Shown here piece after piece: positions 1 through 64,000 of a stretch of 64,000 bases of DNA. The stretch's first letter is position 1, and each line of letters opens with the position of its first letter. Source of the stretch: Zobellia uliginosa. GTDB lineage: Bacteria; Bacteroidota; Bacteroidia; Flavobacteriales; Flavobacteriaceae. The DNA lies in contig NZ_JAHKPY010000014.1 in the NCBI RefSeq assembly GCF_018860745.1, positions 831,214 through 895,213 on the forward strand, read 5' to 3'. The position numbers were made by a program, and so were the translations under genes. The notes under the pieces were generated by a model that did not search any database, was not told where the DNA came from, and saw nothing but the letters and a program-made list of their open reading frames with translations.

Positions 1-36
1 TTAGGTCTGGGCATTTTAAACACTTAATTTAAAATT

Positions 37-1611
37 TTAGTACCCTGGGTTTTGAACTAGGTTAGGGTTTGAAAGAAGTGCAGTTTCTGGTATAGGATAC
101 AAATTGGTGTTCTCATCTCCAGTAACTTCTTTAAGACTCCAAGGGGATGTAAATTGTCCAAATCTAACTAGGTCATTTCTTCTCCAGTATTCAATAAACA
201 ACTCTCTTCCTCTTTCAGCAAGGAGTTCTTGCTCATCTACTGAGGTTAAATCAGGAGTATCGGTTCTTTTTTGTCTTAGTTCGTTTACAATATCCGTAAC
301 ATCTTGACCCATACGCATCATAGCTTCTGCTCTCATTAAGTGAGCATCCGCATAACGGAACATAATTTGATGCCTTCTGAACGAATTGTTTTGGTTTTCG
401 TCATCAGTAGGGTCAAACGGGTGATATTTAATAACACGGACTCCCTCTACTTCGGTATTACCAACCAACGCAGGAATTTCTTTGGTGAAACTTAAAGGAG
501 CACCTTGACGGTTTGTTAATGGAGTACCATCTTCATTGTACTGCTGACCAATTAAGAAACCATAGCCTATTCCTAAGTTATCATTATTGGCAGTAGTGGC
601 ATCCGGAACAAAACCTCTTCGCTCTTCTTGGCCATCGCCAACATAATTGGTGTTAGGAGCACCTTCAAAACTATTGTAAAAGTCAGATAACGTTGTGAAT
701 CCATTCCATCCACCACCTTCATTGTCAGGAGAATTTTGATTGTAGTGAAGGGTATTCCAAATTCTTGCTCCAACCTCACTGTTTAGGTGCCAAATAGTTT
801 CGGTATCATCCGTTGGTTCAAAAATCTGAAAATATCCTTCTTGAATGGCAAATCCTTTGGCCTCAATAGCATCCACGGCATCTATTACTTTTTGCATATC
901 GGCAGTGTCGAAAGTATCGGTGCCCTTGTAAACAGATGCATTTAAATACAGTTTTGCTAATAAAAAATTAGCAGCCTCTTGTGTTGCTTTACCAGTGTTA
1001 TCAACACCGGGCGCTACAGATGGTAGGCTTGGAAAAGCGTCAAGTATATCTGATTCTATAAAATCAAAAGCTTCCGTTCTGGTCATTACCATTGGATTAA
1101 CGTCTGGGCCTTCGTCTACACCTCTAAAAGGAACCGAACCAAAAAGGTCTACAACAAAAAACATATTAAATGCACGAAGAAATTTTGCCTCGGCAGTTAC
1201 TGCAGCAGAAGGATTACTTTCAATAATTTCTGTTGCTCTAAAAATGTTCTGGTTTAAATTGTTCCAGGAGTTTAGTATATATAAATGAGATGAAGTCCAA
1301 GTATGTGTGTGCAATTGTCTCCAGATACCATTATCACCCCAGTCGGTTCCTCTAGTAGGAACTAATAGTTCGTCTGTGGAAACTTCAGAAAGTGCATACA
1401 TATTTTCTTGACCTTGAAAGTCCCCTCCAACTTTATTGTAAAGGTCGCTAAGGGAGGATTCAGGGTCACTTAAACCTGTGAAGCCAGTAGATCCAGAATC
1501 TTCACTTATCAAGGAGTCTGTCTCTTCTATTTCAAGATCGGTACAGGAGACCATCAATGCTGTCGTAAAGACCGATAATAATATCGGGGTTATTTTTATA
1601 TTTAGTTTCAT
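37..1611 (-). CDS. SusD/RagB-like starch-binding outer-membrane lipoprotein
   Basis: Surface lipoprotein partner of the SusC channel; binds oligosaccharide and lids the transporter. The N-terminus is a lipoprotein signal with lipobox LMVSC (Cys23). The body has SusD helical-repeat features: an N-terminal segment ending in AEAKFLRAFNMF, a middle SusD segment with RADAHLMRAEAMMRMG near residue 425, and the RGRELFIEYWRRNDLVRFG motif near 470. Length 524 fits the family. It lies 10 bp downstream of the susC gene, so the two are almost certainly cotranscribed. The alpha-glucan role is inferred from the neighbouring GH65/GH13 genes, not from this protein itself. Confidence 0.95.
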   Translation of the reverse strand: MKLNIKITPILLSVFTTALMVSCTDLEIEETDSLISEDSGSTGFTGLSDPESSLSDLYNKVGGDFQGQENMYALSEVSTDELLVPTRGTDWGDNGIWRQLHTHTWTSSHLYILNSWNNLNQNIFRATEIIESNPSAAVTAEAKFLRAFNMFFVVDLFGSVPFRGVDEGPDVNPMVMTRTEAFDFIESDILDAFPSLPSVAPGVDNTGKATQEAANFLLAKLYLNASVYKGTDTFDTADMQKVIDAVDAIEAKGFAIQEGYFQIFEPTDDTETIWHLNSEVGARIWNTLHYNQNSPDNEGGGWNGFTTLSDFYNSFEGAPNTNYVGDGQEERRGFVPDATTANNDNLGIGYGFLIGQQYNEDGTPLTNRQGAPLSFTKEIPALVGNTEVEGVRVIKYHPFDPTDDENQNNSFRRHQIMFRYADAHLMRAEAMMRMGQDVTDIVNELRQKRTDTPDLTSVDEQELLAERGRELFIEYWRRNDLVRFGQFTSPWSLKEVTGDENTNLYPIPETALLSNPNLVQNPGY

Positions 1612-1621
1612 ATCTGTTTTT

Positions 1622-4600
1622 TTAAAAAGTTACGTTGATTCCAACAGTCAAAGTTCTTGGTCTAGGAAAAGAACTGTAGTCAATACCGGCTATTGGTAAA
1701 CCGTTTAGAAGGTCATCTCCTGCAGGGCTGACGCTAACTTCAGGGTCAAGGCCACTATAATCGGTAATCACGAACAAATTCTGAGCGTTTAAACTTAATC
1801 GCATAGTATCAAAACAACCTTCTCCTGAAAGCGGAACGTTGTAACCAATGGAAGCATTTTGAAGTCTAACAAAATCACCTTTTTCTAAGAATCTAGTTGA
1901 AACTGATGCTTCTGCGAAACGTCCTTCTTCACCAGCAAGTCCAACTACATCTTGGGTTACATTGTTACCACTACCAATTGCTCCAGCTGTAAAGAATGCA
2001 TTAGCAGTATTGTTATAAATATAGTTCCCAAATTGACCATTGAAGTACAATGATGCATCCCAGTTTCTATAATTTAGACTTGTTGAAAAACCACCTGTGA
2101 AATCTGGAAGAGCACTTTTTCCGACAAATTTTTGGTTATCGTTACCGCCTTCGTGAACAGGGTTGCCGTTTTCGTCAAATCCAACGAATTCACGCAAATA
2201 AAATGAAAATAAAGGTTGACCTGAAGCAAGACGTTGAGAGAAGGCATTTGAAAGACCTGCACCACGTATGGTTCCAGCTGCAATTTCACCATCAAAATCT
2301 TGGATTTCATTCTTGTTATAAGCGACATTGAATCCGGCAGACCAGTTAAAATCTTCGGTTTGAACAAAATCATAGTTCAATGCAAATTCTACTCCTTGGT
2401 TAAGAACTAAAGCATCTAAGTTTTGAAAGAAAGTGGGCTGCGGAGATGGTTGTGCAGCTTGAATATTTAAAAGCAAATCTTTGGTCTCTTTACGATAAAA
2501 ATCAATGCTACCGTTCAATCTATCATTGGCAAATCCAAAATCAAGACCTACACCATATTGTGTAGTTTCTTCCCATTTTAAATCTGGGTTTGCAAATTCA
2601 ACAGTTGTGATTCCTGGTATGTTGATATCTCCACCATCGTTTATACTGCCATCTGAGAATCTTTCTCTTCTTACAAATCGTCCGTAGCCAAGTCCATCTT
2701 GGTTACCTGTAATACCGTAGTTAAGTCTAAGTTTTAAAGTAGATACTGCCTCGCCAATAAAATCTTCTTCGTTAATTTTCCAGGCAAAAGCTCCAGAAGG
2801 GAAAATACCATATTGGTTGTTATCCCCAAACTTGGAAGATCCATCCGCTCTTACAGTAGCAGTAAATAAATATTTGCCCGCTATAGTATAGTTAACTCTT
2901 GCAAAATAAGATTGTAGTTCATCTGTATTGTCAAATGTATCGGCAAAAATTGAATTAACTGGAATTGAAGCTTCGCCTAAGAAATCAGTTTGAGTATTAG
3001 GAAAAAGTCTGTTTACGAAAAGTCCTTCGCTAATATTTCCTGCATAACCATATTGTTGGTACGATCCAGAGATTTTAGATTCTAAAATATCAGAAGCATC
3101 AGACAAATCTTGCGCCATTGAATTTAAGTCTGGAGATGAATATCCCCATCCTTCTATATTTCTACCTCTTACATTAAAATCTTGATAAGAAAAACCACCT
3201 AGCACATCTAAAGATGAGTTCTCAAACTCTTTCTTATAGTTCAATGTAAGTTCAAAAAGTCTATTTTCATTAGTCAAGTCATTTAAAGCACCACGACCAT
3301 TTCCAGCAGCTCCTCTAGATACATTGAATGAATTAGAGCTTAATGAAGCTTCTCTTGTAGATTCGGCTTTATCATAACCTACAGTAGCTTTAGCGGTCAA
3401 TTCATCAGTTATGTTGTACGAAGCAGAAAAGTTTACTAAGAAACGGTTAGTGTTGTTTAAACTCTGCCAATTTTCTAATAAGTTTAAAGGATTGATTCTA
3501 TCCCCTGGGTTAAAATTGGCGCTTGCAGGCCAAGTAGGGTTAGATGAATATGCTGAACCCAAAAGGTCACCTGTAGAACCAGCGCTACCACTTAGTGGTG
3601 GAGCTTCATCGTTAACACGTGAAATTGTACCTTGTAAATCAAGTTTTAGCTTATCGTCTAAAAATCTCTGAGAAACATTTAATCGACCAGTAATTCGTTC
3701 TTGAGATGATTTTTTGATAACACCAAACTGCTTTCCGTAATTGAAAGTGGCTCTTACGTTACCAGACCCATAATTTCTTGAATATGCTAAGTTGTTATTG
3801 GTAGATGCGGAATTTCTGGTAACTAAATCTTGCCAATCCGTATCGTTGCCAAAATCAGCAGCCGATCCTCCAAAAGCATCAACGGCAGATAGAAATTGGC
3901 TTCTATTTAAAAGGTCGTATTCTTTAGCCGGTTCTGAAAAACTCAAATCAGAAGAGAACTCCCATGTTCCACCTTCAGCACCACCTTTTCCACTTTTAGT
4001 AGTAATGATTACCACTCCGTTAGCTCCACGTGAACCATAAATGGCCGTAGCAGAAGCATCTTTAAGAACACTCATGCTTTCAATATCGTTAGGGTTTAAG
4101 AAACTTAAAGGGTTTCTTGCCGAGCTAGAACCTACGCCAATATTGGTTCCTTCCGATGAGGTGTCCCCAGAAGGTAATGGAACGCCATCAACAACAAATA
4201 AAGGGTTGTTGTTTGATCTTACGGAAGAGGTTCCTCGAATACGAATTGAAACTCCAGACCCAGGCTCTCCACTTCCTTGAGAAATTTGTACCCCAGCGGT
4301 TTTACCTTGTATTAATTGTTCAGGAGAAGAAATCACCCCTTTGTTAAAGTCTTCGGAGGTCACAGAAGCAACAGAACCTGTAGCATCTTTTACCGTCGTA
4401 GAGCCATAACCTATTATTACAACCTCGTCCAAAGCTTGGGCATCTTCTTGCAAAGTTACGTTAATTGTTGATTGGCCGTTAACGGGTACTTCTTGAGAAG
4501 CAAATCCTATGTAGCTAAATACCAGGGTTGAGCCTTCAGGTACGTCGCTTAACGCATAGTTCCCATCAAAATCTGTTTGTGCTCCTGTGGTCGAGCCTTT

Positions 4601-4732
4601 AATTACAACACTAGCTCCCGGTAAAGGGCCACTTGCATCGGAAACAGTTCCCGAAACATCTTGTGCCTGTGCTATGCCAAAGCCTAAAAAAGCCGCAACC
4701 ATAACCAGGTTTCTGAGTAGCATAATCTTCAT
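1622..4732 (-). CDS. SusC/RagA-like TonB-dependent outer-membrane transporter
   Basis: TonB-dependent channel importing oligosaccharides across the outer membrane. Signal peptide about residues 1-24 (ends AQAQ), then a carboxypeptidase-D-like beta-sandwich extension (about 25-105), then the plug with the SusC signature (VDGVPLP near residue 186, DASATAIYGSRGANGVVIITTK near 226-246), then a long beta-barrel ending in aromatic Phe, as expected for BAM-dependent insertion. No STN domain is seen, so direct anti-sigma signalling is not suggested. It is divergent from lacI; a consensus promoter (4944-4972) and LacI-type operators (4827-4842, 4928-4934) lie upstream, so repression by the neighbouring regulator is likely. 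Confidence 0.96.
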   Translation of the reverse strand: MKIMLLRNLVMVAAFLGFGIAQAQDVSGTVSDASGPLPGASVVIKGSTTGAQTDFDGNYALSDVPEGSTLVFSYIGFASQEVPVNGQSTINVTLQEDAQALDEVVIIGYGSTTVKDATGSVASVTSEDFNKGVISSPEQLIQGKTAGVQISQGSGEPGSGVSIRIRGTSSVRSNNNPLFVVDGVPLPSGDTSSEGTNIGVGSSSARNPLSFLNPNDIESMSVLKDASATAIYGSRGANGVVIITTKSGKGGAEGGTWEFSSDLSFSEPAKEYDLLNRSQFLSAVDAFGGSAADFGNDTDWQDLVTRNSASTNNNLAYSRNYGSGNVRATFNYGKQFGVIKKSSQERITGRLNVSQRFLDDKLKLDLQGTISRVNDEAPPLSGSAGSTGDLLGSAYSSNPTWPASANFNPGDRINPLNLLENWQSLNNTNRFLVNFSASYNITDELTAKATVGYDKAESTREASLSSNSFNVSRGAAGNGRGALNDLTNENRLFELTLNYKKEFENSSLDVLGGFSYQDFNVRGRNIEGWGYSSPDLNSMAQDLSDASDILESKISGSYQQYGYAGNISEGLFVNRLFPNTQTDFLGEASIPVNSIFADTFDNTDELQSYFARVNYTIAGKYLFTATVRADGSSKFGDNNQYGIFPSGAFAWKINEEDFIGEAVSTLKLRLNYGITGNQDGLGYGRFVRRERFSDGSINDGGDINIPGITTVEFANPDLKWEETTQYGVGLDFGFANDRLNGSIDFYRKETKDLLLNIQAAQPSPQPTFFQNLDALVLNQGVEFALNYDFVQTEDFNWSAGFNVAYNKNEIQDFDGEIAAGTIRGAGLSNAFSQRLASGQPLFSFYLREFVGFDENGNPVHEGGNDNQKFVGKSALPDFTGGFSTSLNYRNWDASLYFNGQFGNYIYNNTANAFFTAGAIGSGNNVTQDVVGLAGEEGRFAEASVSTRFLEKGDFVRLQNASIGYNVPLSGEGCFDTMRLSLNAQNLFVITDYSGLDPEVSVSPAGDDLLNGLPIAGIDYSSFPRPRTLTVGINVTF

Positions 4733-4826
4733 AAATGAATTGTTTTAAGTTGAGTTTAATTATAAAATAAAGTTAAATGTATGGAAAAACACAGTTAATC
4801 AGATGAAAATGGCATGGGCCATATCT

Positions 4827-4842
4827 ACGAAAACGGTTTCGT
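4827..4842. promoter_or_regulatory. Candidate LacI-family operator (palindrome)
   Basis: ACGAAAACGGTTTCGT has perfect 6-bp arms (ACGAAA/TTTCGT) around a central ACGG. It has the AT-rich arms and central CG typical of LacI/GalR family operators. It lies in the presumed 5' UTR of susC, about 95 bp downstream of the predicted start site. Its core AAACGGT recurs at 4928-4934 and, inverted, at 6120-6127. Confidence 0.55.
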
Positions 4843-4943
4843 GTTAATAACTTTCCTAAAATTCGATACTAATAATAATAACGTCGAATAAATAGCAAAT
4901 TAGTAATAAGAAGGGTTGAAAATGGGGAAACGGTATGTAATCC

Positions 4944-4972
4944 CAAATATACAGATTTCATTTTAATTCAAA
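4944..4972 (-). promoter_or_regulatory. Bacteroidota-type promoter for susC-susD
   Basis: On the minus strand a TTTG (-33, 4972-4969) is followed after exactly 17 bp by TATATTTG (-7, 4951-4944), matching the known Bacteroidota sigma-ABfr consensus TTTG-N17-TAnnTTTG. Transcription should start near 4938, about 205 nt upstream of the susC start codon; the AAACGGT copy at 4928-4934 would sit directly on the start site. Confidence 0.6.
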
Positions 4973-5076
4973 AATGATTGAATTTACGAGATGATTTGTT
5001 AAGATTGTTAAAAAATGTGGAACGTTATCGTTTGCCCAAATTAAAGTTTAATTTCACTACCCAAAAGTTATAAGAT

Positions 5077-6108
5077 TTGAAGCGAAAGATTACTCTAAAA
5101 CAAATTGCAAGAGAATTAGAAGTGTCTATCTCAACGGTTTCAAAATCGTTAAAAGATAGTGATGAGATTAGTGCAGACACCAAAAAGAAAGTACAGGCCT
5201 TTGCAAAATTGTACAATTACAGGCCTAATAATATTGCCCTTAGCCTTAAGAATAGGAAAACCAAGAATATTGGCGTTGTTATTCCGGATATAGTACATCA
5301 TTTTTTCACCACTGTCTTTAGAGGAATTGAAAAATATGCAAATGAGCGTGGTTATAATGTAGTGGTATGTGTCTCTGACGAATCCTATGAAAAGGAAGTG
5401 TTTAATATGGAACTTCTGGCAAATGGTAGTATTGACGGTTTTATCATGTCGGTATCTGCCCAAACACAGCAAAAGAATGACTTTAGCCATCTAAAAGAAG
5501 TGGTTGAACAAGGCTTTCCATTGGTTCTTTTTGATCGTGTTATCGATGAGATCGAATGTGATAAAGTTATAATGAATGACGAGCAGATTGCGTACGAAGC
5601 AACTGCTAAAATGCTGGCAGAGGGAAAGAAAAAAATAGCGCTAGTAACGACTGAAAGCTATTTTAATGTAAGTGAGAAAAGAGCGGATGGTTACAGAAGA
5701 GCGCTTAAGGATTTTGGTATTAAGGTTGATGAAAACCTAACTCTGGTTCTACCATTTAAGGGTGTAGAAGAATCGTATATTGATGCTTTTGTTGAAAATG
5801 AAGTGTTTGATGCTGCATTATGTGTCAATGAAATTTTTGCGGTTTTGTTAATGGCAATAGTGCAGAAGAAGGGCTTGAGGATTCCTGAGGATGTTTCAGT
5901 CATTGGCTTTACGGACGGACTTTTGTCTCGCTATTCTACACCTTCATTAACTACGGTTGCACAACATGGTGAGAGTATGGGCGAAATTGCAGCCGAAATG
6001 TTGATTGAAAAACTGGAAAATGAAATTGGCTTTCATGAAGAGGAAGTTTATAGAACACAAATTGTTGAAGCAACTTTAATAGAAAGAGGTTCTACCATTA
6101 ACAAATAG
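5077..6108 (+). CDS. LacI-family transcriptional regulator
   Basis: Sugar-responsive DNA-binding repressor/activator. Residues 5-27 form the LacI helix-turn-helix and hinge lead-in (LKQIARELEVSISTVSKSLKD), followed by a periplasmic-binding-protein-like effector domain (about 60-340) with GVVIPDIVHHFF and the usual DGFI, FDRV and SVIGFTDG elements. Length 343 is normal. The start is TTG at 5077: an in-frame TAA lies at 5071-5073, and no ATG or GTG precedes the HTH. It is divergent from susC and upstream of pgmB-GH65-GH13, the usual place for the maltose regulator in Flavobacteriia. The effector, probably maltose or an oligosaccharide, is inferred. Confidence 0.93.
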   Translation: MKRKITLKQIARELEVSISTVSKSLKDSDEISADTKKKVQAFAKLYNYRPNNIALSLKNRKTKNIGVVIPDIVHHFFTTVFRGIEKYANERGYNVVVCVSDESYEKEVFNMELLANGSIDGFIMSVSAQTQQKNDFSHLKEVVEQGFPLVLFDRVIDEIECDKVIMNDEQIAYEATAKMLAEGKKKIALVTTESYFNVSEKRADGYRRALKDFGIKVDENLTLVLPFKGVEESYIDAFVENEVFDAALCVNEIFAVLLMAIVQKKGLRIPEDVSVIGFTDGLLSRYSTPSLTTVAQHGESMGEIAAEMLIEKLENEIGFHEEEVYRTQIVEATLIERGSTINK

Positions 6109-6119
6109 ATCGTATGAAT

Positions 6120-6127
6120 ACCGTTTT
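6120..6127. promoter_or_regulatory. Possible LacI-family half-operator upstream of pgmB
   Basis: ACCGTTTT in the 82-bp lacI-pgmB spacer is identical to the core of the inverse complement of the palindrome at 4827-4842 (ACGAAACCGTTTTCGT). The flanks do not complete the palindrome, so this is at best a weak site. Confidence 0.3.
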
Positions 6128-6190
6128 GGTGATGTTGATAGATTCAACCCGTAATAAGTAACCAATTTATAAATAACAAGTTCAAATCCC

Positions 6191-6847
6191 ATGAGTATAT
6201 CAGCATTTATATTTGATTTAGATGGTGTAATAGTAGACACCGCAAAGTATCATTACCTAGCTTGGAAAAAACTGGCTAATGAGCTTGGTTTTGAGTTTAC
6301 AAAAGACCAGAACGAGCTATTTAAAGGGGTAAGTCGTAAAAGATGTTTGGAAATTCTTCTTGATATAGGAGGTGTTACGGCAACCCAAGAACAGTTTGAC
6401 AAATGGATGATCGAAAAGAATGAGGACTATTTGGAATATATAGAAAAGATGGACGCCTCCGAAATTCTTCCTGATGTACATAAGGTTCTAGATTTTTTAA
6501 AGGAAAGAAATATACCAATAGCACTGGGCTCAGCTAGTAAGAACGCTAGACCTATTTTAAAAAAAGTTAACCTTTTGACTTATTTTGATGCCATTGTAGA
6601 CGGTAATGACGTGACCAAAGCAAAGCCAGACCCAGAGGTTTTTTTGATTGCTGCAGGAAAACTTGCAACAGCGCCGGAGAAGTGTCTTGTTTTTGAAGAT
6701 GCTGTAGCGGGAATACAAGCAGCGAACAATGCTAAAATGTTGAGCATAGGAATAGGACATCCAGATATTCTTTCAGAAGCCAAATACAACTTTAACGATT
6801 TTACCGAAATAAGTATAGATTTTCTAAATGACTTAATTTCTGAGTAA
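6191..6847 (+). CDS. pgmB: Beta-phosphoglucomutase (HAD superfamily)
   Basis: Converts beta-glucose 1-phosphate, the product of inverting maltose phosphorylase, to glucose 6-phosphate in the cytoplasm. The HAD motif FDLDGVIVDT (D9 nucleophile, D11 acid/base) is at the N-terminus, the Ser motif GSASKNA near residue 118, a KAKPDPEVF Lys motif near 145 and FEDAVAGI near 163. The 218-residue length is normal. Its position directly before the GH65 gene defines the substrate: inverting GH65 phosphorylases release the beta anomer. No signal peptide. Confidence 0.94.
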   Translation: MSISAFIFDLDGVIVDTAKYHYLAWKKLANELGFEFTKDQNELFKGVSRKRCLEILLDIGGVTATQEQFDKWMIEKNEDYLEYIEKMDASEILPDVHKVLDFLKERNIPIALGSASKNARPILKKVNLLTYFDAIVDGNDVTKAKPDPEVFLIAAGKLATAPEKCLVFEDAVAGIQAANNAKMLSIGIGHPDILSEAKYNFNDFTEISIDFLNDLISE

Positions 6848-6888
6848 GTTGGTTTTGAAAATTTTTTTCACCCTAAATTTTAAATGAA

Positions 6889-9192
6889 ATGCAAGAATAT
6901 ATAAAAGCAGACCCTTGGTCAATATTAGAAGAGGGTTTTGATAGAGAACTAGTTAAGTCCTCCGAAAGTATTTTTAGTATTGGTAATGGTGCCATGGGGC
7001 AACGGGCCAATTTTGAGGAGAACTATACCGGAGACACTTTTCAAGGAAGTTATATTGCCGGAGTCTATTATCCAGATAAAACTCGTGTAGGTTGGTGGAA
7101 AAACGGATATCCCGAGTATTTTGCAAAGGTATTGAACGCACCTAATTGGATTGGTATTGAGGTGTATATTGACGGTGAGGCCTTAGATTTGAACACCTGT
7201 AAAAAAGTAGAGGATTATAGGCGTGAATTAAACATGAAAGAAGGCTGGTACAGACGTAGTTTTACTGCTGTTCTTCCTAATGAAGCAAAGGTTTCGGTAA
7301 AAGCTACTCGTTTTTTATCGCTTGATTTAGATGAAGTAGGTGCCATAAATTATGAAATTACACCTAAAAGTGGAGATGTTGAAATTAAGTTCATTCCATA
7401 TCTGGATAGTGGTATTACAAATGAAGATTCTAACTGGGATGACAAATTCTGGAACACAACCTCTCTTTCTTCACAAAGTAACCAGGCTTTCATTGAGGCA
7501 CATACGATGAAAACCAATTTTGAAACCTGCACTTTTATGGAAAGCAGATTGTTTCTTAATGGCAAACATATAAATCAGAAACCAACAGAACAGGTTGAAG
7601 AATTTCGTGTGTCGCATGAATATGTTCAGAAGGTTCAGAAAGGAGAGACCGTTGCGCTTCATAAGTTCGGGGGATATGTAGTTTCACGGGATCATAGAGC
7701 ACTGGCGCTAATTGCAGCCTCTAGAAAAGCTTTGGATAAAGCTTTTGATTTAGGGTTTGAAGCACTGCTGGATAAGCAGAGACAGGCATGGGCCAAAATT
7801 TGGGAGATGAGCGATATCACTATTCAGGGTGATGTGAAAGCGCAGCAGGGTATTCGGTTTAATATATTTCAATTGAATCAGACCTATTTAGGAAGAGATT
7901 CCCATTTAAACATCGGTCCTAAAGGTTTTACAGGAGAAAAATACGGCGGAAGCACCTACTGGGACACGGAAGCCTATTGTATTCCCTTTTATATGGCTAC
8001 CAAAGATCAGAATGTAGCGCGTAGTTTATTAAAATATAGATACAATCATCTTGAGAAAGCAATCGAGAATGCGCAGAAATTAGGTTTCTCCAATGGAGCG
8101 GCACTGTATCCTATGGTGACCATGAACGGAGAGGAATGTCATAACGAATGGGAAATTACTTTTGAAGAGATACACCGTAATGGAGCAATAGCTTTTGCCA
8201 TTTACAACTACTACCGTTTTACGGGCGACTATTCCTATATACCAGAAATGGGACTTGAAGTGCTTATTGGTATTGCACGTTTCTGGCATCAAAGAGCTAA
8301 CTTTTCGACCCTAAAGGACAAGTATGTTATCTTAGGTGTAACCGGGCCTAATGAGTATGAGAACAATGTTAATAATAACTGGTATACAAACTATTTGGCC
8401 AAATGGTGTATAGATTTTACCATAGAACAGTTGCAGAAAGTACAAGATGGCTACAATGAGGATTATCGCCGCATCATCGGAAAAACAAAACTAACGGATG
8501 CCGAAATTTCTCAATGGGGAAAGGTAGCTGGTAACCTGTATTTTCCTTTTTCAGAAGAAAAAGGAGTCTTTTTGCAACAAGATGGCTTTTTAGATAAGCA
8601 GTTGGTTACCGTTAGCGAACTTCCAAAAACACAAAGACCTATCAATCAAAAATGGAGCTGGGACCGTATTTTACGTTCCCCATATATAAAACAGGCAGAT
8701 GTACTTCAAGGATTTTATTTCTTTGAAGATCACTTCTCCGTAGAAGAATTAGAGAAACACTTTGATTTTTATGAGCCTTTTACGGTGCATGAATCTTCCT
8801 TGTCTCCTTGTGTGCATAGTATACAAGCGGCAAAACTTAATCGTATGCAACAGGCATATACATTCTACCTTAGAACTTCAAGATTGGATTTAGATGATTA
8901 TAATAGGGAAGTTGAAGAAGGTTTGCACATAACCTCTATGGCAGGTACTTGGATGAGTATTGTTGAAGGTTTTGGCGGAATGAGAGTTGCAGATGATAAA
9001 CTTTCTTTTGAACCAAAAATACCGGAGCAGTGGGAAGCTTATTCGTTTAAAATTAATTTTAGGGAACGTATTCTAAAGGTAACCGTTAAGAAGGATTCCA
9101 CGGAATTTTTGTTGAACGGTCAAGAAGATATGTCTATTCGTTTAAAAGGGGAGCGAATTGTTTTGGAACCCAACAAAACAAAAGTCATCTAA
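6889..9192 (+). CDS. GH65 glycoside phosphorylase, probably maltose phosphorylase
   Basis: Phosphorolyses maltose to beta-glucose 1-phosphate and glucose. N-terminal beta-sandwich (about 1-280), linker, (alpha/alpha)6 barrel (about 320-690) and C-terminal beta sheet. The maltose-phosphorylase signature ECHNEWEITFEEIHRNGA occupies residues 416-433 and holds the general-acid Glu; the phosphate-binding region HESSLSPCVHS is near 647. Length 767 matches the family. No signal peptide, so cytoplasmic. It sits 41 bp after pgmB and 3 bp before the GH13 gene. Kojibiose or trehalose phosphorylase activity cannot be excluded, but the motif and neighbours favour maltose. Confidence 0.93.
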   Translation: MQEYIKADPWSILEEGFDRELVKSSESIFSIGNGAMGQRANFEENYTGDTFQGSYIAGVYYPDKTRVGWWKNGYPEYFAKVLNAPNWIGIEVYIDGEALDLNTCKKVEDYRRELNMKEGWYRRSFTAVLPNEAKVSVKATRFLSLDLDEVGAINYEITPKSGDVEIKFIPYLDSGITNEDSNWDDKFWNTTSLSSQSNQAFIEAHTMKTNFETCTFMESRLFLNGKHINQKPTEQVEEFRVSHEYVQKVQKGETVALHKFGGYVVSRDHRALALIAASRKALDKAFDLGFEALLDKQRQAWAKIWEMSDITIQGDVKAQQGIRFNIFQLNQTYLGRDSHLNIGPKGFTGEKYGGSTYWDTEAYCIPFYMATKDQNVARSLLKYRYNHLEKAIENAQKLGFSNGAALYPMVTMNGEECHNEWEITFEEIHRNGAIAFAIYNYYRFTGDYSYIPEMGLEVLIGIARFWHQRANFSTLKDKYVILGVTGPNEYENNVNNNWYTNYLAKWCIDFTIEQLQKVQDGYNEDYRRIIGKTKLTDAEISQWGKVAGNLYFPFSEEKGVFLQQDGFLDKQLVTVSELPKTQRPINQKWSWDRILRSPYIKQADVLQGFYFFEDHFSVEELEKHFDFYEPFTVHESSLSPCVHSIQAAKLNRMQQAYTFYLRTSRLDLDDYNREVEEGLHITSMAGTWMSIVEGFGGMRVADDKLSFEPKIPEQWEAYSFKINFRERILKVTVKKDSTEFLLNGQEDMSIRLKGERIVLEPNKTKVI

Positions 9193-9195
9193 AAC

Positions 9196-10971
9196 ATGGG
9201 ACAAAATAAAAAAGTAGTATACCATGTGTTTACACGGTTGTTCGGGAATACCAACACAACTAATAAACCATGGGGTACTATAGAGGAAAACGGAGTGGGC
9301 AAATTTGCGGATTTTTCTACTAAAGCTTTGAAGGAAATAAAAAACTTGGGTGTTACTCATATATGGTATACCGGCGTGCCTCATCACGCTGTAATAAACG
9401 ATTACACGGCATACGGTATTTCTAATGACGATCCAGATGTTGTAAAGGGTAGGGCAGGTTCGCCCTACGCTGTAAAGGACTATTATAATGTAAATCCTGA
9501 TTTGGCCAAAAATCCGGAAAACAGGCTAAAAGAATTTCAAAACTTAATTAGGCGCACGCATAAAGAAGGACTTAAAGTTATAATTGATATTGTTCCCAAT
9601 CATGTAGCGCGCAAATATGAGGGCTCATCTACTCCCACCGGAAAAGAACCTTTTGGAGCCTCTGATGAAACATCGGTAGAGTACCATCGTGATAATAATT
9701 TCTATTACATACCTAATACAGCTTTTCAAGTGCCCGAATGGCGTGATGGCTATTTGCCGTTGGGAGGGGAGAATCATGAAGGGGTAGACCATCGGTTTTC
9801 TGAAAATCCGGCAAAGTGGACAGGTAATGGCTCGCGTTTAGCGAAACCGGATTTCAACGATTGGTACGAAACTGTAAAAATAAATTACGGAGTTCGTCCA
9901 GATGGCCATTATGATTTTGATGTGCTTCCGGATGATTTTGGAGGAAAAGACCATAGGGCACATTTTGACTTTTGGAACGAACGGTCTGTGCCAGATTCTT
10001 GGATGAAGTTTAAGGATATAGCGCTCTATTGGATAGAAATGGGTGTGGATGGCTTCCGTTACGATATGGCCGAAATGGTTCCGGTAGAGTTCTGGAGTTA
10101 TATGAACTCAAACATCAAAATGAAAAATCCCGACGCCTTTTTAATGGCAGAGGTGTACAACCCGCATGAGTACCGTAATTATATTTTTAGGGGGAAAATG
10201 GACTATCTCTACGATAAGGTAGAGATGTACGATTCTTTAAAAAGCATTATGCAAGGCAATGGATGGACGGACCACATACCTGTAATTAAAAATGGCACGC
10301 AAGATATAGAGCATCATTTATTACATTTCTTGGAAAACCATGATGAGCAGCGCATTGCTTCTCCTGAATTTGCCGGTGATGCCAAAAAAGGAAAACCTGC
10401 AATGGTAGTTTCGGCAACGATGACAACTGCACCGCTCATGATTTATTTTGGTCAGGAAGTGGGTGAGCCTGCTGCGGAAAATGCTGGTTTTGGTAGCTCT
10501 ACAAGAACATCGATTTTTGATTATATTGGTGTTCCGCACCATCAACGTTGGGTAAATAATAAAAAGTTCGATGGTGGTCAGCTTTCTGAAGATGAAGCGG
10601 ATTTACGTGATTTTTATCAACGTTTATTGACCTTTACAGTAGGTAGTAGTGCTTTAATGGGTGCTTATCAGGACATTCACTTTTACAATAAGGACCACAC
10701 AGAATATTATAATCACCACGTGCTATCCTTTGTGCGTTGGTCAGCTAATGAGCGATTAATCGTTATCTCTAATTTTGATGCGAACGATTGGTTTGGTTTT
10801 GAGCTAAAGCTTCCTGAAAATATTGTTAGAGAGTGGCAGTTGTCAGATGGTGAACATACCATTACCGATGTGCTTTATGGGGTTGAGAAAATTTTGAAAG
10901 TCGAGAATGGCTTTGCTCAGGTTCGCATAGACATCAACCCGCTAGAATCTTTTATTTTCGTTGTAAAATAG
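9196..10971 (+). CDS. GH13 alpha-amylase-family glycosidase
   Basis: Retaining alpha-glucan hydrolase or transferase with a (beta/alpha)8 barrel. Catalytic residues are visible: nucleophile Asp290 in DGFRYDMAE, acid/base Glu319 in LMAEVYN and Asp383 in ENHDEQR; region I is IIDIVPNHVARKY. A C-terminal all-beta domain follows (about 500-591). There is no signal peptide or lipobox, unlike surface SusG, so a cytoplasmic enzyme trimming imported maltodextrins to maltose for the adjacent phosphorylase is likely. Three bp separate it from the GH65 stop. Exact specificity (maltogenic amylase, glucosidase or other) is not clear. Confidence 0.9.
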   Translation: MGQNKKVVYHVFTRLFGNTNTTNKPWGTIEENGVGKFADFSTKALKEIKNLGVTHIWYTGVPHHAVINDYTAYGISNDDPDVVKGRAGSPYAVKDYYNVNPDLAKNPENRLKEFQNLIRRTHKEGLKVIIDIVPNHVARKYEGSSTPTGKEPFGASDETSVEYHRDNNFYYIPNTAFQVPEWRDGYLPLGGENHEGVDHRFSENPAKWTGNGSRLAKPDFNDWYETVKINYGVRPDGHYDFDVLPDDFGGKDHRAHFDFWNERSVPDSWMKFKDIALYWIEMGVDGFRYDMAEMVPVEFWSYMNSNIKMKNPDAFLMAEVYNPHEYRNYIFRGKMDYLYDKVEMYDSLKSIMQGNGWTDHIPVIKNGTQDIEHHLLHFLENHDEQRIASPEFAGDAKKGKPAMVVSATMTTAPLMIYFGQEVGEPAAENAGFGSSTRTSIFDYIGVPHHQRWVNNKKFDGGQLSEDEADLRDFYQRLLTFTVGSSALMGAYQDIHFYNKDHTEYYNHHVLSFVRWSANERLIVISNFDANDWFGFELKLPENIVREWQLSDGEHTITDVLYGVEKILKVENGFAQVRIDINPLESFIFVVK

Positions 10972-10977
10972 TTTATC

Positions 10978-11727
10978 ATGAATAAGTTGTCTATTCTGGC
11001 TATATTTTGTGTTGTAGTCTTATCAAGTTGTATGGAAAACGAGAAACCACTGGTTATTGGTCACCGAGGTGCTATGGGGCATGAAACAGAAAACACCATC
11101 GCCTCAATTAAGAAGGCTATGGAGATGGGTGTTGATATGTTAGAAATAGACGTTTTCAAAATAAAAAGTGGCGAAATCGTTGTTTTTCATGATGACACTG
11201 TAGAACGATTAACGAACGGTAAAGGTGAAATAGAAAAATATACACTCTCTGAATTAAAGGCATTGACCGTAGAAGGAGGACATAAAATACCAACACTACA
11301 AGAAGTATTGGATGCCATGGGAGGAAAGACACAACTCAATATAGAGTTGAAAGGAAAAAATACGGCAACTGATGTAAATAGAATGATAGAAGCAGAAGTG
11401 AACACCGGAAAATGGAAGCTCAACGATTTTATTATTTCTAGTTTTGAGTGGGATGAATTGCGAGATATGCGCAAGATAAACCCTAATGTTAGAATTGCTA
11501 TTTTGCTTGAAGGAAATCCACTTAATGCGTTTGATATCGGGGAACAATTAAATGCAGAAGCTATTAACCCCAGCTTTAAGGAGCTTAGTGCAGAAACTAG
11601 TGTAAAAATAAAAGAAGCGGGTTTCAAAATTTTTCCTTGGACGGTAAATGAGCCTCAAGATATTCTACAAATGAAACGCTTTGGCGTAGACGGTATCATT
11701 ACCAATTATCCTGAACGCGTAAATTAA
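10978..11727 (+). CDS. Glycerophosphodiester phosphodiesterase-family lipoprotein
   Basis: GDPD TIM-barrel enzyme hydrolysing glycerophosphodiesters or related phosphodiesters at the cell envelope. A lipoprotein signal ends in LSSC (Cys18). Motifs: GHRGAMGHETENT (His29, Arg30), MLEIDVF (metal-binding Glu/Asp) and VVFHDDTVERLTNG (catalytic His). It is 6 bp downstream of the GH13 gene and overlaps the next gene by one base (TAATG), so it is in the same operon, although a link to glucan metabolism is not obvious. Confidence 0.88.
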   Translation: MNKLSILAIFCVVVLSSCMENEKPLVIGHRGAMGHETENTIASIKKAMEMGVDMLEIDVFKIKSGEIVVFHDDTVERLTNGKGEIEKYTLSELKALTVEGGHKIPTLQEVLDAMGGKTQLNIELKGKNTATDVNRMIEAEVNTGKWKLNDFIISSFEWDELRDMRKINPNVRIAILLEGNPLNAFDIGEQLNAEAINPSFKELSAETSVKIKEAGFKIFPWTVNEPQDILQMKRFGVDGIITNYPERVN

Positions 11728-13010
11728 TGTTTGATGTTATAGTTATAGGTGGCGGTGCAGCCGGGTTTTATACCGCAATTCATATCGCAGAGGCAAAACC
11801 GCATCTTAAAATCGCGATTCTTGAACGTGGCAAAGATGTGCTGGGTAAAGTAAAGGTTTCCGGTGGAGGGCGATGTAATGTAACCCATGCCGAATTTGAC
11901 CCCAGAGAACTCACAAAAAATTATCCAAGAGGAGAAAAAGAACTTCTAGGCCCATTCCATACCTATTGTAGTGGAGATACAGTCGGGTTTTTTGAGGAAA
12001 GAGGCATTACTCTAAAAATAGAATCGGACGGGCGTATGTTTCCAGAGTCTGATTCTTCACAAACTATTATAGATTGCTTTTTGGGTGAAGCAGACCGTTT
12101 AGGAATAAAGATTCTAAAGCATAGTGCCGTAACGGAAATTGAGTCTATTTCATTGGAAGCAAATAAAGAAGGATGGAAGATAACAACAATCAAACATGTG
12201 TACGAGTGCGAGAAAGTGGTTGTGGCTACCGGAAGCAGTCCTAAAATTTGGAAGCTTTTGGAAAAGTTGGGCCATTCTATGGTTTCTGCCGTACCCTCTC
12301 TTTTTACTTTTAATTGTAAAGACGAGCGAATTTCAGGTATTCCAGGAGTGAGTACTGTGGCACAAGTAGAAGTGTTTGAAAAGCAAGTGTATCAATCAAA
12401 AGTAACCACGAAGTTAAAAAGTGTGAATTCAAAATCGGCCCTATTAACTTCTGACGGTCCTTTGCTTGTAACCCATTGGGGCTTAAGCGGTCCGGCAATT
12501 TTAAAACTTTCTGCATGGGGTGCGCGTTTACTGAGTGATATGAATTACCGATTTAAAATTCGAGTTAATTGGTTACCCGAGTATAGTTTTGAAGGTCTAA
12601 TGGGACTCTTTTCCGAAATAAAAGAAATAGAGGCCAAAAAAACGGTCTTACGAACCAAAGCTGTGGAAGTACCACGTAGACTATGGATAAATTTGGTTAA
12701 GGCATCCACTATTTCTGAAACCCATAAATGGGCTGAAGTCACTAAAGTTCAATTAGAAAAATTGGCCCGCCAACTAACGGAATGTGAGCTCAAGATTGAT
12801 GGAAAAAGTACTTTTAAAGAAGAATTCGTAACCGCAGGAGGTATAGATTTAAAGGAAATTAATTTTAAGACCTACGAAAGTAAAAAATTGCCTGGTATGT
12901 ACTTTGCCGGAGAAGTTATTGATGTAGATGCCATTACAGGAGGTTTCAATTTTCAAAATGCATGGACGGGCGGTTATATTGTTGCTCAAGCCATTGCCAA
13001 TAGCTTCTAA
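11727..13010 (+). CDS. YhiN/HI0933-family FAD-dependent oxidoreductase
   Basis: Flavoprotein of the HI0933/BaiN-like family; the physiological substrate of most members is not known. The Rossmann FAD motif GGGAAGFYTA is at residues 8-17, the family signature GGGRCNVTH at 46-54, VVATGSSPKIW near 165, and the C-terminal FAD contact FAGEVIDVDAITGGFNFQNA near 393-412, all diagnostic. The start overlaps the previous stop (TAATG) and the next gene begins immediately after its stop, so translational coupling is likely. Confidence 0.9.
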   Translation: MFDVIVIGGGAAGFYTAIHIAEAKPHLKIAILERGKDVLGKVKVSGGGRCNVTHAEFDPRELTKNYPRGEKELLGPFHTYCSGDTVGFFEERGITLKIESDGRMFPESDSSQTIIDCFLGEADRLGIKILKHSAVTEIESISLEANKEGWKITTIKHVYECEKVVVATGSSPKIWKLLEKLGHSMVSAVPSLFTFNCKDERISGIPGVSTVAQVEVFEKQVYQSKVTTKLKSVNSKSALLTSDGPLLVTHWGLSGPAILKLSAWGARLLSDMNYRFKIRVNWLPEYSFEGLMGLFSEIKEIEAKKTVLRTKAVEVPRRLWINLVKASTISETHKWAEVTKVQLEKLARQLTECELKIDGKSTFKEEFVTAGGIDLKEINFKTYESKKLPGMYFAGEVIDVDAITGGFNFQNAWTGGYIVAQAIANSF

Positions 13011-13550
13011 ATGAAAATCTATATCGCACTTTTAAGAGGAATCAACGTTAGTGGACAAAAGAAAGTTCCAATGGGGGAATTGCGGTCTATATTAACGAGT
13101 GTGGGTTTTGATAATGTCAATACGTATATACAAAGTGGTAATGTAGTTTTTGAAAGTAAAGAAAACAATACAGCCTTTTTAGAAGCTTTAATCTCAGATA
13201 AAATCAAAGTTGCCTTTGGTTTTGAAGTACCTGTTTTGGTTAAAAATAGAACCGAATTTAAAAGTATATTCAAAAGTAATCCGTTTGCAAATGTAGAAGC
13301 TATTGTTCGGAAACAAGTGTATTTTGTGTTGCTGAAAAATACACCGGAAAAAGAACTTGTCAAGCTTTTGAGTACGGAAGTCTATACTAATGAGGATTTT
13401 AAAATCACTGCCAATTGTGTCTACTTACACTGTAAAACCGGCTACGGAAAAGCAAAACTAAATAATAATCTAGTGGAAAGAAAACTTAAAGTAGAAGCTA
13501 CTGCACGTAATTATGCCACTATGGTGAAATTACTTGAAATGTCCGCATAA
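13011..13550 (+). CDS. DUF1697 family protein
   Basis: A 179-residue soluble protein with the DUF1697 N-terminus (YIALLRGINVSGQKKVPM), followed by SVGFDNVNTYIQSGNVVFES. No enzymatic function is established for this family, and no signal peptide or membrane segment is seen. The ATG follows the previous TAA with no gap, and it ends the plus-strand operon, 7 bp before the convergent tspO stop. Confidence 0.85.
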   Translation: MKIYIALLRGINVSGQKKVPMGELRSILTSVGFDNVNTYIQSGNVVFESKENNTAFLEALISDKIKVAFGFEVPVLVKNRTEFKSIFKSNPFANVEAIVRKQVYFVLLKNTPEKELVKLLSTEVYTNEDFKITANCVYLHCKTGYGKAKLNNNLVERKLKVEATARNYATMVKLLEMSA

Positions 13551-13557
13551 TACCTAT

Positions 13558-14031
13558 TTAGTTAAGTTCCCAAAGTTTATAGTTCAATATAGTGGCAAAG
13601 CAAACCCATAATAAATAAGGAACAAGTAACCAGGCAGCGGTGGTACTCACTACCTTAAATCTTTTAATGGTAATGGATAGAACAATGAGTAAAGTTAAAA
13701 TTACCAAGAGCGCCCAAAAAGGTTCTTTCAACCCAAAGAAAACAATACTCCACGCCGCATTAAGAAGCAACTGAAATCCAAAATGGTAGAGAGCGGTCTG
13801 TACCCAAAGGTGATAAAATCCTCTTGCCCAAACGATTCCTGCAGCAACACCCATCATAATGTAAAGAACGGTCCAAACTGGAGCAAACAACCAATTGGGA
13901 GGGTTAAAGCTTGGTTTGTTCAGGGTAGTGAACCAGTCATTTACAGAGCTTTGCGTGGCAAAACTAGATATGAAACCAATGACCAGGCAAATACTTACAG
14001 CATATGTAATATATAGGGCTTTTTTTTTCAA
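13558..14031 (-). CDS. tspO: TspO/MBR family membrane protein
   Basis: Tryptophan-rich sensory/translocator protein of about 157 residues with five hydrophobic helices. Family motifs visible: WFTTLNKPSFNPPNWLFAPVW near residues 33-53, MMGVAAGIVW, and LLNAAWSIVFFGL near 90. Known members bind porphyrins; the role here is inferred. The start is TTG at 14031 (MKKKALYI); no nearby in-frame ATG was found upstream. It converges on the DUF1697 gene and diverges from the mevalonate decarboxylase gene. Confidence 0.88.
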   Translation of the reverse strand: MKKKALYITYAVSICLVIGFISSFATQSSVNDWFTTLNKPSFNPPNWLFAPVWTVLYIMMGVAAGIVWARGFYHLWVQTALYHFGFQLLLNAAWSIVFFGLKEPFWALLVILTLLIVLSITIKRFKVVSTTAAWLLVPYLLWVCFATILNYKLWELN

Positions 14032-14099
14032 AGTAATTGGCGTTTACCCCTAAAATAGTGATTTATTCTATTGACTGCCATCACAATCTTGGTAAAAAC

Positions 14100-14107
14100 T
14101 ATCTTTG
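14100..14107 (+). promoter_or_regulatory. -7 promoter element for diphosphomevalonate decarboxylase
   Basis: TATCTTTG matches TAnnTTTG and lies 16 bp before the ATG at 14124. No TTG at the usual 17-20 bp spacing is seen. It places the transcription start near 14112, inside the extended reading frame, and so argues for the start at 14124. Confidence 0.4.
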
Positions 14108-14123
14108 TACAAAATATTTCTCG

Positions 14124-15212
14124 ATGACCGAAAAAGAATTTATTCCTTCCCCATATACTAAAACAGTTTCCACCGGAAAAACGAGGTTTAAGTCGCCTAG
14201 TAATATAGCTTTGGTAAAATATTGGGGAAAGAAAGAAAATCAGATTCCTGCAAACCCCTCAATTAGTTTTACATTAAGTGAATGCGCAACGGTTACTACA
14301 CTTTCCTATACCAAATTGAATAACCCTGGGAGCATGTTTTCTTTTAACATCTCTTTAGATGGCAAAAGGGAAGAAGGTTTCAAGCCGAAAATAAAAACTT
14401 TCTTTGAGCGTATTTATCGGTATCTTCCGTTCTTGAAGGAATATCATTTTGAAATTGAGACTTCAAATTCTTTTCCGCATAGTAGTGGTATTGCTTCTTC
14501 GGCATCAGGAATGAGTGCATTGGCGTTGTGTCTTATGGATATTGAACGCAATTTATATCCTAAAATGACATTAGAATATTTTAATGAAAAAGCGTCTTTT
14601 TTAGCACGCTTAGGGTCCGGTAGTGCAGCCCGTAGTATTAAAGGTAGTTTAGTACAATGGGGCAATCATGCGAGTATTAAAGGTAGTTCTGATTTATTTG
14701 GAATAGAATATCCAAACAAGGTACATCCTGTTTTTCAAAACTATTGTGATACCATCCTTTTGGTAGATAAAGGGCAAAAGCAGGTCAGTAGTACGGTAGG
14801 GCATGATCTTATGCACGGGCATCCGTTTGCAGAAAAACGTTTTTCTCAAGCCCATGAAAATCTATCCAAACTAGAACCTATTTTCGCTTCAGGGAATCTT
14901 CAGGATTTTATAGGTATTGTAGAAAGTGAGGCTCTAACGCTGCACGCTATGATGATGACCAGTATGCCCTATTTTATTTTGATGAAACCTAATACGTTAG
15001 AGATTATAAACAAAATATGGACCTTCAGAGAGGCTACAAAATCTCACGTATGCTTCACGCTAGATGCAGGAGCAAATGTTCATGTACTATATCCTAATGA
15101 TGAAAAAGCAGAGGTAGAACGGTTTATTGAAGATGAATTGGCTGCTTTCTGTCAGAATGGTCAATTTATACACGACCATGTAGGAAACGGTGCACAAAAA
15201 ATAAATGACTAA
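14124..15212 (+). CDS. mvaD: Diphosphomevalonate decarboxylase
   Basis: GHMP-superfamily enzyme making isopentenyl diphosphate from diphosphomevalonate with ATP. Visible motifs: PSNIALVKYWGKK (substrate Lys/Trp region), PASISF-like PANPSISFTLSE, phosphate loop HSSGIASSASGMSALAL, SGSAARSI, and the catalytic Asp region TLDAGANVHVLYP near the C-terminus. An open frame extends upstream to 14037, but the extra 29 residues are atypical and overlap the probable promoter, so ATG 14124 is chosen (362 residues). It is followed after 280 bp by mevalonate kinase, the usual Flavobacteriia pairing. Confidence 0.93.
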   Translation: MTEKEFIPSPYTKTVSTGKTRFKSPSNIALVKYWGKKENQIPANPSISFTLSECATVTTLSYTKLNNPGSMFSFNISLDGKREEGFKPKIKTFFERIYRYLPFLKEYHFEIETSNSFPHSSGIASSASGMSALALCLMDIERNLYPKMTLEYFNEKASFLARLGSGSAARSIKGSLVQWGNHASIKGSSDLFGIEYPNKVHPVFQNYCDTILLVDKGQKQVSSTVGHDLMHGHPFAEKRFSQAHENLSKLEPIFASGNLQDFIGIVESEALTLHAMMMTSMPYFILMKPNTLEIINKIWTFREATKSHVCFTLDAGANVHVLYPNDEKAEVERFIEDELAAFCQNGQFIHDHVGNGAQKIND

Positions 15213-15492
15213 CTTCATAATTTAAGCCAATATAGGCCGTTAGTTCTTCAACAAGAATATGCCGTTTTCATTCATATTGCTCGAAGAAACGTATATACGG
15301 TATGTCTTAAAAATTAGCGGATAACTATTTGAAGTACTGATAAGTAAGATTGTGGACAGATATCCGACTTATAATTACAAGCTTATGGGTTTTAATAGAT
15401 AAAATTATAGCTTTAAACGTGTTGTGGGGCAGAAATATAGAATCATCAAAGGTATATTTCGTATTTTAGCGCCATATCTAATCAACTAGATA
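15213..15492. other. 280-bp spacer with nested inverted repeat
   Basis: No ORF or RNA gene is recognised. A nested inverted repeat lies at 15237-15300: CCGT/ACGG outside, TTCTTC/GAAGAA, then AATATG/CATATT inside with an 11-nt loop. There is no U-tract, so it is not a standard terminator; it could be a processed 3'-end hairpin or a binding site. A TATATTTC near 15453-15460 is a 7/8 match to the -7 element for the kinase gene. Confidence 0.3.
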
Positions 15493-16431
15493 ATGAAAGG
15501 ACCATTATTTTATTCAAAAATACTTCTCTTTGGGGAATATGGAATTATTAAAGACTCTAAAGGACTTTCTATTCCATATAACTTTTTCAAAGGAGCTTTA
15601 AAAACAGATGCAAATCCGTCTGAAACAGCTAAACAATCCAACAATAGTCTACGTGAGTATGTGGGGTATTTGGAAATGGTAAATAAAAATAGTCCTGACC
15701 TGGTCTCTTTTGATTTTGCCGCTTTAAATGCAGATGTTGAAGGAGGTATGTATTTTGATAGTTCTATTCCTCAAGGCTATGGTGTAGGGAGTAGCGGTGC
15801 ATTGGTTGCAGCCATCTATGACAAATACGCGCAAGATAAAATTACGGTTCTAGAGAATCTTACCAGGGAGAAATTATTAAAGCTGAAAGCTATTTTCGGT
15901 AAAATGGAATCTTTCTTCCATGGCAAGTCATCCGGTCTTGATCCTTTAAACAGTTATTTAAGTATTCCTATTCTTATCAATTCTCAAGATAATATTGAAT
16001 CTACAAGTATACCTACCCAAAACCCAGAAGGTAAAGGAGCGGTATTTTTGTTAGATAGTGGTTCTACCGGCGAAACAGCCCCAATGGTTCAGATTTTCAT
16101 GGAGAAAATGAAGCAAGAAGGGTTCCGTAATATGCTAAAAGATCAGTTTATTAAGCATACGGATGCATGTGTGGAGGATTTTGTAAGCGGAAACGTAAAA
16201 TCGCTTTTTGGTAACTTAAAGCAGTTGTCGCACGTGGTGCTAGATAATTTTAAGCCTATGATACCGGTAAAATTCCATGACTTATGGAAAAAAGGTATTG
16301 AGACCAATGATTACTATCTGAAACTTTGCGGTTCCGGCGGTGGCGGCTATATACTAGGTTTTGCTGAAGATTTGGATAAAGCTAAAAAAGCATTGAAAGG
16401 CTACAATTTGGAAGTGGTTTACAACTTCTAA
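15493..16431 (+). CDS. Mevalonate kinase-like GHMP kinase
   Basis: Phosphorylates mevalonate (inferred substrate) using ATP. The N-terminus has SKILLFGEYGIIKDSKGLSIP, typical of mevalonate kinase; the ATP loop PQGYGVGSSGALVAAIYD is near residues 94-111; the C-terminal GHMP motif CGSGGGGYILGF is near 276-287. Length 312 is normal for Bacteroidota members. It is followed 11 bp later by the UbiA gene and lies downstream of the decarboxylase; no separate phosphomevalonate kinase is present in the window. Confidence 0.88.
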   Translation: MKGPLFYSKILLFGEYGIIKDSKGLSIPYNFFKGALKTDANPSETAKQSNNSLREYVGYLEMVNKNSPDLVSFDFAALNADVEGGMYFDSSIPQGYGVGSSGALVAAIYDKYAQDKITVLENLTREKLLKLKAIFGKMESFFHGKSSGLDPLNSYLSIPILINSQDNIESTSIPTQNPEGKGAVFLLDSGSTGETAPMVQIFMEKMKQEGFRNMLKDQFIKHTDACVEDFVSGNVKSLFGNLKQLSHVVLDNFKPMIPVKFHDLWKKGIETNDYYLKLCGSGGGGYILGFAEDLDKAKKALKGYNLEVVYNF

Positions 16432-16442
16432 AATCATAATAC

Positions 16443-17348
16443 ATGTTAGGTAGAAAAAATAGGCTTTTACTGTTAAAGGTATTCAGTCTTTTTTCTGTTG
16501 TACGCGGTTATAACATCCTAATGGTTGTTTTAGCACAGTATTTAGCTTCTATTTATATATTGGCACATCAACTTCCTGTGCGTGAAGTAATTTTTGATCT
16601 TAATCTTTTTATTATCGTTGTTTCGTCCGCATTGGTAATCGCAAGTGGTTACATCATCAACAATTTTTATGATGCGGAAAAAGATCTGATAAACAAGCCA
16701 AGAAAAAGCATGATCGATAGATTTGTTGGGCAACAATTTAAACTTACCACCTATTTCATTCTCAATTTTTTAGCTGTTATAGCGGCAAGCTATGTTTCTT
16801 TTAAAGCGGTATTTTTCTTTTCGGCTTATATCTTTGGCATTTGGATATATAGTCATAAGCTTAAACGATTGCCGTTCATAGGCAATTTTGTTTCGGCAAC
16901 ATTGGCTATAGCACCGTTCTTTGCAGTATTTGTGTATTATAAGAATTTCGAAAACGTAATTTTTGTACATGCCATGTTTTTGTTTCTACTTATTCTAGCG
17001 CGAGAGATGATAAAAGATCTTGAAAACCTAAAAGGAGATTTGGTACAGAATTACAAGACTATACCTATTTTGTATGGAGGGGCGGTTTCCAAAGTTCTTA
17101 TTTCCACATTGATCCTATTTACGTTGATTCCTTCACTTTTATTGATTCTAAAGTTTGATGTGGGATATATGAATTATTATTTCATGGCCTGTGTTGTTCT
17201 TCTAATTTTATTCCTGGTTTTACTGGTAAGGTCCAAGTCAAAAAAAGATTATGTTTGGCTTCACAATATTCTTAAATTGATAATCATAGTTGGGGTTTTT
17301 AGCATTTTGCTCATAGATGTAGACCTTGTTCTAAATAGAATTTTGTAA
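16443..17348 (+). CDS. UbiA-family prenyltransferase
   Basis: Integral-membrane prenyltransferase with about eight or nine hydrophobic segments. Both Asp-rich motifs are visible: NNFYDAEKDLINKP near residues 77-90 and REMIKDLENLKGD near 183-195. Relatives are often annotated as geranylgeranylglycerol-phosphate geranylgeranyltransferase, but the acceptor (quinone precursor or other) cannot be read from sequence. It belongs to an isoprenoid operon: 11 bp after the mevalonate kinase and overlapping the nitrilase gene by one base (TAATG). Confidence 0.85.
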   Translation: MLGRKNRLLLLKVFSLFSVVRGYNILMVVLAQYLASIYILAHQLPVREVIFDLNLFIIVVSSALVIASGYIINNFYDAEKDLINKPRKSMIDRFVGQQFKLTTYFILNFLAVIAASYVSFKAVFFFSAYIFGIWIYSHKLKRLPFIGNFVSATLAIAPFFAVFVYYKNFENVIFVHAMFLFLLILAREMIKDLENLKGDLVQNYKTIPILYGGAVSKVLISTLILFTLIPSLLLILKFDVGYMNYYFMACVVLLILFLVLLVRSKSKKDYVWLHNILKLIIIVGVFSILLIDVDLVLNRIL

Positions 17349-18298
17349 TGAAGAATATATTAAAAGTGGCCATGGCACAGATTTCACCGGTTTGGTTGGA
17401 TAAAGTGGCAACGCTTAAAAAGATAGAGGCTACCATTCAGGAAGCTGCCAAAGAAAAAGCGGAGCTTGTTGTTTTTGGGGAAGCCCTTTTGCCCGGTTAC
17501 CCATTCTGGTTGGCATTGACGGATGGCGCTGCTTGGGATACGAAGATTAATAAAGAATTACATGCGCATTACGCTCGTAACTCCGTTCAAATTGAATTGG
17601 GGGAATTAGATTCGGTTTGCTCATTGGCAAAGGAGAATAAGATTGCCATTTATTTGGGCATCATAGAAAGAGCACGGAATAGGGGGGGACACAGTTTGTA
17701 TTGTTCATTAGTTTATATTGATGCAGAGGGTAAAATAAAATCCGTTCACCGTAAACTACAACCCACTTATGACGAGCGATTAACATGGTCTCCCGGCGAT
17801 GGAAACGGACTTCAAGTGCATTCATTGAAACAATTTACAGTGGGCGGCCTCAACTGCTGGGAGAATTGGATGCCCTTAGCAAGAACAGCTCTTTACGGTT
17901 TAGGGGAAAATTTACACATTGCCGTTTGGCCAGGTAGTGATCATAATACGAGAGATATTACCCGTTTTATTGCACGTGAATCTCGGAGCTTCGTAATTTC
18001 GGTTTCTTCCTTGATGAAAACAGAAGATTTTCCTAAAACCACACCACATTTAGCTGAAATTTTGAAAAAAGCACCTGCTGTTATGGCGAATGGAGGTTCG
18101 TGTATCGCTGGTCCTGATGGAGAATGGTTGGTTGAACCAGTATTGGATAAAGAGGGTTTGCTATATCACAACCTTGATTTTAACAGGGTTTACGAGGAAC
18201 GCCAGAATTTTGATCCTGTTGGGCACTACTCAAGACCTGATATTACGAAGCTTACCGTAAATAGGGAGCGTCAATCTACTGTAGAGTTCAAAGATTAA
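17348..18298 (+). CDS. Nitrilase-superfamily carbon-nitrogen hydrolase
   Basis: Cytoplasmic C-N hydrolase with an intact Glu-Lys-Cys triad: Glu45 (VFGEALLPGYPFW), Lys136 (HRKLQPTYDERLTW) and Cys170 (GGLNCWENWMPLAR). The LPGYPFW and CWENWMPL context is that of true branch-1 nitrilases acting on nitriles rather than amidases. Length 316 is normal. It is translationally coupled to the UbiA gene. The substrate is unknown. Confidence 0.9.
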   Translation: MKNILKVAMAQISPVWLDKVATLKKIEATIQEAAKEKAELVVFGEALLPGYPFWLALTDGAAWDTKINKELHAHYARNSVQIELGELDSVCSLAKENKIAIYLGIIERARNRGGHSLYCSLVYIDAEGKIKSVHRKLQPTYDERLTWSPGDGNGLQVHSLKQFTVGGLNCWENWMPLARTALYGLGENLHIAVWPGSDHNTRDITRFIARESRSFVISVSSLMKTEDFPKTTPHLAEILKKAPAVMANGGSCIAGPDGEWLVEPVLDKEGLLYHNLDFNRVYEERQNFDPVGHYSRPDITKLTVNRERQSTVEFKD

Positions 18299-18301
18299 AC
18301 C

Positions 18302-18309
18302 TACCTTTG
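18302..18309 (+). promoter_or_regulatory. -7 promoter element upstream of the RluB-like gene
   Basis: TACCTTTG matches TAnnTTTG and lies 14 bp before the ATG at 18324, immediately after the nitrilase stop. A clear -33 TTG is not seen. Confidence 0.4.
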
Positions 18310-18323
18310 CATAAATTTTAGAC

Positions 18324-19172
18324 ATGGGCAGATCAGATTCCAACAATGATAAGAGAGCTTCGGGCAGACAAGGTGGTACTTTTCGCAAGAAAAGTTATGC
18401 GCGTGGCAATTCACCTATAAAGAAGAATACGAACCAACAGCCAAGTAAACCTTCGGACCCTAACTTAATTCGTTTAAATAAGTACGTGGCCAATTCCGGT
18501 GTGTGTTCTCGTAGGGAGGCTGATATTTATATTTCCGCTGGTAGTGTTACCGTAAACGGAAAGCCTGTGGTTGAAATGGGCTACAAAGTAAAATTAACCG
18601 ATGAGGTTAAGTTTGATGGTCGTCTTTTAAATCCTATAAAAAAGGAATATGTTTTATTAAATAAACCTAAAGACTTTACAACTGCGGCTCGCAATGAGCA
18701 AGGTAGACGTACTGCCATTGGTTTGATTTCAAAAGCAACAAAGACCGAATTAAAACCTGTAGGGAAACTAAGTAAAGATACCACGGGGCTTTTGTTGTTC
18801 ACTAATGATGGTGATTTAACAAAACGGTTGAACAGTCCTAAAAACGGCCTTCGAAAAATATTCCATATTGAGCTAAGCAAGCCTTTGCGTAGTGCTGATT
18901 TGAGGAAAATTCAAGATGGTCTGCTTGTAGAAGAAAAGGTGGTCAAGGTACAAGACGTAAGTTTTGTAGATAAAGCACCCAAAAACCAAGTGGGTATGGA
19001 AATCTTCAGTACACGAACCAATATTGTACAGCGTATCTTTGAAACCTTAGGATACGAAATCATAAAACTAGACCGTGTGGTTTATGCAGGACTTACCAAA
19101 AAAGATTTACCTAGAGGACACTGGCGCTACCTAACCGAACAAGAGGTAGTTAATTTGGGTATGGTTAAATAA
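18324..19172 (+). CDS. RsuA/RluB/RluE-type pseudouridine synthase homologue lacking catalytic Asp
   Basis: A basic, disordered N-terminal tail (1-45) precedes an S4 RNA-binding domain (about 48-105, RLNKYVANSGVCSRREAD) and a pseudouridine-synthase fold with NKPK near 114, TNDGDL at 160-165 and the C-terminal RV-x-GHWRYLTEQEV region. In active members motif II reads GRLDxxTxG, with Asp as nucleophile. Here it is GKLSKDTTG (Lys148, Leu149, Ser150), so the Asp is Ser; the usual Tyr of the KxYxV motif is Phe180 (RKIFHIEL). RNA binding is probably retained but catalysis is doubtful, unless Asp152 substitutes. Confidence 0.85.
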   Translation: MGRSDSNNDKRASGRQGGTFRKKSYARGNSPIKKNTNQQPSKPSDPNLIRLNKYVANSGVCSRREADIYISAGSVTVNGKPVVEMGYKVKLTDEVKFDGRLLNPIKKEYVLLNKPKDFTTAARNEQGRRTAIGLISKATKTELKPVGKLSKDTTGLLLFTNDGDLTKRLNSPKNGLRKIFHIELSKPLRSADLRKIQDGLLVEEKVVKVQDVSFVDKAPKNQVGMEIFSTRTNIVQRIFETLGYEIIKLDRVVYAGLTKKDLPRGHWRYLTEQEVVNLGMVK

Positions 19173-19190
19173 AAGCTCCCTCCGGAGCTT
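19173..19190. terminator. Bidirectional terminator hairpin
   Basis: AAGCTCC-CTCC-GGAGCTT, a 7-bp perfect stem with a 4-nt loop, lies between the convergent RluB-like and PorP genes. T-rich sequence (ctattttttatttt) follows on the plus strand after 6 nt. Confidence 0.6.
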
Positions 19191-19219
19191 AGTAATCTAT
19201 TTTTTATTTTCATTTTCTT

Positions 19220-20161
19220 TTAGTTGGATTGATATCCTTTACCAAAGCGATAACTAAGCATAATACCGTGAGTGTTACCAACTGGTGAATCTTTCAATGC
19301 CATATTGTAATGATATATTAAACGAAAGTTTTTAATAAGATAGAGGCCTGCTAATAAGTTTACGGATGAATTGCTTCGGTATCCTGCACCTAGTTCAAAG
19401 CGGTTTTTGAAACTTATAGAAATATTTGTGTCTACTTGCAAGGGGGCTCCTTTTTCAGTTTTAAGTAGAATGCTCGGTTTTAGCATAAAATCTTCAAAAC
19501 GATTATTATAAAAACGATAACCGAAATAACCATATATGGGGCTTTCGAGTTTTAAGTCGTCATTTGATGCCAAACGGTCTCCTAATACATTTGGTGATGA
19601 AACTCCGGCATAAAAGCGTGCGTGATTAAATAGAAATCCAATGCCAATAGTTGGTATGGTTGCGTTAATATTTTGGCTAAAATTAGGGTCGTCTGCAATA
19701 CCTAGTTCTAACAAATTATCTTGATATTTTTGAACCCCTGCTGTTATACCAAAAGACAAAGTGCCTGGTTGGTAAATTTGCCAATAGGGGCGATCGTCTT
19801 CAAAATCAAAGAATATTTTATATGAATAGGCCATGAAAGCACTGGTAGAAGTTGTAACTCCAATTTCATCCCTAATTAAACCTGCGCCAATTCCTATCTT
19901 GCCTTCTTGTCTTCCTACACTAATGGGAGAATGAAAACTAAGACTAAAATTTTTGGGACTGCCCTCAAAGGAACTGAAACCTGTATTTGTTATTGTAACT
20001 TCAGTATTTGGTAATAAACCTGCGTAGGCGGAATTGATTACAAACGGGTTGAAATTGTATTCCGGAAAAACAGCAGTTTGCTGACCGAAACTTGAATTAT
20101 ATGATAAGAGTGACAATAAAACACCTAGTGCTAACTTGCCAATTTTCTGATTTATTTTCAT
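19220..20161 (-). CDS. PorP/SprF family type IX secretion-associated membrane protein
   Basis: Outer-membrane beta-barrel of the PorP/SprF family, which helps secrete and surface-anchor partner proteins with type B sorting domains. Signal peptide about 1-26 (NSSFGQQ), then the family N-terminus FPEYNFNPFVINSAYAGL (residues 33-50) and repeated amphipathic strands to a GKGYQSN end. It starts 4 bp after the giant adhesin-like gene, the classic pairing of a large CTD protein with its own PorP/SprF partner. Length 313 is typical. Confidence 0.93.
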   Translation of the reverse strand: MKINQKIGKLALGVLLSLLSYNSSFGQQTAVFPEYNFNPFVINSAYAGLLPNTEVTITNTGFSSFEGSPKNFSLSFHSPISVGRQEGKIGIGAGLIRDEIGVTTSTSAFMAYSYKIFFDFEDDRPYWQIYQPGTLSFGITAGVQKYQDNLLELGIADDPNFSQNINATIPTIGIGFLFNHARFYAGVSSPNVLGDRLASNDDLKLESPIYGYFGYRFYNNRFEDFMLKPSILLKTEKGAPLQVDTNISISFKNRFELGAGYRSNSSVNLLAGLYLIKNFRLIYHYNMALKDSPVGNTHGIMLSYRFGKGYQSN

Positions 20162-20165
20162 TGGT

Positions 20166-23100
20166 TTAGCGCTTGATTACTACGTATCCTTTGGTTTTCT
20201 TAAGAATGGTTTCTCCTTCAATTTCAATGTGAAAGAAGTAGGTGCCTGATGGTAATTGACCGGCTCCCATTTTGGTTTTAAGGTTGGCATCACCTCTAAA
20301 GACTTCTGAACCATTATTATAATTTTCTATTTTAAAAACGGCATCACCCCAGCGGTTATAGATGGTAACCATATTTTCAGGGTAATAATTTATATTTTCT
20401 ATATGCCAATATTCATTAATACCGTCACCATCAGGAGAGAAGCCGTATTTAGTCTCATCTTCTGGTATAAGTGTTGTAAATGTTTGTTCCTCACATGTTA
20501 CAGCATCTCCCTTACTATTGTATGCGGTAATGTTTACATAAATTTCCGTTCCAAACGGAAACTCTCCATTATGCATATAACTGGTTAATGGACCAACATC
20601 CTGATTGTTAACTATGTCTGTTCCTCCAGAAGTTGTTCCAATAGAAATACGATAACCGTCTGTTTTTTCTACTTCGTTCCAAGTAATAGTACTTTCTAAG
20701 GCAACCTCGCTTTCTCCGTTAAAAGGACTTGTAATTGAAGTACATTCTGGAATAATTACCTCGGTCTTAAAACTATCTGAAGTACATCCAAGAGCATCGC
20801 CAGAGGTGTTGTATGGTACTATGGTTACAAATATTAGTGTTTCAGAAGGAAGGTCATTTCCAAAAGTATAGCTGGTTAGCGATGCAACATCTTCATTATT
20901 TACAATATCAGTTCCGTTGGCTGAAGTACCTACAGAAATTCGGTATCCATCAGCATCAAGACTTTCATTCCAAGAAATATCCGATATAATTGAAACTTCG
21001 GTGGCATTGTTTAATGGAGACGATAAGTTGGTGCAAGGTGGTATGGGTCTTATGGTAAAACTTTCGGACGTACATCCAAGAGCATCACCAACCTCATTGT
21101 ATGGGGTAATGGTTACCGTAACAACTTCACCTTGGTTAAAATCATTTTGAAAAACATGGGTAGTTCCAGTAACGATTAAATCAGTTTGGTTGTTAGCTGT
21201 TGTACTTCCAGCATTAATTGTCAACTTATAGCCATCTGCATCTACAATTTCATTCCATCTTAATTCACTGAGCTCCGCAACAATATCACTATTGGCAGGG
21301 GAGGTCAAATTGGTGCATAAGGGAACCGATTTAATTGTAAAACTCTCTGAAGAACATCCAAGGGCATCGCCCACTTCGTTGTAAGGAGTAACAGTTACGG
21401 TAACTGTTTCTCCCTGTTCAAAATTGGCAGGAAAATCGTAGCTATTACCTGTAGATAATACTAAATCAGTAACATTGTTAGCTGTACTGCTGCTAGCGGA
21501 AACAGTTAATTTGTATCCGTTGGCTTCGGCAATTGTAGCCCATTCAATATTTGTGTCTACAGCTACATCAATGCTGCCATCAATCGGTAAAGTTAAGTTA
21601 GTACATGTAGGTACGGGTTTAATTGTAAAGCTTTCCGACGAACACCCAATAGCATCACCCACTTCGTTGTAAGGTGTAATGGTTACGGTAACCGTTTCAC
21701 CTTGTTCAAAATCATTGGCAAAAGAATGCGTTGTACCAGCGGTAACGTCAAAATCCGTTAAGTTATTTGCTGTACTACTGCTTGCGATAACCGTCAACTT
21801 GTAGCCTGTTGTTTCTGGAATAGAGTTCCAGGTAATATCCGCATCAATAGGAATGTCAACGGCAGTATTTATAGGCGAGCTTAGTGTTGTACATGATGGA
21901 ACAGGTTTAATTGTAAAGCTTTCTGAAGTACATCCAATAGCATCACCTTGATCATTATAAGGAACAATCGTAACTGAGACAGTCTCACCTTGCTCGAAGC
22001 CATTAGTAAAATTATGAGTGGTTCCAGATGTAACATCAAAATCTGTTATGTTGTTAGCAGTACTACTGCTAGCTAAAACCGTGATTTTATAACCTTCTGC
22101 ATCTGTACTTGCATTCCATTCAATAGCTGTATTCACAGGAATATCAGTAGCTCCGTTTGCAGGAGTAATAAGTGAGGTACATGGAGGGGGGCTAATTGTG
22201 AAACTTTCAGAAGTACATCCTAAAGCATCACCAACTTCATTGAAAGGAACTAAAGTTATTGTAACTACTTCACCATGTTTGAAGTCATTAGGGAAATTAT
22301 ATGTTGTTCCCGAGGTTATATTATAGTCAGTTAAATTATTAGCTGTACTGCTGTTAGCGGAAACAGTTAATTTGTACCCAGTGGCATCAGCAACTGTAGC
22401 CCATTCAACATTAGAATCTGCTGCTACATCAATAGCGCCATCAATAGGTAAAGTTAAGTTAGTACATGTAGGTACGGGTTTAATTGTAAAGCTTTCCGAC
22501 GAACACCCAATAGCATCACCCACTTCGTTGTAAGGTGTAATGGTTACGGTAACCGTTTCACCTTGCTCAAAATCATTGGCAAAAGAATGCGTTGTGCCAG
22601 CGGTAACATCAAAATCCGTTAAGTTATTTGCTGTACTACTGCTTGCGATAGCCGTCAACTTGTATCCTGTTGCTTCTGGAATAGAGTTCCATATAATATC
22701 AGCATCAACGGCAATGTCAACAGCAGTATTTATTGGAGAGCTAAGTGTTGTACATGACGGAACAGGTTTAATTGTAAAGCTTTCTGAAGTACATCCAATA
22801 GCATCACCTTGATCATTATAAGGAACGATCGTAACTGAGACAGTCTCACCTTGCTCGAAGCCATTAGTAAAATTATGAGTGGTTCCTGATGTAACATCAA
22901 AATCGGTTATGTTGTTAGCAGTACTACTGCTAGCTAAAACGGTTAGTTTGTAGCCATCTGCGCCTGTGCTAGCATTCCATTCCAAATTAGTGTCAACCGC
23001 AATATTTACGCTGCTGTTTGCAGGAGTTGTTAGTGTTGTACAAGCGGGTACGGGAGGTGGAATTATAGTAAAGCTTTCCGAAGTACATGGTCCGGTTGCA

Positions 23101-26100
23101 TAACCAACTGAATTATAAGGTACAATGGTTATAGTAACGGTTTCTCCTCTTTCAAAGTCATTTGAAAAAGTGTGAGTTGTTCCTGAAGTAACGTCAAAGT
23201 CTGTTAAGTTATTTGCTGTGCTACTACTTGCCGTAACGGTCAACTTATAACCATCTGTATTGGTACTAGCGTTCCACTCAATATTTGTATCAACTGCGAT
23301 ATTCGTAGCTCCGTTTGCAGGAGTCATTAAGGTAGTACATGATGGCGGTCCGTCAGTAGTGAAACTTACCTCGGTACAAGGACTTATGGCATTCCCATTA
23401 TCATTATACGGAATGACTGTTACATAAATAAGAGTACTTTCAGGAAGGTCTGCTAGTAAATCATAAGTAGTTACATTATTTACATCTGCGGAAAAAACAT
23501 CTGTGCCTCCAGTAGTAGTCCCCACGTTTAACGTATATCCGGTAGCCGAACTAACTTCAGCCCATGTTAGATTAGTGGCAGGTGATACTTCTGTTGCTAA
23601 ATCTGCTGGTGCTGTTAGTACAGTACAACTTGGAGGACTTGTAGAGTCTCCTGTTGTAAACGTTTCTTCAATACAGCCTGTAGCATCACCTTCATCATTA
23701 TAAGGAATTATAGTAACGTAGTGTAATCTACTTTCCTGTAAATCTCCTGGAATAACATAGTTTGTAACACCTACTACATCGGCATTATTTACTACTTCAA
23801 TTCCGCCAGACGTTGTGCCTACAATTACTAAATAACCGGTAGCATTTGTTACTGGTGTCCAGCTTAGTTGGGTGTCAATAGGAACATCATTTGCGCCATT
23901 TAACGGTGCTGTTAAACTGGTACAACGTGGTGGTACAGGAATTAACTCTGTATGGAAAAATTCTTCAGTACATGCATCTGCATCTCCCTCATCATTGTAT
24001 GGGGTAATGGTTACGAATATATCGCTATCTTCAGGTAGGCTTGTAGTAAATTCATAAGTGGTTATATTACCAACATCTTCAGCGTTAAGTATATCATTTG
24101 CTCCTGTTGACGTACCAACAGTTAATTTGTAACCGTCTGCGTTTGAAATAGGGTTCCAGCTTAAATCACTAGTTACCAGTACATCAGTTGCGGGAAGCGT
24201 AGGTTGTGTAAGATTGGTACATTCAGGTATAGTAGCAAGGTCGTTGGATATGGTGAAGCTTTCCTCGGTACAAGGGCCAACCGCATCTCCTTCATCATTA
24301 AAAGGAATTATAGTTACGAAGACAACATCTCCTGTATTAAAATCAGATGCAAATTCATATGATGTTTCATTGGTTATAGTTGCATTATTTACAACATCAG
24401 TACCGCCAGTTGTAGTGCCAACAGTTAAACGATACCCTTGCGCAAAAAGTGCAGGTTCCCATGTTATATTTGTATTTACCGGTACGTCTACATCTCCATT
24501 TAATGGTGATGCTAGTAGTGTACATTCCGGAATAGGGCAATCGCGAACATCTAAACTAAATGTCCATCCAAAATTGTCTATCATGGCTTGTCTTTCTTCT
24601 TGCGCATCACAATAAGGAAGACCTTCTGCGCCAAGTGTAATACCACTTGTTAATGTTTGTTCTGACCAAGAAATTAAGGTGTTATCATAGTTTTCTCTGA
24701 TCAATGCGGTGTTATCCAACATGTCTCGCATATCGTTAACTCCACTCACATCCCATTCGGCTAAATTTTGATTTAAGGCTGTAGCATTATAGAAAGTAGA
24801 ACGCATAGTTACATTACCTAAATTCCATAAATCCATTGGTTGGTTATATGATGAAGCTCCATAGAACATATAGTCCATATTGCTAACACCAGAAAGACGC
24901 CATTTATTTAAACTTTGATTAAAAGTTGTTGCATCACGAAACATTTCTTCCATGGTGGTAACATCTCTTACATTCCATGCTTCAATAATTCCATTGAAAG
25001 CAATGGCTCCATTGAACATATCTTCCATAGTAGTTACTGAGGCCACATTCCATGAATTCATAGTTTGGTCATAGGCAACGGCATCTTCGAACATAGATTC
25101 CATCGTTTGCACATAAGAAACATCCCAGGAATCAATGGACTGATTAAAAGCTGACGCACCTTTAAACATGTCTTCCATGTTAAGTACCTCTCCAGTATTC
25201 CAACTTTGTATGTTCTGATTGAATGCGGACGCGTCGTTAAACATCGCATCCATATTTGTTACGGAGGCCACATTCCAATTGTTTATAGCATTGTTGAAAG
25301 CGGTAGCACCCTTGAACATAGATGGCATTAGAGTTACCGATGAAACATCCCAAGAATTTAATGGTTGATTAAATAATAAAGCACTTTCAAACATAGAAGT
25401 CATGTCGGCCACTGCACTAACATTCCATTGATCTAAGGGTTGGTTAAAAGCTTCCGCTGATTCAAACATGGATTGCATGCTTACCACTGAGTTGACATTC
25501 CAGTTTTGGAAAGGTTGATTAAATACTTTAGCATCGTTAAACATAGAATGCATGCTGGTTACACGAGAAACATTCCAGTTGGCAATAGGTTGGTTGAACA
25601 AAAAAGAATTTTTGAACATAGAGGCCATATTTGTTACTGCGCTGACATTCCATCCGTTTAGAGGTTGGTTAAAATTTTCTGCGCTTTCAAACATACTTAT
25701 CATGGTTGTAACAGAAGATACATCCCAAATATCAATAGCTTGATTAAATGCTGTTGAACGTGAGAACATGGAATTCATATTCGTGACTTTTGCAACATCC
25801 CAGTTATCAAGCGGACTATTAAAAGCAGTGGCTTGGCTGAACATATAACTCATATCGGTGACATTACTAACATTCCAATCATTTAAGTTTTGATCGAAAG
25901 AAGTAGTACCGTTAAACATATACTTCATGTCAGTAACGTTACTAACATTCCAGTTATTCAAGGGTTGATTAAAAAATTCGGTTCTTCTAAACATTAACCC
26001 CATGTTGGTGACCTTACTTACATCCCAATTATTTAGTGGTTGATTAAAATCCATGTACCGTACAAAACCATCAAACATTCTGTACATATTTGTTACGTTG

Positions 26101-28688
26101 CTAACATCCCAAGAATTTAAAGGTTGGTTGAAAAGTTCGGCTCTTTCAAACATTGCTGACATATTAGTCACATTACTAACATCCCAATTATCTATATTGC
26201 CGTTAAACAATGATGCTTCCGCGAAAGCTTCGGACATATCTGTTACTTGTGAGAGGTTTGGAACGTCTGTAGCATTGTAAATCATGTTTTCACAACCGCT
26301 ACACGCCTTTTTCATAGATTGGTACACATGAGTACCCCACTGATCAATAGAAATTACTTCGTCATCATCGCCACTTGAGAAGTAGGGAGCAGGAAAATCG
26401 CCAATAATCGCTATAGTATAAATTCCAGGAGTGTTGTAAATGTGGGTAATATCATTTGTAACATTATTGTTGTATTCACTATCACCCCAATCAATTGAAT
26501 AGTTATACGTAAATGAAGTATTTCTTTGTATTCTGAAATTGTATTGATCAAGACCGGAAGCTGATCCAAGTCTAGTATCAATTGTAATCTTGTAGGCATC
26601 GAGGCTATTTACCCATGATGGAACCGTTGTAAAAGTAAATTCTTCGCAACCAACTGCAGGTCCTTCTGCATTATAAGGGGTAATTGTGATGAAAACAATA
26701 TCACCAGGAATAAACTCATTACTAAAAGTTAAAATTTGTACGTTACCAACATCATAATTATCTGCAGGTGAACCATTGATATTCACAAAACTTCTGACTC
26801 CACCCCGTTCTACTTCTAAGTCAATGTAATAACCAGTAGCGTTGGGTGCTGCTGCCCAATGTATGTTTGAATTAGCTGGCACGTTAGTGTCTCCTGATGT
26901 TGGGTTTGTTATCGTTGTGCAAAATACATTACTACAGTTTACAATATCACCAGTAATATTCCAGCCATGATTGTCGATAAGATCTTGGCGCACCAATCGA
27001 CTATCGCAATATTTTACACCGGTAGCACCTAAGCTTACATTGTCTTTAAAAGTTTGTGTTGCCCAACCAATTAGCGTTGCATCATAATTCTCTTGTGAAA
27101 GCGCGGAATTAGATAGCATTGTACTCATATTGGTTACTGAAGAAATATCCCAAGTAGATAAATCTTGATCAAAAACTCCAGCACTAGCGAACATACCGCT
27201 CATGTTGGTAACAGAGGATGTATCCCAATTATCTAAAGGCTGGTTAAATAATGGAGCTTTACCAAAAATTCCCGATAAATTCGTAACTGAATTTGTGGAC
27301 CAATTATTAAGAGGTTGATTAAAAGCAGTAGCGTTATAGAACATCTCATTCATGTTGGTAACACCAGATACATCCCAACCTTCAATACTTTGGTTAAAAC
27401 TAGAATTTGCAAACATACTATCCATATTGAGGACAGCACTTACATCCCATTGGTCTAAGGGTTGGTTGAAAACAGTAATGTATGACGTTGTCCACCCTCC
27501 GAACATATTACTCATGTTTGTTACCTTGCTAACATCCCAACCATTTATGTTTTGGTTAAATGCTTCAGTGGTATAAAACATTTCTGACATAGTGGTAACC
27601 TTACTAACATTCCAACCATTTAATGGTTGATTAAATGCGTCTGTCCAACGAAAAGTTCTGCTCATGTCGGTAACATTAGAGACATCCCACATGTTTATGT
27701 CTTGGTTAAAGTTGTTATTACTTGCAAAAGTGCTTGCTAGTGTTGTAACCTTACTAACGTTCCAATTGTTTAAGGGGAGATTAAAGTCACAATTACCAAA
27801 TGTTGAAGACATATCTGTAACGTTGTCCACTACCCAATTATTTATAGGGTAATTAAAGTCTGTTGTATAAAACATGCCTGCTATAGTAGTAACCTTACTA
27901 ACATCCCAATTACCCAAAGGCTGATTAAAATCTCTGGCGTAGTAAAATAAATTGGACATATCCGTTACTTGAGACACATTCCAATTGTTGATATTCTGAT
28001 TGAATTTTTCAGCATAATAAAACATGTTAGACATTGTAGTCACAGCGCCTGTATTCCAACTATCTAAGGGCTCATTGAATAGTTCTGCTTTGTAAAAAGA
28101 AAATGACATGTCTGTTACCGAGTTTGTTGTCCAATTAGCTAATGGCCTATTAAATATTTCGGCTTCATAGAAAATGCCTGATATATCGGTAATTGTGCTG
28201 GTGTCCCAATTATTTACTATACCATTAAATGAGGTACAGCCTCTGAACATTTGCTTTAGAGAGGTAATCTGAGAAAGGTTAGGTGAATCTATAGCATCAA
28301 AATTTAAGTTTTCACAACCATAGAAAGCATTTTCCATAGTTTGCCATTGTATAGTGCCCCAATTCAAAATTTCAATAATTTTTAGTCTATCTCCTGTATC
28401 ATTAAAATAGATTGATGGAAAGTCACCACTTATAGAAATTGTATAAGGTCCTGGTGTTGCGTATGAATGTGTAATGTCACCGGTAACTCCAGTATCGGTA
28501 TTGCTATCTCCCCAATCTACCGAATAATTATAGCTAGTGTAAGCTGGGTTGGTGGGTATGGTAACTTCATTAATGGCAGAAGAACCGGTACTAGTATTGT
28601 TTGTATTCCAAATAGAAGTAAACGATTGGGAGAAAACGCCCGTGCTAAGTAGTAATAATACTAGCAGAGATAGTAGGTTCTTGGTCAT
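20166..28688 (-). CDS. Giant BspA/FN3-repeat surface protein with gliding-type C-terminal sorting domain
   Basis: A 2840-residue secreted protein. Signal peptide about 1-20. A PKD-like domain (about 40-110) precedes some 15 BspA/DUF285 repeats of about 24 residues (consensus FNQPLNNWDVSNVTDMSxMF) to about 560; an FN3-like module (586-683); a second PKD-like domain (about 696-776); about 20 more DUF285 repeats (800-1336); 14 FN3-like modules of about 95 residues starting CTxLTxPxxG (1383-2740); and a type B C-terminal domain (FSPDGDGINEYWHIEN, YNRWGDAVFKI, LPSGTYFF; 2743-2840) for type IX secretion. Role in adhesion is inferred. The downstream PorP/SprF gene is its likely secretion partner. 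Confidence 0.93.
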   Translation of the reverse strand: MTKNLLSLLVLLLLSTGVFSQSFTSIWNTNNTSTGSSAINEVTIPTNPAYTSYNYSVDWGDSNTDTGVTGDITHSYATPGPYTISISGDFPSIYFNDTGDRLKIIEILNWGTIQWQTMENAFYGCENLNFDAIDSPNLSQITSLKQMFRGCTSFNGIVNNWDTSTITDISGIFYEAEIFNRPLANWTTNSVTDMSFSFYKAELFNEPLDSWNTGAVTTMSNMFYYAEKFNQNINNWNVSQVTDMSNLFYYARDFNQPLGNWDVSKVTTIAGMFYTTDFNYPINNWVVDNVTDMSSTFGNCDFNLPLNNWNVSKVTTLASTFASNNNFNQDINMWDVSNVTDMSRTFRWTDAFNQPLNGWNVSKVTTMSEMFYTTEAFNQNINGWDVSKVTNMSNMFGGWTTSYITVFNQPLDQWDVSAVLNMDSMFANSSFNQSIEGWDVSGVTNMNEMFYNATAFNQPLNNWSTNSVTNLSGIFGKAPLFNQPLDNWDTSSVTNMSGMFASAGVFDQDLSTWDISSVTNMSTMLSNSALSQENYDATLIGWATQTFKDNVSLGATGVKYCDSRLVRQDLIDNHGWNITGDIVNCSNVFCTTITNPTSGDTNVPANSNIHWAAAPNATGYYIDLEVERGGVRSFVNINGSPADNYDVGNVQILTFSNEFIPGDIVFITITPYNAEGPAVGCEEFTFTTVPSWVNSLDAYKITIDTRLGSASGLDQYNFRIQRNTSFTYNYSIDWGDSEYNNNVTNDITHIYNTPGIYTIAIIGDFPAPYFSSGDDDEVISIDQWGTHVYQSMKKACSGCENMIYNATDVPNLSQVTDMSEAFAEASLFNGNIDNWDVSNVTNMSAMFERAELFNQPLNSWDVSNVTNMYRMFDGFVRYMDFNQPLNNWDVSKVTNMGLMFRRTEFFNQPLNNWNVSNVTDMKYMFNGTTSFDQNLNDWNVSNVTDMSYMFSQATAFNSPLDNWDVAKVTNMNSMFSRSTAFNQAIDIWDVSSVTTMISMFESAENFNQPLNGWNVSAVTNMASMFKNSFLFNQPIANWNVSRVTSMHSMFNDAKVFNQPFQNWNVNSVVSMQSMFESAEAFNQPLDQWNVSAVADMTSMFESALLFNQPLNSWDVSSVTLMPSMFKGATAFNNAINNWNVASVTNMDAMFNDASAFNQNIQSWNTGEVLNMEDMFKGASAFNQSIDSWDVSYVQTMESMFEDAVAYDQTMNSWNVASVTTMEDMFNGAIAFNGIIEAWNVRDVTTMEEMFRDATTFNQSLNKWRLSGVSNMDYMFYGASSYNQPMDLWNLGNVTMRSTFYNATALNQNLAEWDVSGVNDMRDMLDNTALIRENYDNTLISWSEQTLTSGITLGAEGLPYCDAQEERQAMIDNFGWTFSLDVRDCPIPECTLLASPLNGDVDVPVNTNITWEPALFAQGYRLTVGTTTGGTDVVNNATITNETSYEFASDFNTGDVVFVTIIPFNDEGDAVGPCTEESFTISNDLATIPECTNLTQPTLPATDVLVTSDLSWNPISNADGYKLTVGTSTGANDILNAEDVGNITTYEFTTSLPEDSDIFVTITPYNDEGDADACTEEFFHTELIPVPPRCTSLTAPLNGANDVPIDTQLSWTPVTNATGYLVIVGTTSGGIEVVNNADVVGVTNYVIPGDLQESRLHYVTIIPYNDEGDATGCIEETFTTGDSTSPPSCTVLTAPADLATEVSPATNLTWAEVSSATGYTLNVGTTTGGTDVFSADVNNVTTYDLLADLPESTLIYVTVIPYNDNGNAISPCTEVSFTTDGPPSCTTLMTPANGATNIAVDTNIEWNASTNTDGYKLTVTASSSTANNLTDFDVTSGTTHTFSNDFERGETVTITIVPYNSVGYATGPCTSESFTIIPPPVPACTTLTTPANSSVNIAVDTNLEWNASTGADGYKLTVLASSSTANNITDFDVTSGTTHNFTNGFEQGETVSVTIVPYNDQGDAIGCTSESFTIKPVPSCTTLSSPINTAVDIAVDADIIWNSIPEATGYKLTAIASSSTANNLTDFDVTAGTTHSFANDFEQGETVTVTITPYNEVGDAIGCSSESFTIKPVPTCTNLTLPIDGAIDVAADSNVEWATVADATGYKLTVSANSSTANNLTDYNITSGTTYNFPNDFKHGEVVTITLVPFNEVGDALGCTSESFTISPPPCTSLITPANGATDIPVNTAIEWNASTDAEGYKITVLASSSTANNITDFDVTSGTTHNFTNGFEQGETVSVTIVPYNDQGDAIGCTSESFTIKPVPSCTTLSSPINTAVDIPIDADITWNSIPETTGYKLTVIASSSTANNLTDFDVTAGTTHSFANDFEQGETVTVTITPYNEVGDAIGCSSESFTIKPVPTCTNLTLPIDGSIDVAVDTNIEWATIAEANGYKLTVSASSSTANNVTDLVLSTGNSYDFPANFEQGETVTVTVTPYNEVGDALGCSSESFTIKSVPLCTNLTSPANSDIVAELSELRWNEIVDADGYKLTINAGSTTANNQTDLIVTGTTHVFQNDFNQGEVVTVTITPYNEVGDALGCTSESFTIRPIPPCTNLSSPLNNATEVSIISDISWNESLDADGYRISVGTSANGTDIVNNEDVASLTSYTFGNDLPSETLIFVTIVPYNTSGDALGCTSDSFKTEVIIPECTSITSPFNGESEVALESTITWNEVEKTDGYRISIGTTSGGTDIVNNQDVGPLTSYMHNGEFPFGTEIYVNITAYNSKGDAVTCEEQTFTTLIPEDETKYGFSPDGDGINEYWHIENINYYPENMVTIYNRWGDAVFKIENYNNGSEVFRGDANLKTKMGAGQLPSGTYFFHIEIEGETILKKTKGYVVIKR
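21331..23052. repeat. 861-bp tandem duplication of a three-module FN3 block
   Basis: Inside the giant gene, sequence at about 21590-22085 recurs near-identically at 22451-22946, an offset of exactly 861 bp (287 codons, three FN3-like modules). For example, the 10-mer acaggtttaa is at 21901 and 22762, and gtacatgtag at 21601 and 22462. Other modules in the array are clearly more diverged, so this is the most recent expansion. Outer limits are approximate. Confidence 0.85.
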
Positions 28689-28770
28689 TTAAGGTTGGTT
28701 TTGGTATTAAGGCTACAAAGAGGTCTAAATACGTAGTTTGGTGACTGGTGCTTTTTAGCTACTTGGAGAA

Positions 28771-29838
28771 TTACTCCTCGTTTAGAATAATATCAGCAAG
28801 AATAATTTCCATTTCGTTTTCGGTGAGCCCAGCAGTAATTTTTGAGCTATACATAAATCGAATGATGTCTTTTTCTACGGGAAGAAAATCATTGTCTGCG
28901 CTAATTTGTGAGCAGAGAAAGCTAAATTCATCTTCGCATTTGTCTGAATGACCAAAACCAAGCGCATGACCTAATTCATGCTTTAATAATACTTCTAAGG
29001 GATTCGAAATCCAAATACGTGTGGAAACCAGAACGGAATTTTCGGAAGGGGTCATTGCAAAACCGTCATAATTCCCATCTTTAATTTCTTCATACATGTC
29101 CGGCCAAATAGTTTCTACTTCTTCTTTCGTTCCAAAAAATAGATTGGCATTTGCTGCTTCTGAGTCTTCAACTAGTGAAATACTAAAGGAACTGTCTGTA
29201 AATAGGGTATTGTACTGTGTTATTACACTTTCAACGGTAGTTTTGTACTCCTGTGAAATTGTTCCATTGAGGTACATTTTCATGGGGCTTCCCCATTTTT
29301 GGTTAGCGCTCAACGGTGTGTTGCTAACACCTTTCCAGAAAATTAGGTGTTGGGCGTAGGTAATTATTTCTTTCTGTTCTTCGGATAAAATAGTGGTCTC
29401 ATCAATATCGTTTATCGCAAGATTAAAACTCTGATCAACAATTATTTTTCCATCAAAAGCAGAAACGGTAAATGGATAGGAATCTGTGGTTTCAAAATCG
29501 AGTTTAAGATTTGTTCCCGTTTTAATTTCACCTGTAGATTCGTTAATGATAATATCCGCATCGGATTCTAGGGTATACGTTATCTCGTCATTATCATCAT
29601 CAGTAGCGCTTATAAAACCAACGGAACTATCTGATGGCGAATGCTCATTTATTGAATAGACACCTGTTTTAAAAACGGGAGACGTATTTGTGCTTTCATC
29701 AGAGGAGTTCTCTGTTTTTTCTACTGTAGAAGGGGTTTCTTCTGCCGTTTCGTCAAATGATTCAGCTGTAACATTTTCAAGGTCCGTACTACAGGAAACT
29801 ACCCATAAGGACAATAGGGGGATGAAAATTTTTTTCAT
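28771..29838 (-). CDS. Lipoprotein with cadherin-like domain and HExxHxxGxxH metalloprotease
   Basis: Probable surface zinc protease. Lipobox VVSC (Cys16), a Ser/Thr/Glu-rich linker (about 20-55), a cadherin-like calcium-binding module (about 58-148: SINEHSPSDSSVG, ATDDDNDEITYTL, LDFETTDSYPFTV), then a matrixin-like catalytic domain with HELGHALGFGH (His287, Glu288, His291, His297). The full metzincin zinc motif is intact. Length 355. It is monocistronic, on the same strand as the giant adhesin-like gene, 82 bp upstream of it. The substrate is unknown. Confidence 0.87.
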   Translation of the reverse strand: MKKIFIPLLSLWVVSCSTDLENVTAESFDETAEETPSTVEKTENSSDESTNTSPVFKTGVYSINEHSPSDSSVGFISATDDDNDEITYTLESDADIIINESTGEIKTGTNLKLDFETTDSYPFTVSAFDGKIIVDQSFNLAINDIDETTILSEEQKEIITYAQHLIFWKGVSNTPLSANQKWGSPMKMYLNGTISQEYKTTVESVITQYNTLFTDSSFSISLVEDSEAANANLFFGTKEEVETIWPDMYEEIKDGNYDGFAMTPSENSVLVSTRIWISNPLEVLLKHELGHALGFGHSDKCEDEFSFLCSQISADNDFLPVEKDIIRFMYSSKITAGLTENEMEIILADIILNEE

Positions 29839-30128
29839 AGGTTTGGTTGGTTGAAATCGATTTGGTCATATCAACTAGGTTGTTAAAAGTATAGGATAGG
29901 TATATGGTCGAGAAATTTTTGTTGTGAACACCATGATTTGTATGGCGAGTATGTTAAAATTGAGAGTTTAGAAACTTCTGTCAGACAGAATAGCTGCTAT
30001 ATTATTGATTTTTAGAAAATTAAATAGTTTTCAAACGAGTTTAGAAAGCAGCGTGTATTCTCCCGAGTTTATCGGAAAAATGAGAAAGATATAATGTGAA
30101 GTTAAATTTTTAAGCTTGAAGAATTCTA
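29839..30128. other. Intergenic, AT-rich, with a 15-bp palindrome
   Basis: No ORF or RNA gene recognised. A perfect inverted repeat TTCTGTC-A-GACAGAA occupies 29976-29990, about 140 bp upstream of the metalloprotease start; it is a possible operator. Confidence 0.35.
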
Positions 30129-30327
30129 TTAGTTGCTTTTTTCTTCGAACAACAACCAAGATTCAGGATCTAGAATTACATCGTCCGGTTGGTAGTCCAG
30201 TTTAATAGTTAAGCTCTTTCTAGCGTTTTCCATAACCATTTGGTAGATGACGGTTTTACCATCTTTTATTACACCAATTTCTATAGGGAACTTGAAAACA
30301 TGTTGTTTTTGAAGTTGCTCAATATTA
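30129..30327 (-). pseudogene. 3' remnant of a second M1 aminopeptidase gene
   Basis: Ungapped 199-bp copy of the last 199 bp of the M1 peptidase gene (31482-31680), frame and stop included: it would encode the C-terminal 65 or so residues ending LLFEEKSN. I count eight mismatches. Seven are synonymous (including TAA versus TAG) and lie within the last 37 bases of the frame; only one, Asp to Val, is in the remaining ~160 bp. Upstream it breaks off at the stop of the outer-membrane protein gene (30338). No start codon or catalytic domain is present. Confidence 0.85.
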
Positions 30328-30337
30328 GATTTTATGA

Positions 30338-30958
30338 TTATAATCTTTTACCTAAGACTAAACCAAAATGGGGAATAGTATCACCATTGGAATCAAATTG
30401 AATTGCCCCCAAAAGACCTAGATAAAAACTATCTCCAATCTGAAAATTATAGTTTAAGCGAAGCGACGCTCCTACTGCAAAAGTTCTAGCCGGAGAGAAC
30501 CTCCTACTACTGCGAACGGGATAAGGAAGGTCTGTCCCTGCTGGGAACAGGATTGAATCCTCGTCCATAAGCGAGGTAGCCTGATATCGAAATAAGGGTA
30601 GAATGGAAAGACCGAATCGCTGGTTGGTTGTTTGTATAAAATTATATCTAATACCTGTTACAAGCTGAAAACCGGCAGTAACCGTATGCAATGTAGCATC
30701 GACCCTTTCGCCATCCGATAGTTCATAAAAAAGTGGAGTGTAGGGGGAATCGTTCAGGGTACCTTCGAAACCCAATTGCCAATAAAATTTATTTGAAAAT
30801 TCCTTACCATAATTGGTACCGAAATGATACCCAGTAATATCGCCTGTTCCATGTATACTGAGCCCAAATGAAAACTCCAAATACGATTTTGGCTCATTCT
30901 GTCCGTGAAGAACGAACAATGGGGCTATGAAAAAAGTAAAAATTAAAATGTTCTTCAT
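30338..30958 (-). CDS. Outer-membrane beta-barrel protein, unknown function
   Basis: 206 residues with a signal peptide (about 1-19, FVLHGQ) and alternating amphipathic strands typical of a small 8-stranded barrel (SYLEFSFGLSIHG, FYWQLGFEGTL, VTAGFQLVTGIRYNF, FAVGASLRLNYNF, FYLGLLGAIQFD), ending GLVLGKRL. No family assigned with confidence. It is followed directly by the M1 peptidase remnant, so its 3' neighbourhood is a recombination junction. Confidence 0.7.
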   Translation of the reverse strand: MKNILIFTFFIAPLFVLHGQNEPKSYLEFSFGLSIHGTGDITGYHFGTNYGKEFSNKFYWQLGFEGTLNDSPYTPLFYELSDGERVDATLHTVTAGFQLVTGIRYNFIQTTNQRFGLSILPLFRYQATSLMDEDSILFPAGTDLPYPVRSSRRFSPARTFAVGASLRLNYNFQIGDSFYLGLLGAIQFDSNGDTIPHFGLVLGKRL

Positions 30959-31481
30959 AATTAATTGCTGTTTAATTTCCTATTCACCTAATAAACTTCA
31001 TATTTCCTAAATCGTAGCGTTTGTAACGATTATCCGAGAACTGAACTATTCTGGTGCCTAAGTTATCATCGTCTCTCTTAGCACTAATTTTAACTAGATT
31101 TTATCAAAGAAAAAATGTTGGCGATTGAAACATATTAAGAAACGCCAAATATGACTAAAACTTCTTATTAGAATTGTGGGAATAAAAAGGTTAACTTTTT
31201 ATTAACGTGTAAGATTTGAGAAGGGGGGAAGTACTTTATTTACTCTTGAGAGTATGTTTTACGATTAATTTACAAGTATAATAAATAGTGTATAATTCTT
31301 CATTATGCCTAGCATGAGCATCCTTTTACGACAAAAAAGTAGATTAGTGAAATTTTGAGATCTAGTATTTATGTATAGAAAGTTATTTTTTTAAAAAAAA
31401 CTATGGTAGACAAGAAATGATTTCATATTTGTAAGAGAAAAAAGGAAAGAAGTTATATGAAATTAGGCCCCAAAAAAATTA
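30959..31481. other. 523-bp intergenic region without recognised gene
   Basis: Very AT-rich, with stops in all frames. Contains TTTTTTTAAAAAAAA at about 31387-31401 and several T-runs, but no stable GC hairpin, tRNA-like cloverleaf or convincing promoter. It presumably carries the promoter of the outer-membrane gene and the 3' end of the M1 peptidase mRNA. Confidence 0.4.
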
Positions 31482-33086
31482 CTAATTACTCTTCTCTTCA
31501 AACAACAACCAAGATTCCGGATCTAGAATTACATCGTCCGGTTGGTAGTCCAGTTTAATAGTTAAGCTCTTTCTAGCGTTTTCCATATCCATTTGGTAGA
31601 TGACGGTTTTACCATCTTTTATTACACCAATTTCTATAGGGAACTTGAAAACATGTTGTTTTTGAAGTTGCTCAATATTAATTTGCAAATTTTTCTTGGC
31701 GTAACTCCAATCCCATTTAAGTTCAGGGTGTCCTTTGGTAAAAAGCCATTGCTGAAAGAACTCTTCAAGGTCCTCACCCGAGGTTTCCTCCATAATTTTT
31801 TGAAAGTCGGCTGACATTGCATTGGAATCCCGATAAGCTTTGTAATACGCTTGTATGCCTTTCCAAAATACTTTATCACCTAATTTATGACGAAGCATGT
31901 TTAATACCCAACCTCCTTTTTGGTAGGTGTTAATACTTAAGACCTTCATTGGGTCAGTAATGGAATGGTCTACAATGGGTGAGGGGTTTTGCAAATAGTA
32001 GTCGATTATCTGCTTACGGTCAAGTTCTAGTTCTTCTTTTCGTTTGTCATTGCCATAGATACTTTCTTGATAGAGTATGGCAAAGTACGTGGCAAAACCC
32101 TCGCTTAGCCAAACATGATTCCAGTCATTTTCACTGGCGGAATTACCAAACCATTGGTGTGCGATTTCGTGTGCAATTAAACCTTCAACTTCATTTTTTC
32201 CGGTTACGGAGTTTTCAAAATATGCAATGGTACCTGCGTTTTCCAATCCGCCCCATTGGGTTTTGGCCTGCATGTTGGCCAATTTGGCGTACGAATATGG
32301 GCCAATGTTATCAATAAAATATTTTAAAACTTTGGTAGCCACTCCGTAATCTGAAAAACCATCAAGTCTGTTTTCTGGGTATACCCATGCACTAACAGGA
32401 ATATCATACACCTCGTCCAGCAAGGTACTTGCAAATTTCGTCACTCCAATAGTGACCACTTTCATAGCTACGGGAGCAGGTTCTTTGTAGGTGGTGAGTT
32501 TTAAATCATTTCCTAGATTGCTTTCTTCAATTTTTTCACCCGTGGCGACAACATCGTAATGGTCGGGAGCTGTAATTCTAAATTCAATAGTAGCTTTGTC
32601 TGATGGGTGGTCTACCGATGGAAGCCAATGCCGCGCCAAGTTGGGCCAGTTGTCGCCAAAGAAAGAGCGTTGGCCAAATTTAGTGGTATCAATGACAAGA
32701 CCTCTTTCAGGAATACCTTCATAAACTACTTTGTAGATTCTTGTTTTTTCCTCGGATGAAGATGGCGTTATGTTTATTTTGTTTTGCTCGTAGCTATAGT
32801 TGGCTTCTGTGTCTCCTTCAAAAACATGGGTCACCTGCATACCATAGTTATCTCCTTTGGCGATGAGGTCTAACGCAAACGGATTCACTTCATTTTTAAA
32901 GGCGACTGTAATTTCGGCATCTCCTTTTATGCTGTTTGTTTCGTCATTTAGGGTAAGCCCAAAAACATAACCCTGCACATCCGCGGATGTATTTCTTTGG
33001 TAGGTATCTTGGGCGTTGGTCTTTTGCCCAATTAGTACTAATAAAATGAAAAAAATAAAATACTGGTTGTGAGCTCGTGTTTTCAT
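31482..33086 (-). CDS. M1 family metallopeptidase (aminopeptidase N-like)
   Basis: Secreted or periplasmic zinc aminopeptidase. Signal peptide about 1-25 (QKTNAQ), N-terminal beta-domain (30-235), catalytic domain with exopeptidase-type motif GGLENAG (279-285, in place of GAMEN) and zinc site HEIAHQWFGN (His306, Glu307, His310) with Glu329 (LSEGFATY). Length 534 indicates a short M1 form without the large C-terminal helical domain. It lies 27 bp downstream of argH on the same strand, so it may be cotranscribed with the arginine genes. Its last 199 bp are duplicated at 30129-30327. Confidence 0.93.
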   Translation of the reverse strand: MKTRAHNQYFIFFILLVLIGQKTNAQDTYQRNTSADVQGYVFGLTLNDETNSIKGDAEITVAFKNEVNPFALDLIAKGDNYGMQVTHVFEGDTEANYSYEQNKINITPSSSEEKTRIYKVVYEGIPERGLVIDTTKFGQRSFFGDNWPNLARHWLPSVDHPSDKATIEFRITAPDHYDVVATGEKIEESNLGNDLKLTTYKEPAPVAMKVVTIGVTKFASTLLDEVYDIPVSAWVYPENRLDGFSDYGVATKVLKYFIDNIGPYSYAKLANMQAKTQWGGLENAGTIAYFENSVTGKNEVEGLIAHEIAHQWFGNSASENDWNHVWLSEGFATYFAILYQESIYGNDKRKEELELDRKQIIDYYLQNPSPIVDHSITDPMKVLSINTYQKGGWVLNMLRHKLGDKVFWKGIQAYYKAYRDSNAMSADFQKIMEETSGEDLEEFFQQWLFTKGHPELKWDWSYAKKNLQINIEQLQKQHVFKFPIEIGVIKDGKTVIYQMDMENARKSLTIKLDYQPDDVILDPESWLLFEEKSN

Positions 33087-33113
33087 AAACCGTTACCTTC
33101 TATGCTAGCTAAT

Positions 33114-34394
33114 TTAAGAAATCTTGTCCATCTTCCCCTTAATCTCCTTCAAACACAAATTACCCAAACTACCTTCGTGCGTATGGTGAATGTCTCGTTT
33201 TGGGGTAAAAGTACCTTCTTGAATTTCTTGTCCCATTTTTTTATAGGCGTCTCTAAAAGGCATTCCGTTCTGTACCAGCTCGTTCAAAGTGTCTACACTA
33301 AACAGATAGTCATATTTTGGGTCTTCCAATATACCTTTGTTCACCTTCATTTCCTTTAGGCTGAATGTAAGAATCTCAATACAGGCTTTCATATCCTGAA
33401 TAGCCGGAACAATGATTTCCTTTACCAATTGTAAATCTCGGTGGTAACCACTTGGGAGGTTGTTTATAACCAAAGTCAACTGATTGGGTATACTTTGTAG
33501 CTTGTTACATTTACCACGTACTAGTTCAAAAACATCTGGGTTTTTCTTGTGTGGCATAATGCTACTACCAGTTGTTAACTCATCTGGAAAGGATAGAAAG
33601 TTGAAATTCTGACTCATGTACAAACAGATGTCCATCGCCAGTTTTGAAAGGGTAGCGGCAATATTTGCCATACCGAATGCGGTTGCTTTCTCTACTTTTC
33701 CACGACCCATTTGAGCAGCGACTACGTTGTATTTCAAAGTCTCAAAACCCATTTCTTTAGCAGTGAAACTACGGTCAATTGGGAAAGAACTTCCGTAACC
33801 CGCAGCACTACCAAGCGGATTTTGGTCCGCTACTTTATAAGCAGCCTCAACAAAATATAAATCGTCTATAAGACTTTCAGCATAGGCAGATAACCACAGT
33901 CCAAAAGAAGATGGCATTGCAATTTGTAAGTGGGTGTACCCAGGAAGCAATACGTCTTTATGCTTTTCGGAAAGCTCCAATAGCAAATCAAACAGTTCCT
34001 TGGTTCCTGATTTTATTTCAGAAAGCTCGTTTTTCAAATAGAGGTGCATGGCTACCAAAACTTGGTCGTTTCGTGATCTAGCCGTGTGGATTTTTTTTCC
34101 TGTATCGCCTAGTTTTTCGGTAAGTACGTATTCTATTTTTGAGTGCATATCCTCAAAAGAATCCTCAATTACAAACTCGCCTTTTTCAATGGTTTCTGCA
34201 ATGGCATCCAATTCTTTTACTAAAGCGTTCGTTTCATCGGCAGTCAATAATCCTATTTTACCTAGCATTTTGGCGTGTGCCTGTGAAGCAATAACGTCAT
34301 ATTTCGCCAAGTGTAAATCTAGTTCGCGGTCGTTTCCAACAGTAAAATGGTCTATTTTTTTATCGGTGCTAAAGCCTTTGTCCCAGAGTTTCAT
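33114..34394 (-). CDS. argH: Argininosuccinate lyase
   Basis: Final step of arginine synthesis: argininosuccinate to arginine and fumarate. Fumarase/aspartase superfamily; motifs HTARSRNDQV near residue 103, PGYTHLQIAMP near 152 and the signature TTGSSIMPHKKNPD near 268-281, which contains the catalytic Ser. Length 426 is slightly short compared with about 460 in E. coli but usual in Bacteroidota. It is the last biosynthetic gene of the arg/pro cluster, separated from argE by a four-helix-bundle gene. Confidence 0.95.
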   Translation of the reverse strand: MKLWDKGFSTDKKIDHFTVGNDRELDLHLAKYDVIASQAHAKMLGKIGLLTADETNALVKELDAIAETIEKGEFVIEDSFEDMHSKIEYVLTEKLGDTGKKIHTARSRNDQVLVAMHLYLKNELSEIKSGTKELFDLLLELSEKHKDVLLPGYTHLQIAMPSSFGLWLSAYAESLIDDLYFVEAAYKVADQNPLGSAAGYGSSFPIDRSFTAKEMGFETLKYNVVAAQMGRGKVEKATAFGMANIAATLSKLAMDICLYMSQNFNFLSFPDELTTGSSIMPHKKNPDVFELVRGKCNKLQSIPNQLTLVINNLPSGYHRDLQLVKEIIVPAIQDMKACIEILTFSLKEMKVNKGILEDPKYDYLFSVDTLNELVQNGMPFRDAYKKMGQEIQEGTFTPKRDIHHTHEGSLGNLCLKEIKGKMDKIS

Positions 34395-34422
34395 TTTTTA
34401 GTTATAAGTTTTAAGTTTATAG
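34395..34422. repeat. Short imperfect AT-rich repeats flanking the four-helix-bundle gene
   Basis: Degenerate direct and inverted copies of agttataagttttaag and tttatagttaaaag occupy the argH side, and ttaactttttactaaaaac lies on the argE side (34792-34810). I infer that they mark the boundaries of an inserted cassette; they are too degenerate to be exact direct repeats. Confidence 0.35.
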
Positions 34423-34779
34423 TTAAAAGTCACTATATTTTTTGATTAAAGTAAAGGTCATTTTCTGGACCTCATCGCATAAGGCAAAAGTATCCTCTAA
34501 GTCTGTTTCAGCCAGAAATCCAATTCTTTTTGATATCTCCAATTGTGTTTTTACTTCATTAATAGATCCGTTGGAAATTTCTAAAAATTGGCGAAATACT
34601 TTCTTTGATTTCCTTCCGGTTCCTTCTGCAATATTGCTAGGTATGGAAACGGCGCATCTTAATATTTGGCTTGTAAGTCCAAATTTTTCCTCGGCAGGAA
34701 AATTAGATGTCAATTTATAAACTTTTTCAACTAAGGTCATTGACTTTTGCCAAACAATAAGCTCTTTATAATTATACAT
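34423..34779 (-). CDS. Four-helix-bundle (S23/IVP-type) protein
   Basis: 118 residues with the family signature YKELIVWQKSMTLVEKVYKL (residues 4-23), RCAVSIPSNIAEGTGR (42-57) and a C-terminal helix pair. The family includes proteins encoded in 23S rRNA intervening sequences; the cellular role is unknown. It sits alone between argE and argH within the arginine cluster, bounded by AT-rich repeat-like spacers, which suggests an insertion that left the operon in frame for expression. No catalytic residues. Confidence 0.88.
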   Translation of the reverse strand: MYNYKELIVWQKSMTLVEKVYKLTSNFPAEEKFGLTSQILRCAVSIPSNIAEGTGRKSKKVFRQFLEISNGSINEVKTQLEISKRIGFLAETDLEDTFALCDEVQKMTFTLIKKYSDF

Positions 34780-34807
34780 CTTGGAACTATTAACTTTTTA
34801 CTAAAAA

Positions 34808-35872
34808 CTATTTTATAAATCCTTTTAATAAGTTAATATACAAATCAATACCGTCTTCAATTTCTTTGACGTAGATATATTCATCTGCCGAATGCGAACG
34901 AGTGCTGTCGCCAGGTCCTAACTTAAGAGATTGGCAAGTTAAGGCAGCCTGGTCAGAAAGTGTAGGAGAACCATAGGTTTTTCTTCCCAATGCAATTCCT
35001 GATTGTATAAGTGGATGGTCTTTGGAAATAGCCGAAGAATTTAATCGTAATGACCGTTCTTTTAATTCGCAAGGTGCTTCTTTCTTCAGTAACTCAGCTA
35101 TTTCTGCATTGGTGTATTTATCGTTTACACGTACGTCAATAACCAAATCTACCTGAGCAGGTACAACATTATGTTGTGAACCGCCGCTAATTTGGGTGAC
35201 AGTCAACTTAACCGGACCTAAAACTTCTGATACTTTTGGGAACTTATAATTTTTAAACCACTCCAATACTTCAATGGTATTGTAAATGGAGTTGTCATTG
35301 TTTGGATGTGCAGCGTGAGAAGGTGTACCTTTTATCACGGCATCAAAAACAATAAGTCCCTTTTCGGCAATAGCCAAATCCAATAGGGTAGGTTCACCAA
35401 CAATAGCAACATCAATTTTAGGAAGTATTTCCAATAATCCTCGTAAACTATTTGGACCGGCAGTTTCTTCTTCCATAGAGGCTACCATTAAAATATTATG
35501 ATTGAGGTTTTCCTCAGCATAATAGTGGGTAAAAGTTGCAATCAATGAAACCAATGGGCCGCCAGCATCATTACTACCTAAACCGTATAATTTTCCATCC
35601 TCAATATGCGGGTTGAAAGGGTCTCTAGTATAAGCTGAATTCGGTTTTACCGTATCGTGATGCGAGTTTAAAAGCAGGGTAGGTTTGCTTTCGTCAAAAT
35701 GTTTGTTCACCGCATAAACGTTGTTGATGTGGCGTTTGAACGGAATATTAAAAGACGTAAACCAGTTTTCAATGGCGTCCGCAGTTTTGTCCTCCTCAGA
35801 TGAAAACGATTGAATCGAAATTAGTTCTTTTAATAAATCTATCGCTTTTTGCGTTAATGCTGCTTGTTCCAT
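34808..35872 (-). CDS. argE: M20-family N-acylornithine/N-acylcitrulline deacylase
   Basis: Zinc-dependent deacylase. Motifs: LLNSHHDTVKPN (metal His and Asp) near residue 71, GSNDAGGP near 98-105, catalytic MEEETAGPNSL near 131-141, and the dimerisation domain with TPSHAAHPNNDNS. Because the cluster has the ArgF' carbamoyltransferase, the substrate is probably N-acylcitrulline rather than N-acetylornithine; that is inference from the known Bacteroidota pathway. Two bp after argB. Length 354. Confidence 0.9.
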   Translation of the reverse strand: MEQAALTQKAIDLLKELISIQSFSSEEDKTADAIENWFTSFNIPFKRHINNVYAVNKHFDESKPTLLLNSHHDTVKPNSAYTRDPFNPHIEDGKLYGLGSNDAGGPLVSLIATFTHYYAEENLNHNILMVASMEEETAGPNSLRGLLEILPKIDVAIVGEPTLLDLAIAEKGLIVFDAVIKGTPSHAAHPNNDNSIYNTIEVLEWFKNYKFPKVSEVLGPVKLTVTQISGGSQHNVVPAQVDLVIDVRVNDKYTNAEIAELLKKEAPCELKERSLRLNSSAISKDHPLIQSGIALGRKTYGSPTLSDQAALTCQSLKLGPGDSTRSHSADEYIYVKEIEDGIDLYINLLKGFIK

Positions 35873-35874
35873 TT

Positions 35875-36648
35875 TTATAGGGTAAGAGTCGTGAATAAAG
35901 TAGATTTAGGGTCTAACATGCTAATATCTCCAATATGCACCTGATGTACATTTTTTTGTAAAGCGTGAAAGCAACTTTCCATTTTAGGAAGCATACCGTC
36001 AGCAATGATTTTCTGTTCCAGCAAGGTTTGGTAGGATTTGGTATCAATATGTTTTACTACGGAATCATCGTCGTTCACATTCATAAGAACACCTTTTCTT
36101 TCAAAACAATAGTAAAGTGTAGTTTCATAGTTTCCGCTCATGCCAATAGCGAGTTCGGAAGCAATGGTATCTGCATTGGTGTTTAGTAATTGACCTTTGC
36201 CATCATGTGTCATGGCACAGAAAACAGGAGTAAGGCCAGCTTCTAAAAGCTTTGTAATAGTATCTCTGCTAACGCCATCAACATCTCCTGCGTAACCATA
36301 ATCAATATCTTTTACGGGTCTTTTATGTGCTTGAATGGTATCACCATCCGCGCCGCTTAATCCAATAGCATTACAGTTATGCGACTGCAATTCTGCTACA
36401 ATATTTTTATTTACAAGTCCGGCGTAAACCATGGTAATCAGCCCTAAGCTATCCTCATCGGTAATACGGCGCCCATCAATAAGTTTAGATTTGATACCTA
36501 ATCTGGTTCCCAATTTGGTGGCTAGTTTTCCTCCGCCGTGGACCAATATTTTAAGGCCTTCCAATTCGGAAAATGCTTTTAGGAACTTAGAAAGTTCTTC
36601 TTTATTTTCGATGACGTTTCCGCCTATTTTTATAATGGATAATTTCAT
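35875..36648 (-). CDS. argB: Acetylglutamate kinase (N-acylglutamate kinase)
   Basis: Amino-acid kinase fold: phosphorylates N-acyl-glutamate. N-terminal IIKIGGNVIEN (residues 5-15), LVHGGGKLATKLG near 36, substrate Arg in IDGRRITDE near 58, ALGLSGADGD near 96 and CFAMTHD-like FCAMTHDGKGQLLNTNADTIA near 145. Length 257. Two-bp gaps on either side (argF' upstream, argE downstream) show tight coupling. No N-terminal helix for arginine feedback inhibition is seen, so end-product control may act elsewhere, for instance at the leader. Confidence 0.95.
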   Translation of the reverse strand: MKLSIIKIGGNVIENKEELSKFLKAFSELEGLKILVHGGGKLATKLGTRLGIKSKLIDGRRITDEDSLGLITMVYAGLVNKNIVAELQSHNCNAIGLSGADGDTIQAHKRPVKDIDYGYAGDVDGVSRDTITKLLEAGLTPVFCAMTHDGKGQLLNTNADTIASELAIGMSGNYETTLYYCFERKGVLMNVNDDDSVVKHIDTKSYQTLLEQKIIADGMLPKMESCFHALQKNVHQVHIGDISMLDPKSTLFTTLTL

Positions 36649-36650
36649 GC

Positions 36651-37586
36651 CTACTGTTCCAGGATTTTTTTCAATACAATCTGCGCCGCATAGGTTCGGT
36701 TATTTGCCTGTTCTATAACAAGCGATTGGTCACCATCTAAAACAGCATCTGCAACAACCATATTTCTGCGCACGGGAAGACAGTGCATGAATTTAGCGTT
36801 ACCCACTTTTTCTGGGGTCATCGTCCAGTTTTTATCTTGGTTCAATACTTTTCCATAGTTGGAATAGCTACTCCAGTTTTTTACGTAAATAAAATCTGCA
36901 TTTTCACAAGCCTTTTTCTGGTCGTATTCAATAGTGGTGCTTTTCGTAATTTCAGGATTAAGTTCGTATCCTTCAGGATGTGTAATAACAAAATCGGCAT
37001 CTTGTAAATGCATCATCTCCACAAAAGAATTGGCAACTGCATGCGGTAATGCTTTTGGGTGTGGTCCCCAAGAAAGCACCACTTTAGGTCTCGCTTTTGT
37101 ATTTTGTTCGGCCAGAGTAATGGCGTCGGCCAAGGCCTGTAATGGGTGACCTACCGAACTTTCCATATTTACGATGGGTACGCTTGCGTATTTTTTAAAA
37201 CCGTTTAAAACTTTCTCCGCTTCATCTTCTTCTTTATTCTGTAATCCAGCGAAAGCTCTAATGGCAACAATATCGCAATACTGGGAAATAACCTGTGCAG
37301 CTTCCTTAATGTGCTCAGAAGTACCTTGGTCCATAACAGTACCATCGGCATATTCTAAAGCCCAACCTTCACTTCCAAAGTTCATAACAATAACGTCCAA
37401 TCCAAGGTTCATAGCAGCTTTTTGAGTGCTTAACCGCGTACGAAGACTGTTATTGAAGAACAGCAAACCAATAGTTTTATCCGAACCTAGGTTTTTATGC
37501 TTTCTAGGGTCTTCTTTTAAGTCTCGGGCTTCTTCCACCCAATTGTCCAACGAATCTATGTCTTGTAAGGAAAGGTAATGTTTCAT
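36651..37586 (-). CDS. argF': N-acylornithine carbamoyltransferase (AOTCase/SOTCase type)
   Basis: Transfers carbamoyl phosphate to N-acyl-L-ornithine, giving N-acylcitrulline. FFNNSLRTRLSTQ (43-55) is the carbamoyl-phosphate loop in the form seen in the Bacteroides fragilis N-succinylornithine enzyme; HPLQALAD and the HCLPVRRNM motif are present. At the position that decides acyl specificity (Pro90 in the B. fragilis succinyl enzyme, Glu92 in the Xanthomonas acetyl enzyme, from memory of published work), this protein has Ser90 (QGTSEHIKEA). Acetyl versus succinyl is thus not settled. Length 311; upstream of argB by 2 bp. Confidence 0.92.
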   Translation of the reverse strand: MKHYLSLQDIDSLDNWVEEARDLKEDPRKHKNLGSDKTIGLLFFNNSLRTRLSTQKAAMNLGLDVIVMNFGSEGWALEYADGTVMDQGTSEHIKEAAQVISQYCDIVAIRAFAGLQNKEEDEAEKVLNGFKKYASVPIVNMESSVGHPLQALADAITLAEQNTKARPKVVLSWGPHPKALPHAVANSFVEMMHLQDADFVITHPEGYELNPEITKSTTIEYDQKKACENADFIYVKNWSSYSNYGKVLNQDKNWTMTPEKVGNAKFMHCLPVRRNMVVADAVLDGDQSLVIEQANNRTYAAQIVLKKILEQ

Positions 37587-37640
37587 TTGTGTTCTGTTTC
37601 TCTGGCTATTCTTACTTATTTTCTGTGGATGTATTCTGTA

Positions 37641-38429
37641 TCAATGGTCTTCTAAAAAGTGACCGTCTTTTGTTTTTATTTTGGTATGTTTTCCCGAACC
37701 GGCAAAAGCATCTGTAATGAAGCTGTCGTTCAAGCCGTTTACAATCCAGGTTTCAATACCGGCTTCTTGGGCAATGGTTGCAGCTTCAACTTTGGATTGC
37801 ATACCACCAGTACCGTGCGATGATTTGCCCGAGCTAACTTCTTGTTGTAAACTAGAGACGCCTAGTACTTCGGGAATGGTCTCTGGTTGCCCGTTGTCTA
37901 TTGAAATTTTGGTATATATGCCATTTGTGTTGGTGGCAATCATTAAAAGGTCTGCTTTAAGTAATGCCGCCGTCAATGCCGCCAACTTATCGTTATCACC
38001 AAATTGAATCTCATCTGCAGCCACCGTATCGTTCTCGTTAATAATCGGTATGAAATTATTTCCAACTAAAATATCGATGGTATTTTTAATATTGGCTTTG
38101 GATTTTGGATTCTCAAAATCTGAGTACGATAAAAGACACTGTGCAGAAAAAAGGCCAAGCTCTCTAAAGCTTTCTTGAAACATGCGCATTAAATGCGGTT
38201 GTCCAATAGCAGCTAAGGCTTGCTTCACGTTAATCTCTTCTCCGTTATGCTCTAGTTTTACGAATTGTTTTGCTGCCGCTATGGCTCCAGAACTTACGAT
38301 GACAAACTCATAGTTGTCCTTGAGCACCGCAATTTGCCTACCTATATCCTCTATCTTTCCCCGGGAAATCTGATTCGTTTCCTTGGTTAAGGTGTTTGAG
38401 CCTATTTTTAATAAAATCCTTTTTTTCAT
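37641..38429 (-). CDS. proB: Glutamate 5-kinase
   Basis: First step of proline synthesis: ATP-dependent phosphorylation of glutamate. Amino-acid kinase fold: LLKIGSNTLTKE (residues 5-16), VSSGAIAAAK near 45, IPIINENDTVAADE near 131-144, FGDNDKLAALTAALL near 147, and GTGGMQSKVEAA near 210. Length 262: the C-terminal PUA domain of the 367-residue E. coli enzyme is absent, as in other short ProB proteins. It lies inside the arginine operon between proA and argF'. Confidence 0.95.
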   Translation of the reverse strand: MKKRILLKIGSNTLTKETNQISRGKIEDIGRQIAVLKDNYEFVIVSSGAIAAAKQFVKLEHNGEEINVKQALAAIGQPHLMRMFQESFRELGLFSAQCLLSYSDFENPKSKANIKNTIDILVGNNFIPIINENDTVAADEIQFGDNDKLAALTAALLKADLLMIATNTNGIYTKISIDNGQPETIPEVLGVSSLQQEVSSGKSSHGTGGMQSKVEAATIAQEAGIETWIVNGLNDSFITDAFAGSGKHTKIKTKDGHFLEDH

Positions 38430-38474
38430 TAGGTGTTCTTTTACTTCATTGGGGCGCCAAAGAGTATTTGAAAT

Positions 38475-39674
38475 TTACCCTCTTGTTTGCCCGTTTCCTT
38501 TTACATACCACTTATTGGTTACCAAATGCTGAAGCCCGATAGGGCCTCTTTGGTGCAATTTATCTGTACTGATGGCAAGTTCACCACCTAAACCAAATTG
38601 ACCTCCATCTGTAAAGCGAGTGGAAGCATTGTGGTAGACTGCTGCAGTATCTACATTGTTCATAAAGTACTCAGCCTTTTCATTGTTTGCAGTAATAATA
38701 GCTGCTGAATGGCCACCACCGTAGGTGTTTATTTTTGATATAGCATCTTCTAAACTTGAGCTTTGGCCAATTACTATTTTGTAATCTAAAAACTCCTCAT
38801 ACCAAACATTGTCATCTTCTATCTCTTTAGTTCCTTCCATTCCGGCTATGGCGTCATCGGCTTGAATTTCAACATTGCTCTTCTGTAATTCTTGAATTAA
38901 ATGCTGAAGAAACTGTTGTTTACGAGGTAAATCCGAAGAAATTAAAACTTTATCTACCGCATTACAGGCAGATATTTTAGTTGTTTTACCATTAATGATG
39001 ATATCTATGGCCATTTCCAAATCGGCTTCTTCACCTACATAAACAAAATTGTTTCCACGGCCACTTATAATTACTGGGCATGTAGCATGTTGTTTTACAA
39101 AAGCAATCAACCTTTCACCACCTCTAGGTACAATCAAATCTACTTTTTGGGTAGGTTTTTCAAGAAAAGCCTGCGTTTCCTTTCTGTCGAACTGTAGATA
39201 GGTAACCCAATCAATTTCGGCTTCGTTGGCTTCAAGGGCCTTGTGCCATAAATCGACTAAAAATAAATTACTGTTCAGCGATTCTTTTCCGCCTTTTAAT
39301 AGTATTTTATTTCCCGATTTAAAAGCAATTCCAGCAGCCTCAATAGTAACATCGGGCCTAGATTCATAAATAATCAGAATTGTTCCGAAAGGAGCAGTTT
39401 TATTACTCACCTGCATACCATTGTCGTGCTCAAAACTAAAACGCTCAACACCTAATGGGTCTTCTTGTGCCGCAAGTTGTTGCAGGCTCAAAATCATACC
39501 ATCTATTTTTCCTTGGTCAACTTTAAGACGATCACGCATAGCAATATCATCACCTAAATAATTGTCCATATCTATTTTGTTGGCCTCTAGAATAGCAGTC
39601 CGTTCTTTTTGCAACAGTTGCGCCATGTCTAAAAGTACAGCGTTACGTTTTTTTATGTCCAATAGTAAGCTCAT
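38475..39674 (-). CDS. proA: Glutamate-5-semialdehyde dehydrogenase
   Basis: Reduces gamma-glutamyl phosphate to glutamate semialdehyde with NADPH. Aldehyde-dehydrogenase fold; motifs IIYESRPDVTIEAAGIAFKSGNK near residue 101, DLIVPRGGERLI near 179, catalytic Cys in TKISACNAVDKVL near 230, and C-terminal TDGGQFGLGGELAISTDKLHQRGP. Length 399. Its start overlaps the argD stop by one base, so translation is coupled. Confidence 0.95.
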   Translation of the reverse strand: MSLLLDIKKRNAVLLDMAQLLQKERTAILEANKIDMDNYLGDDIAMRDRLKVDQGKIDGMILSLQQLAAQEDPLGVERFSFEHDNGMQVSNKTAPFGTILIIYESRPDVTIEAAGIAFKSGNKILLKGGKESLNSNLFLVDLWHKALEANEAEIDWVTYLQFDRKETQAFLEKPTQKVDLIVPRGGERLIAFVKQHATCPVIISGRGNNFVYVGEEADLEMAIDIIINGKTTKISACNAVDKVLISSDLPRKQQFLQHLIQELQKSNVEIQADDAIAGMEGTKEIEDDNVWYEEFLDYKIVIGQSSSLEDAISKINTYGGGHSAAIITANNEKAEYFMNNVDTAAVYHNASTRFTDGGQFGLGGELAISTDKLHQRGPIGLQHLVTNKWYVKGNGQTRG

Positions 39675-40798
39675 TACAATTCTGCTTTTAAGGCGGTGAA
39701 AAATGTATCTAAATAGGCTTCGGTAATATTTAAAGCAGGAAGAACCCGCAATACATGCTTATCCTTTGCGCCTCCGGTAAATAGTTTTTGATTGTGAATC
39801 AATCGTTTTCTTAAATCGGCTATCTCAAAATCAAATTCAAGACCTAACATTAGTCCTCTACCTTTTACTTTTTTGATTTGTGGTATTTCTGCGGCTAACG
39901 CCCTGAAATATCCTTCTAAATGCGCTGCGTTTTCAATGAGTTTTTCATCTTCCAATACTTCTAGAACAGCTAAAGTAGCCACGGAAGCCAAATGATTTCC
40001 TCCAAAAGTAGTTCCTAATAATCCGTAGGAAGCTTTGATGTCTTCATGGATTAAAATGCCACCCACAGGGAAGCCATTGCCCATGCCTTTCGCAACCGAA
40101 ATAATATCTGGTTGTATGTTGTGATGTTGAAAAGCAAAGAATTTACCGCTTCTACCAAAACCACATTGTACTTCATCTGCAATAAGTAAAGCTTCGTTGG
40201 CTTTAGCTAATGCTGCAATTTTTTGAAAAAACTCAGTAGTTGGCTCGTCCAAACCACCAACACCTTGTATGGTTTCTATGATAACCGCGCAAACATCCCC
40301 TTTTTCTATTTCAGACTCAAATGCCTGTAAGTCATTGAAAGGTAAAAAAGTCACCTTTTGCTGTAAATTAATAGGCGCGTTTATCTTTGGATTGTCCGTT
40401 GCGGCAACCGCAGCAGAAGTACGACCGTGAAAGCCGTTGGTAAATGCTATAATCCTAGATTTACCGGTATGGAAAGAAGCTAGTTTTAACGCATTCTCAT
40501 TCGCTTCCGCTCCTGAATTACACAAAAATAAATTGTAATCATCGCAATCTGAAAGGTGACCTAATTTTATAGCCAATTTCTCTTGCAATGGGTTTTTTAC
40601 TGAGTTACTGTAAAAACCTATTTTATTCAACTGATCGGTCAGACGTTTTACGTAATGTGGGTGCGAATGGCCAATAGAGATTACAGCGTGTCCTCCGTAG
40701 AAATCTAAAAAATCTATTCCTTTGTCATCGGTTACTACAATTCCCTTTGCCGAGACTGGGGTTACATCGTATAATGGGTAAACATCAAATAAATTCAT
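39674..40798 (-). CDS. argD: N-acylornithine aminotransferase
   Basis: PLP-dependent aminotransferase (class III) making N-acylornithine from N-acylglutamate semialdehyde. Motifs: FLDFYGGHAVISIGHSHP, CNSGAEANENALKLA, FHGRT, LIADEVQCGFGRSG, and the PLP Lys in SVAKGMGNGFPVGG. An open frame runs up to 40822, but the ATG at 40798 (MNLFDVYPLYDVTPV) is chosen, since family members start there. Its 3' end overlaps proA. It probably also serves ornithine/acetylornithine interchange, as is common. Confidence 0.93.
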   Translation of the reverse strand: MNLFDVYPLYDVTPVSAKGIVVTDDKGIDFLDFYGGHAVISIGHSHPHYVKRLTDQLNKIGFYSNSVKNPLQEKLAIKLGHLSDCDDYNLFLCNSGAEANENALKLASFHTGKSRIIAFTNGFHGRTSAAVAATDNPKINAPINLQQKVTFLPFNDLQAFESEIEKGDVCAVIIETIQGVGGLDEPTTEFFQKIAALAKANEALLIADEVQCGFGRSGKFFAFQHHNIQPDIISVAKGMGNGFPVGGILIHEDIKASYGLLGTTFGGNHLASVATLAVLEVLEDEKLIENAAHLEGYFRALAAEIPQIKKVKGRGLMLGLEFDFEIADLRKRLIHNQKLFTGGAKDKHVLRVLPALNITEAYLDTFFTALKAEL

Positions 40799-40852
40799 AA
40801 CTTTTGTTGTTGTGCTGATCATAGCTTTGACACATTTTATTAGCGAGGGATT

Positions 40853-41653
40853 TTACAACTGACCCTCTTTAATTCTACTGATTTTTTCGTAGGAAGCTAC
40901 AATTCCCTGTATTAGGGAAGAACTAAGTCCTTGATGTTCCATTTCGTTCAGACCTTGGATAGTACAGCCTTTTGGGGTTGTTACCTTATCAATCTCTGCT
41001 TCTGGATGGCTACCGGATTCAATTAACAAGCTAGCGGCACCACTACAGGTGTGCATGGCTAATTCCTGTGCTTCTTTAGCATCAAAACCTAACTGAATGG
41101 CACCTTGGGTGGTAGCGCGTATTAAACGCATCCAAAAAGCGATGCCACTGGCACAGATTACTGTTGCGGCTTGCATTTGTGTTTCAGGAATTTCCATTGA
41201 GTGTCCCATGCGATTAAAAATAGCTTTCGCTAAGTCAATTTTCTTTTTACCCTTTAAATTGCTACAAATACAAGTCATGGATTTACCCACAGAAATAGCT
41301 GTGTTAGGCATACTTCTGATAATGTTATGGTCAGAACCAATGATAGCTTCCATTTTAGCAATGCTGAAACCCGTAATGGTAGAAATAACTACATGATTTT
41401 CGGTTAACAAACCTTTAGTGCTTTCCAAGATATTCTCAAGCTGGCTAGGTTGAACCGCGAGAATGATAATGTCAGAATTCTTTACAGCCTCAGTATTATC
41501 GGAGGTTATGGTTACGTTGCCGTAATTGGCATATTCTTCTATTTCAGCAGTGTTTCTCTTGGTAAGGTACATGGTTGTAGCACCGTTAGAATTTAGAATT
41601 CCTTTTGCAATGGAAAGTCCTAGATTACCCGCTCCTATAATGGCTATTTTCAT
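40853..41653 (-). CDS. proC: Pyrroline-5-carboxylate reductase
   Basis: Final proline step: reduces 1-pyrroline-5-carboxylate with NAD(P)H. N-terminal Rossmann motif IAIIGAGNLGLSIAKG; mid-region IIRSMPNTAISVGKSM; C-terminal signature ELAMHTCSGAASLLIESGSHPEAEIDKVTTPKGCTIQGL-type, spread over about residues 205-245. The ATG at 41653 (MKIAII) is preferred over an in-frame TTG at 41659. Gaps: 72 bp from argC, 54 bp to the preferred argD start. Confidence 0.94.
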   Translation of the reverse strand: MKIAIIGAGNLGLSIAKGILNSNGATTMYLTKRNTAEIEEYANYGNVTITSDNTEAVKNSDIIILAVQPSQLENILESTKGLLTENHVVISTITGFSIAKMEAIIGSDHNIIRSMPNTAISVGKSMTCICSNLKGKKKIDLAKAIFNRMGHSMEIPETQMQAATVICASGIAFWMRLIRATTQGAIQLGFDAKEAQELAMHTCSGAASLLIESGSHPEAEIDKVTTPKGCTIQGLNEMEHQGLSSSLIQGIVASYEKISRIKEGQL

Positions 41654-41725
41654 TTTCAAAATTTTGGTTGTTTCCGTTTTAAGTCTAATGGAATCTTATT
41701 GCGGAAATAGTTTTCTTGTTAATTG

Positions 41726-42700
41726 CTAAAAAACGCCGGCTTTAAGGTTAAGGCCTGTACCTTCTTTAAAGCCGAAAATAAGGTTCATATTCTGAACCGC
41801 CTGTCCTGATGCACCTTTGAGCAAATTATCTATGGCCGAGGTGATAAGCAACCTGTTTTCATGCTTATGCAAATGAATATGGCACTGATTGGTATTTACA
41901 ATTTGTTTTAGGTGGATAGGCTCCTCAGCTACTTGTGTGAATAGCGCATCCGCATAAAACTCCTTATATAAAGCAATAGCTTCTTCTAAAGTGCCGTCAT
42001 ACTCGGTGTAAGCTGTAGCTAGAATACCGCGGGTAAAGTTTCCGCGGGTTGGAAGAAAGAACAACTCACCTGAGTCTGATTGCAACGATTTTAAACTTTC
42101 GTTTATTTCGCCTAAATGTTGATGAGTGAACGGTTTGTACCAGCTCACATTGTTATTTCTCCAACTAAAATGAGATGTAGCAGAAGGACTAACTCCTGCA
42201 CCAGTACTACCGGTAACCGCATTGATATGAACGGTATGTCCTAATTTGTTTACTTTGGCTAAAGGTAAAAGTGCTAATTGAATAGCTGTTGCAAAACAAC
42301 CCGGGTTTGCGATATAATTCGCCTTTTTAATTGCTTCTTTTTTAAGTTCCGGAAGTCCGTAAACAAACTCCTTTCCTTCAAAAACAGCATCGGCCTGTAA
42401 TCTGAAATCGTTGCTGAGGTCTATTATTTTGGTGTTTTCAGAGAACTTGTTTTCCTGTAGGAATTTAGAGGAATTACCATGACCCAGACATAAGAATACT
42501 ACGTCTACATCAGGATTGATTTTTCCTGTAAATTCCATTTCAGTGGTTCCCAATAAATCAGCATGCGCCGTTGTAACTTTCTTGCCAGCTCTGGTTGTAC
42601 TGAAAACAAAATCTATTTCAGCTTCAGGGTGATGCAAAAGAATTCTAATGAGTTCTCCGCCCGTATAACCAGAACCGCCAATAATTCCTGTTTTAATCAT
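41726..42700 (-). CDS. argC: N-acyl-gamma-glutamyl-phosphate reductase
   Basis: NADPH-dependent reduction of N-acylglutamyl phosphate. Rossmann motif GIIGGSGYTGGELIRILLHHPE, substrate Ser/Thr region CLGHGNS, catalytic Cys in ANPGCFATAIQLALLPL near residue 134, and the C-terminal dimerisation region. Length 324 is typical. Its start overlaps the argG stop by 8 bp, indicating coupled translation. Confidence 0.95.
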   Translation of the reverse strand: MIKTGIIGGSGYTGGELIRILLHHPEAEIDFVFSTTRAGKKVTTAHADLLGTTEMEFTGKINPDVDVVFLCLGHGNSSKFLQENKFSENTKIIDLSNDFRLQADAVFEGKEFVYGLPELKKEAIKKANYIANPGCFATAIQLALLPLAKVNKLGHTVHINAVTGSTGAGVSPSATSHFSWRNNNVSWYKPFTHQHLGEINESLKSLQSDSGELFFLPTRGNFTRGILATAYTEYDGTLEEAIALYKEFYADALFTQVAEEPIHLKQIVNTNQCHIHLHKHENRLLITSAIDNLLKGASGQAVQNMNLIFGFKEGTGLNLKAGVF

Positions 42701-43883
42701 TGTTCTGATTTACGTGGTTATATATTTTTCCAGAATTGGAAAGTATTTTTATAAAACCTTTTGCATCATCAGCAGACCATCCTTTGTTCACTTCACCGTA
42801 GCTACCAAAAGCATCGGTCATTAAATCATGTTTAGACGAAATTCCGTTTAATCTAAACTGAAAAGGGTAAAGACTTAGGAAAACATCACCAGAAACATTC
42901 TTTTGCGTGTCTGTTAAGAAGGCTTCAATATTTCTCATTACAGCATCTAGGTAGTTGCCTTCATGTAATAACATTCCATAGAAGTTACCTTGTTGTTCTT
43001 TTTGGAATTGTTGCCATTTGGTTAAGGTATGCTTTTCTAGTAAGTGGTGTGCTTTTATGATAATTAATGCAGCGGCAGCTTCAAAACCAACTCTACCTTT
43101 TGTACCAATAATGGTATCACCAACATGAATATCTCTACCAATAGCATATTTAGAAGCCATAGCTTCTAACTTTTCTATATTGGCAACAGGAGTATCTTTA
43201 ATACCATCAATAGCAACCAATTCACCTTTTTCAAAGGTTAGCTTTACATCCGTAGGCTCTTTTTCTTGTAATTGACTTGGGTATGCACTGTCTGGCAATG
43301 CATTTTGAGAAGTCAGTGTTTCTTCACCACCAACAGAGGTTCCCCAAAGACCTCTATTTATAGAATATTTGGCTTTTGCCCAAGGATAATCCACACCATT
43401 TTGCTTTAGATATTCAATTTCCGCTTCTCTGGCTAGTTTATTATCTCTAATTGGGGTTATAATTTCAATTTCAGGAGCAATGATTTGAAAAATCATATCG
43501 AATCTCACTTGATCGTTACCAGCTCCTGTACTACCATGAGCGATATAATCAGCACCAATTTTTTTGGCATAAGTTACTATCTCTATAGCTTGCACAATTC
43601 GTTCTGCACTAACAGATAGGGGATATGTATTGTTTTTTAAAACATTTCCAAAGATGAGATATTTTACAACTTTATCGTAAAAAATCTGAACGGCATCAAT
43701 AGAAGTGTAGGAACTGGCACCCAATTCTATTGCTTTCTCTTTTATAGTAGCAATTTCTTCTTTAGAGAAACCGCCAGTATTTACACTTACTGCATGTACA
43801 TCAAAACCTTGTTCTTGTGATAGGTATTTAGCGCAGTAGGAAGTGTCTAATCCGCCGCTGTATGCTAAAACTAATTTTTTCAT
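42693..43883 (-). CDS. argG: Argininosuccinate synthase
   Basis: ATP-dependent joining of citrulline and aspartate. N-terminal PP-loop LVLAYSGGLDTSYCAKYL (residues 4-21), ADYIAHGSTGAGNDQVRF near 113, and SINRGLWGTSVGGEE near 176. Length 396. It is the second gene after the GNAT gene (53-bp gap) and overlaps argC. The deacylated citrulline comes from argF' plus argE activity. Confidence 0.95.
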   Translation of the reverse strand: MKKLVLAYSGGLDTSYCAKYLSQEQGFDVHAVSVNTGGFSKEEIATIKEKAIELGASSYTSIDAVQIFYDKVVKYLIFGNVLKNNTYPLSVSAERIVQAIEIVTYAKKIGADYIAHGSTGAGNDQVRFDMIFQIIAPEIEIITPIRDNKLAREAEIEYLKQNGVDYPWAKAKYSINRGLWGTSVGGEETLTSQNALPDSAYPSQLQEKEPTDVKLTFEKGELVAIDGIKDTPVANIEKLEAMASKYAIGRDIHVGDTIIGTKGRVGFEAAAALIIIKAHHLLEKHTLTKWQQFQKEQQGNFYGMLLHEGNYLDAVMRNIEAFLTDTQKNVSGDVFLSLYPFQFRLNGISSKHDLMTDAFGSYGEVNKGWSADDAKGFIKILSNSGKIYNHVNQNND

Positions 43884-43936
43884 TTTAAAAATTGTATTGT
43901 CTCGGCCATTATTAAATAATTCAATGACCTATTAGG

Positions 43937-44569
43937 TTATTCGTTTGTTTTCTTTTTAAGAAAAAGAGACTCTTTAATACTTTTGAGTCTTTTGAAAGCT
44001 TTACTGTTGATATGTTCTTTTTCAACTTTTTCAACTTTTTTCTCCTTTGCATCTGAGTCGTAAAGCATACCTGTACAAAGGCACATTTTGCGTTCGGTAC
44101 GCGTAAGAATATCAAAGTTTTTGCATGTCTGACAGCCTTTCCAAAATTCTGGATCATCAGTTAGTTCAGAAAATGTAACCGGTTTGTAACCAAGTTCATA
44201 ATTCATTTTCATTACGGCCAAGCCAGTAGTGATACCAAATATTTTAGCATCCGGGAACTTCTCTCTCGAAAGCTCGAAGATTCTTTTTTTAATTTTTTTG
44301 GCCAATCCTTGATTTCTATAATCAGGGTGGACTATGAGGCCGGAATTCGCTACGAATTTCTCGTGTCCCCAGACTTCTATATAACAGAAACCGGCAAATT
44401 TGTCGCCATCTAAAGCAATAACAGCATTGCCATTTTCCAAACGTTTTAGAATATATTCTGGTGTACGTTTAGCTATGCCGGTACCTCTTACCTTAGCAGA
44501 TTCCGTAATGGTATCACTAATGATTTGAGCGTATTTGAGATGAGACTTGTTAGCAATAATTATATTCAT
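43937..44569 (-). CDS. GNAT acyltransferase, candidate N-acylglutamate synthase
   Basis: First gene of the arg/pro operon. GNAT fold with the acetyl-CoA motif A region VHPDYRNQGLAKKIKKR near residues 80-96 and VMKMNYELGYKPV near 119. The C-terminus adds a Cys pair set, CQTC (146-149) and CLC (163-165), that looks like a zinc site, then a Lys/Glu-rich tail. The cluster has no classical argA or argJ, so N-acylation of glutamate is the inferred role. The ATG at 44569 (MNIIIANK) is preferred to the in-frame TTG at 44575. Confidence 0.85.
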   Translation of the reverse strand: MNIIIANKSHLKYAQIISDTITESAKVRGTGIAKRTPEYILKRLENGNAVIALDGDKFAGFCYIEVWGHEKFVANSGLIVHPDYRNQGLAKKIKKRIFELSREKFPDAKIFGITTGLAVMKMNYELGYKPVTFSELTDDPEFWKGCQTCKNFDILTRTERKMCLCTGMLYDSDAKEKKVEKVEKEHINSKAFKRLKSIKESLFLKKKTNE

Positions 44570-44590
44570 TGCCAAAAGGGTTTAAATTGT

Positions 44591-44639
44591 AAAAAAAAAT
44601 GAATTGTTGGTCGTTTAGCGGAAATGGACTCACCTATTC
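44591..44639 (-). terminator. Candidate leader terminator with nine-U tract upstream of the GNAT gene
   Basis: On the minus strand, GAATAGGT (44639-44632) can pair with ACC and ATTC (44612-44602) around a loop; one base later comes a run of nine T (44599-44591). An alternative GGAA-x-GG/CC-x-TTCC hairpin occupies 44640-44620. The stem is weak and interrupted, but the U-run 22 nt before the first gene of an operon, after a short leader ORF, is where an attenuator terminator would be. Confidence 0.4.
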
Positions 44640-44738
44640 CCATGAAATATACACACCCTTACGGGCGACGGCGAGAAGCCGGGCGAACAGGAGCAAGATT
44701 GCTCAAAGTGTTAAATATGTGTCTTTGTCCTTTCATGG
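44640..44738 (-). ncRNA. Structured attenuator leader of the arg/pro operon
   Basis: Minus-strand RNA of about 99 nt. Outer stem CCATGAAA/TTTCATGG (44738-44731 with 44647-44640), then ACACA/TGTGT (44722-44718 with 44655-44651), enclosing three hairpins: GAGCA-atct-TGCTC (44704-44691), CGGC-ttctc-GCCG (44681-44669) and CCC-GTAA-GGG with a GNRA loop (44665-44656). The 5' edge coincides with the predicted transcription start. The three inner hairpins lie within, or end at, the leader ORF, so ribosome movement would open or close them. It does not match a riboswitch class that I recognise. Confidence 0.6.
44659..44736 (-). CDS. Arg/Pro-rich leader peptide (25 aa), candidate attenuator peptide
   Basis: ATG at 44736, TAA at 44661-44659; too short for ordinary ORF calling. 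The peptide starts MKGQRHIFNT and ends NLAPVRPASRRRP. Five of 25 codons are Arg (AGA at 5, CGC at 18, 22 and 24, CGT at 23) and three are Pro (16, 19, 25), in an AT-rich genome and directly before an operon that makes both arginine and proline. The start lies only a few nt after the predicted transcription start, so it may be read from a nearly leaderless mRNA. Stalling at the Arg-Arg-Arg-Pro stretch would change the hairpin choice in the leader. Confidence 0.7.
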   Translation of the reverse strand: MKGQRHIFNTLSNLAPVRPASRRRP

Positions 44739-44743
44739 AAAGC

Positions 44744-44751
44744 CAAATGTA
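44744..44751 (-). promoter_or_regulatory. -7 promoter element of the arg/pro operon
   Basis: TACATTTG on the minus strand matches TAnnTTTG. It predicts transcription starting at about 44738-44740, just before the leader ATG (44736). The -33 region has only a weak CTTTA at about 19 bp spacing. Confidence 0.5.
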
Positions 44752-44783
44752 CAAGATTATGACGAAAGTATAAAGGTGCTCCG

Positions 44784-46145
44784 TTAATTTTTGCGAAAAA
44801 TAACAAATTGCTCTTTAGAGTTAAAAATTTCGTAAATCAAAAACACATATACAGAAATATATTCAACGGTGATTAAGGTTAGATTTTCTTTAAAGTCGGC
44901 CTGCGAATACGCATAGTAGCTGAGAACCACAGTGGCTGACCAAAGTACCGCATATTTGTATCTGGTAAATACACCTAATACCACCAAAAAGATGATATAC
45001 CACGGGTGTACCGTGGCTGACATAAAATAATACAAAGTAAGTACGGCCATCATCGAGGTAATTAATGTTGGTATTTTTTGATTGTCTCTTAGAAAAGTGA
45101 ACAGCAGGACAAATAGAATTGTGACTATAGGTGTTATTTTTCCGTAGGTTTTTATAAGTTCCCAGGGCTTTCCGTCATACTGGATAGCAATATATTTTAC
45201 AACATTGTATATTCCAGCATTAAATTCAAAGTTTGAAAACCAGAGTCCAACGGTTTTCGAGTAGTTCGCAATGAAGTCAGGTGAATAGAAAGGAACAAAT
45301 AAGAGCAGGCATGTGATGCCAATAATACTGTAAAAACTTATACTTTTTTTAAATCCTAAATGCTTTAGAAAAAGGGGTAGAAATAGCAAAGGTACCAGTT
45401 TGACACAAATAGACAGAGCATAAGGAATAGCTGCAAGAGCCCATTTTTTTGTGGATAGTAGATGAAGAGCCCACACAAAAAAGAAAAGCATAACACCTTC
45501 AAAATGCAAGTTTCCAGTTAGTTCTATAATAATCAAAGGATTTAAGAAATACCAAAAGATGAGGTGGGGTGAGTGGTTTAGGTTCTTCAATAGTTTTCTT
45601 CCAAAGTAAAAGATACCTACATCAGCTAAAATAATCATGGTTTTGATAGCGAGTACAGAACCTATTAAGCTTTTACCTCCTATTAGCGCAGCTATTGCGA
45701 AGAGCAATTGATTTAATGGCGGGTAGTTGCTAAAATGCTTTGCACTTAGGCTACCCATACTATCATAAAGAAGTTGAGCATTGGGTATGACCAAATCACT
45801 CTGGGCGATTAAGTCATTCGGGACTTCTAGATAAGGATTGATAAAGTTGGCAACTAGATGACCGTCCCAAACAAAACGAAAATAATCCTGGGAAAGATTA
45901 GGTTCCGTAGTTAAGAATATCAATCTAAAGATGATGCCTGCAACCAATAAAAATTTAAAGTTCCATTTTTCAAACTGTATGAGTTTGAAACACAGAAAAA
46001 AAGAAGCGGCAAAAAGTGTTAAGAGCTTAATAAAATCCGTGCGCTCTAAATGGAAGGCAAAGGTGTAATAAAAAATAGCCGCCAATAGCGCCATGAGAAT
46101 AGAGACTTGGTGAAGCTTCCAGTATGTAGTGAAACGATTGGGCAT
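44784..46145 (-). CDS. Integral-membrane mannosyltransferase-like protein (GT87/DUF2029-like)
   Basis: 453 residues with about ten or eleven transmembrane helices and little soluble sequence. A luminal Asp motif TEPNLSQDYFRFVWDGHLVANFINPYL near residues 75-101 resembles the catalytic DY/E loop of polyprenyl-phosphate-sugar-dependent transferases. AVHPWYI-like TVHPWYIIFL occurs near 385. With the upstream DPM1-like gene it suggests transfer from a lipid-linked sugar. The acceptor is unknown. Confidence 0.75.
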   Translation of the reverse strand: MPNRFTTYWKLHQVSILMALLAAIFYYTFAFHLERTDFIKLLTLFAASFFLCFKLIQFEKWNFKFLLVAGIIFRLIFLTTEPNLSQDYFRFVWDGHLVANFINPYLEVPNDLIAQSDLVIPNAQLLYDSMGSLSAKHFSNYPPLNQLLFAIAALIGGKSLIGSVLAIKTMIILADVGIFYFGRKLLKNLNHSPHLIFWYFLNPLIIIELTGNLHFEGVMLFFFVWALHLLSTKKWALAAIPYALSICVKLVPLLFLPLFLKHLGFKKSISFYSIIGITCLLLFVPFYSPDFIANYSKTVGLWFSNFEFNAGIYNVVKYIAIQYDGKPWELIKTYGKITPIVTILFVLLFTFLRDNQKIPTLITSMMAVLTLYYFMSATVHPWYIIFLVVLGVFTRYKYAVLWSATVVLSYYAYSQADFKENLTLITVEYISVYVFLIYEIFNSKEQFVIFRKN

Positions 46146-46225
46146 TTAACGGTTTGTTCTAGTCACCCGAAAAAATAAGAAATTTAAATGGACTTGCCGG
46201 TCTTTTAACAGTTTGTGTAGGTGCA

Positions 46226-47710
46226 TTACGCACGTGCTGTAAGCGACTTTGTAAAAACAAATCCAAAGCCCAGAAACAACATAAAGTGAAAAGGGAAAAG
46301 CCCAAAATCGTTCAGCGGAATGGCACTGTACATTCCAAATAAGAAATAGACCATAAGAACTGCCTCCAGAATCATATTTGGAGATAATTTTTTAGTAAGG
46401 TACTTGTTACCTTTCCAAGAATCCGTAATGTTGTTCAGGTTGAATTTAGGTGTACGTACAAATTCGCTTCTTTTGCCCATATGACCTTCAAGAACAGCAA
46501 TTGAATTATGCAATGAAAAGCCTAATGCAACAGAAAAGAAAGTAAAGAATATTTTAATGTAATCTACAAAATTGTCAAAACCACTACCCTGAATGCTTTT
46601 ATAGGTAAACCAATAGCAAACGAAGAGGATAATAGTACTTAAAACAAAAAAACTTAATAGAGTAAAAACAATATCTAACTGTGGATATATAGCTTTAATG
46701 TACATGGCTGGTATACTAAGTAATGAAACCAAGAATACGCATAAGAACATAGAGCTGTTCAATAAATGCATTACTCCATGAAATTTAGTCTTAAAAGAGA
46801 TGTTCTTAGCGGTAACCACATTAAAAACCGTCTTTCTGAAATTTTCGGCGCCACCTTTATTCCAACGGAACTGTTGTGAGCGGGCGGCACTAATAACAAC
46901 AGGGAGTTCAGCAGGCGTCTCAACGTCTTCTAGATACTTGAATTTCCAGTTCTTAAGCTGTGCACGGTAACTTAGATCTAAATCTTCTGTAAGGGTATCT
47001 CCTTCCCAATTTCCAGCGTCTATGATACAATCTTTACGCCATATTCCCGCAGTACCATTAAAATTGATAAAGTGGCCTTTGGCATTCCTGCCTACTTGCT
47101 CAAGCGTAAAATGCGCATCTAAAGCAAAAGCTTGAATACGGGTTAACGTGGAATACTCTCTGTTAATATGCCCCCAACGTGTCTGTACAACCCCAATTTC
47201 AGGGTCCTTAAAGTAAATAACGGTCTTTTTTAACCAATCGCCAGATGGCATAAAATCGGCATCAAAAATAGCTATAAATTCACCTTTGGCTATTTCCAGG
47301 CCTTCTTTTAAAGCACCTGCTTTAAAACCTTGGCGGTTTTCACGACGTATGTGTTGGATGTCTAAACCTGTTTCTTGTAAGGCCTTTACGCGAGCAGCGG
47401 TATCAGTTACCGTATCATCCGTAGAATCATCAAGCACCTGAATTTCAAGTTTGCTTTTAGGGTATTCTATTTTTGCAATATTTTCCAATAGGCGTTCCAT
47501 AACATATTCTTCGTTATAGACAGGCAATTGTATGGTTACAAAAGGAATTTCTTTTGGATCTAGAAGATTGAATTTTGGAGCGATTTGATTGCGCCTTTTA
47601 TACCCCAGGTAATTTACCAAGAGATTTAGTTGCGCCAAACTATAAAAAAATATCAATAGCAGTGCTACACTATAGATTGCGATAATAATGTAAGCAATAA
47701 TTAAACCCAT
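46226..47710 (-). CDS. GT2 processive-type glycosyltransferase (CslA-like)
   Basis: Membrane glycosyltransferase: one N-terminal helix (about 5-30), a cytosolic GT-A domain, and four or five C-terminal helices. Catalytic motifs are intact: DD94-95 (LDDSTDD), DAD150-152, TED241-243 and QxxRW at 279-283 (QQFRWNKG). This set is seen in beta-mannan (CslA) and related synthases. It follows the DPM1-like gene by 1 bp and precedes the GT87-like gene. The product could be a glycolipid or polysaccharide; not resolved. Confidence 0.88.
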   Translation of the reverse strand: MGLIIAYIIIAIYSVALLLIFFYSLAQLNLLVNYLGYKRRNQIAPKFNLLDPKEIPFVTIQLPVYNEEYVMERLLENIAKIEYPKSKLEIQVLDDSTDDTVTDTAARVKALQETGLDIQHIRRENRQGFKAGALKEGLEIAKGEFIAIFDADFMPSGDWLKKTVIYFKDPEIGVVQTRWGHINREYSTLTRIQAFALDAHFTLEQVGRNAKGHFINFNGTAGIWRKDCIIDAGNWEGDTLTEDLDLSYRAQLKNWKFKYLEDVETPAELPVVISAARSQQFRWNKGGAENFRKTVFNVVTAKNISFKTKFHGVMHLLNSSMFLCVFLVSLLSIPAMYIKAIYPQLDIVFTLLSFFVLSTIILFVCYWFTYKSIQGSGFDNFVDYIKIFFTFFSVALGFSLHNSIAVLEGHMGKRSEFVRTPKFNLNNITDSWKGNKYLTKKLSPNMILEAVLMVYFLFGMYSAIPLNDFGLFPFHFMLFLGFGFVFTKSLTARA

Positions 47711-47711
47711 A

Positions 47712-48407
47712 TTATTTTATGCTGTATTTAAAAATCCAACCTAATATTTTTATGCCCGCAAATATACTACCTTTTACGGTACCCGATACTTTTGATACAC
47801 CAATTCTTTTTTTGTAACGTACTGGTACTTCGGCGTATGTCAATTTATTCTTTAAGGCCTTCAATTGCATCTCCACTGTCCACCCGTAAGTTTTATCCTC
47901 CATATTGAGTGTTAACAACTTAGGGTATGCTATAGCCCTAAACGGACCAAGGTCCGTAAATGTTGCACCAAACAACAATTTCATGAGAAAAGTAGCCAGC
48001 CAATTACCAAAAATCTGCTGAGGTGTCATACTTCCCTCTTCCCTAAGTCGTTTTACACGAGCACCAATTACAAAATCAGCTTGTTTATTTAATATCGGAG
48101 CCACAATCTTATTAAGTTCTTCGGGATAATCAGAATAGTCTCCATCAACAAATACGATAATATCAGGTGCTTTGGACTGTTTGGCAATATGGTTCATTCC
48201 TTTTAAACAGGCATAGCCATAACCCATTCGGTTCTCAGTCAATACGGTAGCTCCCGCATCAATGGCATTTTCGGCTGTTTTATCAGTGGAATTATTATTC
48301 ACAACGATAACTTCAGAAACCGATTTTGGTATTTCGCGGATTACCGAAGCTATAGAATCTGCCTCATTGTATGCAGGAATTATGACTTTAATGTCTGGTT
48401 GTGGCAT
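47712..48407 (-). CDS. GT2 family glycosyltransferase, DPM1-like
   Basis: Soluble GT-A domain resembling polyprenyl-phosphate mannosyl/glucosyl synthases: KVIIPAYNEADSIASVI (residues 6-22), VVNNNSTDKTAENA, ENRMGYGYACLKG, FVDGDYSDYPEEL (catalytic Asp pair), and FTDLGPFRAI. Length 231, without C-terminal membrane helices. First of three glycosyltransferase genes in the same direction; likely makes the lipid-linked sugar for the downstream membrane transferase. Confidence 0.87.
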   Translation of the reverse strand: MPQPDIKVIIPAYNEADSIASVIREIPKSVSEVIVVNNNSTDKTAENAIDAGATVLTENRMGYGYACLKGMNHIAKQSKAPDIIVFVDGDYSDYPEELNKIVAPILNKQADFVIGARVKRLREEGSMTPQQIFGNWLATFLMKLLFGATFTDLGPFRAIAYPKLLTLNMEDKTYGWTVEMQLKALKNKLTYAEVPVRYKKRIGVSKVSGTVKGSIFAGIKILGWIFKYSIK

Positions 48408-48493
48408 TGGTGAAGCTTGTTAATTACTGTAGTATTAGAAAAAATAAGTACTTATAATAATAGGAGAGAAAATAGGGGTCAAGAAATATTGCA

Positions 48494-48976
48494 TTATTTA
48501 AGGTCTGATAAATTGTTTTCGCGCCTAAAACTACTAAAACTAAACCATTCCTTAATTTTTTTACCGTTTTGATATTTCTCTGCAGAGGTCAGTTTTTCGT
48601 TGATATACTGTAGACAGTACCCATTTTTTTTACCATTACTCAGTTGGCATTTATGGTTTACTTTCCCCATGGAGTCATAAAATAGCCACCAATTAGACTT
48701 CTTGCCATCTTTGTAATGACCTTCTTGTAGAGGTTTGCCATAGCTATCGTAAAAATACCAATAAGATACACGTTGGTTATTTTGGTAATGCCCTTTTTCG
48801 GATAGTTTGCCGTTAGTATGGTAGAATTTCCAAAAATCGGCTTTAACACCATTTTTTAACCATCCTTCTTGTTTGATAGCTCCTGACTCGTAATACTCTT
48901 TATGGTACACCAAATCATATTCGGATTGTAATCCATAAAAAACAAAACAAACCATTAAAAATAATTTTGGGAACAT
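48494..48976 (-). CDS. MORN-like/YwqK-type repeat protein
   Basis: Signal peptide-like N-terminus (1-17), then five or six tandem repeats of about 22-23 residues with the pattern G-x-W/H-x-N/D-G-x-x-x-x-x-W-x-F/Y-Y-x-x-x-G-K (GWLKNGVKADFWKFYHTNGK, GHYQNNQRVSYWYFYDSYGK, GHYKDGKKSNWWLFYDSMGK). Such repeats form beta-sheets; function is unknown. It is 86 bp upstream of the DPM1-like gene on the same strand. Confidence 0.8.
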   Translation of the reverse strand: MFPKLFLMVCFVFYGLQSEYDLVYHKEYYESGAIKQEGWLKNGVKADFWKFYHTNGKLSEKGHYQNNQRVSYWYFYDSYGKPLQEGHYKDGKKSNWWLFYDSMGKVNHKCQLSNGKKNGYCLQYINEKLTSAEKYQNGKKIKEWFSFSSFRRENNLSDLK

Positions 48977-49024
48977 TTTACAAAGTGTCTACTTAAGTTG
49001 TCGTAATAAGAAGTAAGAACTAAC

Positions 49025-49068
49025 AAAAAATCCTTTATATCAAAATATTTTGATATAAAGGATTTTTT
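49025..49068. terminator. 44-bp perfect palindrome, bidirectional terminator
   Basis: Both 22-base arms are exactly complementary: the left arm is A6 then TCCTTTATATCAAAAT, the right arm its complement ending in T6, plus one further T. It lies 21 bp past the stop of the membrane iron-sulfur gene and upstream of the MORN gene, so it likely ends the former's mRNA on the minus strand. Confidence 0.8.
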
Positions 49069-49089
49069 TGATTGTCAATGAATTGAAAA

Positions 49090-50670
49090 TTATTTTTTGT
49101 TTACTAACTCCATAAGATCAACATCATTTCCTAATAGCACTTCAGTTGGATTGATACGACCTTGTTCTGGGCCATTTTCCAATTTTAGAACACCACGTGG
49201 GCAGACTGCGGAACATACACCGCAACCAACGCAACTAGATCGTACAATATTTTCGCCTTTTTGGGCGTAAGCACGAACATCAATACCTTGCTCACAATAG
49301 GTAGAACAGTTACCACAAGAAATACATTGGCCACCATTGGTGGTAATTCTAAATCGAGATTTAAAACGTTGCACAAAACCAAGGTATGCAGCTAACGGAC
49401 ATCCAAATCTACACCATACACGATTACCAAAAATTGGATAGAAACCGGTTCCGATAACACCAGCGAATATTGCACCGATTAAAAGGCTATAAGTGTTTTG
49501 AACGCTTTGTGTTTTAATACCCAGTACGGTTCCGGATTCTGTAAAGAAGCTATAGAGCGTCATACCTGTCATTACTACGGCAAAGAGTAAAACACCATGT
49601 ATTAACCAACGCTCCACCTTCCAAGAAAATAAAGACTTACTTGAATGTTGGCGGTACGGGTCTCCTAAAGTTTCGGCTAATCCACCGCAACCGCAAACCC
49701 AAGAACAGTACCATCTTTTTCCGAAAAAATAAACCATTACCGGTACAATAACTAACGTAAGAACAACGCCCCATACCAGAATAAACAGGCCAATACCACC
49801 GCTATCCAACAATGACTTTAAGTTCCATTGAAAAAAGAAATCATAATCTAGAGGAAATGCATTTTTAAAATCATAGTAGGGCATCTGTAGACGCACCATT
49901 ATCTCCGGAATTAGAAAAGCAAAGACAATCTGGAAAAACAATACCGATGTTGTGCGTACCATTTGGTACACGTTATGGCGGTATTTTATGTACATGCGCA
50001 CGGCCATTACGGTCATTACTACACAGTACATAAAACCATATACGAACCAATGTCCAGCGGGATTACCGCTAAGGCTCTGGCTAATGGGGTCTACAAGAAA
50101 CGTCCAGTTTACCGCAAATTCAGGTCTGAAGTATAAAACTAGATAGAAGGAAACTAGAAATACAAATACCATCCATGCTATCCAGCCTTTGTTCGTTGCG
50201 CTTTCATGATAAATACCATCGTTTTTTATTCCTTTTTTGCCTAGTAAGACTACATTGGGAAGAATAAACATTAACGCTCCAATAATGCCAAGGCCAAAGG
50301 TTAAAAACCACATTAGTCCTTTATTTTGGGCAATAAAACCAGCTCCGGACTTCTTACCCACCAAGGCAGCCATATCATGGCCACTGGTGTAGATAACCTT
50401 TTTGTATTCTTTGTTTTTTCGGTGTTGGCTATTGGCTGCATCGAGCGCGGAACTTATAGCAGGCGAGAGGCTCAACATACCATTAAAATCTTTGCTGACA
50501 ACGTTTTGGTTTATCGCCTGGATAAAAACATCGCTTTTAATGTTTTTTTCTTTTACAATTTCGTCAAAGGTATTTTGGTCTAGCTTGTACGTGCCTAATA
50601 CAGGCACGGCTGCAAAAACGGCTAGCCCGATTAAAAAAATGACTAGGCCTATGTTTTGTATTGCTTTCAT
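49090..50670 (-). CDS. Membrane 4Fe-4S protein of NapH/NosR type
   Basis: Electron-transfer membrane protein: N-terminal helix, a periplasmic segment (about 25-115), then about five helices and two cytoplasmic 4Fe-4S motifs near the C-terminus: CISCGNCSTYC (about 449-459) and CVGCGVCSAVCP (about 479-490). Before them are the NapH/NosR Cys motifs WYCSWVCGCGG and VWCRFGCPL. Members pass electrons between quinol and periplasmic or flavin partners. The gene follows the FAD oxidoreductase by 80 bp, suggesting a two-component NAD(P)H or quinol redox chain; partner and acceptor are unknown. Confidence 0.85.
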   Translation of the reverse strand: MKAIQNIGLVIFLIGLAVFAAVPVLGTYKLDQNTFDEIVKEKNIKSDVFIQAINQNVVSKDFNGMLSLSPAISSALDAANSQHRKNKEYKKVIYTSGHDMAALVGKKSGAGFIAQNKGLMWFLTFGLGIIGALMFILPNVVLLGKKGIKNDGIYHESATNKGWIAWMVFVFLVSFYLVLYFRPEFAVNWTFLVDPISQSLSGNPAGHWFVYGFMYCVVMTVMAVRMYIKYRHNVYQMVRTTSVLFFQIVFAFLIPEIMVRLQMPYYDFKNAFPLDYDFFFQWNLKSLLDSGGIGLFILVWGVVLTLVIVPVMVYFFGKRWYCSWVCGCGGLAETLGDPYRQHSSKSLFSWKVERWLIHGVLLFAVVMTGMTLYSFFTESGTVLGIKTQSVQNTYSLLIGAIFAGVIGTGFYPIFGNRVWCRFGCPLAAYLGFVQRFKSRFRITTNGGQCISCGNCSTYCEQGIDVRAYAQKGENIVRSSCVGCGVCSAVCPRGVLKLENGPEQGRINPTEVLLGNDVDLMELVNKK

Positions 50671-50693
50671 TATTTATTTCTGATTAAGCTTTA

Positions 50694-50731
50694 CTCGATA
50701 ATCGAGATTAAATGCTCCGAGGTTCGCCTCG
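50694..50731. promoter_or_regulatory. Palindrome and tetraloop hairpin between flavoprotein and FeS genes
   Basis: CTCGAT-A-ATCGAG, a perfect 13-bp palindrome, lies at 50694-50706. CGAGG-TTCG-CCTCG, a 5-bp stem with TTCG loop on the plus strand, lies at 50718-50731. The second could attenuate or stabilise the transcript; the first could be a protein site. Function not established. Confidence 0.4.
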
Positions 50732-50750
50732 AAATTTTAAGATTATTTCT

Positions 50751-52124
50751 TTACGAATGCCTCATGGGCTGGCTCTTTGGTGATTTGTTAAAAATTCGTT
50801 TCCAACTTTTCTTTTTAGGAGACAAGTTGGTTTTCATTACCGAATTATATTTGGATAGGATTTCCTCTTCGTAATGCGAATAGAATTCAGGATCAAAATT
50901 CGCATCTTTTACATATTCCATGACATAATCTATATTGCGTTCTTCTGTGAGCCAACGATCAAACATTTCATGGCGCATACGAATGCCAAAGGTATTGATG
51001 CCTAAGAATTTTTTAGAATCCTTGTCATAGGCAACTGTAATGCAAATTTTTTCCGAAGCGTGACGCCAGTGAAAATGGTTTTCGTGTTCTTTTTTTGACC
51101 TTTCACTAAAAACCCAACCGTAGGTCTGGTATTCAATATCAAGGAATTTAGCGGAGTTAAACCAATGCCCCGGACTATATTCCCTTGGATTGCCACAGAT
51201 AGTTTGAGCTAATGTTTCACCCATCATACGACCAGTGTACCAAACCGCTTCTATAGGTCTTCTGTTGCCAATTCCCTCATGCTGTTCGGCACAATCTCCA
51301 ATGGCATATATATCTTTTATATTGGTTTCGAGAAGGCGATTTACCTTAACCCCTCGCCCTAATTCAATACCGGACTCTTTTAGAAAATCGATATTAGGTG
51401 TAACACCTGCGGTAAGACCTACTACATTACATTCAATAGTTTCACCTTTATCCGTTGTAATAGCTTTGGCTCTGCCATTTTCATCGGATAGGATTTCAAC
51501 CAGATTGGTCTCTAGTTTTAAATCTATGTGATGTTCTAGAATGTGCTCATTAATCATTTCAGATTCTCCAGATGGCAGAACACCGTTCCAAAAACTATTT
51601 TCGCGAACTAGGAACGTTACCGGAATTTTTCTAGATCGAAGCATTTCTGCAAGTTCAATACCTATAAGTCCGCCGCCAACAATAACTGCACGATTGCAAA
51701 CCTCTTTATTAGGAGCATTTTCTTCAATTTGGTCTAGGTCTTGTTTTGAATACAAACCCTGAACCCCTTTTAAATCTTGACCAGGCCAACCAAACTTGTT
51801 GGGCTTGGATCCTGTTGCAATTATTAGCTTGTCATAAGTTAATTCTTTGCCTTCTGCCAATATCAGTGTTTTGTCTTCGTGATTAACAGAAGTAACAAAT
51901 CCTTTAAGAAGTTCTATTCGGTTTTTTTTCCAAAACCAATTCTCATAGGGCTGTGTGTGTTCAAATTTCATGTGGCCCATGTAGACATACATTAAGGCGG
52001 TACGAGAAAAGAAATAATTCGTTTCTGCGGATACTATTGTAATTTTTTTATCGGAAAGTTTTCGGATGTGCCTTGCCACCGTTACACCTGAAATTCCGTT
52101 GCCAATAATGACTATGTGCTCCAT
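50751..52124 (-). CDS. NAD(P)/FAD-dependent oxidoreductase (NirB/rubredoxin-reductase-like)
   Basis: Two-dinucleotide-binding flavoprotein: FAD motif VIIGNGISGVTVARHIR (residues 5-21), LIIATGSKPNKFGWPG near 100, NAD motif AVIVGGGLIGIELAEML near 146-162, and YAIGDCAEQHEG near 285. The C-terminal extension (about 340-457) does not match the standard reductases; no redox Cys pair is evident. It is cotranscribed with the NapH/NosR-like gene. Electron donor NAD(P)H and the membrane FeS protein as acceptor are inferred. Confidence 0.86.
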   Translation of the reverse strand: MEHIVIIGNGISGVTVARHIRKLSDKKITIVSAETNYFFSRTALMYVYMGHMKFEHTQPYENWFWKKNRIELLKGFVTSVNHEDKTLILAEGKELTYDKLIIATGSKPNKFGWPGQDLKGVQGLYSKQDLDQIEENAPNKEVCNRAVIVGGGLIGIELAEMLRSRKIPVTFLVRENSFWNGVLPSGESEMINEHILEHHIDLKLETNLVEILSDENGRAKAITTDKGETIECNVVGLTAGVTPNIDFLKESGIELGRGVKVNRLLETNIKDIYAIGDCAEQHEGIGNRRPIEAVWYTGRMMGETLAQTICGNPREYSPGHWFNSAKFLDIEYQTYGWVFSERSKKEHENHFHWRHASEKICITVAYDKDSKKFLGINTFGIRMRHEMFDRWLTEERNIDYVMEYVKDANFDPEFYSHYEEEILSKYNSVMKTNLSPKKKSWKRIFNKSPKSQPMRHS

Positions 52125-52160
52125 AATTTAATTTGGTTAATGCGAATTCTGTCGTTCTTA

Positions 52161-52173
52161 AAGGTAATACCTT
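52161..52173. promoter_or_regulatory. 13-bp palindrome in divergent promoter region
   Basis: AAGGTA-A-TACCTT is a perfect inverted repeat in the 238-bp spacer between the flavoprotein (minus) and DUF547 (plus) genes. It could be an operator for both; nothing else is recognised in the spacer. Confidence 0.35.
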
Positions 52174-52362
52174 AATGGCCTATTCTAATTTAGAACCATT
52201 TTAAATTTTTATGATTTATGTAAGGTTTTAGGGCTATTATCGAACTTGTAAGGTCTTGATTTTAAAAATCTTAAACAAACTTCAAAAAAATCTCTTTTTT
52301 TGTATGGATGTTAAAATTGTCTCGACAGAAGCCACAAGAATAACAACAAAAACTATCAAATT

Positions 52363-53082
52363 ATGAAATATTCAATCTTGGTCTTGATATTTTCTTTGAC
52401 CACTATTTCCGCTACTTTCGGACAAAGTACTGCTGACTTTTTTACTAAGGCAGATGCCTTCTTTAAAACCAATGTAACGGATGGCCGTGTTAATTATTCG
52501 GCAATAAAAACGAATTCCACAGATTTGGATGAATTGCTTGAACTTGCAAAGCACATAAAGGTAGACGAAAGCAATGCTAATGAGTACCAAGCTTTCTACA
52601 TTAACGGTTATAATTTGTTGGTGATAAAAGGAATTGTGGACAATTATCCTTTGAAATCGCCTTTAGATGTTAGTGGATTTTTTGATGGTAAAAAATATGA
52701 AATAGGAGGAAACAAGACTACACTTAATGATATTGAGAACAAATTGCTGCGAGCAAAATTCCCGTCTGAAGCACGTTTTCACTTTGTATTGGTTTGTGGT
52801 GGTTTAGGTTGTCCTCCCATAATAAGCAAAGCATACATGCCTCCTACCTTAGATGCGCAGTTAGAAAAGCAGACCACAATTGCTATAAATAATCCGCAGT
52901 TCATTCAATTCAATAAAAATAAAGTAAAAATCTCTCAAATTTTTGAATGGTATAAAGGTGATTTTACACAAAACGGACAAAGTTTGGTAGACTTTATCAA
53001 TAAGTATAAATCAGAACATCTACCAGAAAAAACCAAGGTTTCTTACTACCCATATGATTGGACGTTGAACGAAACCAAATAA
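52363..53082 (+). CDS. DUF547 domain-containing secreted protein
   Basis: Signal peptide (1-20, SATFGQ) followed by a DUF547 domain with the conserved AFYINGYNLLVIKGIVDNYP (about 75-94) and RFHFVLVCGGLGCPPI (about 139-154). The family has a papain-like fold in predictions, but function is unknown. It is divergent from the flavoprotein/FeS operon and 42 bp upstream of an outer-membrane protein gene. Confidence 0.88.
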   Translation: MKYSILVLIFSLTTISATFGQSTADFFTKADAFFKTNVTDGRVNYSAIKTNSTDLDELLELAKHIKVDESNANEYQAFYINGYNLLVIKGIVDNYPLKSPLDVSGFFDGKKYEIGGNKTTLNDIENKLLRAKFPSEARFHFVLVCGGLGCPPIISKAYMPPTLDAQLEKQTTIAINNPQFIQFNKNKVKISQIFEWYKGDFTQNGQSLVDFINKYKSEHLPEKTKVSYYPYDWTLNETK

Positions 53083-53124
53083 GAAATAGCCTCAATAGAT
53101 AACCTCACTTTAAAATTTAATAGT

Positions 53125-54015
53125 ATGAAATCAATACAGAGAAATATATTTCTTTCAGGCCTCCTTTTGGCTACGACCATGGTATTTGCCCAAGATAATA
53201 CTAATGATGAAGACAATTCAACACAAAGTAATATCCAGCAATACACGCCTTCCAAACTTATTGGAAAAGGACAGGTAGATATAAAATGGTTCAATAATCT
53301 GTATACACAAACCGAAAGTACTTTTAGTGATGGAAAAGAGCCAAGACAGACATTTTTCACCTCTACCTTGGAAGCATATACAGGTGTGGGTGAGAATAAA
53401 AGATGGAATGTTGGAGCTATTTTTGAATTTCGTTCCAATGTAATAGGAGATAGAGATGCCTTAGATGTATTTAAGTTTGACGGAGAAGGAAATACGGCAC
53501 GTTCTGGTCTTACATCTATAGCGCCATCCGTAAAGTTTGTACCGTTTAGGTCTATTAGTAATTTCTCTATTCAGAGTTCGTTCTTTATTCCTTTGGTAGA
53601 TAACGAAAGCGAGAATGGTGTGTTCTTAGATCAAAAGGGATACATCTGGCAAAACCGCTTTTTCTACGATTATACATTCCCTGGTAATAAATGGCAATTG
53701 TTTAGTGAGTTGAACTCAGAATTAAGTTTCGGAGATAAAGAAGATAGCTTTGCCAACAATAGTCTAAATCTTACGCCGGGTATATTTTTAAGTTATTTTC
53801 CGAGCTCTAAATTTACCGTTTTGGGTCTAGTACAGCATTCTCAGCGTTTGGATTTGGGTAATGATTTTGCACAGGATTTTACTGCAGTAGGTGGTGGGGC
53901 AAAATACCAATTGACCAATGCACTCAACTTAGAAGCGCTATATACCAACTTCGTAAGAGGAAGCAATACCGGGTTGGGGCAAACCTTTAATTTGGGTTTG
54001 AGAGCAATTTTTTAA
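53125..54015 (+). CDS. Outer-membrane beta-barrel-like protein, unknown function
   Basis: Signal peptide about 1-22 (MVFAQ), an acidic linker (DNTNDEDNST), then amphipathic strands (KWFNNLYTQTESTF, KRWNVGAIFEFRSNV, FSIQSSFFIPLV, FFYDYTFPGNKWQLF, YTNFVRG, TFNLGLRAIF) ending in Phe, consistent with outer-membrane insertion. 296 residues. It sits with the DUF547 gene, and a shared function is inferred only from that. Confidence 0.72.
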   Translation: MKSIQRNIFLSGLLLATTMVFAQDNTNDEDNSTQSNIQQYTPSKLIGKGQVDIKWFNNLYTQTESTFSDGKEPRQTFFTSTLEAYTGVGENKRWNVGAIFEFRSNVIGDRDALDVFKFDGEGNTARSGLTSIAPSVKFVPFRSISNFSIQSSFFIPLVDNESENGVFLDQKGYIWQNRFFYDYTFPGNKWQLFSELNSELSFGDKEDSFANNSLNLTPGIFLSYFPSSKFTVLGLVQHSQRLDLGNDFAQDFTAVGGGAKYQLTNALNLEALYTNFVRGSNTGLGQTFNLGLRAIF

Positions 54016-54060
54016 GAGGTAATCATAAATACTGTATTTTAGGGGTCTTAATAACGATGC

Positions 54061-55062
54061 ATGCGTAGATTAGGACTTCTTTTTTTATGTCTACTTCAGT
54101 TTTCCTGCTCTAGTCAGGTTGAACAAAAAATTAATGGCGTGAGCTTTGTTGCTTCACGAAATGAAGTGCTTCAGGAACATATAGATGATGTAAAAGAAGT
54201 CCATGCCAACCATGCTGCCGTAATGCCTTTTGGCTTTATTAGAGATGTGGCCTCACCAGAAATTGTATTTAATACAGAACGCCAATGGTTTGGGGAAACC
54301 AACAAGGGAGCCATGCAATACATTGGCCTACTTCATAAAAACAATATAAAGACCATGGTAAAGCCGCAGATTTGGATTTGGCGGGGAGAATTTACCGGTA
54401 CGTTACAAATGAACTCAGAGGATGATTGGAAAAATCTTGAGGCTTCTTATGAAAAATTCATTTTAGCTAATGCGAAAATGGCGCAAGAGACCCAATCTGA
54501 AATCCTCTGTATAGGTACAGAGCTTGAAAAATTTGTAATGAATAGACCGGAATATTGGCATGGTTTGATTGCAAAAATCCGTGCTGTTTATGATGGGAAG
54601 CTTACCTATGCGGCCAATTGGGATGAATATTCGCGAGTTCCTTTTTGGGAAGATTTGGATTATATAGGTATAGATGCGTATTTTCCGCTGTCGGAAGAAA
54701 AGACACCATCTGTAGAGCAATTGCAAGAAGGTTGGCAAAGATGGAAGAAAGACATAGCGGCGCTTTCAGAAAAAACAGGACGTCCTGTGCTATTTACAGA
54801 ATTTGGGTACAGGAGTATGGATTTTACCGCTCACAAACCTTGGTTGGTAGATAGAAATGAAGATGATGTAAATCTGGATGCCCAGGTAAATGCCAAAAAA
54901 GCCATCTTTATGGAATTTTGGGACGAGGATTGGTTTGCAGGAGGTTATGTGTGGAAGTGGTTTATAGATCACAAAAAGTCTGGAGGTGAAAAGGATAATA
55001 GATTTACACCGCAGAATAAGCCGGCGCAAGAAATAATAAAAGAGGTTTATAAAAGTCATTAA
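54061..55062 (+). CDS. GH113-like TIM-barrel glycosidase lipoprotein
   Basis: Lipobox in LQFSC (Cys16). TIM-barrel glycosidase resembling GH113 beta-mannanases: substrate-strand elements MVKPQIWIW (about 104-112), probable acid/base Glu in ILCIGTELEKF (about 150), YIGIDAYFPL, and probable nucleophile Glu in VLFTEFGYRS (about 243), followed by GGYVWKW. Length 333. Mannan or a related glycan as substrate is inferred. A small lipoprotein gene starts 1 bp after it. Confidence 0.83.
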   Translation: MRRLGLLFLCLLQFSCSSQVEQKINGVSFVASRNEVLQEHIDDVKEVHANHAAVMPFGFIRDVASPEIVFNTERQWFGETNKGAMQYIGLLHKNNIKTMVKPQIWIWRGEFTGTLQMNSEDDWKNLEASYEKFILANAKMAQETQSEILCIGTELEKFVMNRPEYWHGLIAKIRAVYDGKLTYAANWDEYSRVPFWEDLDYIGIDAYFPLSEEKTPSVEQLQEGWQRWKKDIAALSEKTGRPVLFTEFGYRSMDFTAHKPWLVDRNEDDVNLDAQVNAKKAIFMEFWDEDWFAGGYVWKWFIDHKKSGGEKDNRFTPQNKPAQEIIKEVYKSH

Positions 55063-55063
55063 A

Positions 55064-55783
55064 ATGCGATCATTCATTTGTTTTGTGCTATTGGTTTTGG
55101 CAGTAAGCTGCTCATCTGATTTGGAAAATCAGGATATAACTTTAGAAGACGGTTTAAAAGGGCGTACAACTGTCCTTGACAATGTTATAGCATGTGCCGC
55201 AAGTAATCAAAATGATGATCTGGTAAGTGTGTTTTTTTATCCAAGAACTGGGGCCACTAATATACGTTACTATGAGACTGAGGACTTAAATGTTTCTAAG
55301 AACGATTTTGATGAGTACTACCGTTTGGAAATTCCTTCATTTAATGTTTTTAACGGGTACCTGAAAAAATTTGAAGTTGCCGTTTCTGAGGAAAAGTGGG
55401 TCATAGTTACTTTTCAAGAAGGAGGGGAGACCCATGTATCAAACCCAATTCGTTTAAAACATTTTACCAAACCTACGCAATACGCTTCCCAAAACATTAA
55501 AATTGATTCTATTGAAACAGGCATGCCCATATTTTCTTGGGAGGATGGGGAGTATACTGACTCTGAAATTTATTTTCAAGTAGTATCGGATGCGTCGGAT
55601 AATTTGCTTTCAGGTACATATACGTATGAAAATAGCTTTCAATATTACAACTTGGATAACGTGGTATTGAACATAACGACGGAAAATCCACTTACTTTAA
55701 AATCAGAATCGACCTATAATTTTACATTGATGGCGGTTAGTGAAGACAATTGGGTGAATCTTATTTCGGAAAAAGAATTTTAA
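55064..55783 (+). CDS. Lipoprotein, unknown function
   Basis: Lipobox AVSC (Cys16 approximately) then SSDLENQD. Mostly beta-rich with no recognised motif; a segment VSEEKWVIVTFQEGGETHVSNPIRLKH might be an Ig-like fold. Length 239. It begins 1 bp after the GH113-like gene, so they are likely cotranscribed; a glycan-binding accessory role is possible but not shown. Confidence 0.7.
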   Translation: MRSFICFVLLVLAVSCSSDLENQDITLEDGLKGRTTVLDNVIACAASNQNDDLVSVFFYPRTGATNIRYYETEDLNVSKNDFDEYYRLEIPSFNVFNGYLKKFEVAVSEEKWVIVTFQEGGETHVSNPIRLKHFTKPTQYASQNIKIDSIETGMPIFSWEDGEYTDSEIYFQVVSDASDNLLSGTYTYENSFQYYNLDNVVLNITTENPLTLKSESTYNFTLMAVSEDNWVNLISEKEF

Positions 55784-55860
55784 ATTAGTCTCTGTAATTT
55801 GGTTGTTGTGATATCTTTATAGCCAATTAAAACTACTTTAGTAGCCTCACAGCGTAAAGC

Positions 55861-57126
55861 ATGGTTAGAAGAATACTTCTATTTTTTATTATTGTATTGA
55901 ATGGAGTGTTCTCACAAGCACAAGAGGGTACCGTCTTAGATGTTCAAATTCAAGGAGCAAAACGAACTAAACCATCTTTTTTAAAAAACCTAGTTACACT
56001 AAGGTCAGGTATGCCTTTAGACTCTGTTGTTTTAGAACAGGACATTGCTCGTTTACAGCGCCTTCCTTCTATATCGCATGCCTATTATCAAGTTTTTTCT
56101 TCGGATACCAATGAGCACAATGTGTTCTATAATGTTGAGGAGAATTTTACTTTAATTCCGTTTGCCAATCTTTTTTCGTCTTCCAATGATGCTTTTGCCT
56201 TTAGACTTGGGTTACAAGAATTCAATCTTTTGGGTAGGAATATAACCTTGGGAGGCTTTTATCAATATGATGTTTTCAATTCTTATGGAATAGCGGTGCG
56301 AGCCCCACATTTGTTTAGTAGAACTACGGGTCTGTCTTTTAGTTACAACGATTTTACCACTCAAGAGCCCGTATTTTTTGATGGTACAACAGCAGATTAT
56401 AGGTATAATAATAGTGGGTTTGAAGTAATGGGCCTACATGAATTCAACTTTAAAAACCGAATAGAGTTGGGGGGGAGTCTTTTTACCGAAGATTACAGAT
56501 ATCTGTCCGGCGCTACGAATGACAATGTACCAAGAGAGTTAAAAGTAGATAAACATCTTTTCAAACTCATATATAATTATGAAAACATTAAATACTATTT
56601 TTATTTTTTAGATGGATTCAGAAGTACTTTGAATTTTCAATACGTGGGTAGTAGTAATCCCAACTTGCCCGAGTTTTTGATAGGATTTAATGACTTTGTA
56701 TATTTTAAAAGAGTAGGTGACAAGGGCAATTGGGCAAACCGTCTCCGATTAGGATTGGCAAGTAATGTGAATACGCCTTTTGCACCTTTTACGGTAGATA
56801 ACAACTTAAATATTCGTGGAGTTGGCAACACGATTGACAGGGGAACAGGTGCCATTGTTTTCAATACAGAATATAGACACACGCTTATTGAAGAAGATTG
56901 GTTCGTATTACAAAGCAACCTTTTTATTGACGGAGGGTCATGGCGAAACCCGGGGGGTAGTTTTGATGATTTCTCCGATAAAAGTAATATTCGTATTTAC
57001 CCAGGTGTGGGGCTTAGAGTAATGCATAAACGCATTTTTAATGCTATTTTAAGGATAGATTATGGCTACGGAATTACCAAAGATGCTTCAAGAGGTATTG
57101 TTTTTGGAATTGGTCAGTATTTTTAA
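55861..57126 (+). CDS. BamA/TamA-family outer-membrane protein with POTRA domain
   Basis: Signal peptide (1-21, FSQAQ), one POTRA-like domain (VLDVQIQGAKRTKPSFLKNLVTLRSG, about 26-95), then a 16-strand barrel candidate with DNNLNIRGVGNTIDRGTGAIVFNTEYRH near 318-345, and a C-terminal YGYGITKDASRGIVFGIGQYF ending in Phe. At 421 residues it is far shorter than BamA, so an auxiliary Omp85-type protein is likely. Monocistronic and convergent with def. Confidence 0.82.
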   Translation: MVRRILLFFIIVLNGVFSQAQEGTVLDVQIQGAKRTKPSFLKNLVTLRSGMPLDSVVLEQDIARLQRLPSISHAYYQVFSSDTNEHNVFYNVEENFTLIPFANLFSSSNDAFAFRLGLQEFNLLGRNITLGGFYQYDVFNSYGIAVRAPHLFSRTTGLSFSYNDFTTQEPVFFDGTTADYRYNNSGFEVMGLHEFNFKNRIELGGSLFTEDYRYLSGATNDNVPRELKVDKHLFKLIYNYENIKYYFYFLDGFRSTLNFQYVGSSNPNLPEFLIGFNDFVYFKRVGDKGNWANRLRLGLASNVNTPFAPFTVDNNLNIRGVGNTIDRGTGAIVFNTEYRHTLIEEDWFVLQSNLFIDGGSWRNPGGSFDDFSDKSNIRIYPGVGLRVMHKRIFNAILRIDYGYGITKDASRGIVFGIGQYF

Positions 57127-57657
57127 CTATACGTTCCAATAGGTGTCGTACTCTTCTTGAAAGGTCAACGTTTCCATATTGGGCATACGGTCTATTAACA
57201 GAATTCCGTTTAGGTGGTCAAGTTCATGTTGAGCAACTATAGCGGAAAAATCATCAAGAACTTTTTCAAACCGTTCTCCGTTGGTGTCCAGACCGCTTAG
57301 TTTTACCTTTTTGTAGCGTTTTAATCTCCCACGTATGCCAGGTATGGAAAGGCAACCTTCCCAACCTTCAACTTTTTCGGGAGATAGGGGTTCTATTGTG
57401 GGGTTGATGACCGTGGTGAGCGCAAAAGAACCTTTGTCCGGATAGCGGTCGTTCTTTTTCATTTCCATGGCAAAGACCCTTTTGAGAACACCCACTTGAA
57501 TGGCAGCAATTCCCGCTCCACTTTCTGCACGCATGGTTTCGACTAGGTCAGCTATAAATTGCTGAAACTCGGGTGAAGTTATTTCGTCTTTTCCAACTTC
57601 TTCAGATACCTTTCGCAGTAAGGGGTTACCCATTTTTATCACATCAAGAACAGCCAT
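57127..57657 (-). CDS. def: Peptide deformylase
   Basis: Removes the formyl group from nascent N-formyl-Met. All three metal/catalytic motifs are present: GAGIAAIQ (47-54), WEGCLS (Cys102 metal ligand) and QHELDH (His144, Glu145, His148). Length 176 is normal. The stop abuts the end of the convergent BamA-like gene. The upstream neighbour on the same strand is a DUF6503-like lipoprotein gene 10 bp away. Confidence 0.95.
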   Translation of the reverse strand: MAVLDVIKMGNPLLRKVSEEVGKDEITSPEFQQFIADLVETMRAESGAGIAAIQVGVLKRVFAMEMKKNDRYPDKGSFALTTVINPTIEPLSPEKVEGWEGCLSIPGIRGRLKRYKKVKLSGLDTNGERFEKVLDDFSAIVAQHELDHLNGILLIDRMPNMETLTFQEEYDTYWNV

Positions 57658-57667
57658 ATTTTTCTAT

Positions 57668-58483
57668 TTATTGCGTCAATTTTACAACGTTCTCCGTTTC
57701 TATTCTTGACAATTCTTCCAACTCTCCTTTTTCAAATAAAGCTGGTAGTTCTGTAAGCGGTGTGCCAATAGGAGCTTTGTAATTAATATAATCTTGGAAT
57801 ATAATGCCGTCCACCGTTCTACGGTTGTACGAACTTCTGAAGCGTACACCTCCATCGTTCGTTTCATATTTATATGCTAGGTAATCCATAGTCTTTGTTT
57901 TTGTGTTAATCCAGTACATAAATACATCATCATGGTCTGTGCCACCACCTTTTTGGTCAAAAGTAACCTCAATAGCTTTATAGTCGGTATCTTTGATTTT
58001 TACATTTTCTATGTATTTTTTATGTACCGCTTTATCGTTAAGCTTGTGAGGTAACGTGGCAAAATAAATAACGGAATTTAAGGCTTCCGTATATTTGGTG
58101 TTGTCTTTAGGTGATAATGAAACCGATTGCTTATTTAAAGTCCGAAACAGGTTTCCATTGTTGAGGGAGTCAATAATTTTATTTCCCTTTTCAACCATAG
58201 ATACGGTATAGATATACTTGTTGCCATCATTTTGAAACGTATAGTTCTTATCGCGAAAAGTAAAGCCGTAATGGGCTTTGTTATATCGGTTGCCACCATG
58301 TGCCATAATGGCTTCTAGAACAACTATTTCTGCCTCATCAGGTTCCTCTCTTTGGATAGAATCATCAATAGATTGTACAAGTTTAGGAATATTATTTTCA
58401 ACAGTTTTTTCTTTTTCTTTGGATTTGCAAGAGGATAATCCCAAAAAGACGGTTAGGATAATAAGATAACAGATAACTTTCAT
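57668..58483 (-). CDS. DUF6503-like lipoprotein
   Basis: Lipobox LSSC (Cys19) followed by a charged KSKEKEKT linker. The body has EAIMAHGGNRYNKAHYGFTFRDKNYTF, YFATLPHKLND and FDQKGGGTDHDDVFMYWINTKTKTMDYLAYKY, the pattern of lipoprotein DUF6503 as I remember it. The beta-rich fold resembles LolA-like outer-membrane lipoprotein sorting folds. Function is unknown. Located between the VOC and def genes, gaps of 8 and 10 bp. Confidence 0.72.
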   Translation of the reverse strand: MKVICYLIILTVFLGLSSCKSKEKEKTVENNIPKLVQSIDDSIQREEPDEAEIVVLEAIMAHGGNRYNKAHYGFTFRDKNYTFQNDGNKYIYTVSMVEKGNKIIDSLNNGNLFRTLNKQSVSLSPKDNTKYTEALNSVIYFATLPHKLNDKAVHKKYIENVKIKDTDYKAIEVTFDQKGGGTDHDDVFMYWINTKTKTMDYLAYKYETNDGGVRFRSSYNRRTVDGIIFQDYINYKAPIGTPLTELPALFEKGELEELSRIETENVVKLTQ

Positions 58484-58491
58484 ATATAGGT

Positions 58492-59139
58492 CTAGATTTC
58501 AACTACCCCGTTAGGGCATTGTATTATAGCTTTTAAGCTGATGTTTTTATTGGATTCTATACGTAAATTTATGCCCAAGTTTTTAAATGTAACTCGTAAT
58601 AGGTCGGGATCTGGGTGCGTACCATACAGCTCAATCAATTTACAGTCCATATGGGGTAAGGCATCATGCGGATGTGTTTCCGTTTGGCTCCAATCTACCA
58701 TAAAAGGCATGAGCTCAACTTCTGGTTTTGCCAGTGGTAAAATGAGCTGCCATTTTAAAAGAGAACCATTTGCGGTATTGCGACTTCCGCCTGTAATATT
58801 TCCCATTTCCGGGAGGTATTGTTTTACTATTTCCGCATCTTTTTCAAGCTGTTCGGATTTTAGGGCCCAACGCGTAATTTGGTCTTTTGTAAGAATATCA
58901 ATGCCCATCCATCTGGGTGTTAATATGTTCATGTTCAAATCATCAGCTGCCAATAGCTCAAGATAGGTGCCGTTGTCCAAATTTATAAGCGCATTTTTTG
59001 TGCCCTGAGTAGGATGGTAACCTCCAAAAACTGCTTTAACGCCCAGCTTCTTTTCCAAAGTTAGGGTTGCTGCCTCTAAATCTTGTACGGTGTAGACAAT
59101 GTGATCTAAAAGTCTATTCGTTGTTTTTATTGATTTCAT
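58492..59139 (-). CDS. VOC-superfamily (glyoxalase-like) protein
   Basis: 215 residues with LLDHIVYTVQDLEAATLTLEKKLG (about 10-33), GYHPTQGTKNALINLDNGTYLELLAADD (about 40-67), and a second half with a similar fold (MDCKLIELYGTHPDP). Resembles the Glyoxalase_3-type family with metal-binding His and Glu (His13, Glu59 region). The substrate is unknown. First gene of a three-gene run with the DUF6503-like and def genes. Confidence 0.82.
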   Translation of the reverse strand: MKSIKTTNRLLDHIVYTVQDLEAATLTLEKKLGVKAVFGGYHPTQGTKNALINLDNGTYLELLAADDLNMNILTPRWMGIDILTKDQITRWALKSEQLEKDAEIVKQYLPEMGNITGGSRNTANGSLLKWQLILPLAKPEVELMPFMVDWSQTETHPHDALPHMDCKLIELYGTHPDPDLLRVTFKNLGINLRIESNKNISLKAIIQCPNGVVEI

Positions 59140-59238
59140 AAGCTTAAAGATATTTTAAAAGTAAGAGTTAAACGCATCCGTTTCCGAAAATTACCATGGA
59201 TTCTCCTCAATATGCCGTTCCGCCCTGTAGAACCGAAA

Positions 59239-59246
59239 TACCTTTG
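59239..59246 (+). promoter_or_regulatory. -7 promoter element upstream of SDR gene
   Basis: TACCTTTG matches TAnnTTTG, 31 bp before the ATG at 59278 in the divergent spacer. No clear -33 TTG. Confidence 0.4.
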
Positions 59247-59277
59247 TATCAACAAAAATTCTAAAAAAAAATAAACT

Positions 59278-60024
59278 ATGAAACGAGCATTGATTATAGG
59301 GGGAAGTAGCGGAATTGGAAAAGCAACGGCCCAAAACCTTTTAAACGAAGGTGTAGAAGTACATGTTGTTGGTACAAACCCTGAAAAATTGGGAAATTTT
59401 AAGGAAGAAGCCACTGGAAATTTGGTAACTCATAAGGTTGATATTACTAATGCAAACGAATTAGATGGCCTTAACGCAGAAATAGGTGATTGGGATAATT
59501 TGGATTATTTGGTAAATGCTTCCGGTATTTTTGGTCCAAAACCATTTTTAGACCATACTGTGGCAGATTACGATTCGTATATGGATTTGAACAGAGGGTT
59601 CTATTTTATTACTCAGAATGCAGCTAAAAAGATGGCAGCTACAGGTGGTGGGTCTATTGTAAATGTAGGTTCTATGTGGGCCAAACAAGCGGTGAAAGCA
59701 ACGCCTTCAACTGCGTATTCTATGCAAAAGGCGGGTTTACATTCATTAACACAACATTTGGCCATGGAGTTGGCAGATTCCAAAATTCGAGTGAATGCCG
59801 TATCTCCGGCGGTGGTTCAAACTCCGGTTTATGACAGTGTTTTTGGAGGAAAAGAAGAGGCCAATGAGGCTTTACAAGGTTTTCATGGTTTTCACCCCAT
59901 TGGGCGATACGGGAAACCGGAAGATGTAGCCAATACCATTTCCTTTTTACTTTCTGATAAAGCTTCATGGGTAACAGGTGCTATTTGGGATACAGATGGT
60001 GGTGTAATGTCCGGAAGAAACTAA
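59278..60024 (+). CDS. Short-chain dehydrogenase/reductase
   Basis: Classical SDR: cofactor motif [13 protein letters not shown] (residues 6-18), VNASGIFG near 80, catalytic Ser in [10 protein letters not shown], and YSMQK with Tyr and Lys near 143-147, followed by [21 protein letters not shown]. Length 248. Its substrate is unknown. Starts a plus-strand group with an AhpD-like gene, an FAD amine oxidase gene and an AraC gene. Confidence 0.92.
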
Positions 60025-60123
60025 ATACAAATAATAAACGAGGGAAGATGGAAGCAATTTTTGGTCTGACAAGTAAATGTATGAATTGCTCCATTTTTCT
60101 TCACATATAAAATTAGCGAAGTT

Positions 60124-60426
60124 ATGTACGATATGAAGAATCTAGAGAAATTACCAACTCTAGGAAAAGAATCAGAAAAGACAATGAAGGCTTTTTGGGC
60201 TTTTGACCAAGCTGCTTTGGCAGATGGCGCTATACCAAAAAAGTATAAAGAATTAATGGCAATTGCCGTAGCTTTGACAACACAATGCCCGTATTGTCTT
60301 GAAATACACAAAGATGCTGCAATAGCGGCAGGCGCTACACAAGAGGAGCTATCGGAAGTTACTATGATTTCTGCGGCATTAAGGGCAGGAGCGGCAGTGG
60401 TGCACGGAACACATTTAATGAAGTAA
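60124..60426 (+). CDS. Carboxymuconolactone decarboxylase/AhpD-like protein
   Basis: 100-residue helical protein with the CMD/AhpD active site CPYCLEIHKDAAIAAG (CxxC plus downstream His; about 59-74). Such proteins act as peroxidase-system disulfide reductases or thiol-linked enzymes. The CxxC favours a redox role over lactone decarboxylation. Either ATG at 60124 or at 60133 could be the start. Two bp before the FAD gene. Confidence 0.88.
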   Translation: MYDMKNLEKLPTLGKESEKTMKAFWAFDQAALADGAIPKKYKELMAIAVALTTQCPYCLEIHKDAAIAAGATQEELSEVTMISAALRAGAAVVHGTHLMK

Positions 60427-60428
60427 GT

Positions 60429-61466
60429 TTGAAAGAGAATTTTTCTAAATATATTATTGTAGGAGCGGGGCTTTCAGGTCTAACATCAGCGTACAAATTA
60501 TCTAATAAAGATGAAACCAGTTTTACGGTTCTTGAATCTCGAGACCGTATTGGAGGGCGAATCGTAACCCGAGACCGTATTGATTACGGGGCTACGTGGT
60601 TCCAGACGCACCATCAAGAAGTTATAGCACTTTTAGATGAGCTGGGTGTTGAGAAATACCATCAATATAATAAAGGGAAGAGTGTATTGGTCTATAGTAC
60701 CATGGCGCCCGAACATTATTTTGAGAATGACCCAAATACACCGTCTGCCTACCGTATTAAAGGAAATTCACAAGCTTTGATTCAAGCATTGGCTAAACCT
60801 GTATTGGACAAAATACAGGTCGGCACCAACGTTTTGAGCATTACGGAAATAGAAGATGGAGTACGGGTAGAAACCGATAAAGGTACATTTTACAGCAAAA
60901 AGGTTATTGTTACCGTTCCACCAAAAATAGCTACCCGTATTTCTTTTTCTCCCGAATTGCCAGTTGAGGTTGGTGCGGTGATGGATAAGACCCACACTTG
61001 GATGAGCAATGCTATAAAGGTAGGGTTGACGTTTAAGGAACCATTTTGGCGAAAAAAGGATTTTTCGGGAATGGTCATTGGCCAAGTAGGTGCGGTTACC
61101 GAACTTTATGACCATAATGATTCTGAAAATCAATATTATGCCCTAATGGGTTTTGTAAACGAAGGATTAAGGGATACATCGGCCGAGAATAGAAAACAAC
61201 GTATTTTAGATTATTTGTCCAAATATCTGGGAGCTGAAACCTTAGATTACCTTACTTATGAAGAAAAAGATTGGTCTCAAGATTGGCATACCTCATGTGA
61301 AACAATAAAATCGGTTTATATGAGTCCGTCTTATGGGAATACGGTTTTTGACAAAAATTACATGAACGGAAAATTACGGTTCTCCGGAGCAGAAACTTCC
61401 CCTGTTCATGGTGGATATATGGACGGTGCTATTTATACTGGAATTAAAACCATTGAAAAATTGTAG
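60429..61466 (+). CDS. Flavin monoamine-oxidase-like FAD oxidoreductase
   Basis: FAD motif YIIVGAGLSGLTSAYKL (residues 9-25), then RDRIGGRIVTR (about 38-48), and a C-terminal FAD contact RFSGAETSPVHGGYMDGAIYTG typical of amine oxidases. At 345 residues it is short compared with 450-500 for most amine oxidases. The start is TTG at 60429, because the FAD motif leaves no room for a later start. Likely couples with the preceding AhpD-like protein. Confidence 0.87.
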   Translation: MKENFSKYIIVGAGLSGLTSAYKLSNKDETSFTVLESRDRIGGRIVTRDRIDYGATWFQTHHQEVIALLDELGVEKYHQYNKGKSVLVYSTMAPEHYFENDPNTPSAYRIKGNSQALIQALAKPVLDKIQVGTNVLSITEIEDGVRVETDKGTFYSKKVIVTVPPKIATRISFSPELPVEVGAVMDKTHTWMSNAIKVGLTFKEPFWRKKDFSGMVIGQVGAVTELYDHNDSENQYYALMGFVNEGLRDTSAENRKQRILDYLSKYLGAETLDYLTYEEKDWSQDWHTSCETIKSVYMSPSYGNTVFDKNYMNGKLRFSGAETSPVHGGYMDGAIYTGIKTIEKL

Positions 61467-61531
61467 GTTGAGGTGTTATTGAGGCAATCTTTTTCCGACA
61501 AATGGATTTTAACCAGCTCCAACCGAAGTGA

Positions 61532-62413
61532 ATGCAACATTCAAAGAATAAAATTGAGCAGTACCATTTGCATAAAATGCACCCTCGAAAGCTTCAGTTT
61601 GAGCTGTACGATTTAAATGCGTATAGGAAAAAAAGCGGTGATTTGGCTGCCGTGCCCCACTCACATAGTTATTATCAGATTATATGGTTCTTTAATGAAG
61701 GAGGAACGCATGTAGTAGATTTTAAGAAGTATGATGTAAAAAAGAATACCGTGCTTTTTATTACCAAAGATCAAGTGCATGCTTTTGATGATAATGAAGA
61801 GGTGCAGGGTTGGCTTATTCATTTTAACGAGAGCTTTTTTAAGCATATAGATGTAGATATGTTTCTGAAATTCAACATTTTTCACATGTTGGATAAACCT
61901 TGTTATACTATTGAAAAGGGAGTTCTTAACGTTGCATCAACTTATATCACTCTAATACAGAGTGAATTGGAGCAACGTGATAGGTTTGGATATGAAGATA
62001 TTATCCGTTTTTTGTTAAAGTCTTTTTTAATTCAATTAGAACGCATTCATCAAAAAAATGACAGTGCGCCTATTCAACTTAATAGTCTCTATGAAAGACA
62101 GTTTTTTGAATTTAAAGAACTCATAGAGGTGCATTTTAAAAAGGGTCTATCAGTGGCGGATTATGCTGGTTTACTGCATATTTCCTCCAAAACGTTATCT
62201 ACACTATCCAACTCGGTTGTAGGTAAATCTCCTTCCCAAGTAATTGCTGAAAGGACCATATTAGAGGCCAAACGTCTTGTGAGGTTCACGGGGTTACAAA
62301 TCAATGAAATTGCATTTAGATTGGGTTTTGAAGACGCCTCATACTTCGTGAAATATTTTAAAAGACATATAGGGCAATCACCAAAAAGTTATCGTAAAAG
62401 TCAATTTACCTGA
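61532..62413 (+). CDS. AraC-family transcriptional regulator
   Basis: Cupin-like N-terminal sensor (about 20-110, AVPHSHSYYQIIWFFNEGGTHVVDF) and C-terminal double HTH (about 190-290), with GKSPSQVIAERTILEAKRLV and DASYFVKYFKRHIGQSPKSYRK. Length 293. Located just after the SDR/AhpD/FAD genes on the same strand, so it may regulate them; a 65-bp gap allows either cotranscription or its own promoter. Confidence 0.92.
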   Translation: MQHSKNKIEQYHLHKMHPRKLQFELYDLNAYRKKSGDLAAVPHSHSYYQIIWFFNEGGTHVVDFKKYDVKKNTVLFITKDQVHAFDDNEEVQGWLIHFNESFFKHIDVDMFLKFNIFHMLDKPCYTIEKGVLNVASTYITLIQSELEQRDRFGYEDIIRFLLKSFLIQLERIHQKNDSAPIQLNSLYERQFFEFKELIEVHFKKGLSVADYAGLLHISSKTLSTLSNSVVGKSPSQVIAERTILEAKRLVRFTGLQINEIAFRLGFEDASYFVKYFKRHIGQSPKSYRKSQFT

Positions 62414-62566
62414 ATATCAACTTAAAATATAGACTGTTAAAGAAATCGTTAACTAAATTTTGCAAGGTTTGGTGGTTTTGTTATTTGGTTCTTTAATTTT
62501 GTAGCTGATTCAAATGGGTTAGGCACTGTTTTTGATTTTCTGAAGTCAGACGGTATTCCGTTAATG

Positions 62567-62574
62567 TAGGTTTG
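62567..62574 (+). promoter_or_regulatory. Possible -7 element for the amidase gene
   Basis: TAGGTTTG matches TAnnTTTG 26 bp before the ATG at 62601. A second match TAATTTTG is at 62494-62501. No clear -33 partner for either, so the choice is open. Confidence 0.3.
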
Positions 62575-62600
62575 TGTTCAGTTTTGATATAGTATGATTA

Positions 62601-63674
62601 ATGAATTATAGTTTTTCTTATCGTTTTAAGGTAGTAGGTCTCTTATTTGTTGCCATAAGTTTTACGGTGTTGTCTTTTTCACAGGACACGATACAGACCG
62701 TTGTTGCAAAAAAAGGAGATGGAATACTTTCGTTGTTAAGAAAGCAGGGGGTAAACCCTTATGAACATTATGACGACTTTGTTTCTATGAATATTAAGAA
62801 TCTTAGAGATAGTGTTCACCTATATGCGGGCCGTACTTATCGTATTCCGAATGTAAATCTAGAAACGGTTGCTATTGTAGATTCCATTCAAGACAAGACC
62901 AAGGAAATTAAAAAGATAGAGGGTAAAAACTATACTATTTTTGGAAAAGACCATGAAACGGTGCTTCCTAAAAGTAAATTACTTAAAGATGCCGTTTACT
63001 ATTTAGTTTCGGGTCATGGAGGCCCTGACCCTGGTGCTATGGCAAAGTATGGCGGTAAATCAATAGCGGAAGATGAGTACGCCTATGATATTACACTGCG
63101 TTTGGCCAAAGAACTGTTATCTCATGGAGCCACAGTATATATTATTATTAGAGATGAAAACGATGGTATCAGGGATGAGCGTATTTTGGAAATAGACCAC
63201 GATGAGGTGGCATATCCAAATAAAAAAATTCCTTTAAATCAAGTAGCTCGTTTAAAGCAACGAGTGGAGATTATTAATGATTTGCATAGAAAAAATAGGG
63301 GAAAATATCAGCGCTTAATAGTTACTCACATTGATAGCCGTAGTGTTGGGCAGAATATTGATGTGTTTTTCTATCATCATGAAAAGAGCCGTAACGGTAA
63401 AAAATTAGCAGAAAGTATACACAAGACTTTTGAGAAAAAGTATAAAAAATACCAGCCTAACCGGACATATTCAGGAACTTTTCAAGATAGAACTTCTTTG
63501 TACTTAGTGAAAAAGACGCACCCTGCAATGACTTTTATTGAAGTTGGAAACATTAAAAATAAAAAGGACCAAATAAGGATTCTTGAGCCTGAAAACCGAC
63601 AGGCGTTGGCAAAATGGATTAGCGAAGGTGTTCTTTTAGACCATAAGTTAGGCGAAATAGGGCCTATTCGTTAA
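62601..63674 (+). CDS. N-acetylmuramoyl-L-alanine amidase with LysM-like N-terminus
   Basis: Cell-wall amidase, exported: signal peptide about 1-27 (LSFSQ). Residues about 33-85 resemble a LysM (VAKKGDGILSLLRKQGVNPYEHYDDFVSMN, YAGRTYRIP). The amidase_3 domain (about 128-350) has GHGGPDPGA (zinc His), Glu in EDEYAYDI, THIDSRS (zinc His) and FIEVGNIKN (catalytic Glu). Length 357. Its stop overlaps the stop of the convergent GT2 gene by 3 bp. Confidence 0.88.
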   Translation: MNYSFSYRFKVVGLLFVAISFTVLSFSQDTIQTVVAKKGDGILSLLRKQGVNPYEHYDDFVSMNIKNLRDSVHLYAGRTYRIPNVNLETVAIVDSIQDKTKEIKKIEGKNYTIFGKDHETVLPKSKLLKDAVYYLVSGHGGPDPGAMAKYGGKSIAEDEYAYDITLRLAKELLSHGATVYIIIRDENDGIRDERILEIDHDEVAYPNKKIPLNQVARLKQRVEIINDLHRKNRGKYQRLIVTHIDSRSVGQNIDVFFYHHEKSRNGKKLAESIHKTFEKKYKKYQPNRTYSGTFQDRTSLYLVKKTHPAMTFIEVGNIKNKKDQIRILEPENRQALAKWISEGVLLDHKLGEIGPIR

Positions 63675-64000
63675 ACGGAAATCTTCCGTTTGTAATAGTC
63701 GTACAATTGCTCGGGGCCCGCTCCTAAGTAATTCTTTAGATGCATCATTCCAAAGTGGTACTGTAGCTTTATCATACCTCTTTCTTCATACCTTCTGGCA
63801 GAAGTTTTTACATGTCTGGGCAGGATTTTAAAGAATGTACTTTTGTACAAACGTCCTATGAATTCATTGTCTTCATATACAACATAGTCCTCATTAAAAC
63901 CACCAGAAGAATCAAATAATTGTTTTGTAATAAACAAAGACTGATCCCCGCCTCTGCATAGTTCGTGGTTCACACGTGTAAACCAAGCAAAAAAGCTTAA
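63671..64000 (-). CDS. GT2-family glycosyltransferase, 3' part only (cut by window edge)
   Basis: The frame is open from the stop at 63671 to the window end, about 110 codons; the apparent start GTG at 63973 is internal. LCRGGDQSLFITKQLFDSSGGFNEDYVVYEDNEFIGRLYK is the C-terminal acceptor region of family 2 glycosyltransferases related to the TIGR04283/arsenosugar-type group; the YEDNEF Glu-Asp is the expected catalytic pair. C-terminal KYYDYYKRK-like helix. The N-terminal GT-A half lies outside the window. Confidence 0.8.
   Translation of the reverse strand, partial: LSFFAWFTRVNHELCRGGDQSLFITKQLFDSSGGFNEDYVVYEDNEFIGRLYKSTFFKILPRHVKTSARRYEERGMIKLQYHFGMMHLKNYLGAGPEQLYDYYKRKISV

Follow-up and report, generated by a model that had tools for sequence, protein, structure and literature searches.

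In the his, trp and leu attenuators, a leader ORF close to the promoter is rich in codons for the amino acid of the operon and is combined with ribosome-sensitive hairpins. TnaC is an arrest peptide: when tryptophan is present, it halts the ribosome on the stop codon. The speF leader of Salmonella contains orf34, a short ORF with consecutive Arg codons; pausing of its translation, whether on these codons or on the stop codon, determines how a hairpin immediately 3' of the stop folds (PMC6386406). In its passages on the leader, that paper reports no Rho-independent terminator and describes control by Rho, RNase G and folding (PMC6386406). Strong clues for leader-peptide attenuation before amino-acid operons have also been mentioned for Flavobacterium psychrophilum (PMC9723704). 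A search of titles and abstract starts in the open-licence literature found no described arginine leader RNA of Flavobacteriaceae. The earlier note on this DNA knew of no dual Arg/Pro sensor in Bacteroidota; for leader-peptide control as such, a lack of precedent there would be too wide a claim given the clues in F. psychrophilum, and leader-peptide attenuation had already been mentioned in Flavobacteriaceae (PMC9723704).

The element was found in a 64,000-nucleotide stretch of Zobellia uliginosa DNA (the window), where it lies on the minus strand. A -7 box, TACATTTG of the TANNTTTG class (44744..44751), stands 7 nt ahead of the leader ATG, and TAnnTTTG is the sigma-A box of Flavobacterium (PMC9723704). 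Judged from this box, transcription probably starts within a few nt of the ATG, which supports the nearly leaderless mRNA proposed in the earlier note. The leader ORF, MKGQRHIFNTLSNLAPVRPASRRRP, has 25 codons (44659..44736; ATG 44736-44734, stop codon TAA 44661-44659), and its frame is kept in relatives. It contains 5 Arg and 3 Pro codons, as the earlier note had stated, and its C-terminus reads RPASRRRP. The terminal Arg run CGC CGT CGC (44665..44673) shows CGY bias across relatives, and one more Arg codon, CGC, lies at 44683-44685.

Alignment of the upstream regions showed that the end of the leader ORF falls within conserved RNA consisting of a hairpin P1, a U-rich linker and a hairpin P2. 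P1 (CGCCC-GUAA-GGGUG, 44654..44667) uses the last Arg and Pro codons as its 5' arm, and the stop codon of the leader sits inside its loop. The linker (44642..44653) is U-rich and G-poor over relatives. P2 (44620..44641) is made of a covarying 6-bp outer stem, a bulged A, a GG/CC step and the loop UGAGU, with a loop consensus, AGGUGWGUCC, that is near-invariant across relatives. The earlier note lacked both hairpins, which are the most conserved part of the element. A spacer that is G-poor over relatives (44570..44619) leads to the first gene of the operon, which encodes a GNAT-domain protein (43937..44569, probable ATG at 44569).

The remaining operon, argG through argH (33114..43883, minus strand), was assigned from domain matches and gene order, and the order after the GNAT gene is argG, argC, proC, argD, proA, proB, argF', argB, argE, 23S-IVP and argH. 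The ORF thus stands ahead of an operon for both arginine and proline, as the earlier note had claimed. argC, proA, proB, argB and argH were matched to Pfam domain class only and take their names from domain plus order. In an NCBIfam run on six genes, argG and proC scored above the equivalog cut-off and the rest were best matches below it; the argF' product is a carbamoyltransferase whose best match is N-acetylornithine carbamoyltransferase. The gene of a 23S rRNA-intervening-sequence protein (PF05635; 34423-34779, minus strand) lies inside the operon between argE and argH, and was matched in one of 40 other arginine operons (L262).

Like the his, trp and leu attenuators, this locus has a promoter-close leader ORF rich in codons for the product, placed before hairpins. 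Unlike in those attenuators, no canonical intrinsic terminator/antiterminator pair was found, the Arg codons lie in the hairpin's own arm, an extra hairpin with a conserved loop (P2) is present, and some genera have tandem leaders. With orf34 it shares a short Arg-codon ORF next to a hairpin at the stop. However, speF makes putrescine, not arginine, and orf34 also answers to ornithine; speF starts 484 nt after the orf34 start with its RBS sequestered (PMC6386406), whereas the first gene here starts about 90 nt past the leader stop; and here the hairpin contains the stop codon, and folding predicts no start sequestration. The attenuation mentioned for F. psychrophilum concerns the same family and amino-acid biosynthesis operons, compared here without a named operon or structure (PMC9723704). 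Genus g146, which is Flavobacterium at a guess, has no match to our covariance model and carries a different leader ORF.

The distribution of the element was first approached through the GNAT protein. A search in 60 genomes gave 34 positives, a sample selected on GNAT rather than on the leader. The GNAT gene was present in 26 of 37 family members (window genome counted), and the loop motif stood upstream of it in all 26 (L002-L027). Arg-Arg-Pro was read at P1 in 24 of these 26 loci; in L023 and L027 the frame continues past P1. The motif was absent from the four other-family loci used for comparison (L028-L031), four further GNAT hits outside the family being left out. The 11 family members without the GNAT gene gave no match to the covariance model either; of the ten among them that were tested for argG, eight gave no match, one matched weakly and in part, and G024 has the gene, which stands there behind a different protein.

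The covariance model, built from ten loci, matched 236 of 397 family genomes and 152 of 237 genera (E 0.01), with one match each. In a phylum sample 15 of 296 genomes matched at E 0.05, and the two matches outside the family were weak (E 0.03-0.04). In an order sample 11 of 148 genomes matched at E 0.01, all within the family. The well-sampled genus g146 gave zero matches in the family, phylum and order sets, though argG was present in 8/8 of its genomes tested; members that have argG but lack the element count against the sensor reading given below. A pattern scan of named genomes found at least 117 stretches; among the 80 pattern matches listed, the names were mostly Flavobacteriaceae (Maribacter, Winogradskyella, Arenibacter, Robiginitalea, Kordia, Mangrovimonas), and a few records were named to class, order or phylum only.

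The element was present in 243 of 251 loci (L002-L252), which is not an independent figure because the loci were picked by GNAT, model or pattern, and it lay 250 bases or less before GNAT in 238 of the 243. Two of the remaining five end at the locus border. The other three, L059, L085 and L204, carry a dissimilar second protein in GNAT's place behind the same leader. The GNAT domain was found in the first proteins of L085 and L204, the L059 protein being left out of the domain search, and argG follows the first gene in L059 and L085, the L204 stretch ending before it. Since the element precedes the operon even with a different first gene, it is tied to the operon and not to one gene. Both kinds of first-gene protein may be the missing acyl-glutamate synthase. 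Among longer stretches picked from GNAT or model hits, argG and more arginine genes followed GNAT in 40/40.

A stop of the leader ORF lies at or near the expected place in 209 of 210 unique loci. The leaders end in RRP (195), PRP (8) or otherwise (6; n=209), counts that include L023/L277 and L027/L280, whose frames are misassigned (P1 loop without stop) and which were also kept in the Pro counts. The frame test used 202 unique loci with a clean P1 stop, of which 70 have, in the interval where it would be expected, TANNTTTG with an ATG 3-12 nt downstream. The promoter-proximal ATG was in frame and open in 70/70, against a chance expectation of 1 in 3 that is uncorrected for common descent; the frame conservation for which the earlier note had asked a check is thus found in Flavobacteriaceae relatives. 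The spacing between box and ATG was exactly 7 nt in 49 of the 70 and 5-9 nt overall. Ten leaders of Zobellia and Pseudozobellia differ by one whole-codon in-frame indel and by synonymous changes (CCT/CCA/CCC, AAT/AAC), plus some replacements.

Codon choice was counted in 202 leaders ending in P (duplicates removed). At codons -4 to -10, which the P1 stem does not reach, Arg fills 404 of 1414 positions, and 378 of these 404 codons are CGY. All 862 leader Arg codons comprise CGC 429, CGT 360, AGA 32, AGG 24, CGA 10 and CGG 7. The CGY share is 789/862 (92%) in the leader; the GNAT frames of these loci reach 369/1402 (26%), and AGA is their commonest Arg codon (537/1402). The GNAT-selected sample has 80 Arg codons at -3 to -11, of which 72 are CGY. 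The kept frame and the CGY-biased run support Arg codons that are positioned to be read by the ribosome. P1 alone would force Arg-Pro at the last two codons, so an unselected ORF, or coding incidental to an RNA element, was considered; with 70/70 ATGs in frame and Arg enriched outside P1 as well as in a second leader ORF (below), we regard it as extremely improbable.

A second lineage (group B) has tandem Arg leaders, ORF1 and ORF2. Group B comprises 53 loci; L009, L097, L014, L027 and L022 were excluded by hand, and loci without a fitting ORF pair were also dropped. ORF1 has about 23 codons and is preceded by a promoter-like box of its own, such as MKNLKNKIRCSVPGLPARNRRRRF in L154. ORF2 ends at P1, and 48 of the 53 loci offer it a start codon at a distance of 30 or 31 codons from that end. 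Arg accounts for 265 of 1217 ORF1 codons, and 232 of the 265 are CGY. ORF1 lies outside all search patterns of the collection, but a minimum of three Arg was required in choosing it, which somewhat inflates its Arg share and leaves its CGY share unaffected. It ends in RRF or RRR in 27 of the 53, and terminal Pro was found in none of the 53. Its Pro codons are mostly CCC (70/87). The 5' half of ORF1 pairs with a U-rich stretch before ORF2 in a long-range stem (e.g. L136, L088, L154); its own partner beat swapped partners in 48 of 53 loci (means -11.5 versus -9.1 kcal/mol, relatedness uncorrected). By eye, ORF1 often has a hairpin over its own stop codon.

The uniform leader ends raise the possibility of a nascent-peptide arrest, in which a C-terminal RRP-stop would stall the ribosome at the stop in response to arginine. 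RRP does end 195 of 209 leaders, and lengths are near constant, being 25-28 codons in 67 of the 70 testable single-ORF leaders with an ORF2 start codon at 30 or 31 codons in 48 of 53 tandem loci. A TnaC-type peptide would show an invariant terminal Pro and conserved upstream residues; here the terminal Pro has exceptions and no upstream residue other than Arg is conserved. Apart from Arg-Arg-Pro, the sole frequent residue is Arg at -4 (130/202), any other upstream residue reaching at most 72/202. The frame runs beyond the P1 loop in L023, L027 and L071. The presence of a terminal Pro goes with the P1 stem: L014, whose stem is altered, ends in VRA before the stop, so that Pro is lost and Arg kept, and 0/53 ORF1 leaders end in Pro. 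The CGY bias points to decoding, not to the residue. We therefore consider such an arrest quite improbable.

The earlier note had proposed a dual sensor for arginine and proline. Pro is frequent at codons -4 to -12 (302/1818), proC is present in 37 of the 40 operons examined (missing from L280, L282 and L290), and the CCC preference of ORF1 gives mild support, though we read that preference as RNA pairing. However, proA or proB is present in 17 of 40 operon stretches and absent from 23, and the mean number of Pro in the 15 leader codons that precede the terminal codon was 1.35 with proA/proB versus 1.22 without (p 0.65; two wrong-frame rows sit among the 23). The internal Pro codons of the main leader show no codon preference, and the terminal Pro is accounted for by P1, in line with its absence from ORF1 ends. 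Since Pro codons do not track proA/proB, the dual sensor is unsupported, and we hold it very unlikely.

The structure of the RNA was assessed by covariation in 100 loci out of 129 diverse ones, with the alignment fitted to the model. Pairing was kept in 96.9% of cells, and double changes occurred at 6/6 outer P2 pairs. The whole structure gave 103 double-change cells versus 24.6 in shuffled controls, and sliding the partner gave 0 to 37. P1 is almost invariant, partly due to pattern and model selection. Its support consists of four G-C/G-U changes and a single replacement of C-G by A-U, which stems from L014, whose stem differs wholly. It has at most 5 pairs, and 24 of 97 cells lack the outermost one. 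In 106 loci that were not pattern-selected, the P1 loops were GTAA (87), GTAG (6) and others (thirteen). For the terminal Pro, 196 of 202 leaders use CCG, to which pattern selection contributes; a fixed CCG there versus evenly spread internal Pro codons suggests selection on the loop as RNA. The distance from the stop to the P2 loop is 26-30 in 205 of 209 loci, and 196 of 207 unique loci have 50-68 nt between the P2 loop and the GNAT start.

Known RNA families were compared as well. cmscan found no relevant Rfam family in window positions 43800-45200 (E up to 10) or in 10 loci (E up to 1), which speaks against a T-box, a known riboswitch, Flavo-1 or Bacteroid-trp. GUCCY-hairpin, Flavo-1 and Bacteroid-trp are listed as candidate structured RNAs of Bacteroidetes, the first with no Rfam entry in that table (PMC2864571 Table 1). 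P2 may be identical with GUCCY-hairpin, although that name suits it poorly, because the base after GUCC in P2 is mostly A or G.

The conservation of P2 suggests a further explanation, in which P2 would be the main sensor, either an aptamer specific for arginine or a hairpin bound by a protein, and the leader ORF would supply a second input. Its loop is near-invariant on a covarying stem (GGTGAGTCC in 175, GGTGTGTCC in 31, GGTGCGTCC in 3 and GGTGCGCCC in 1 of 210 loci), the model matches once per genome, TAGGTGWGTCC has a single exact match in the window's whole genome, and the predicted P2 probability (0.64-0.75 in 99 folded leaders) hardly depends on ribosome position. On the other hand, Arg-rich short ORFs stand before the operon without P2 outside the family (L029, L031, L304; by eye), and the element is small for an aptamer, with no ligand or protein known. 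We regard P2 as an unlikely main sensor. Pairing of the P2 loop elsewhere in the leader was rejected, as no complementary segment up- or downstream follows its A/U change.

Ribosome effects were modelled by folding 99 single-ORF leaders with the ribosome footprint masked. The predicted P1 probability was 0.80 in the free leader; it fell to 0.15 when the A-site was at codon -5, and to 0 for A-sites at -4, -3, -2 or the stop. By these folds, the Arg run is so placed that a ribosome waiting on it would prevent P1 from closing. P1 is equally blocked when the stop codon is occupied, so the switch would depend on dwell time. The GNAT start region was 0.53-0.55 unpaired in every ribosome state of the 99 leaders, and sequestration of the start codon is therefore not what the folds predict.

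Other pairings were scanned in the same 99 leaders. The energetically strongest pairing, a candidate competitor of P1, is formed by the Arg codons and the GGUGA side of P2 (mean -7.7 kcal/mol); it showed no covariation (t -1.6), both partners being nearly invariant. An alignment-free pairing scan of 950 window pairs gave weak signals, the best of which joined the leader start to the region of codons -11 to -6 or thereabouts (t -5.0, relatedness uncorrected). The leader of the window was no more stable than its shuffles (z -0.67), and the full-leader fold of this species swaps P2 for a pairing with the leader start. There, the leader start UUUCCAUGAAA (44736 region) is complementary to the linker plus P2 5' arm UUUCAUGGGAA (44638-44648), a pairing weakly supported in the 99 leaders.

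Termination at P1 was also examined. A loose terminator pattern was found in 44 of 118 single-ORF leaders (10.0 expected; 74 without the pattern) and in 22 of 49 tandem leaders (1.4 expected). The U tract after P1 is interrupted and strongest 9-12 nt past the stem. With a stem of at most 5 pairs and an interrupted U tract, P1 is no canonical terminator. Pausing at Arg codons, read out through a stop-codon hairpin without an intrinsic terminator, is nevertheless workable, as the orf34-speF leader of Salmonella shows (PMC6386406). The spacer behind P2 contains 4.5% G versus 12.7% for 27 window genes, which is compatible with Rho- or RNase-dependent loss of the transcript but proves nothing.

Taken together, the sequences and predicted folds suggest that the element is probably a cis-acting arginine sensor of the leader-peptide type, in which a waiting ribosome holds P1 open. 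We infer the mechanism, including its sign and readout, as follows. When charged arginyl-tRNA is scarce, the ribosome would dwell on the Arg run and keep P1 from forming, and with P1 held open the operon would be expressed under arginine shortage. When charged arginyl-tRNA is plentiful, the ribosome would pass the run, reach the stop codon within the P1 loop, terminate there and leave, and P1 would fold. Folded P1, together with the linker and P2, would then lower operon expression, most likely by aborting or destabilising the transcript through a weak terminator at P1, Rho or an RNase, and not through a hidden GNAT start codon.

A two-input switch, which we consider improbable, would combine sensing at the codon level, through a single CGY leader ORF or two in tandem, with an arginine-specific P2 as the binding site of a ligand or of a dedicated protein. 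P1 would dock on the GG/CC step of P2. The stop codon would make the GNRA loop of P1, and translation termination would close the switch.

Elsewhere in the order, different short ORFs were also found ahead of this operon, and these few loci suggest that leader control is maybe older than P1 and P2. In genus g146, loci L293, L294, L295, L298 and L299 share a different conserved short ORF 304-325 nt before GNAT, e.g. MNKTSLHITSLSRTNRPTTSPEVRML in L293, with the core SR.N.P.TSPEVR behind a TACTTTTG box. This ORF lacks P1 and P2 and is not CGY-rich, and its residue-level conservation possibly indicates an arrest peptide. L304 (family f3) has TATCTTTG, 6 nt, an ATG and the ORF MNKTTKHINTLAPRFFRRPLWVLN closed by a stop codon, starting 178 nt before GNAT, with a P1-like hairpin, CGCCC-CUUGU-GGGUG, and no P2; judging from this locus, P1 possibly predates P2. 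In L296 (G024), where argG comes behind a different first gene, the region upstream carries a P1-like CGCCCCTAAGGGGC, and by eye a terminator-like hairpin, GAAAGTG-GTT-CACTTTC with TATTTTTCG, takes P2's place. A terminator scan of L029, from a sister family, was negative.

The ArgR C-terminal domain (PF02863) was found in none of 148 genomes of the order, the window's included, while 8 of 14 control genomes, a Bacteroides among them, were positive in the same search. The leader reading of arginine offers a testable answer to how arginine synthesis could be controlled in members of an order in which no ArgR was found. If the two-input switch were true, it would have replaced ArgR across a bacterial family. 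The covariance model now locates the leader in 236 of 397 sampled family genomes, and the element represents a layout for an attenuator in which no terminator is obvious and, in one lineage, the leaders are in tandem. These bacteria naturally lack Shine-Dalgarno sequences (PMC6847099), and through this element ribosome-dependent control would become testable in them.
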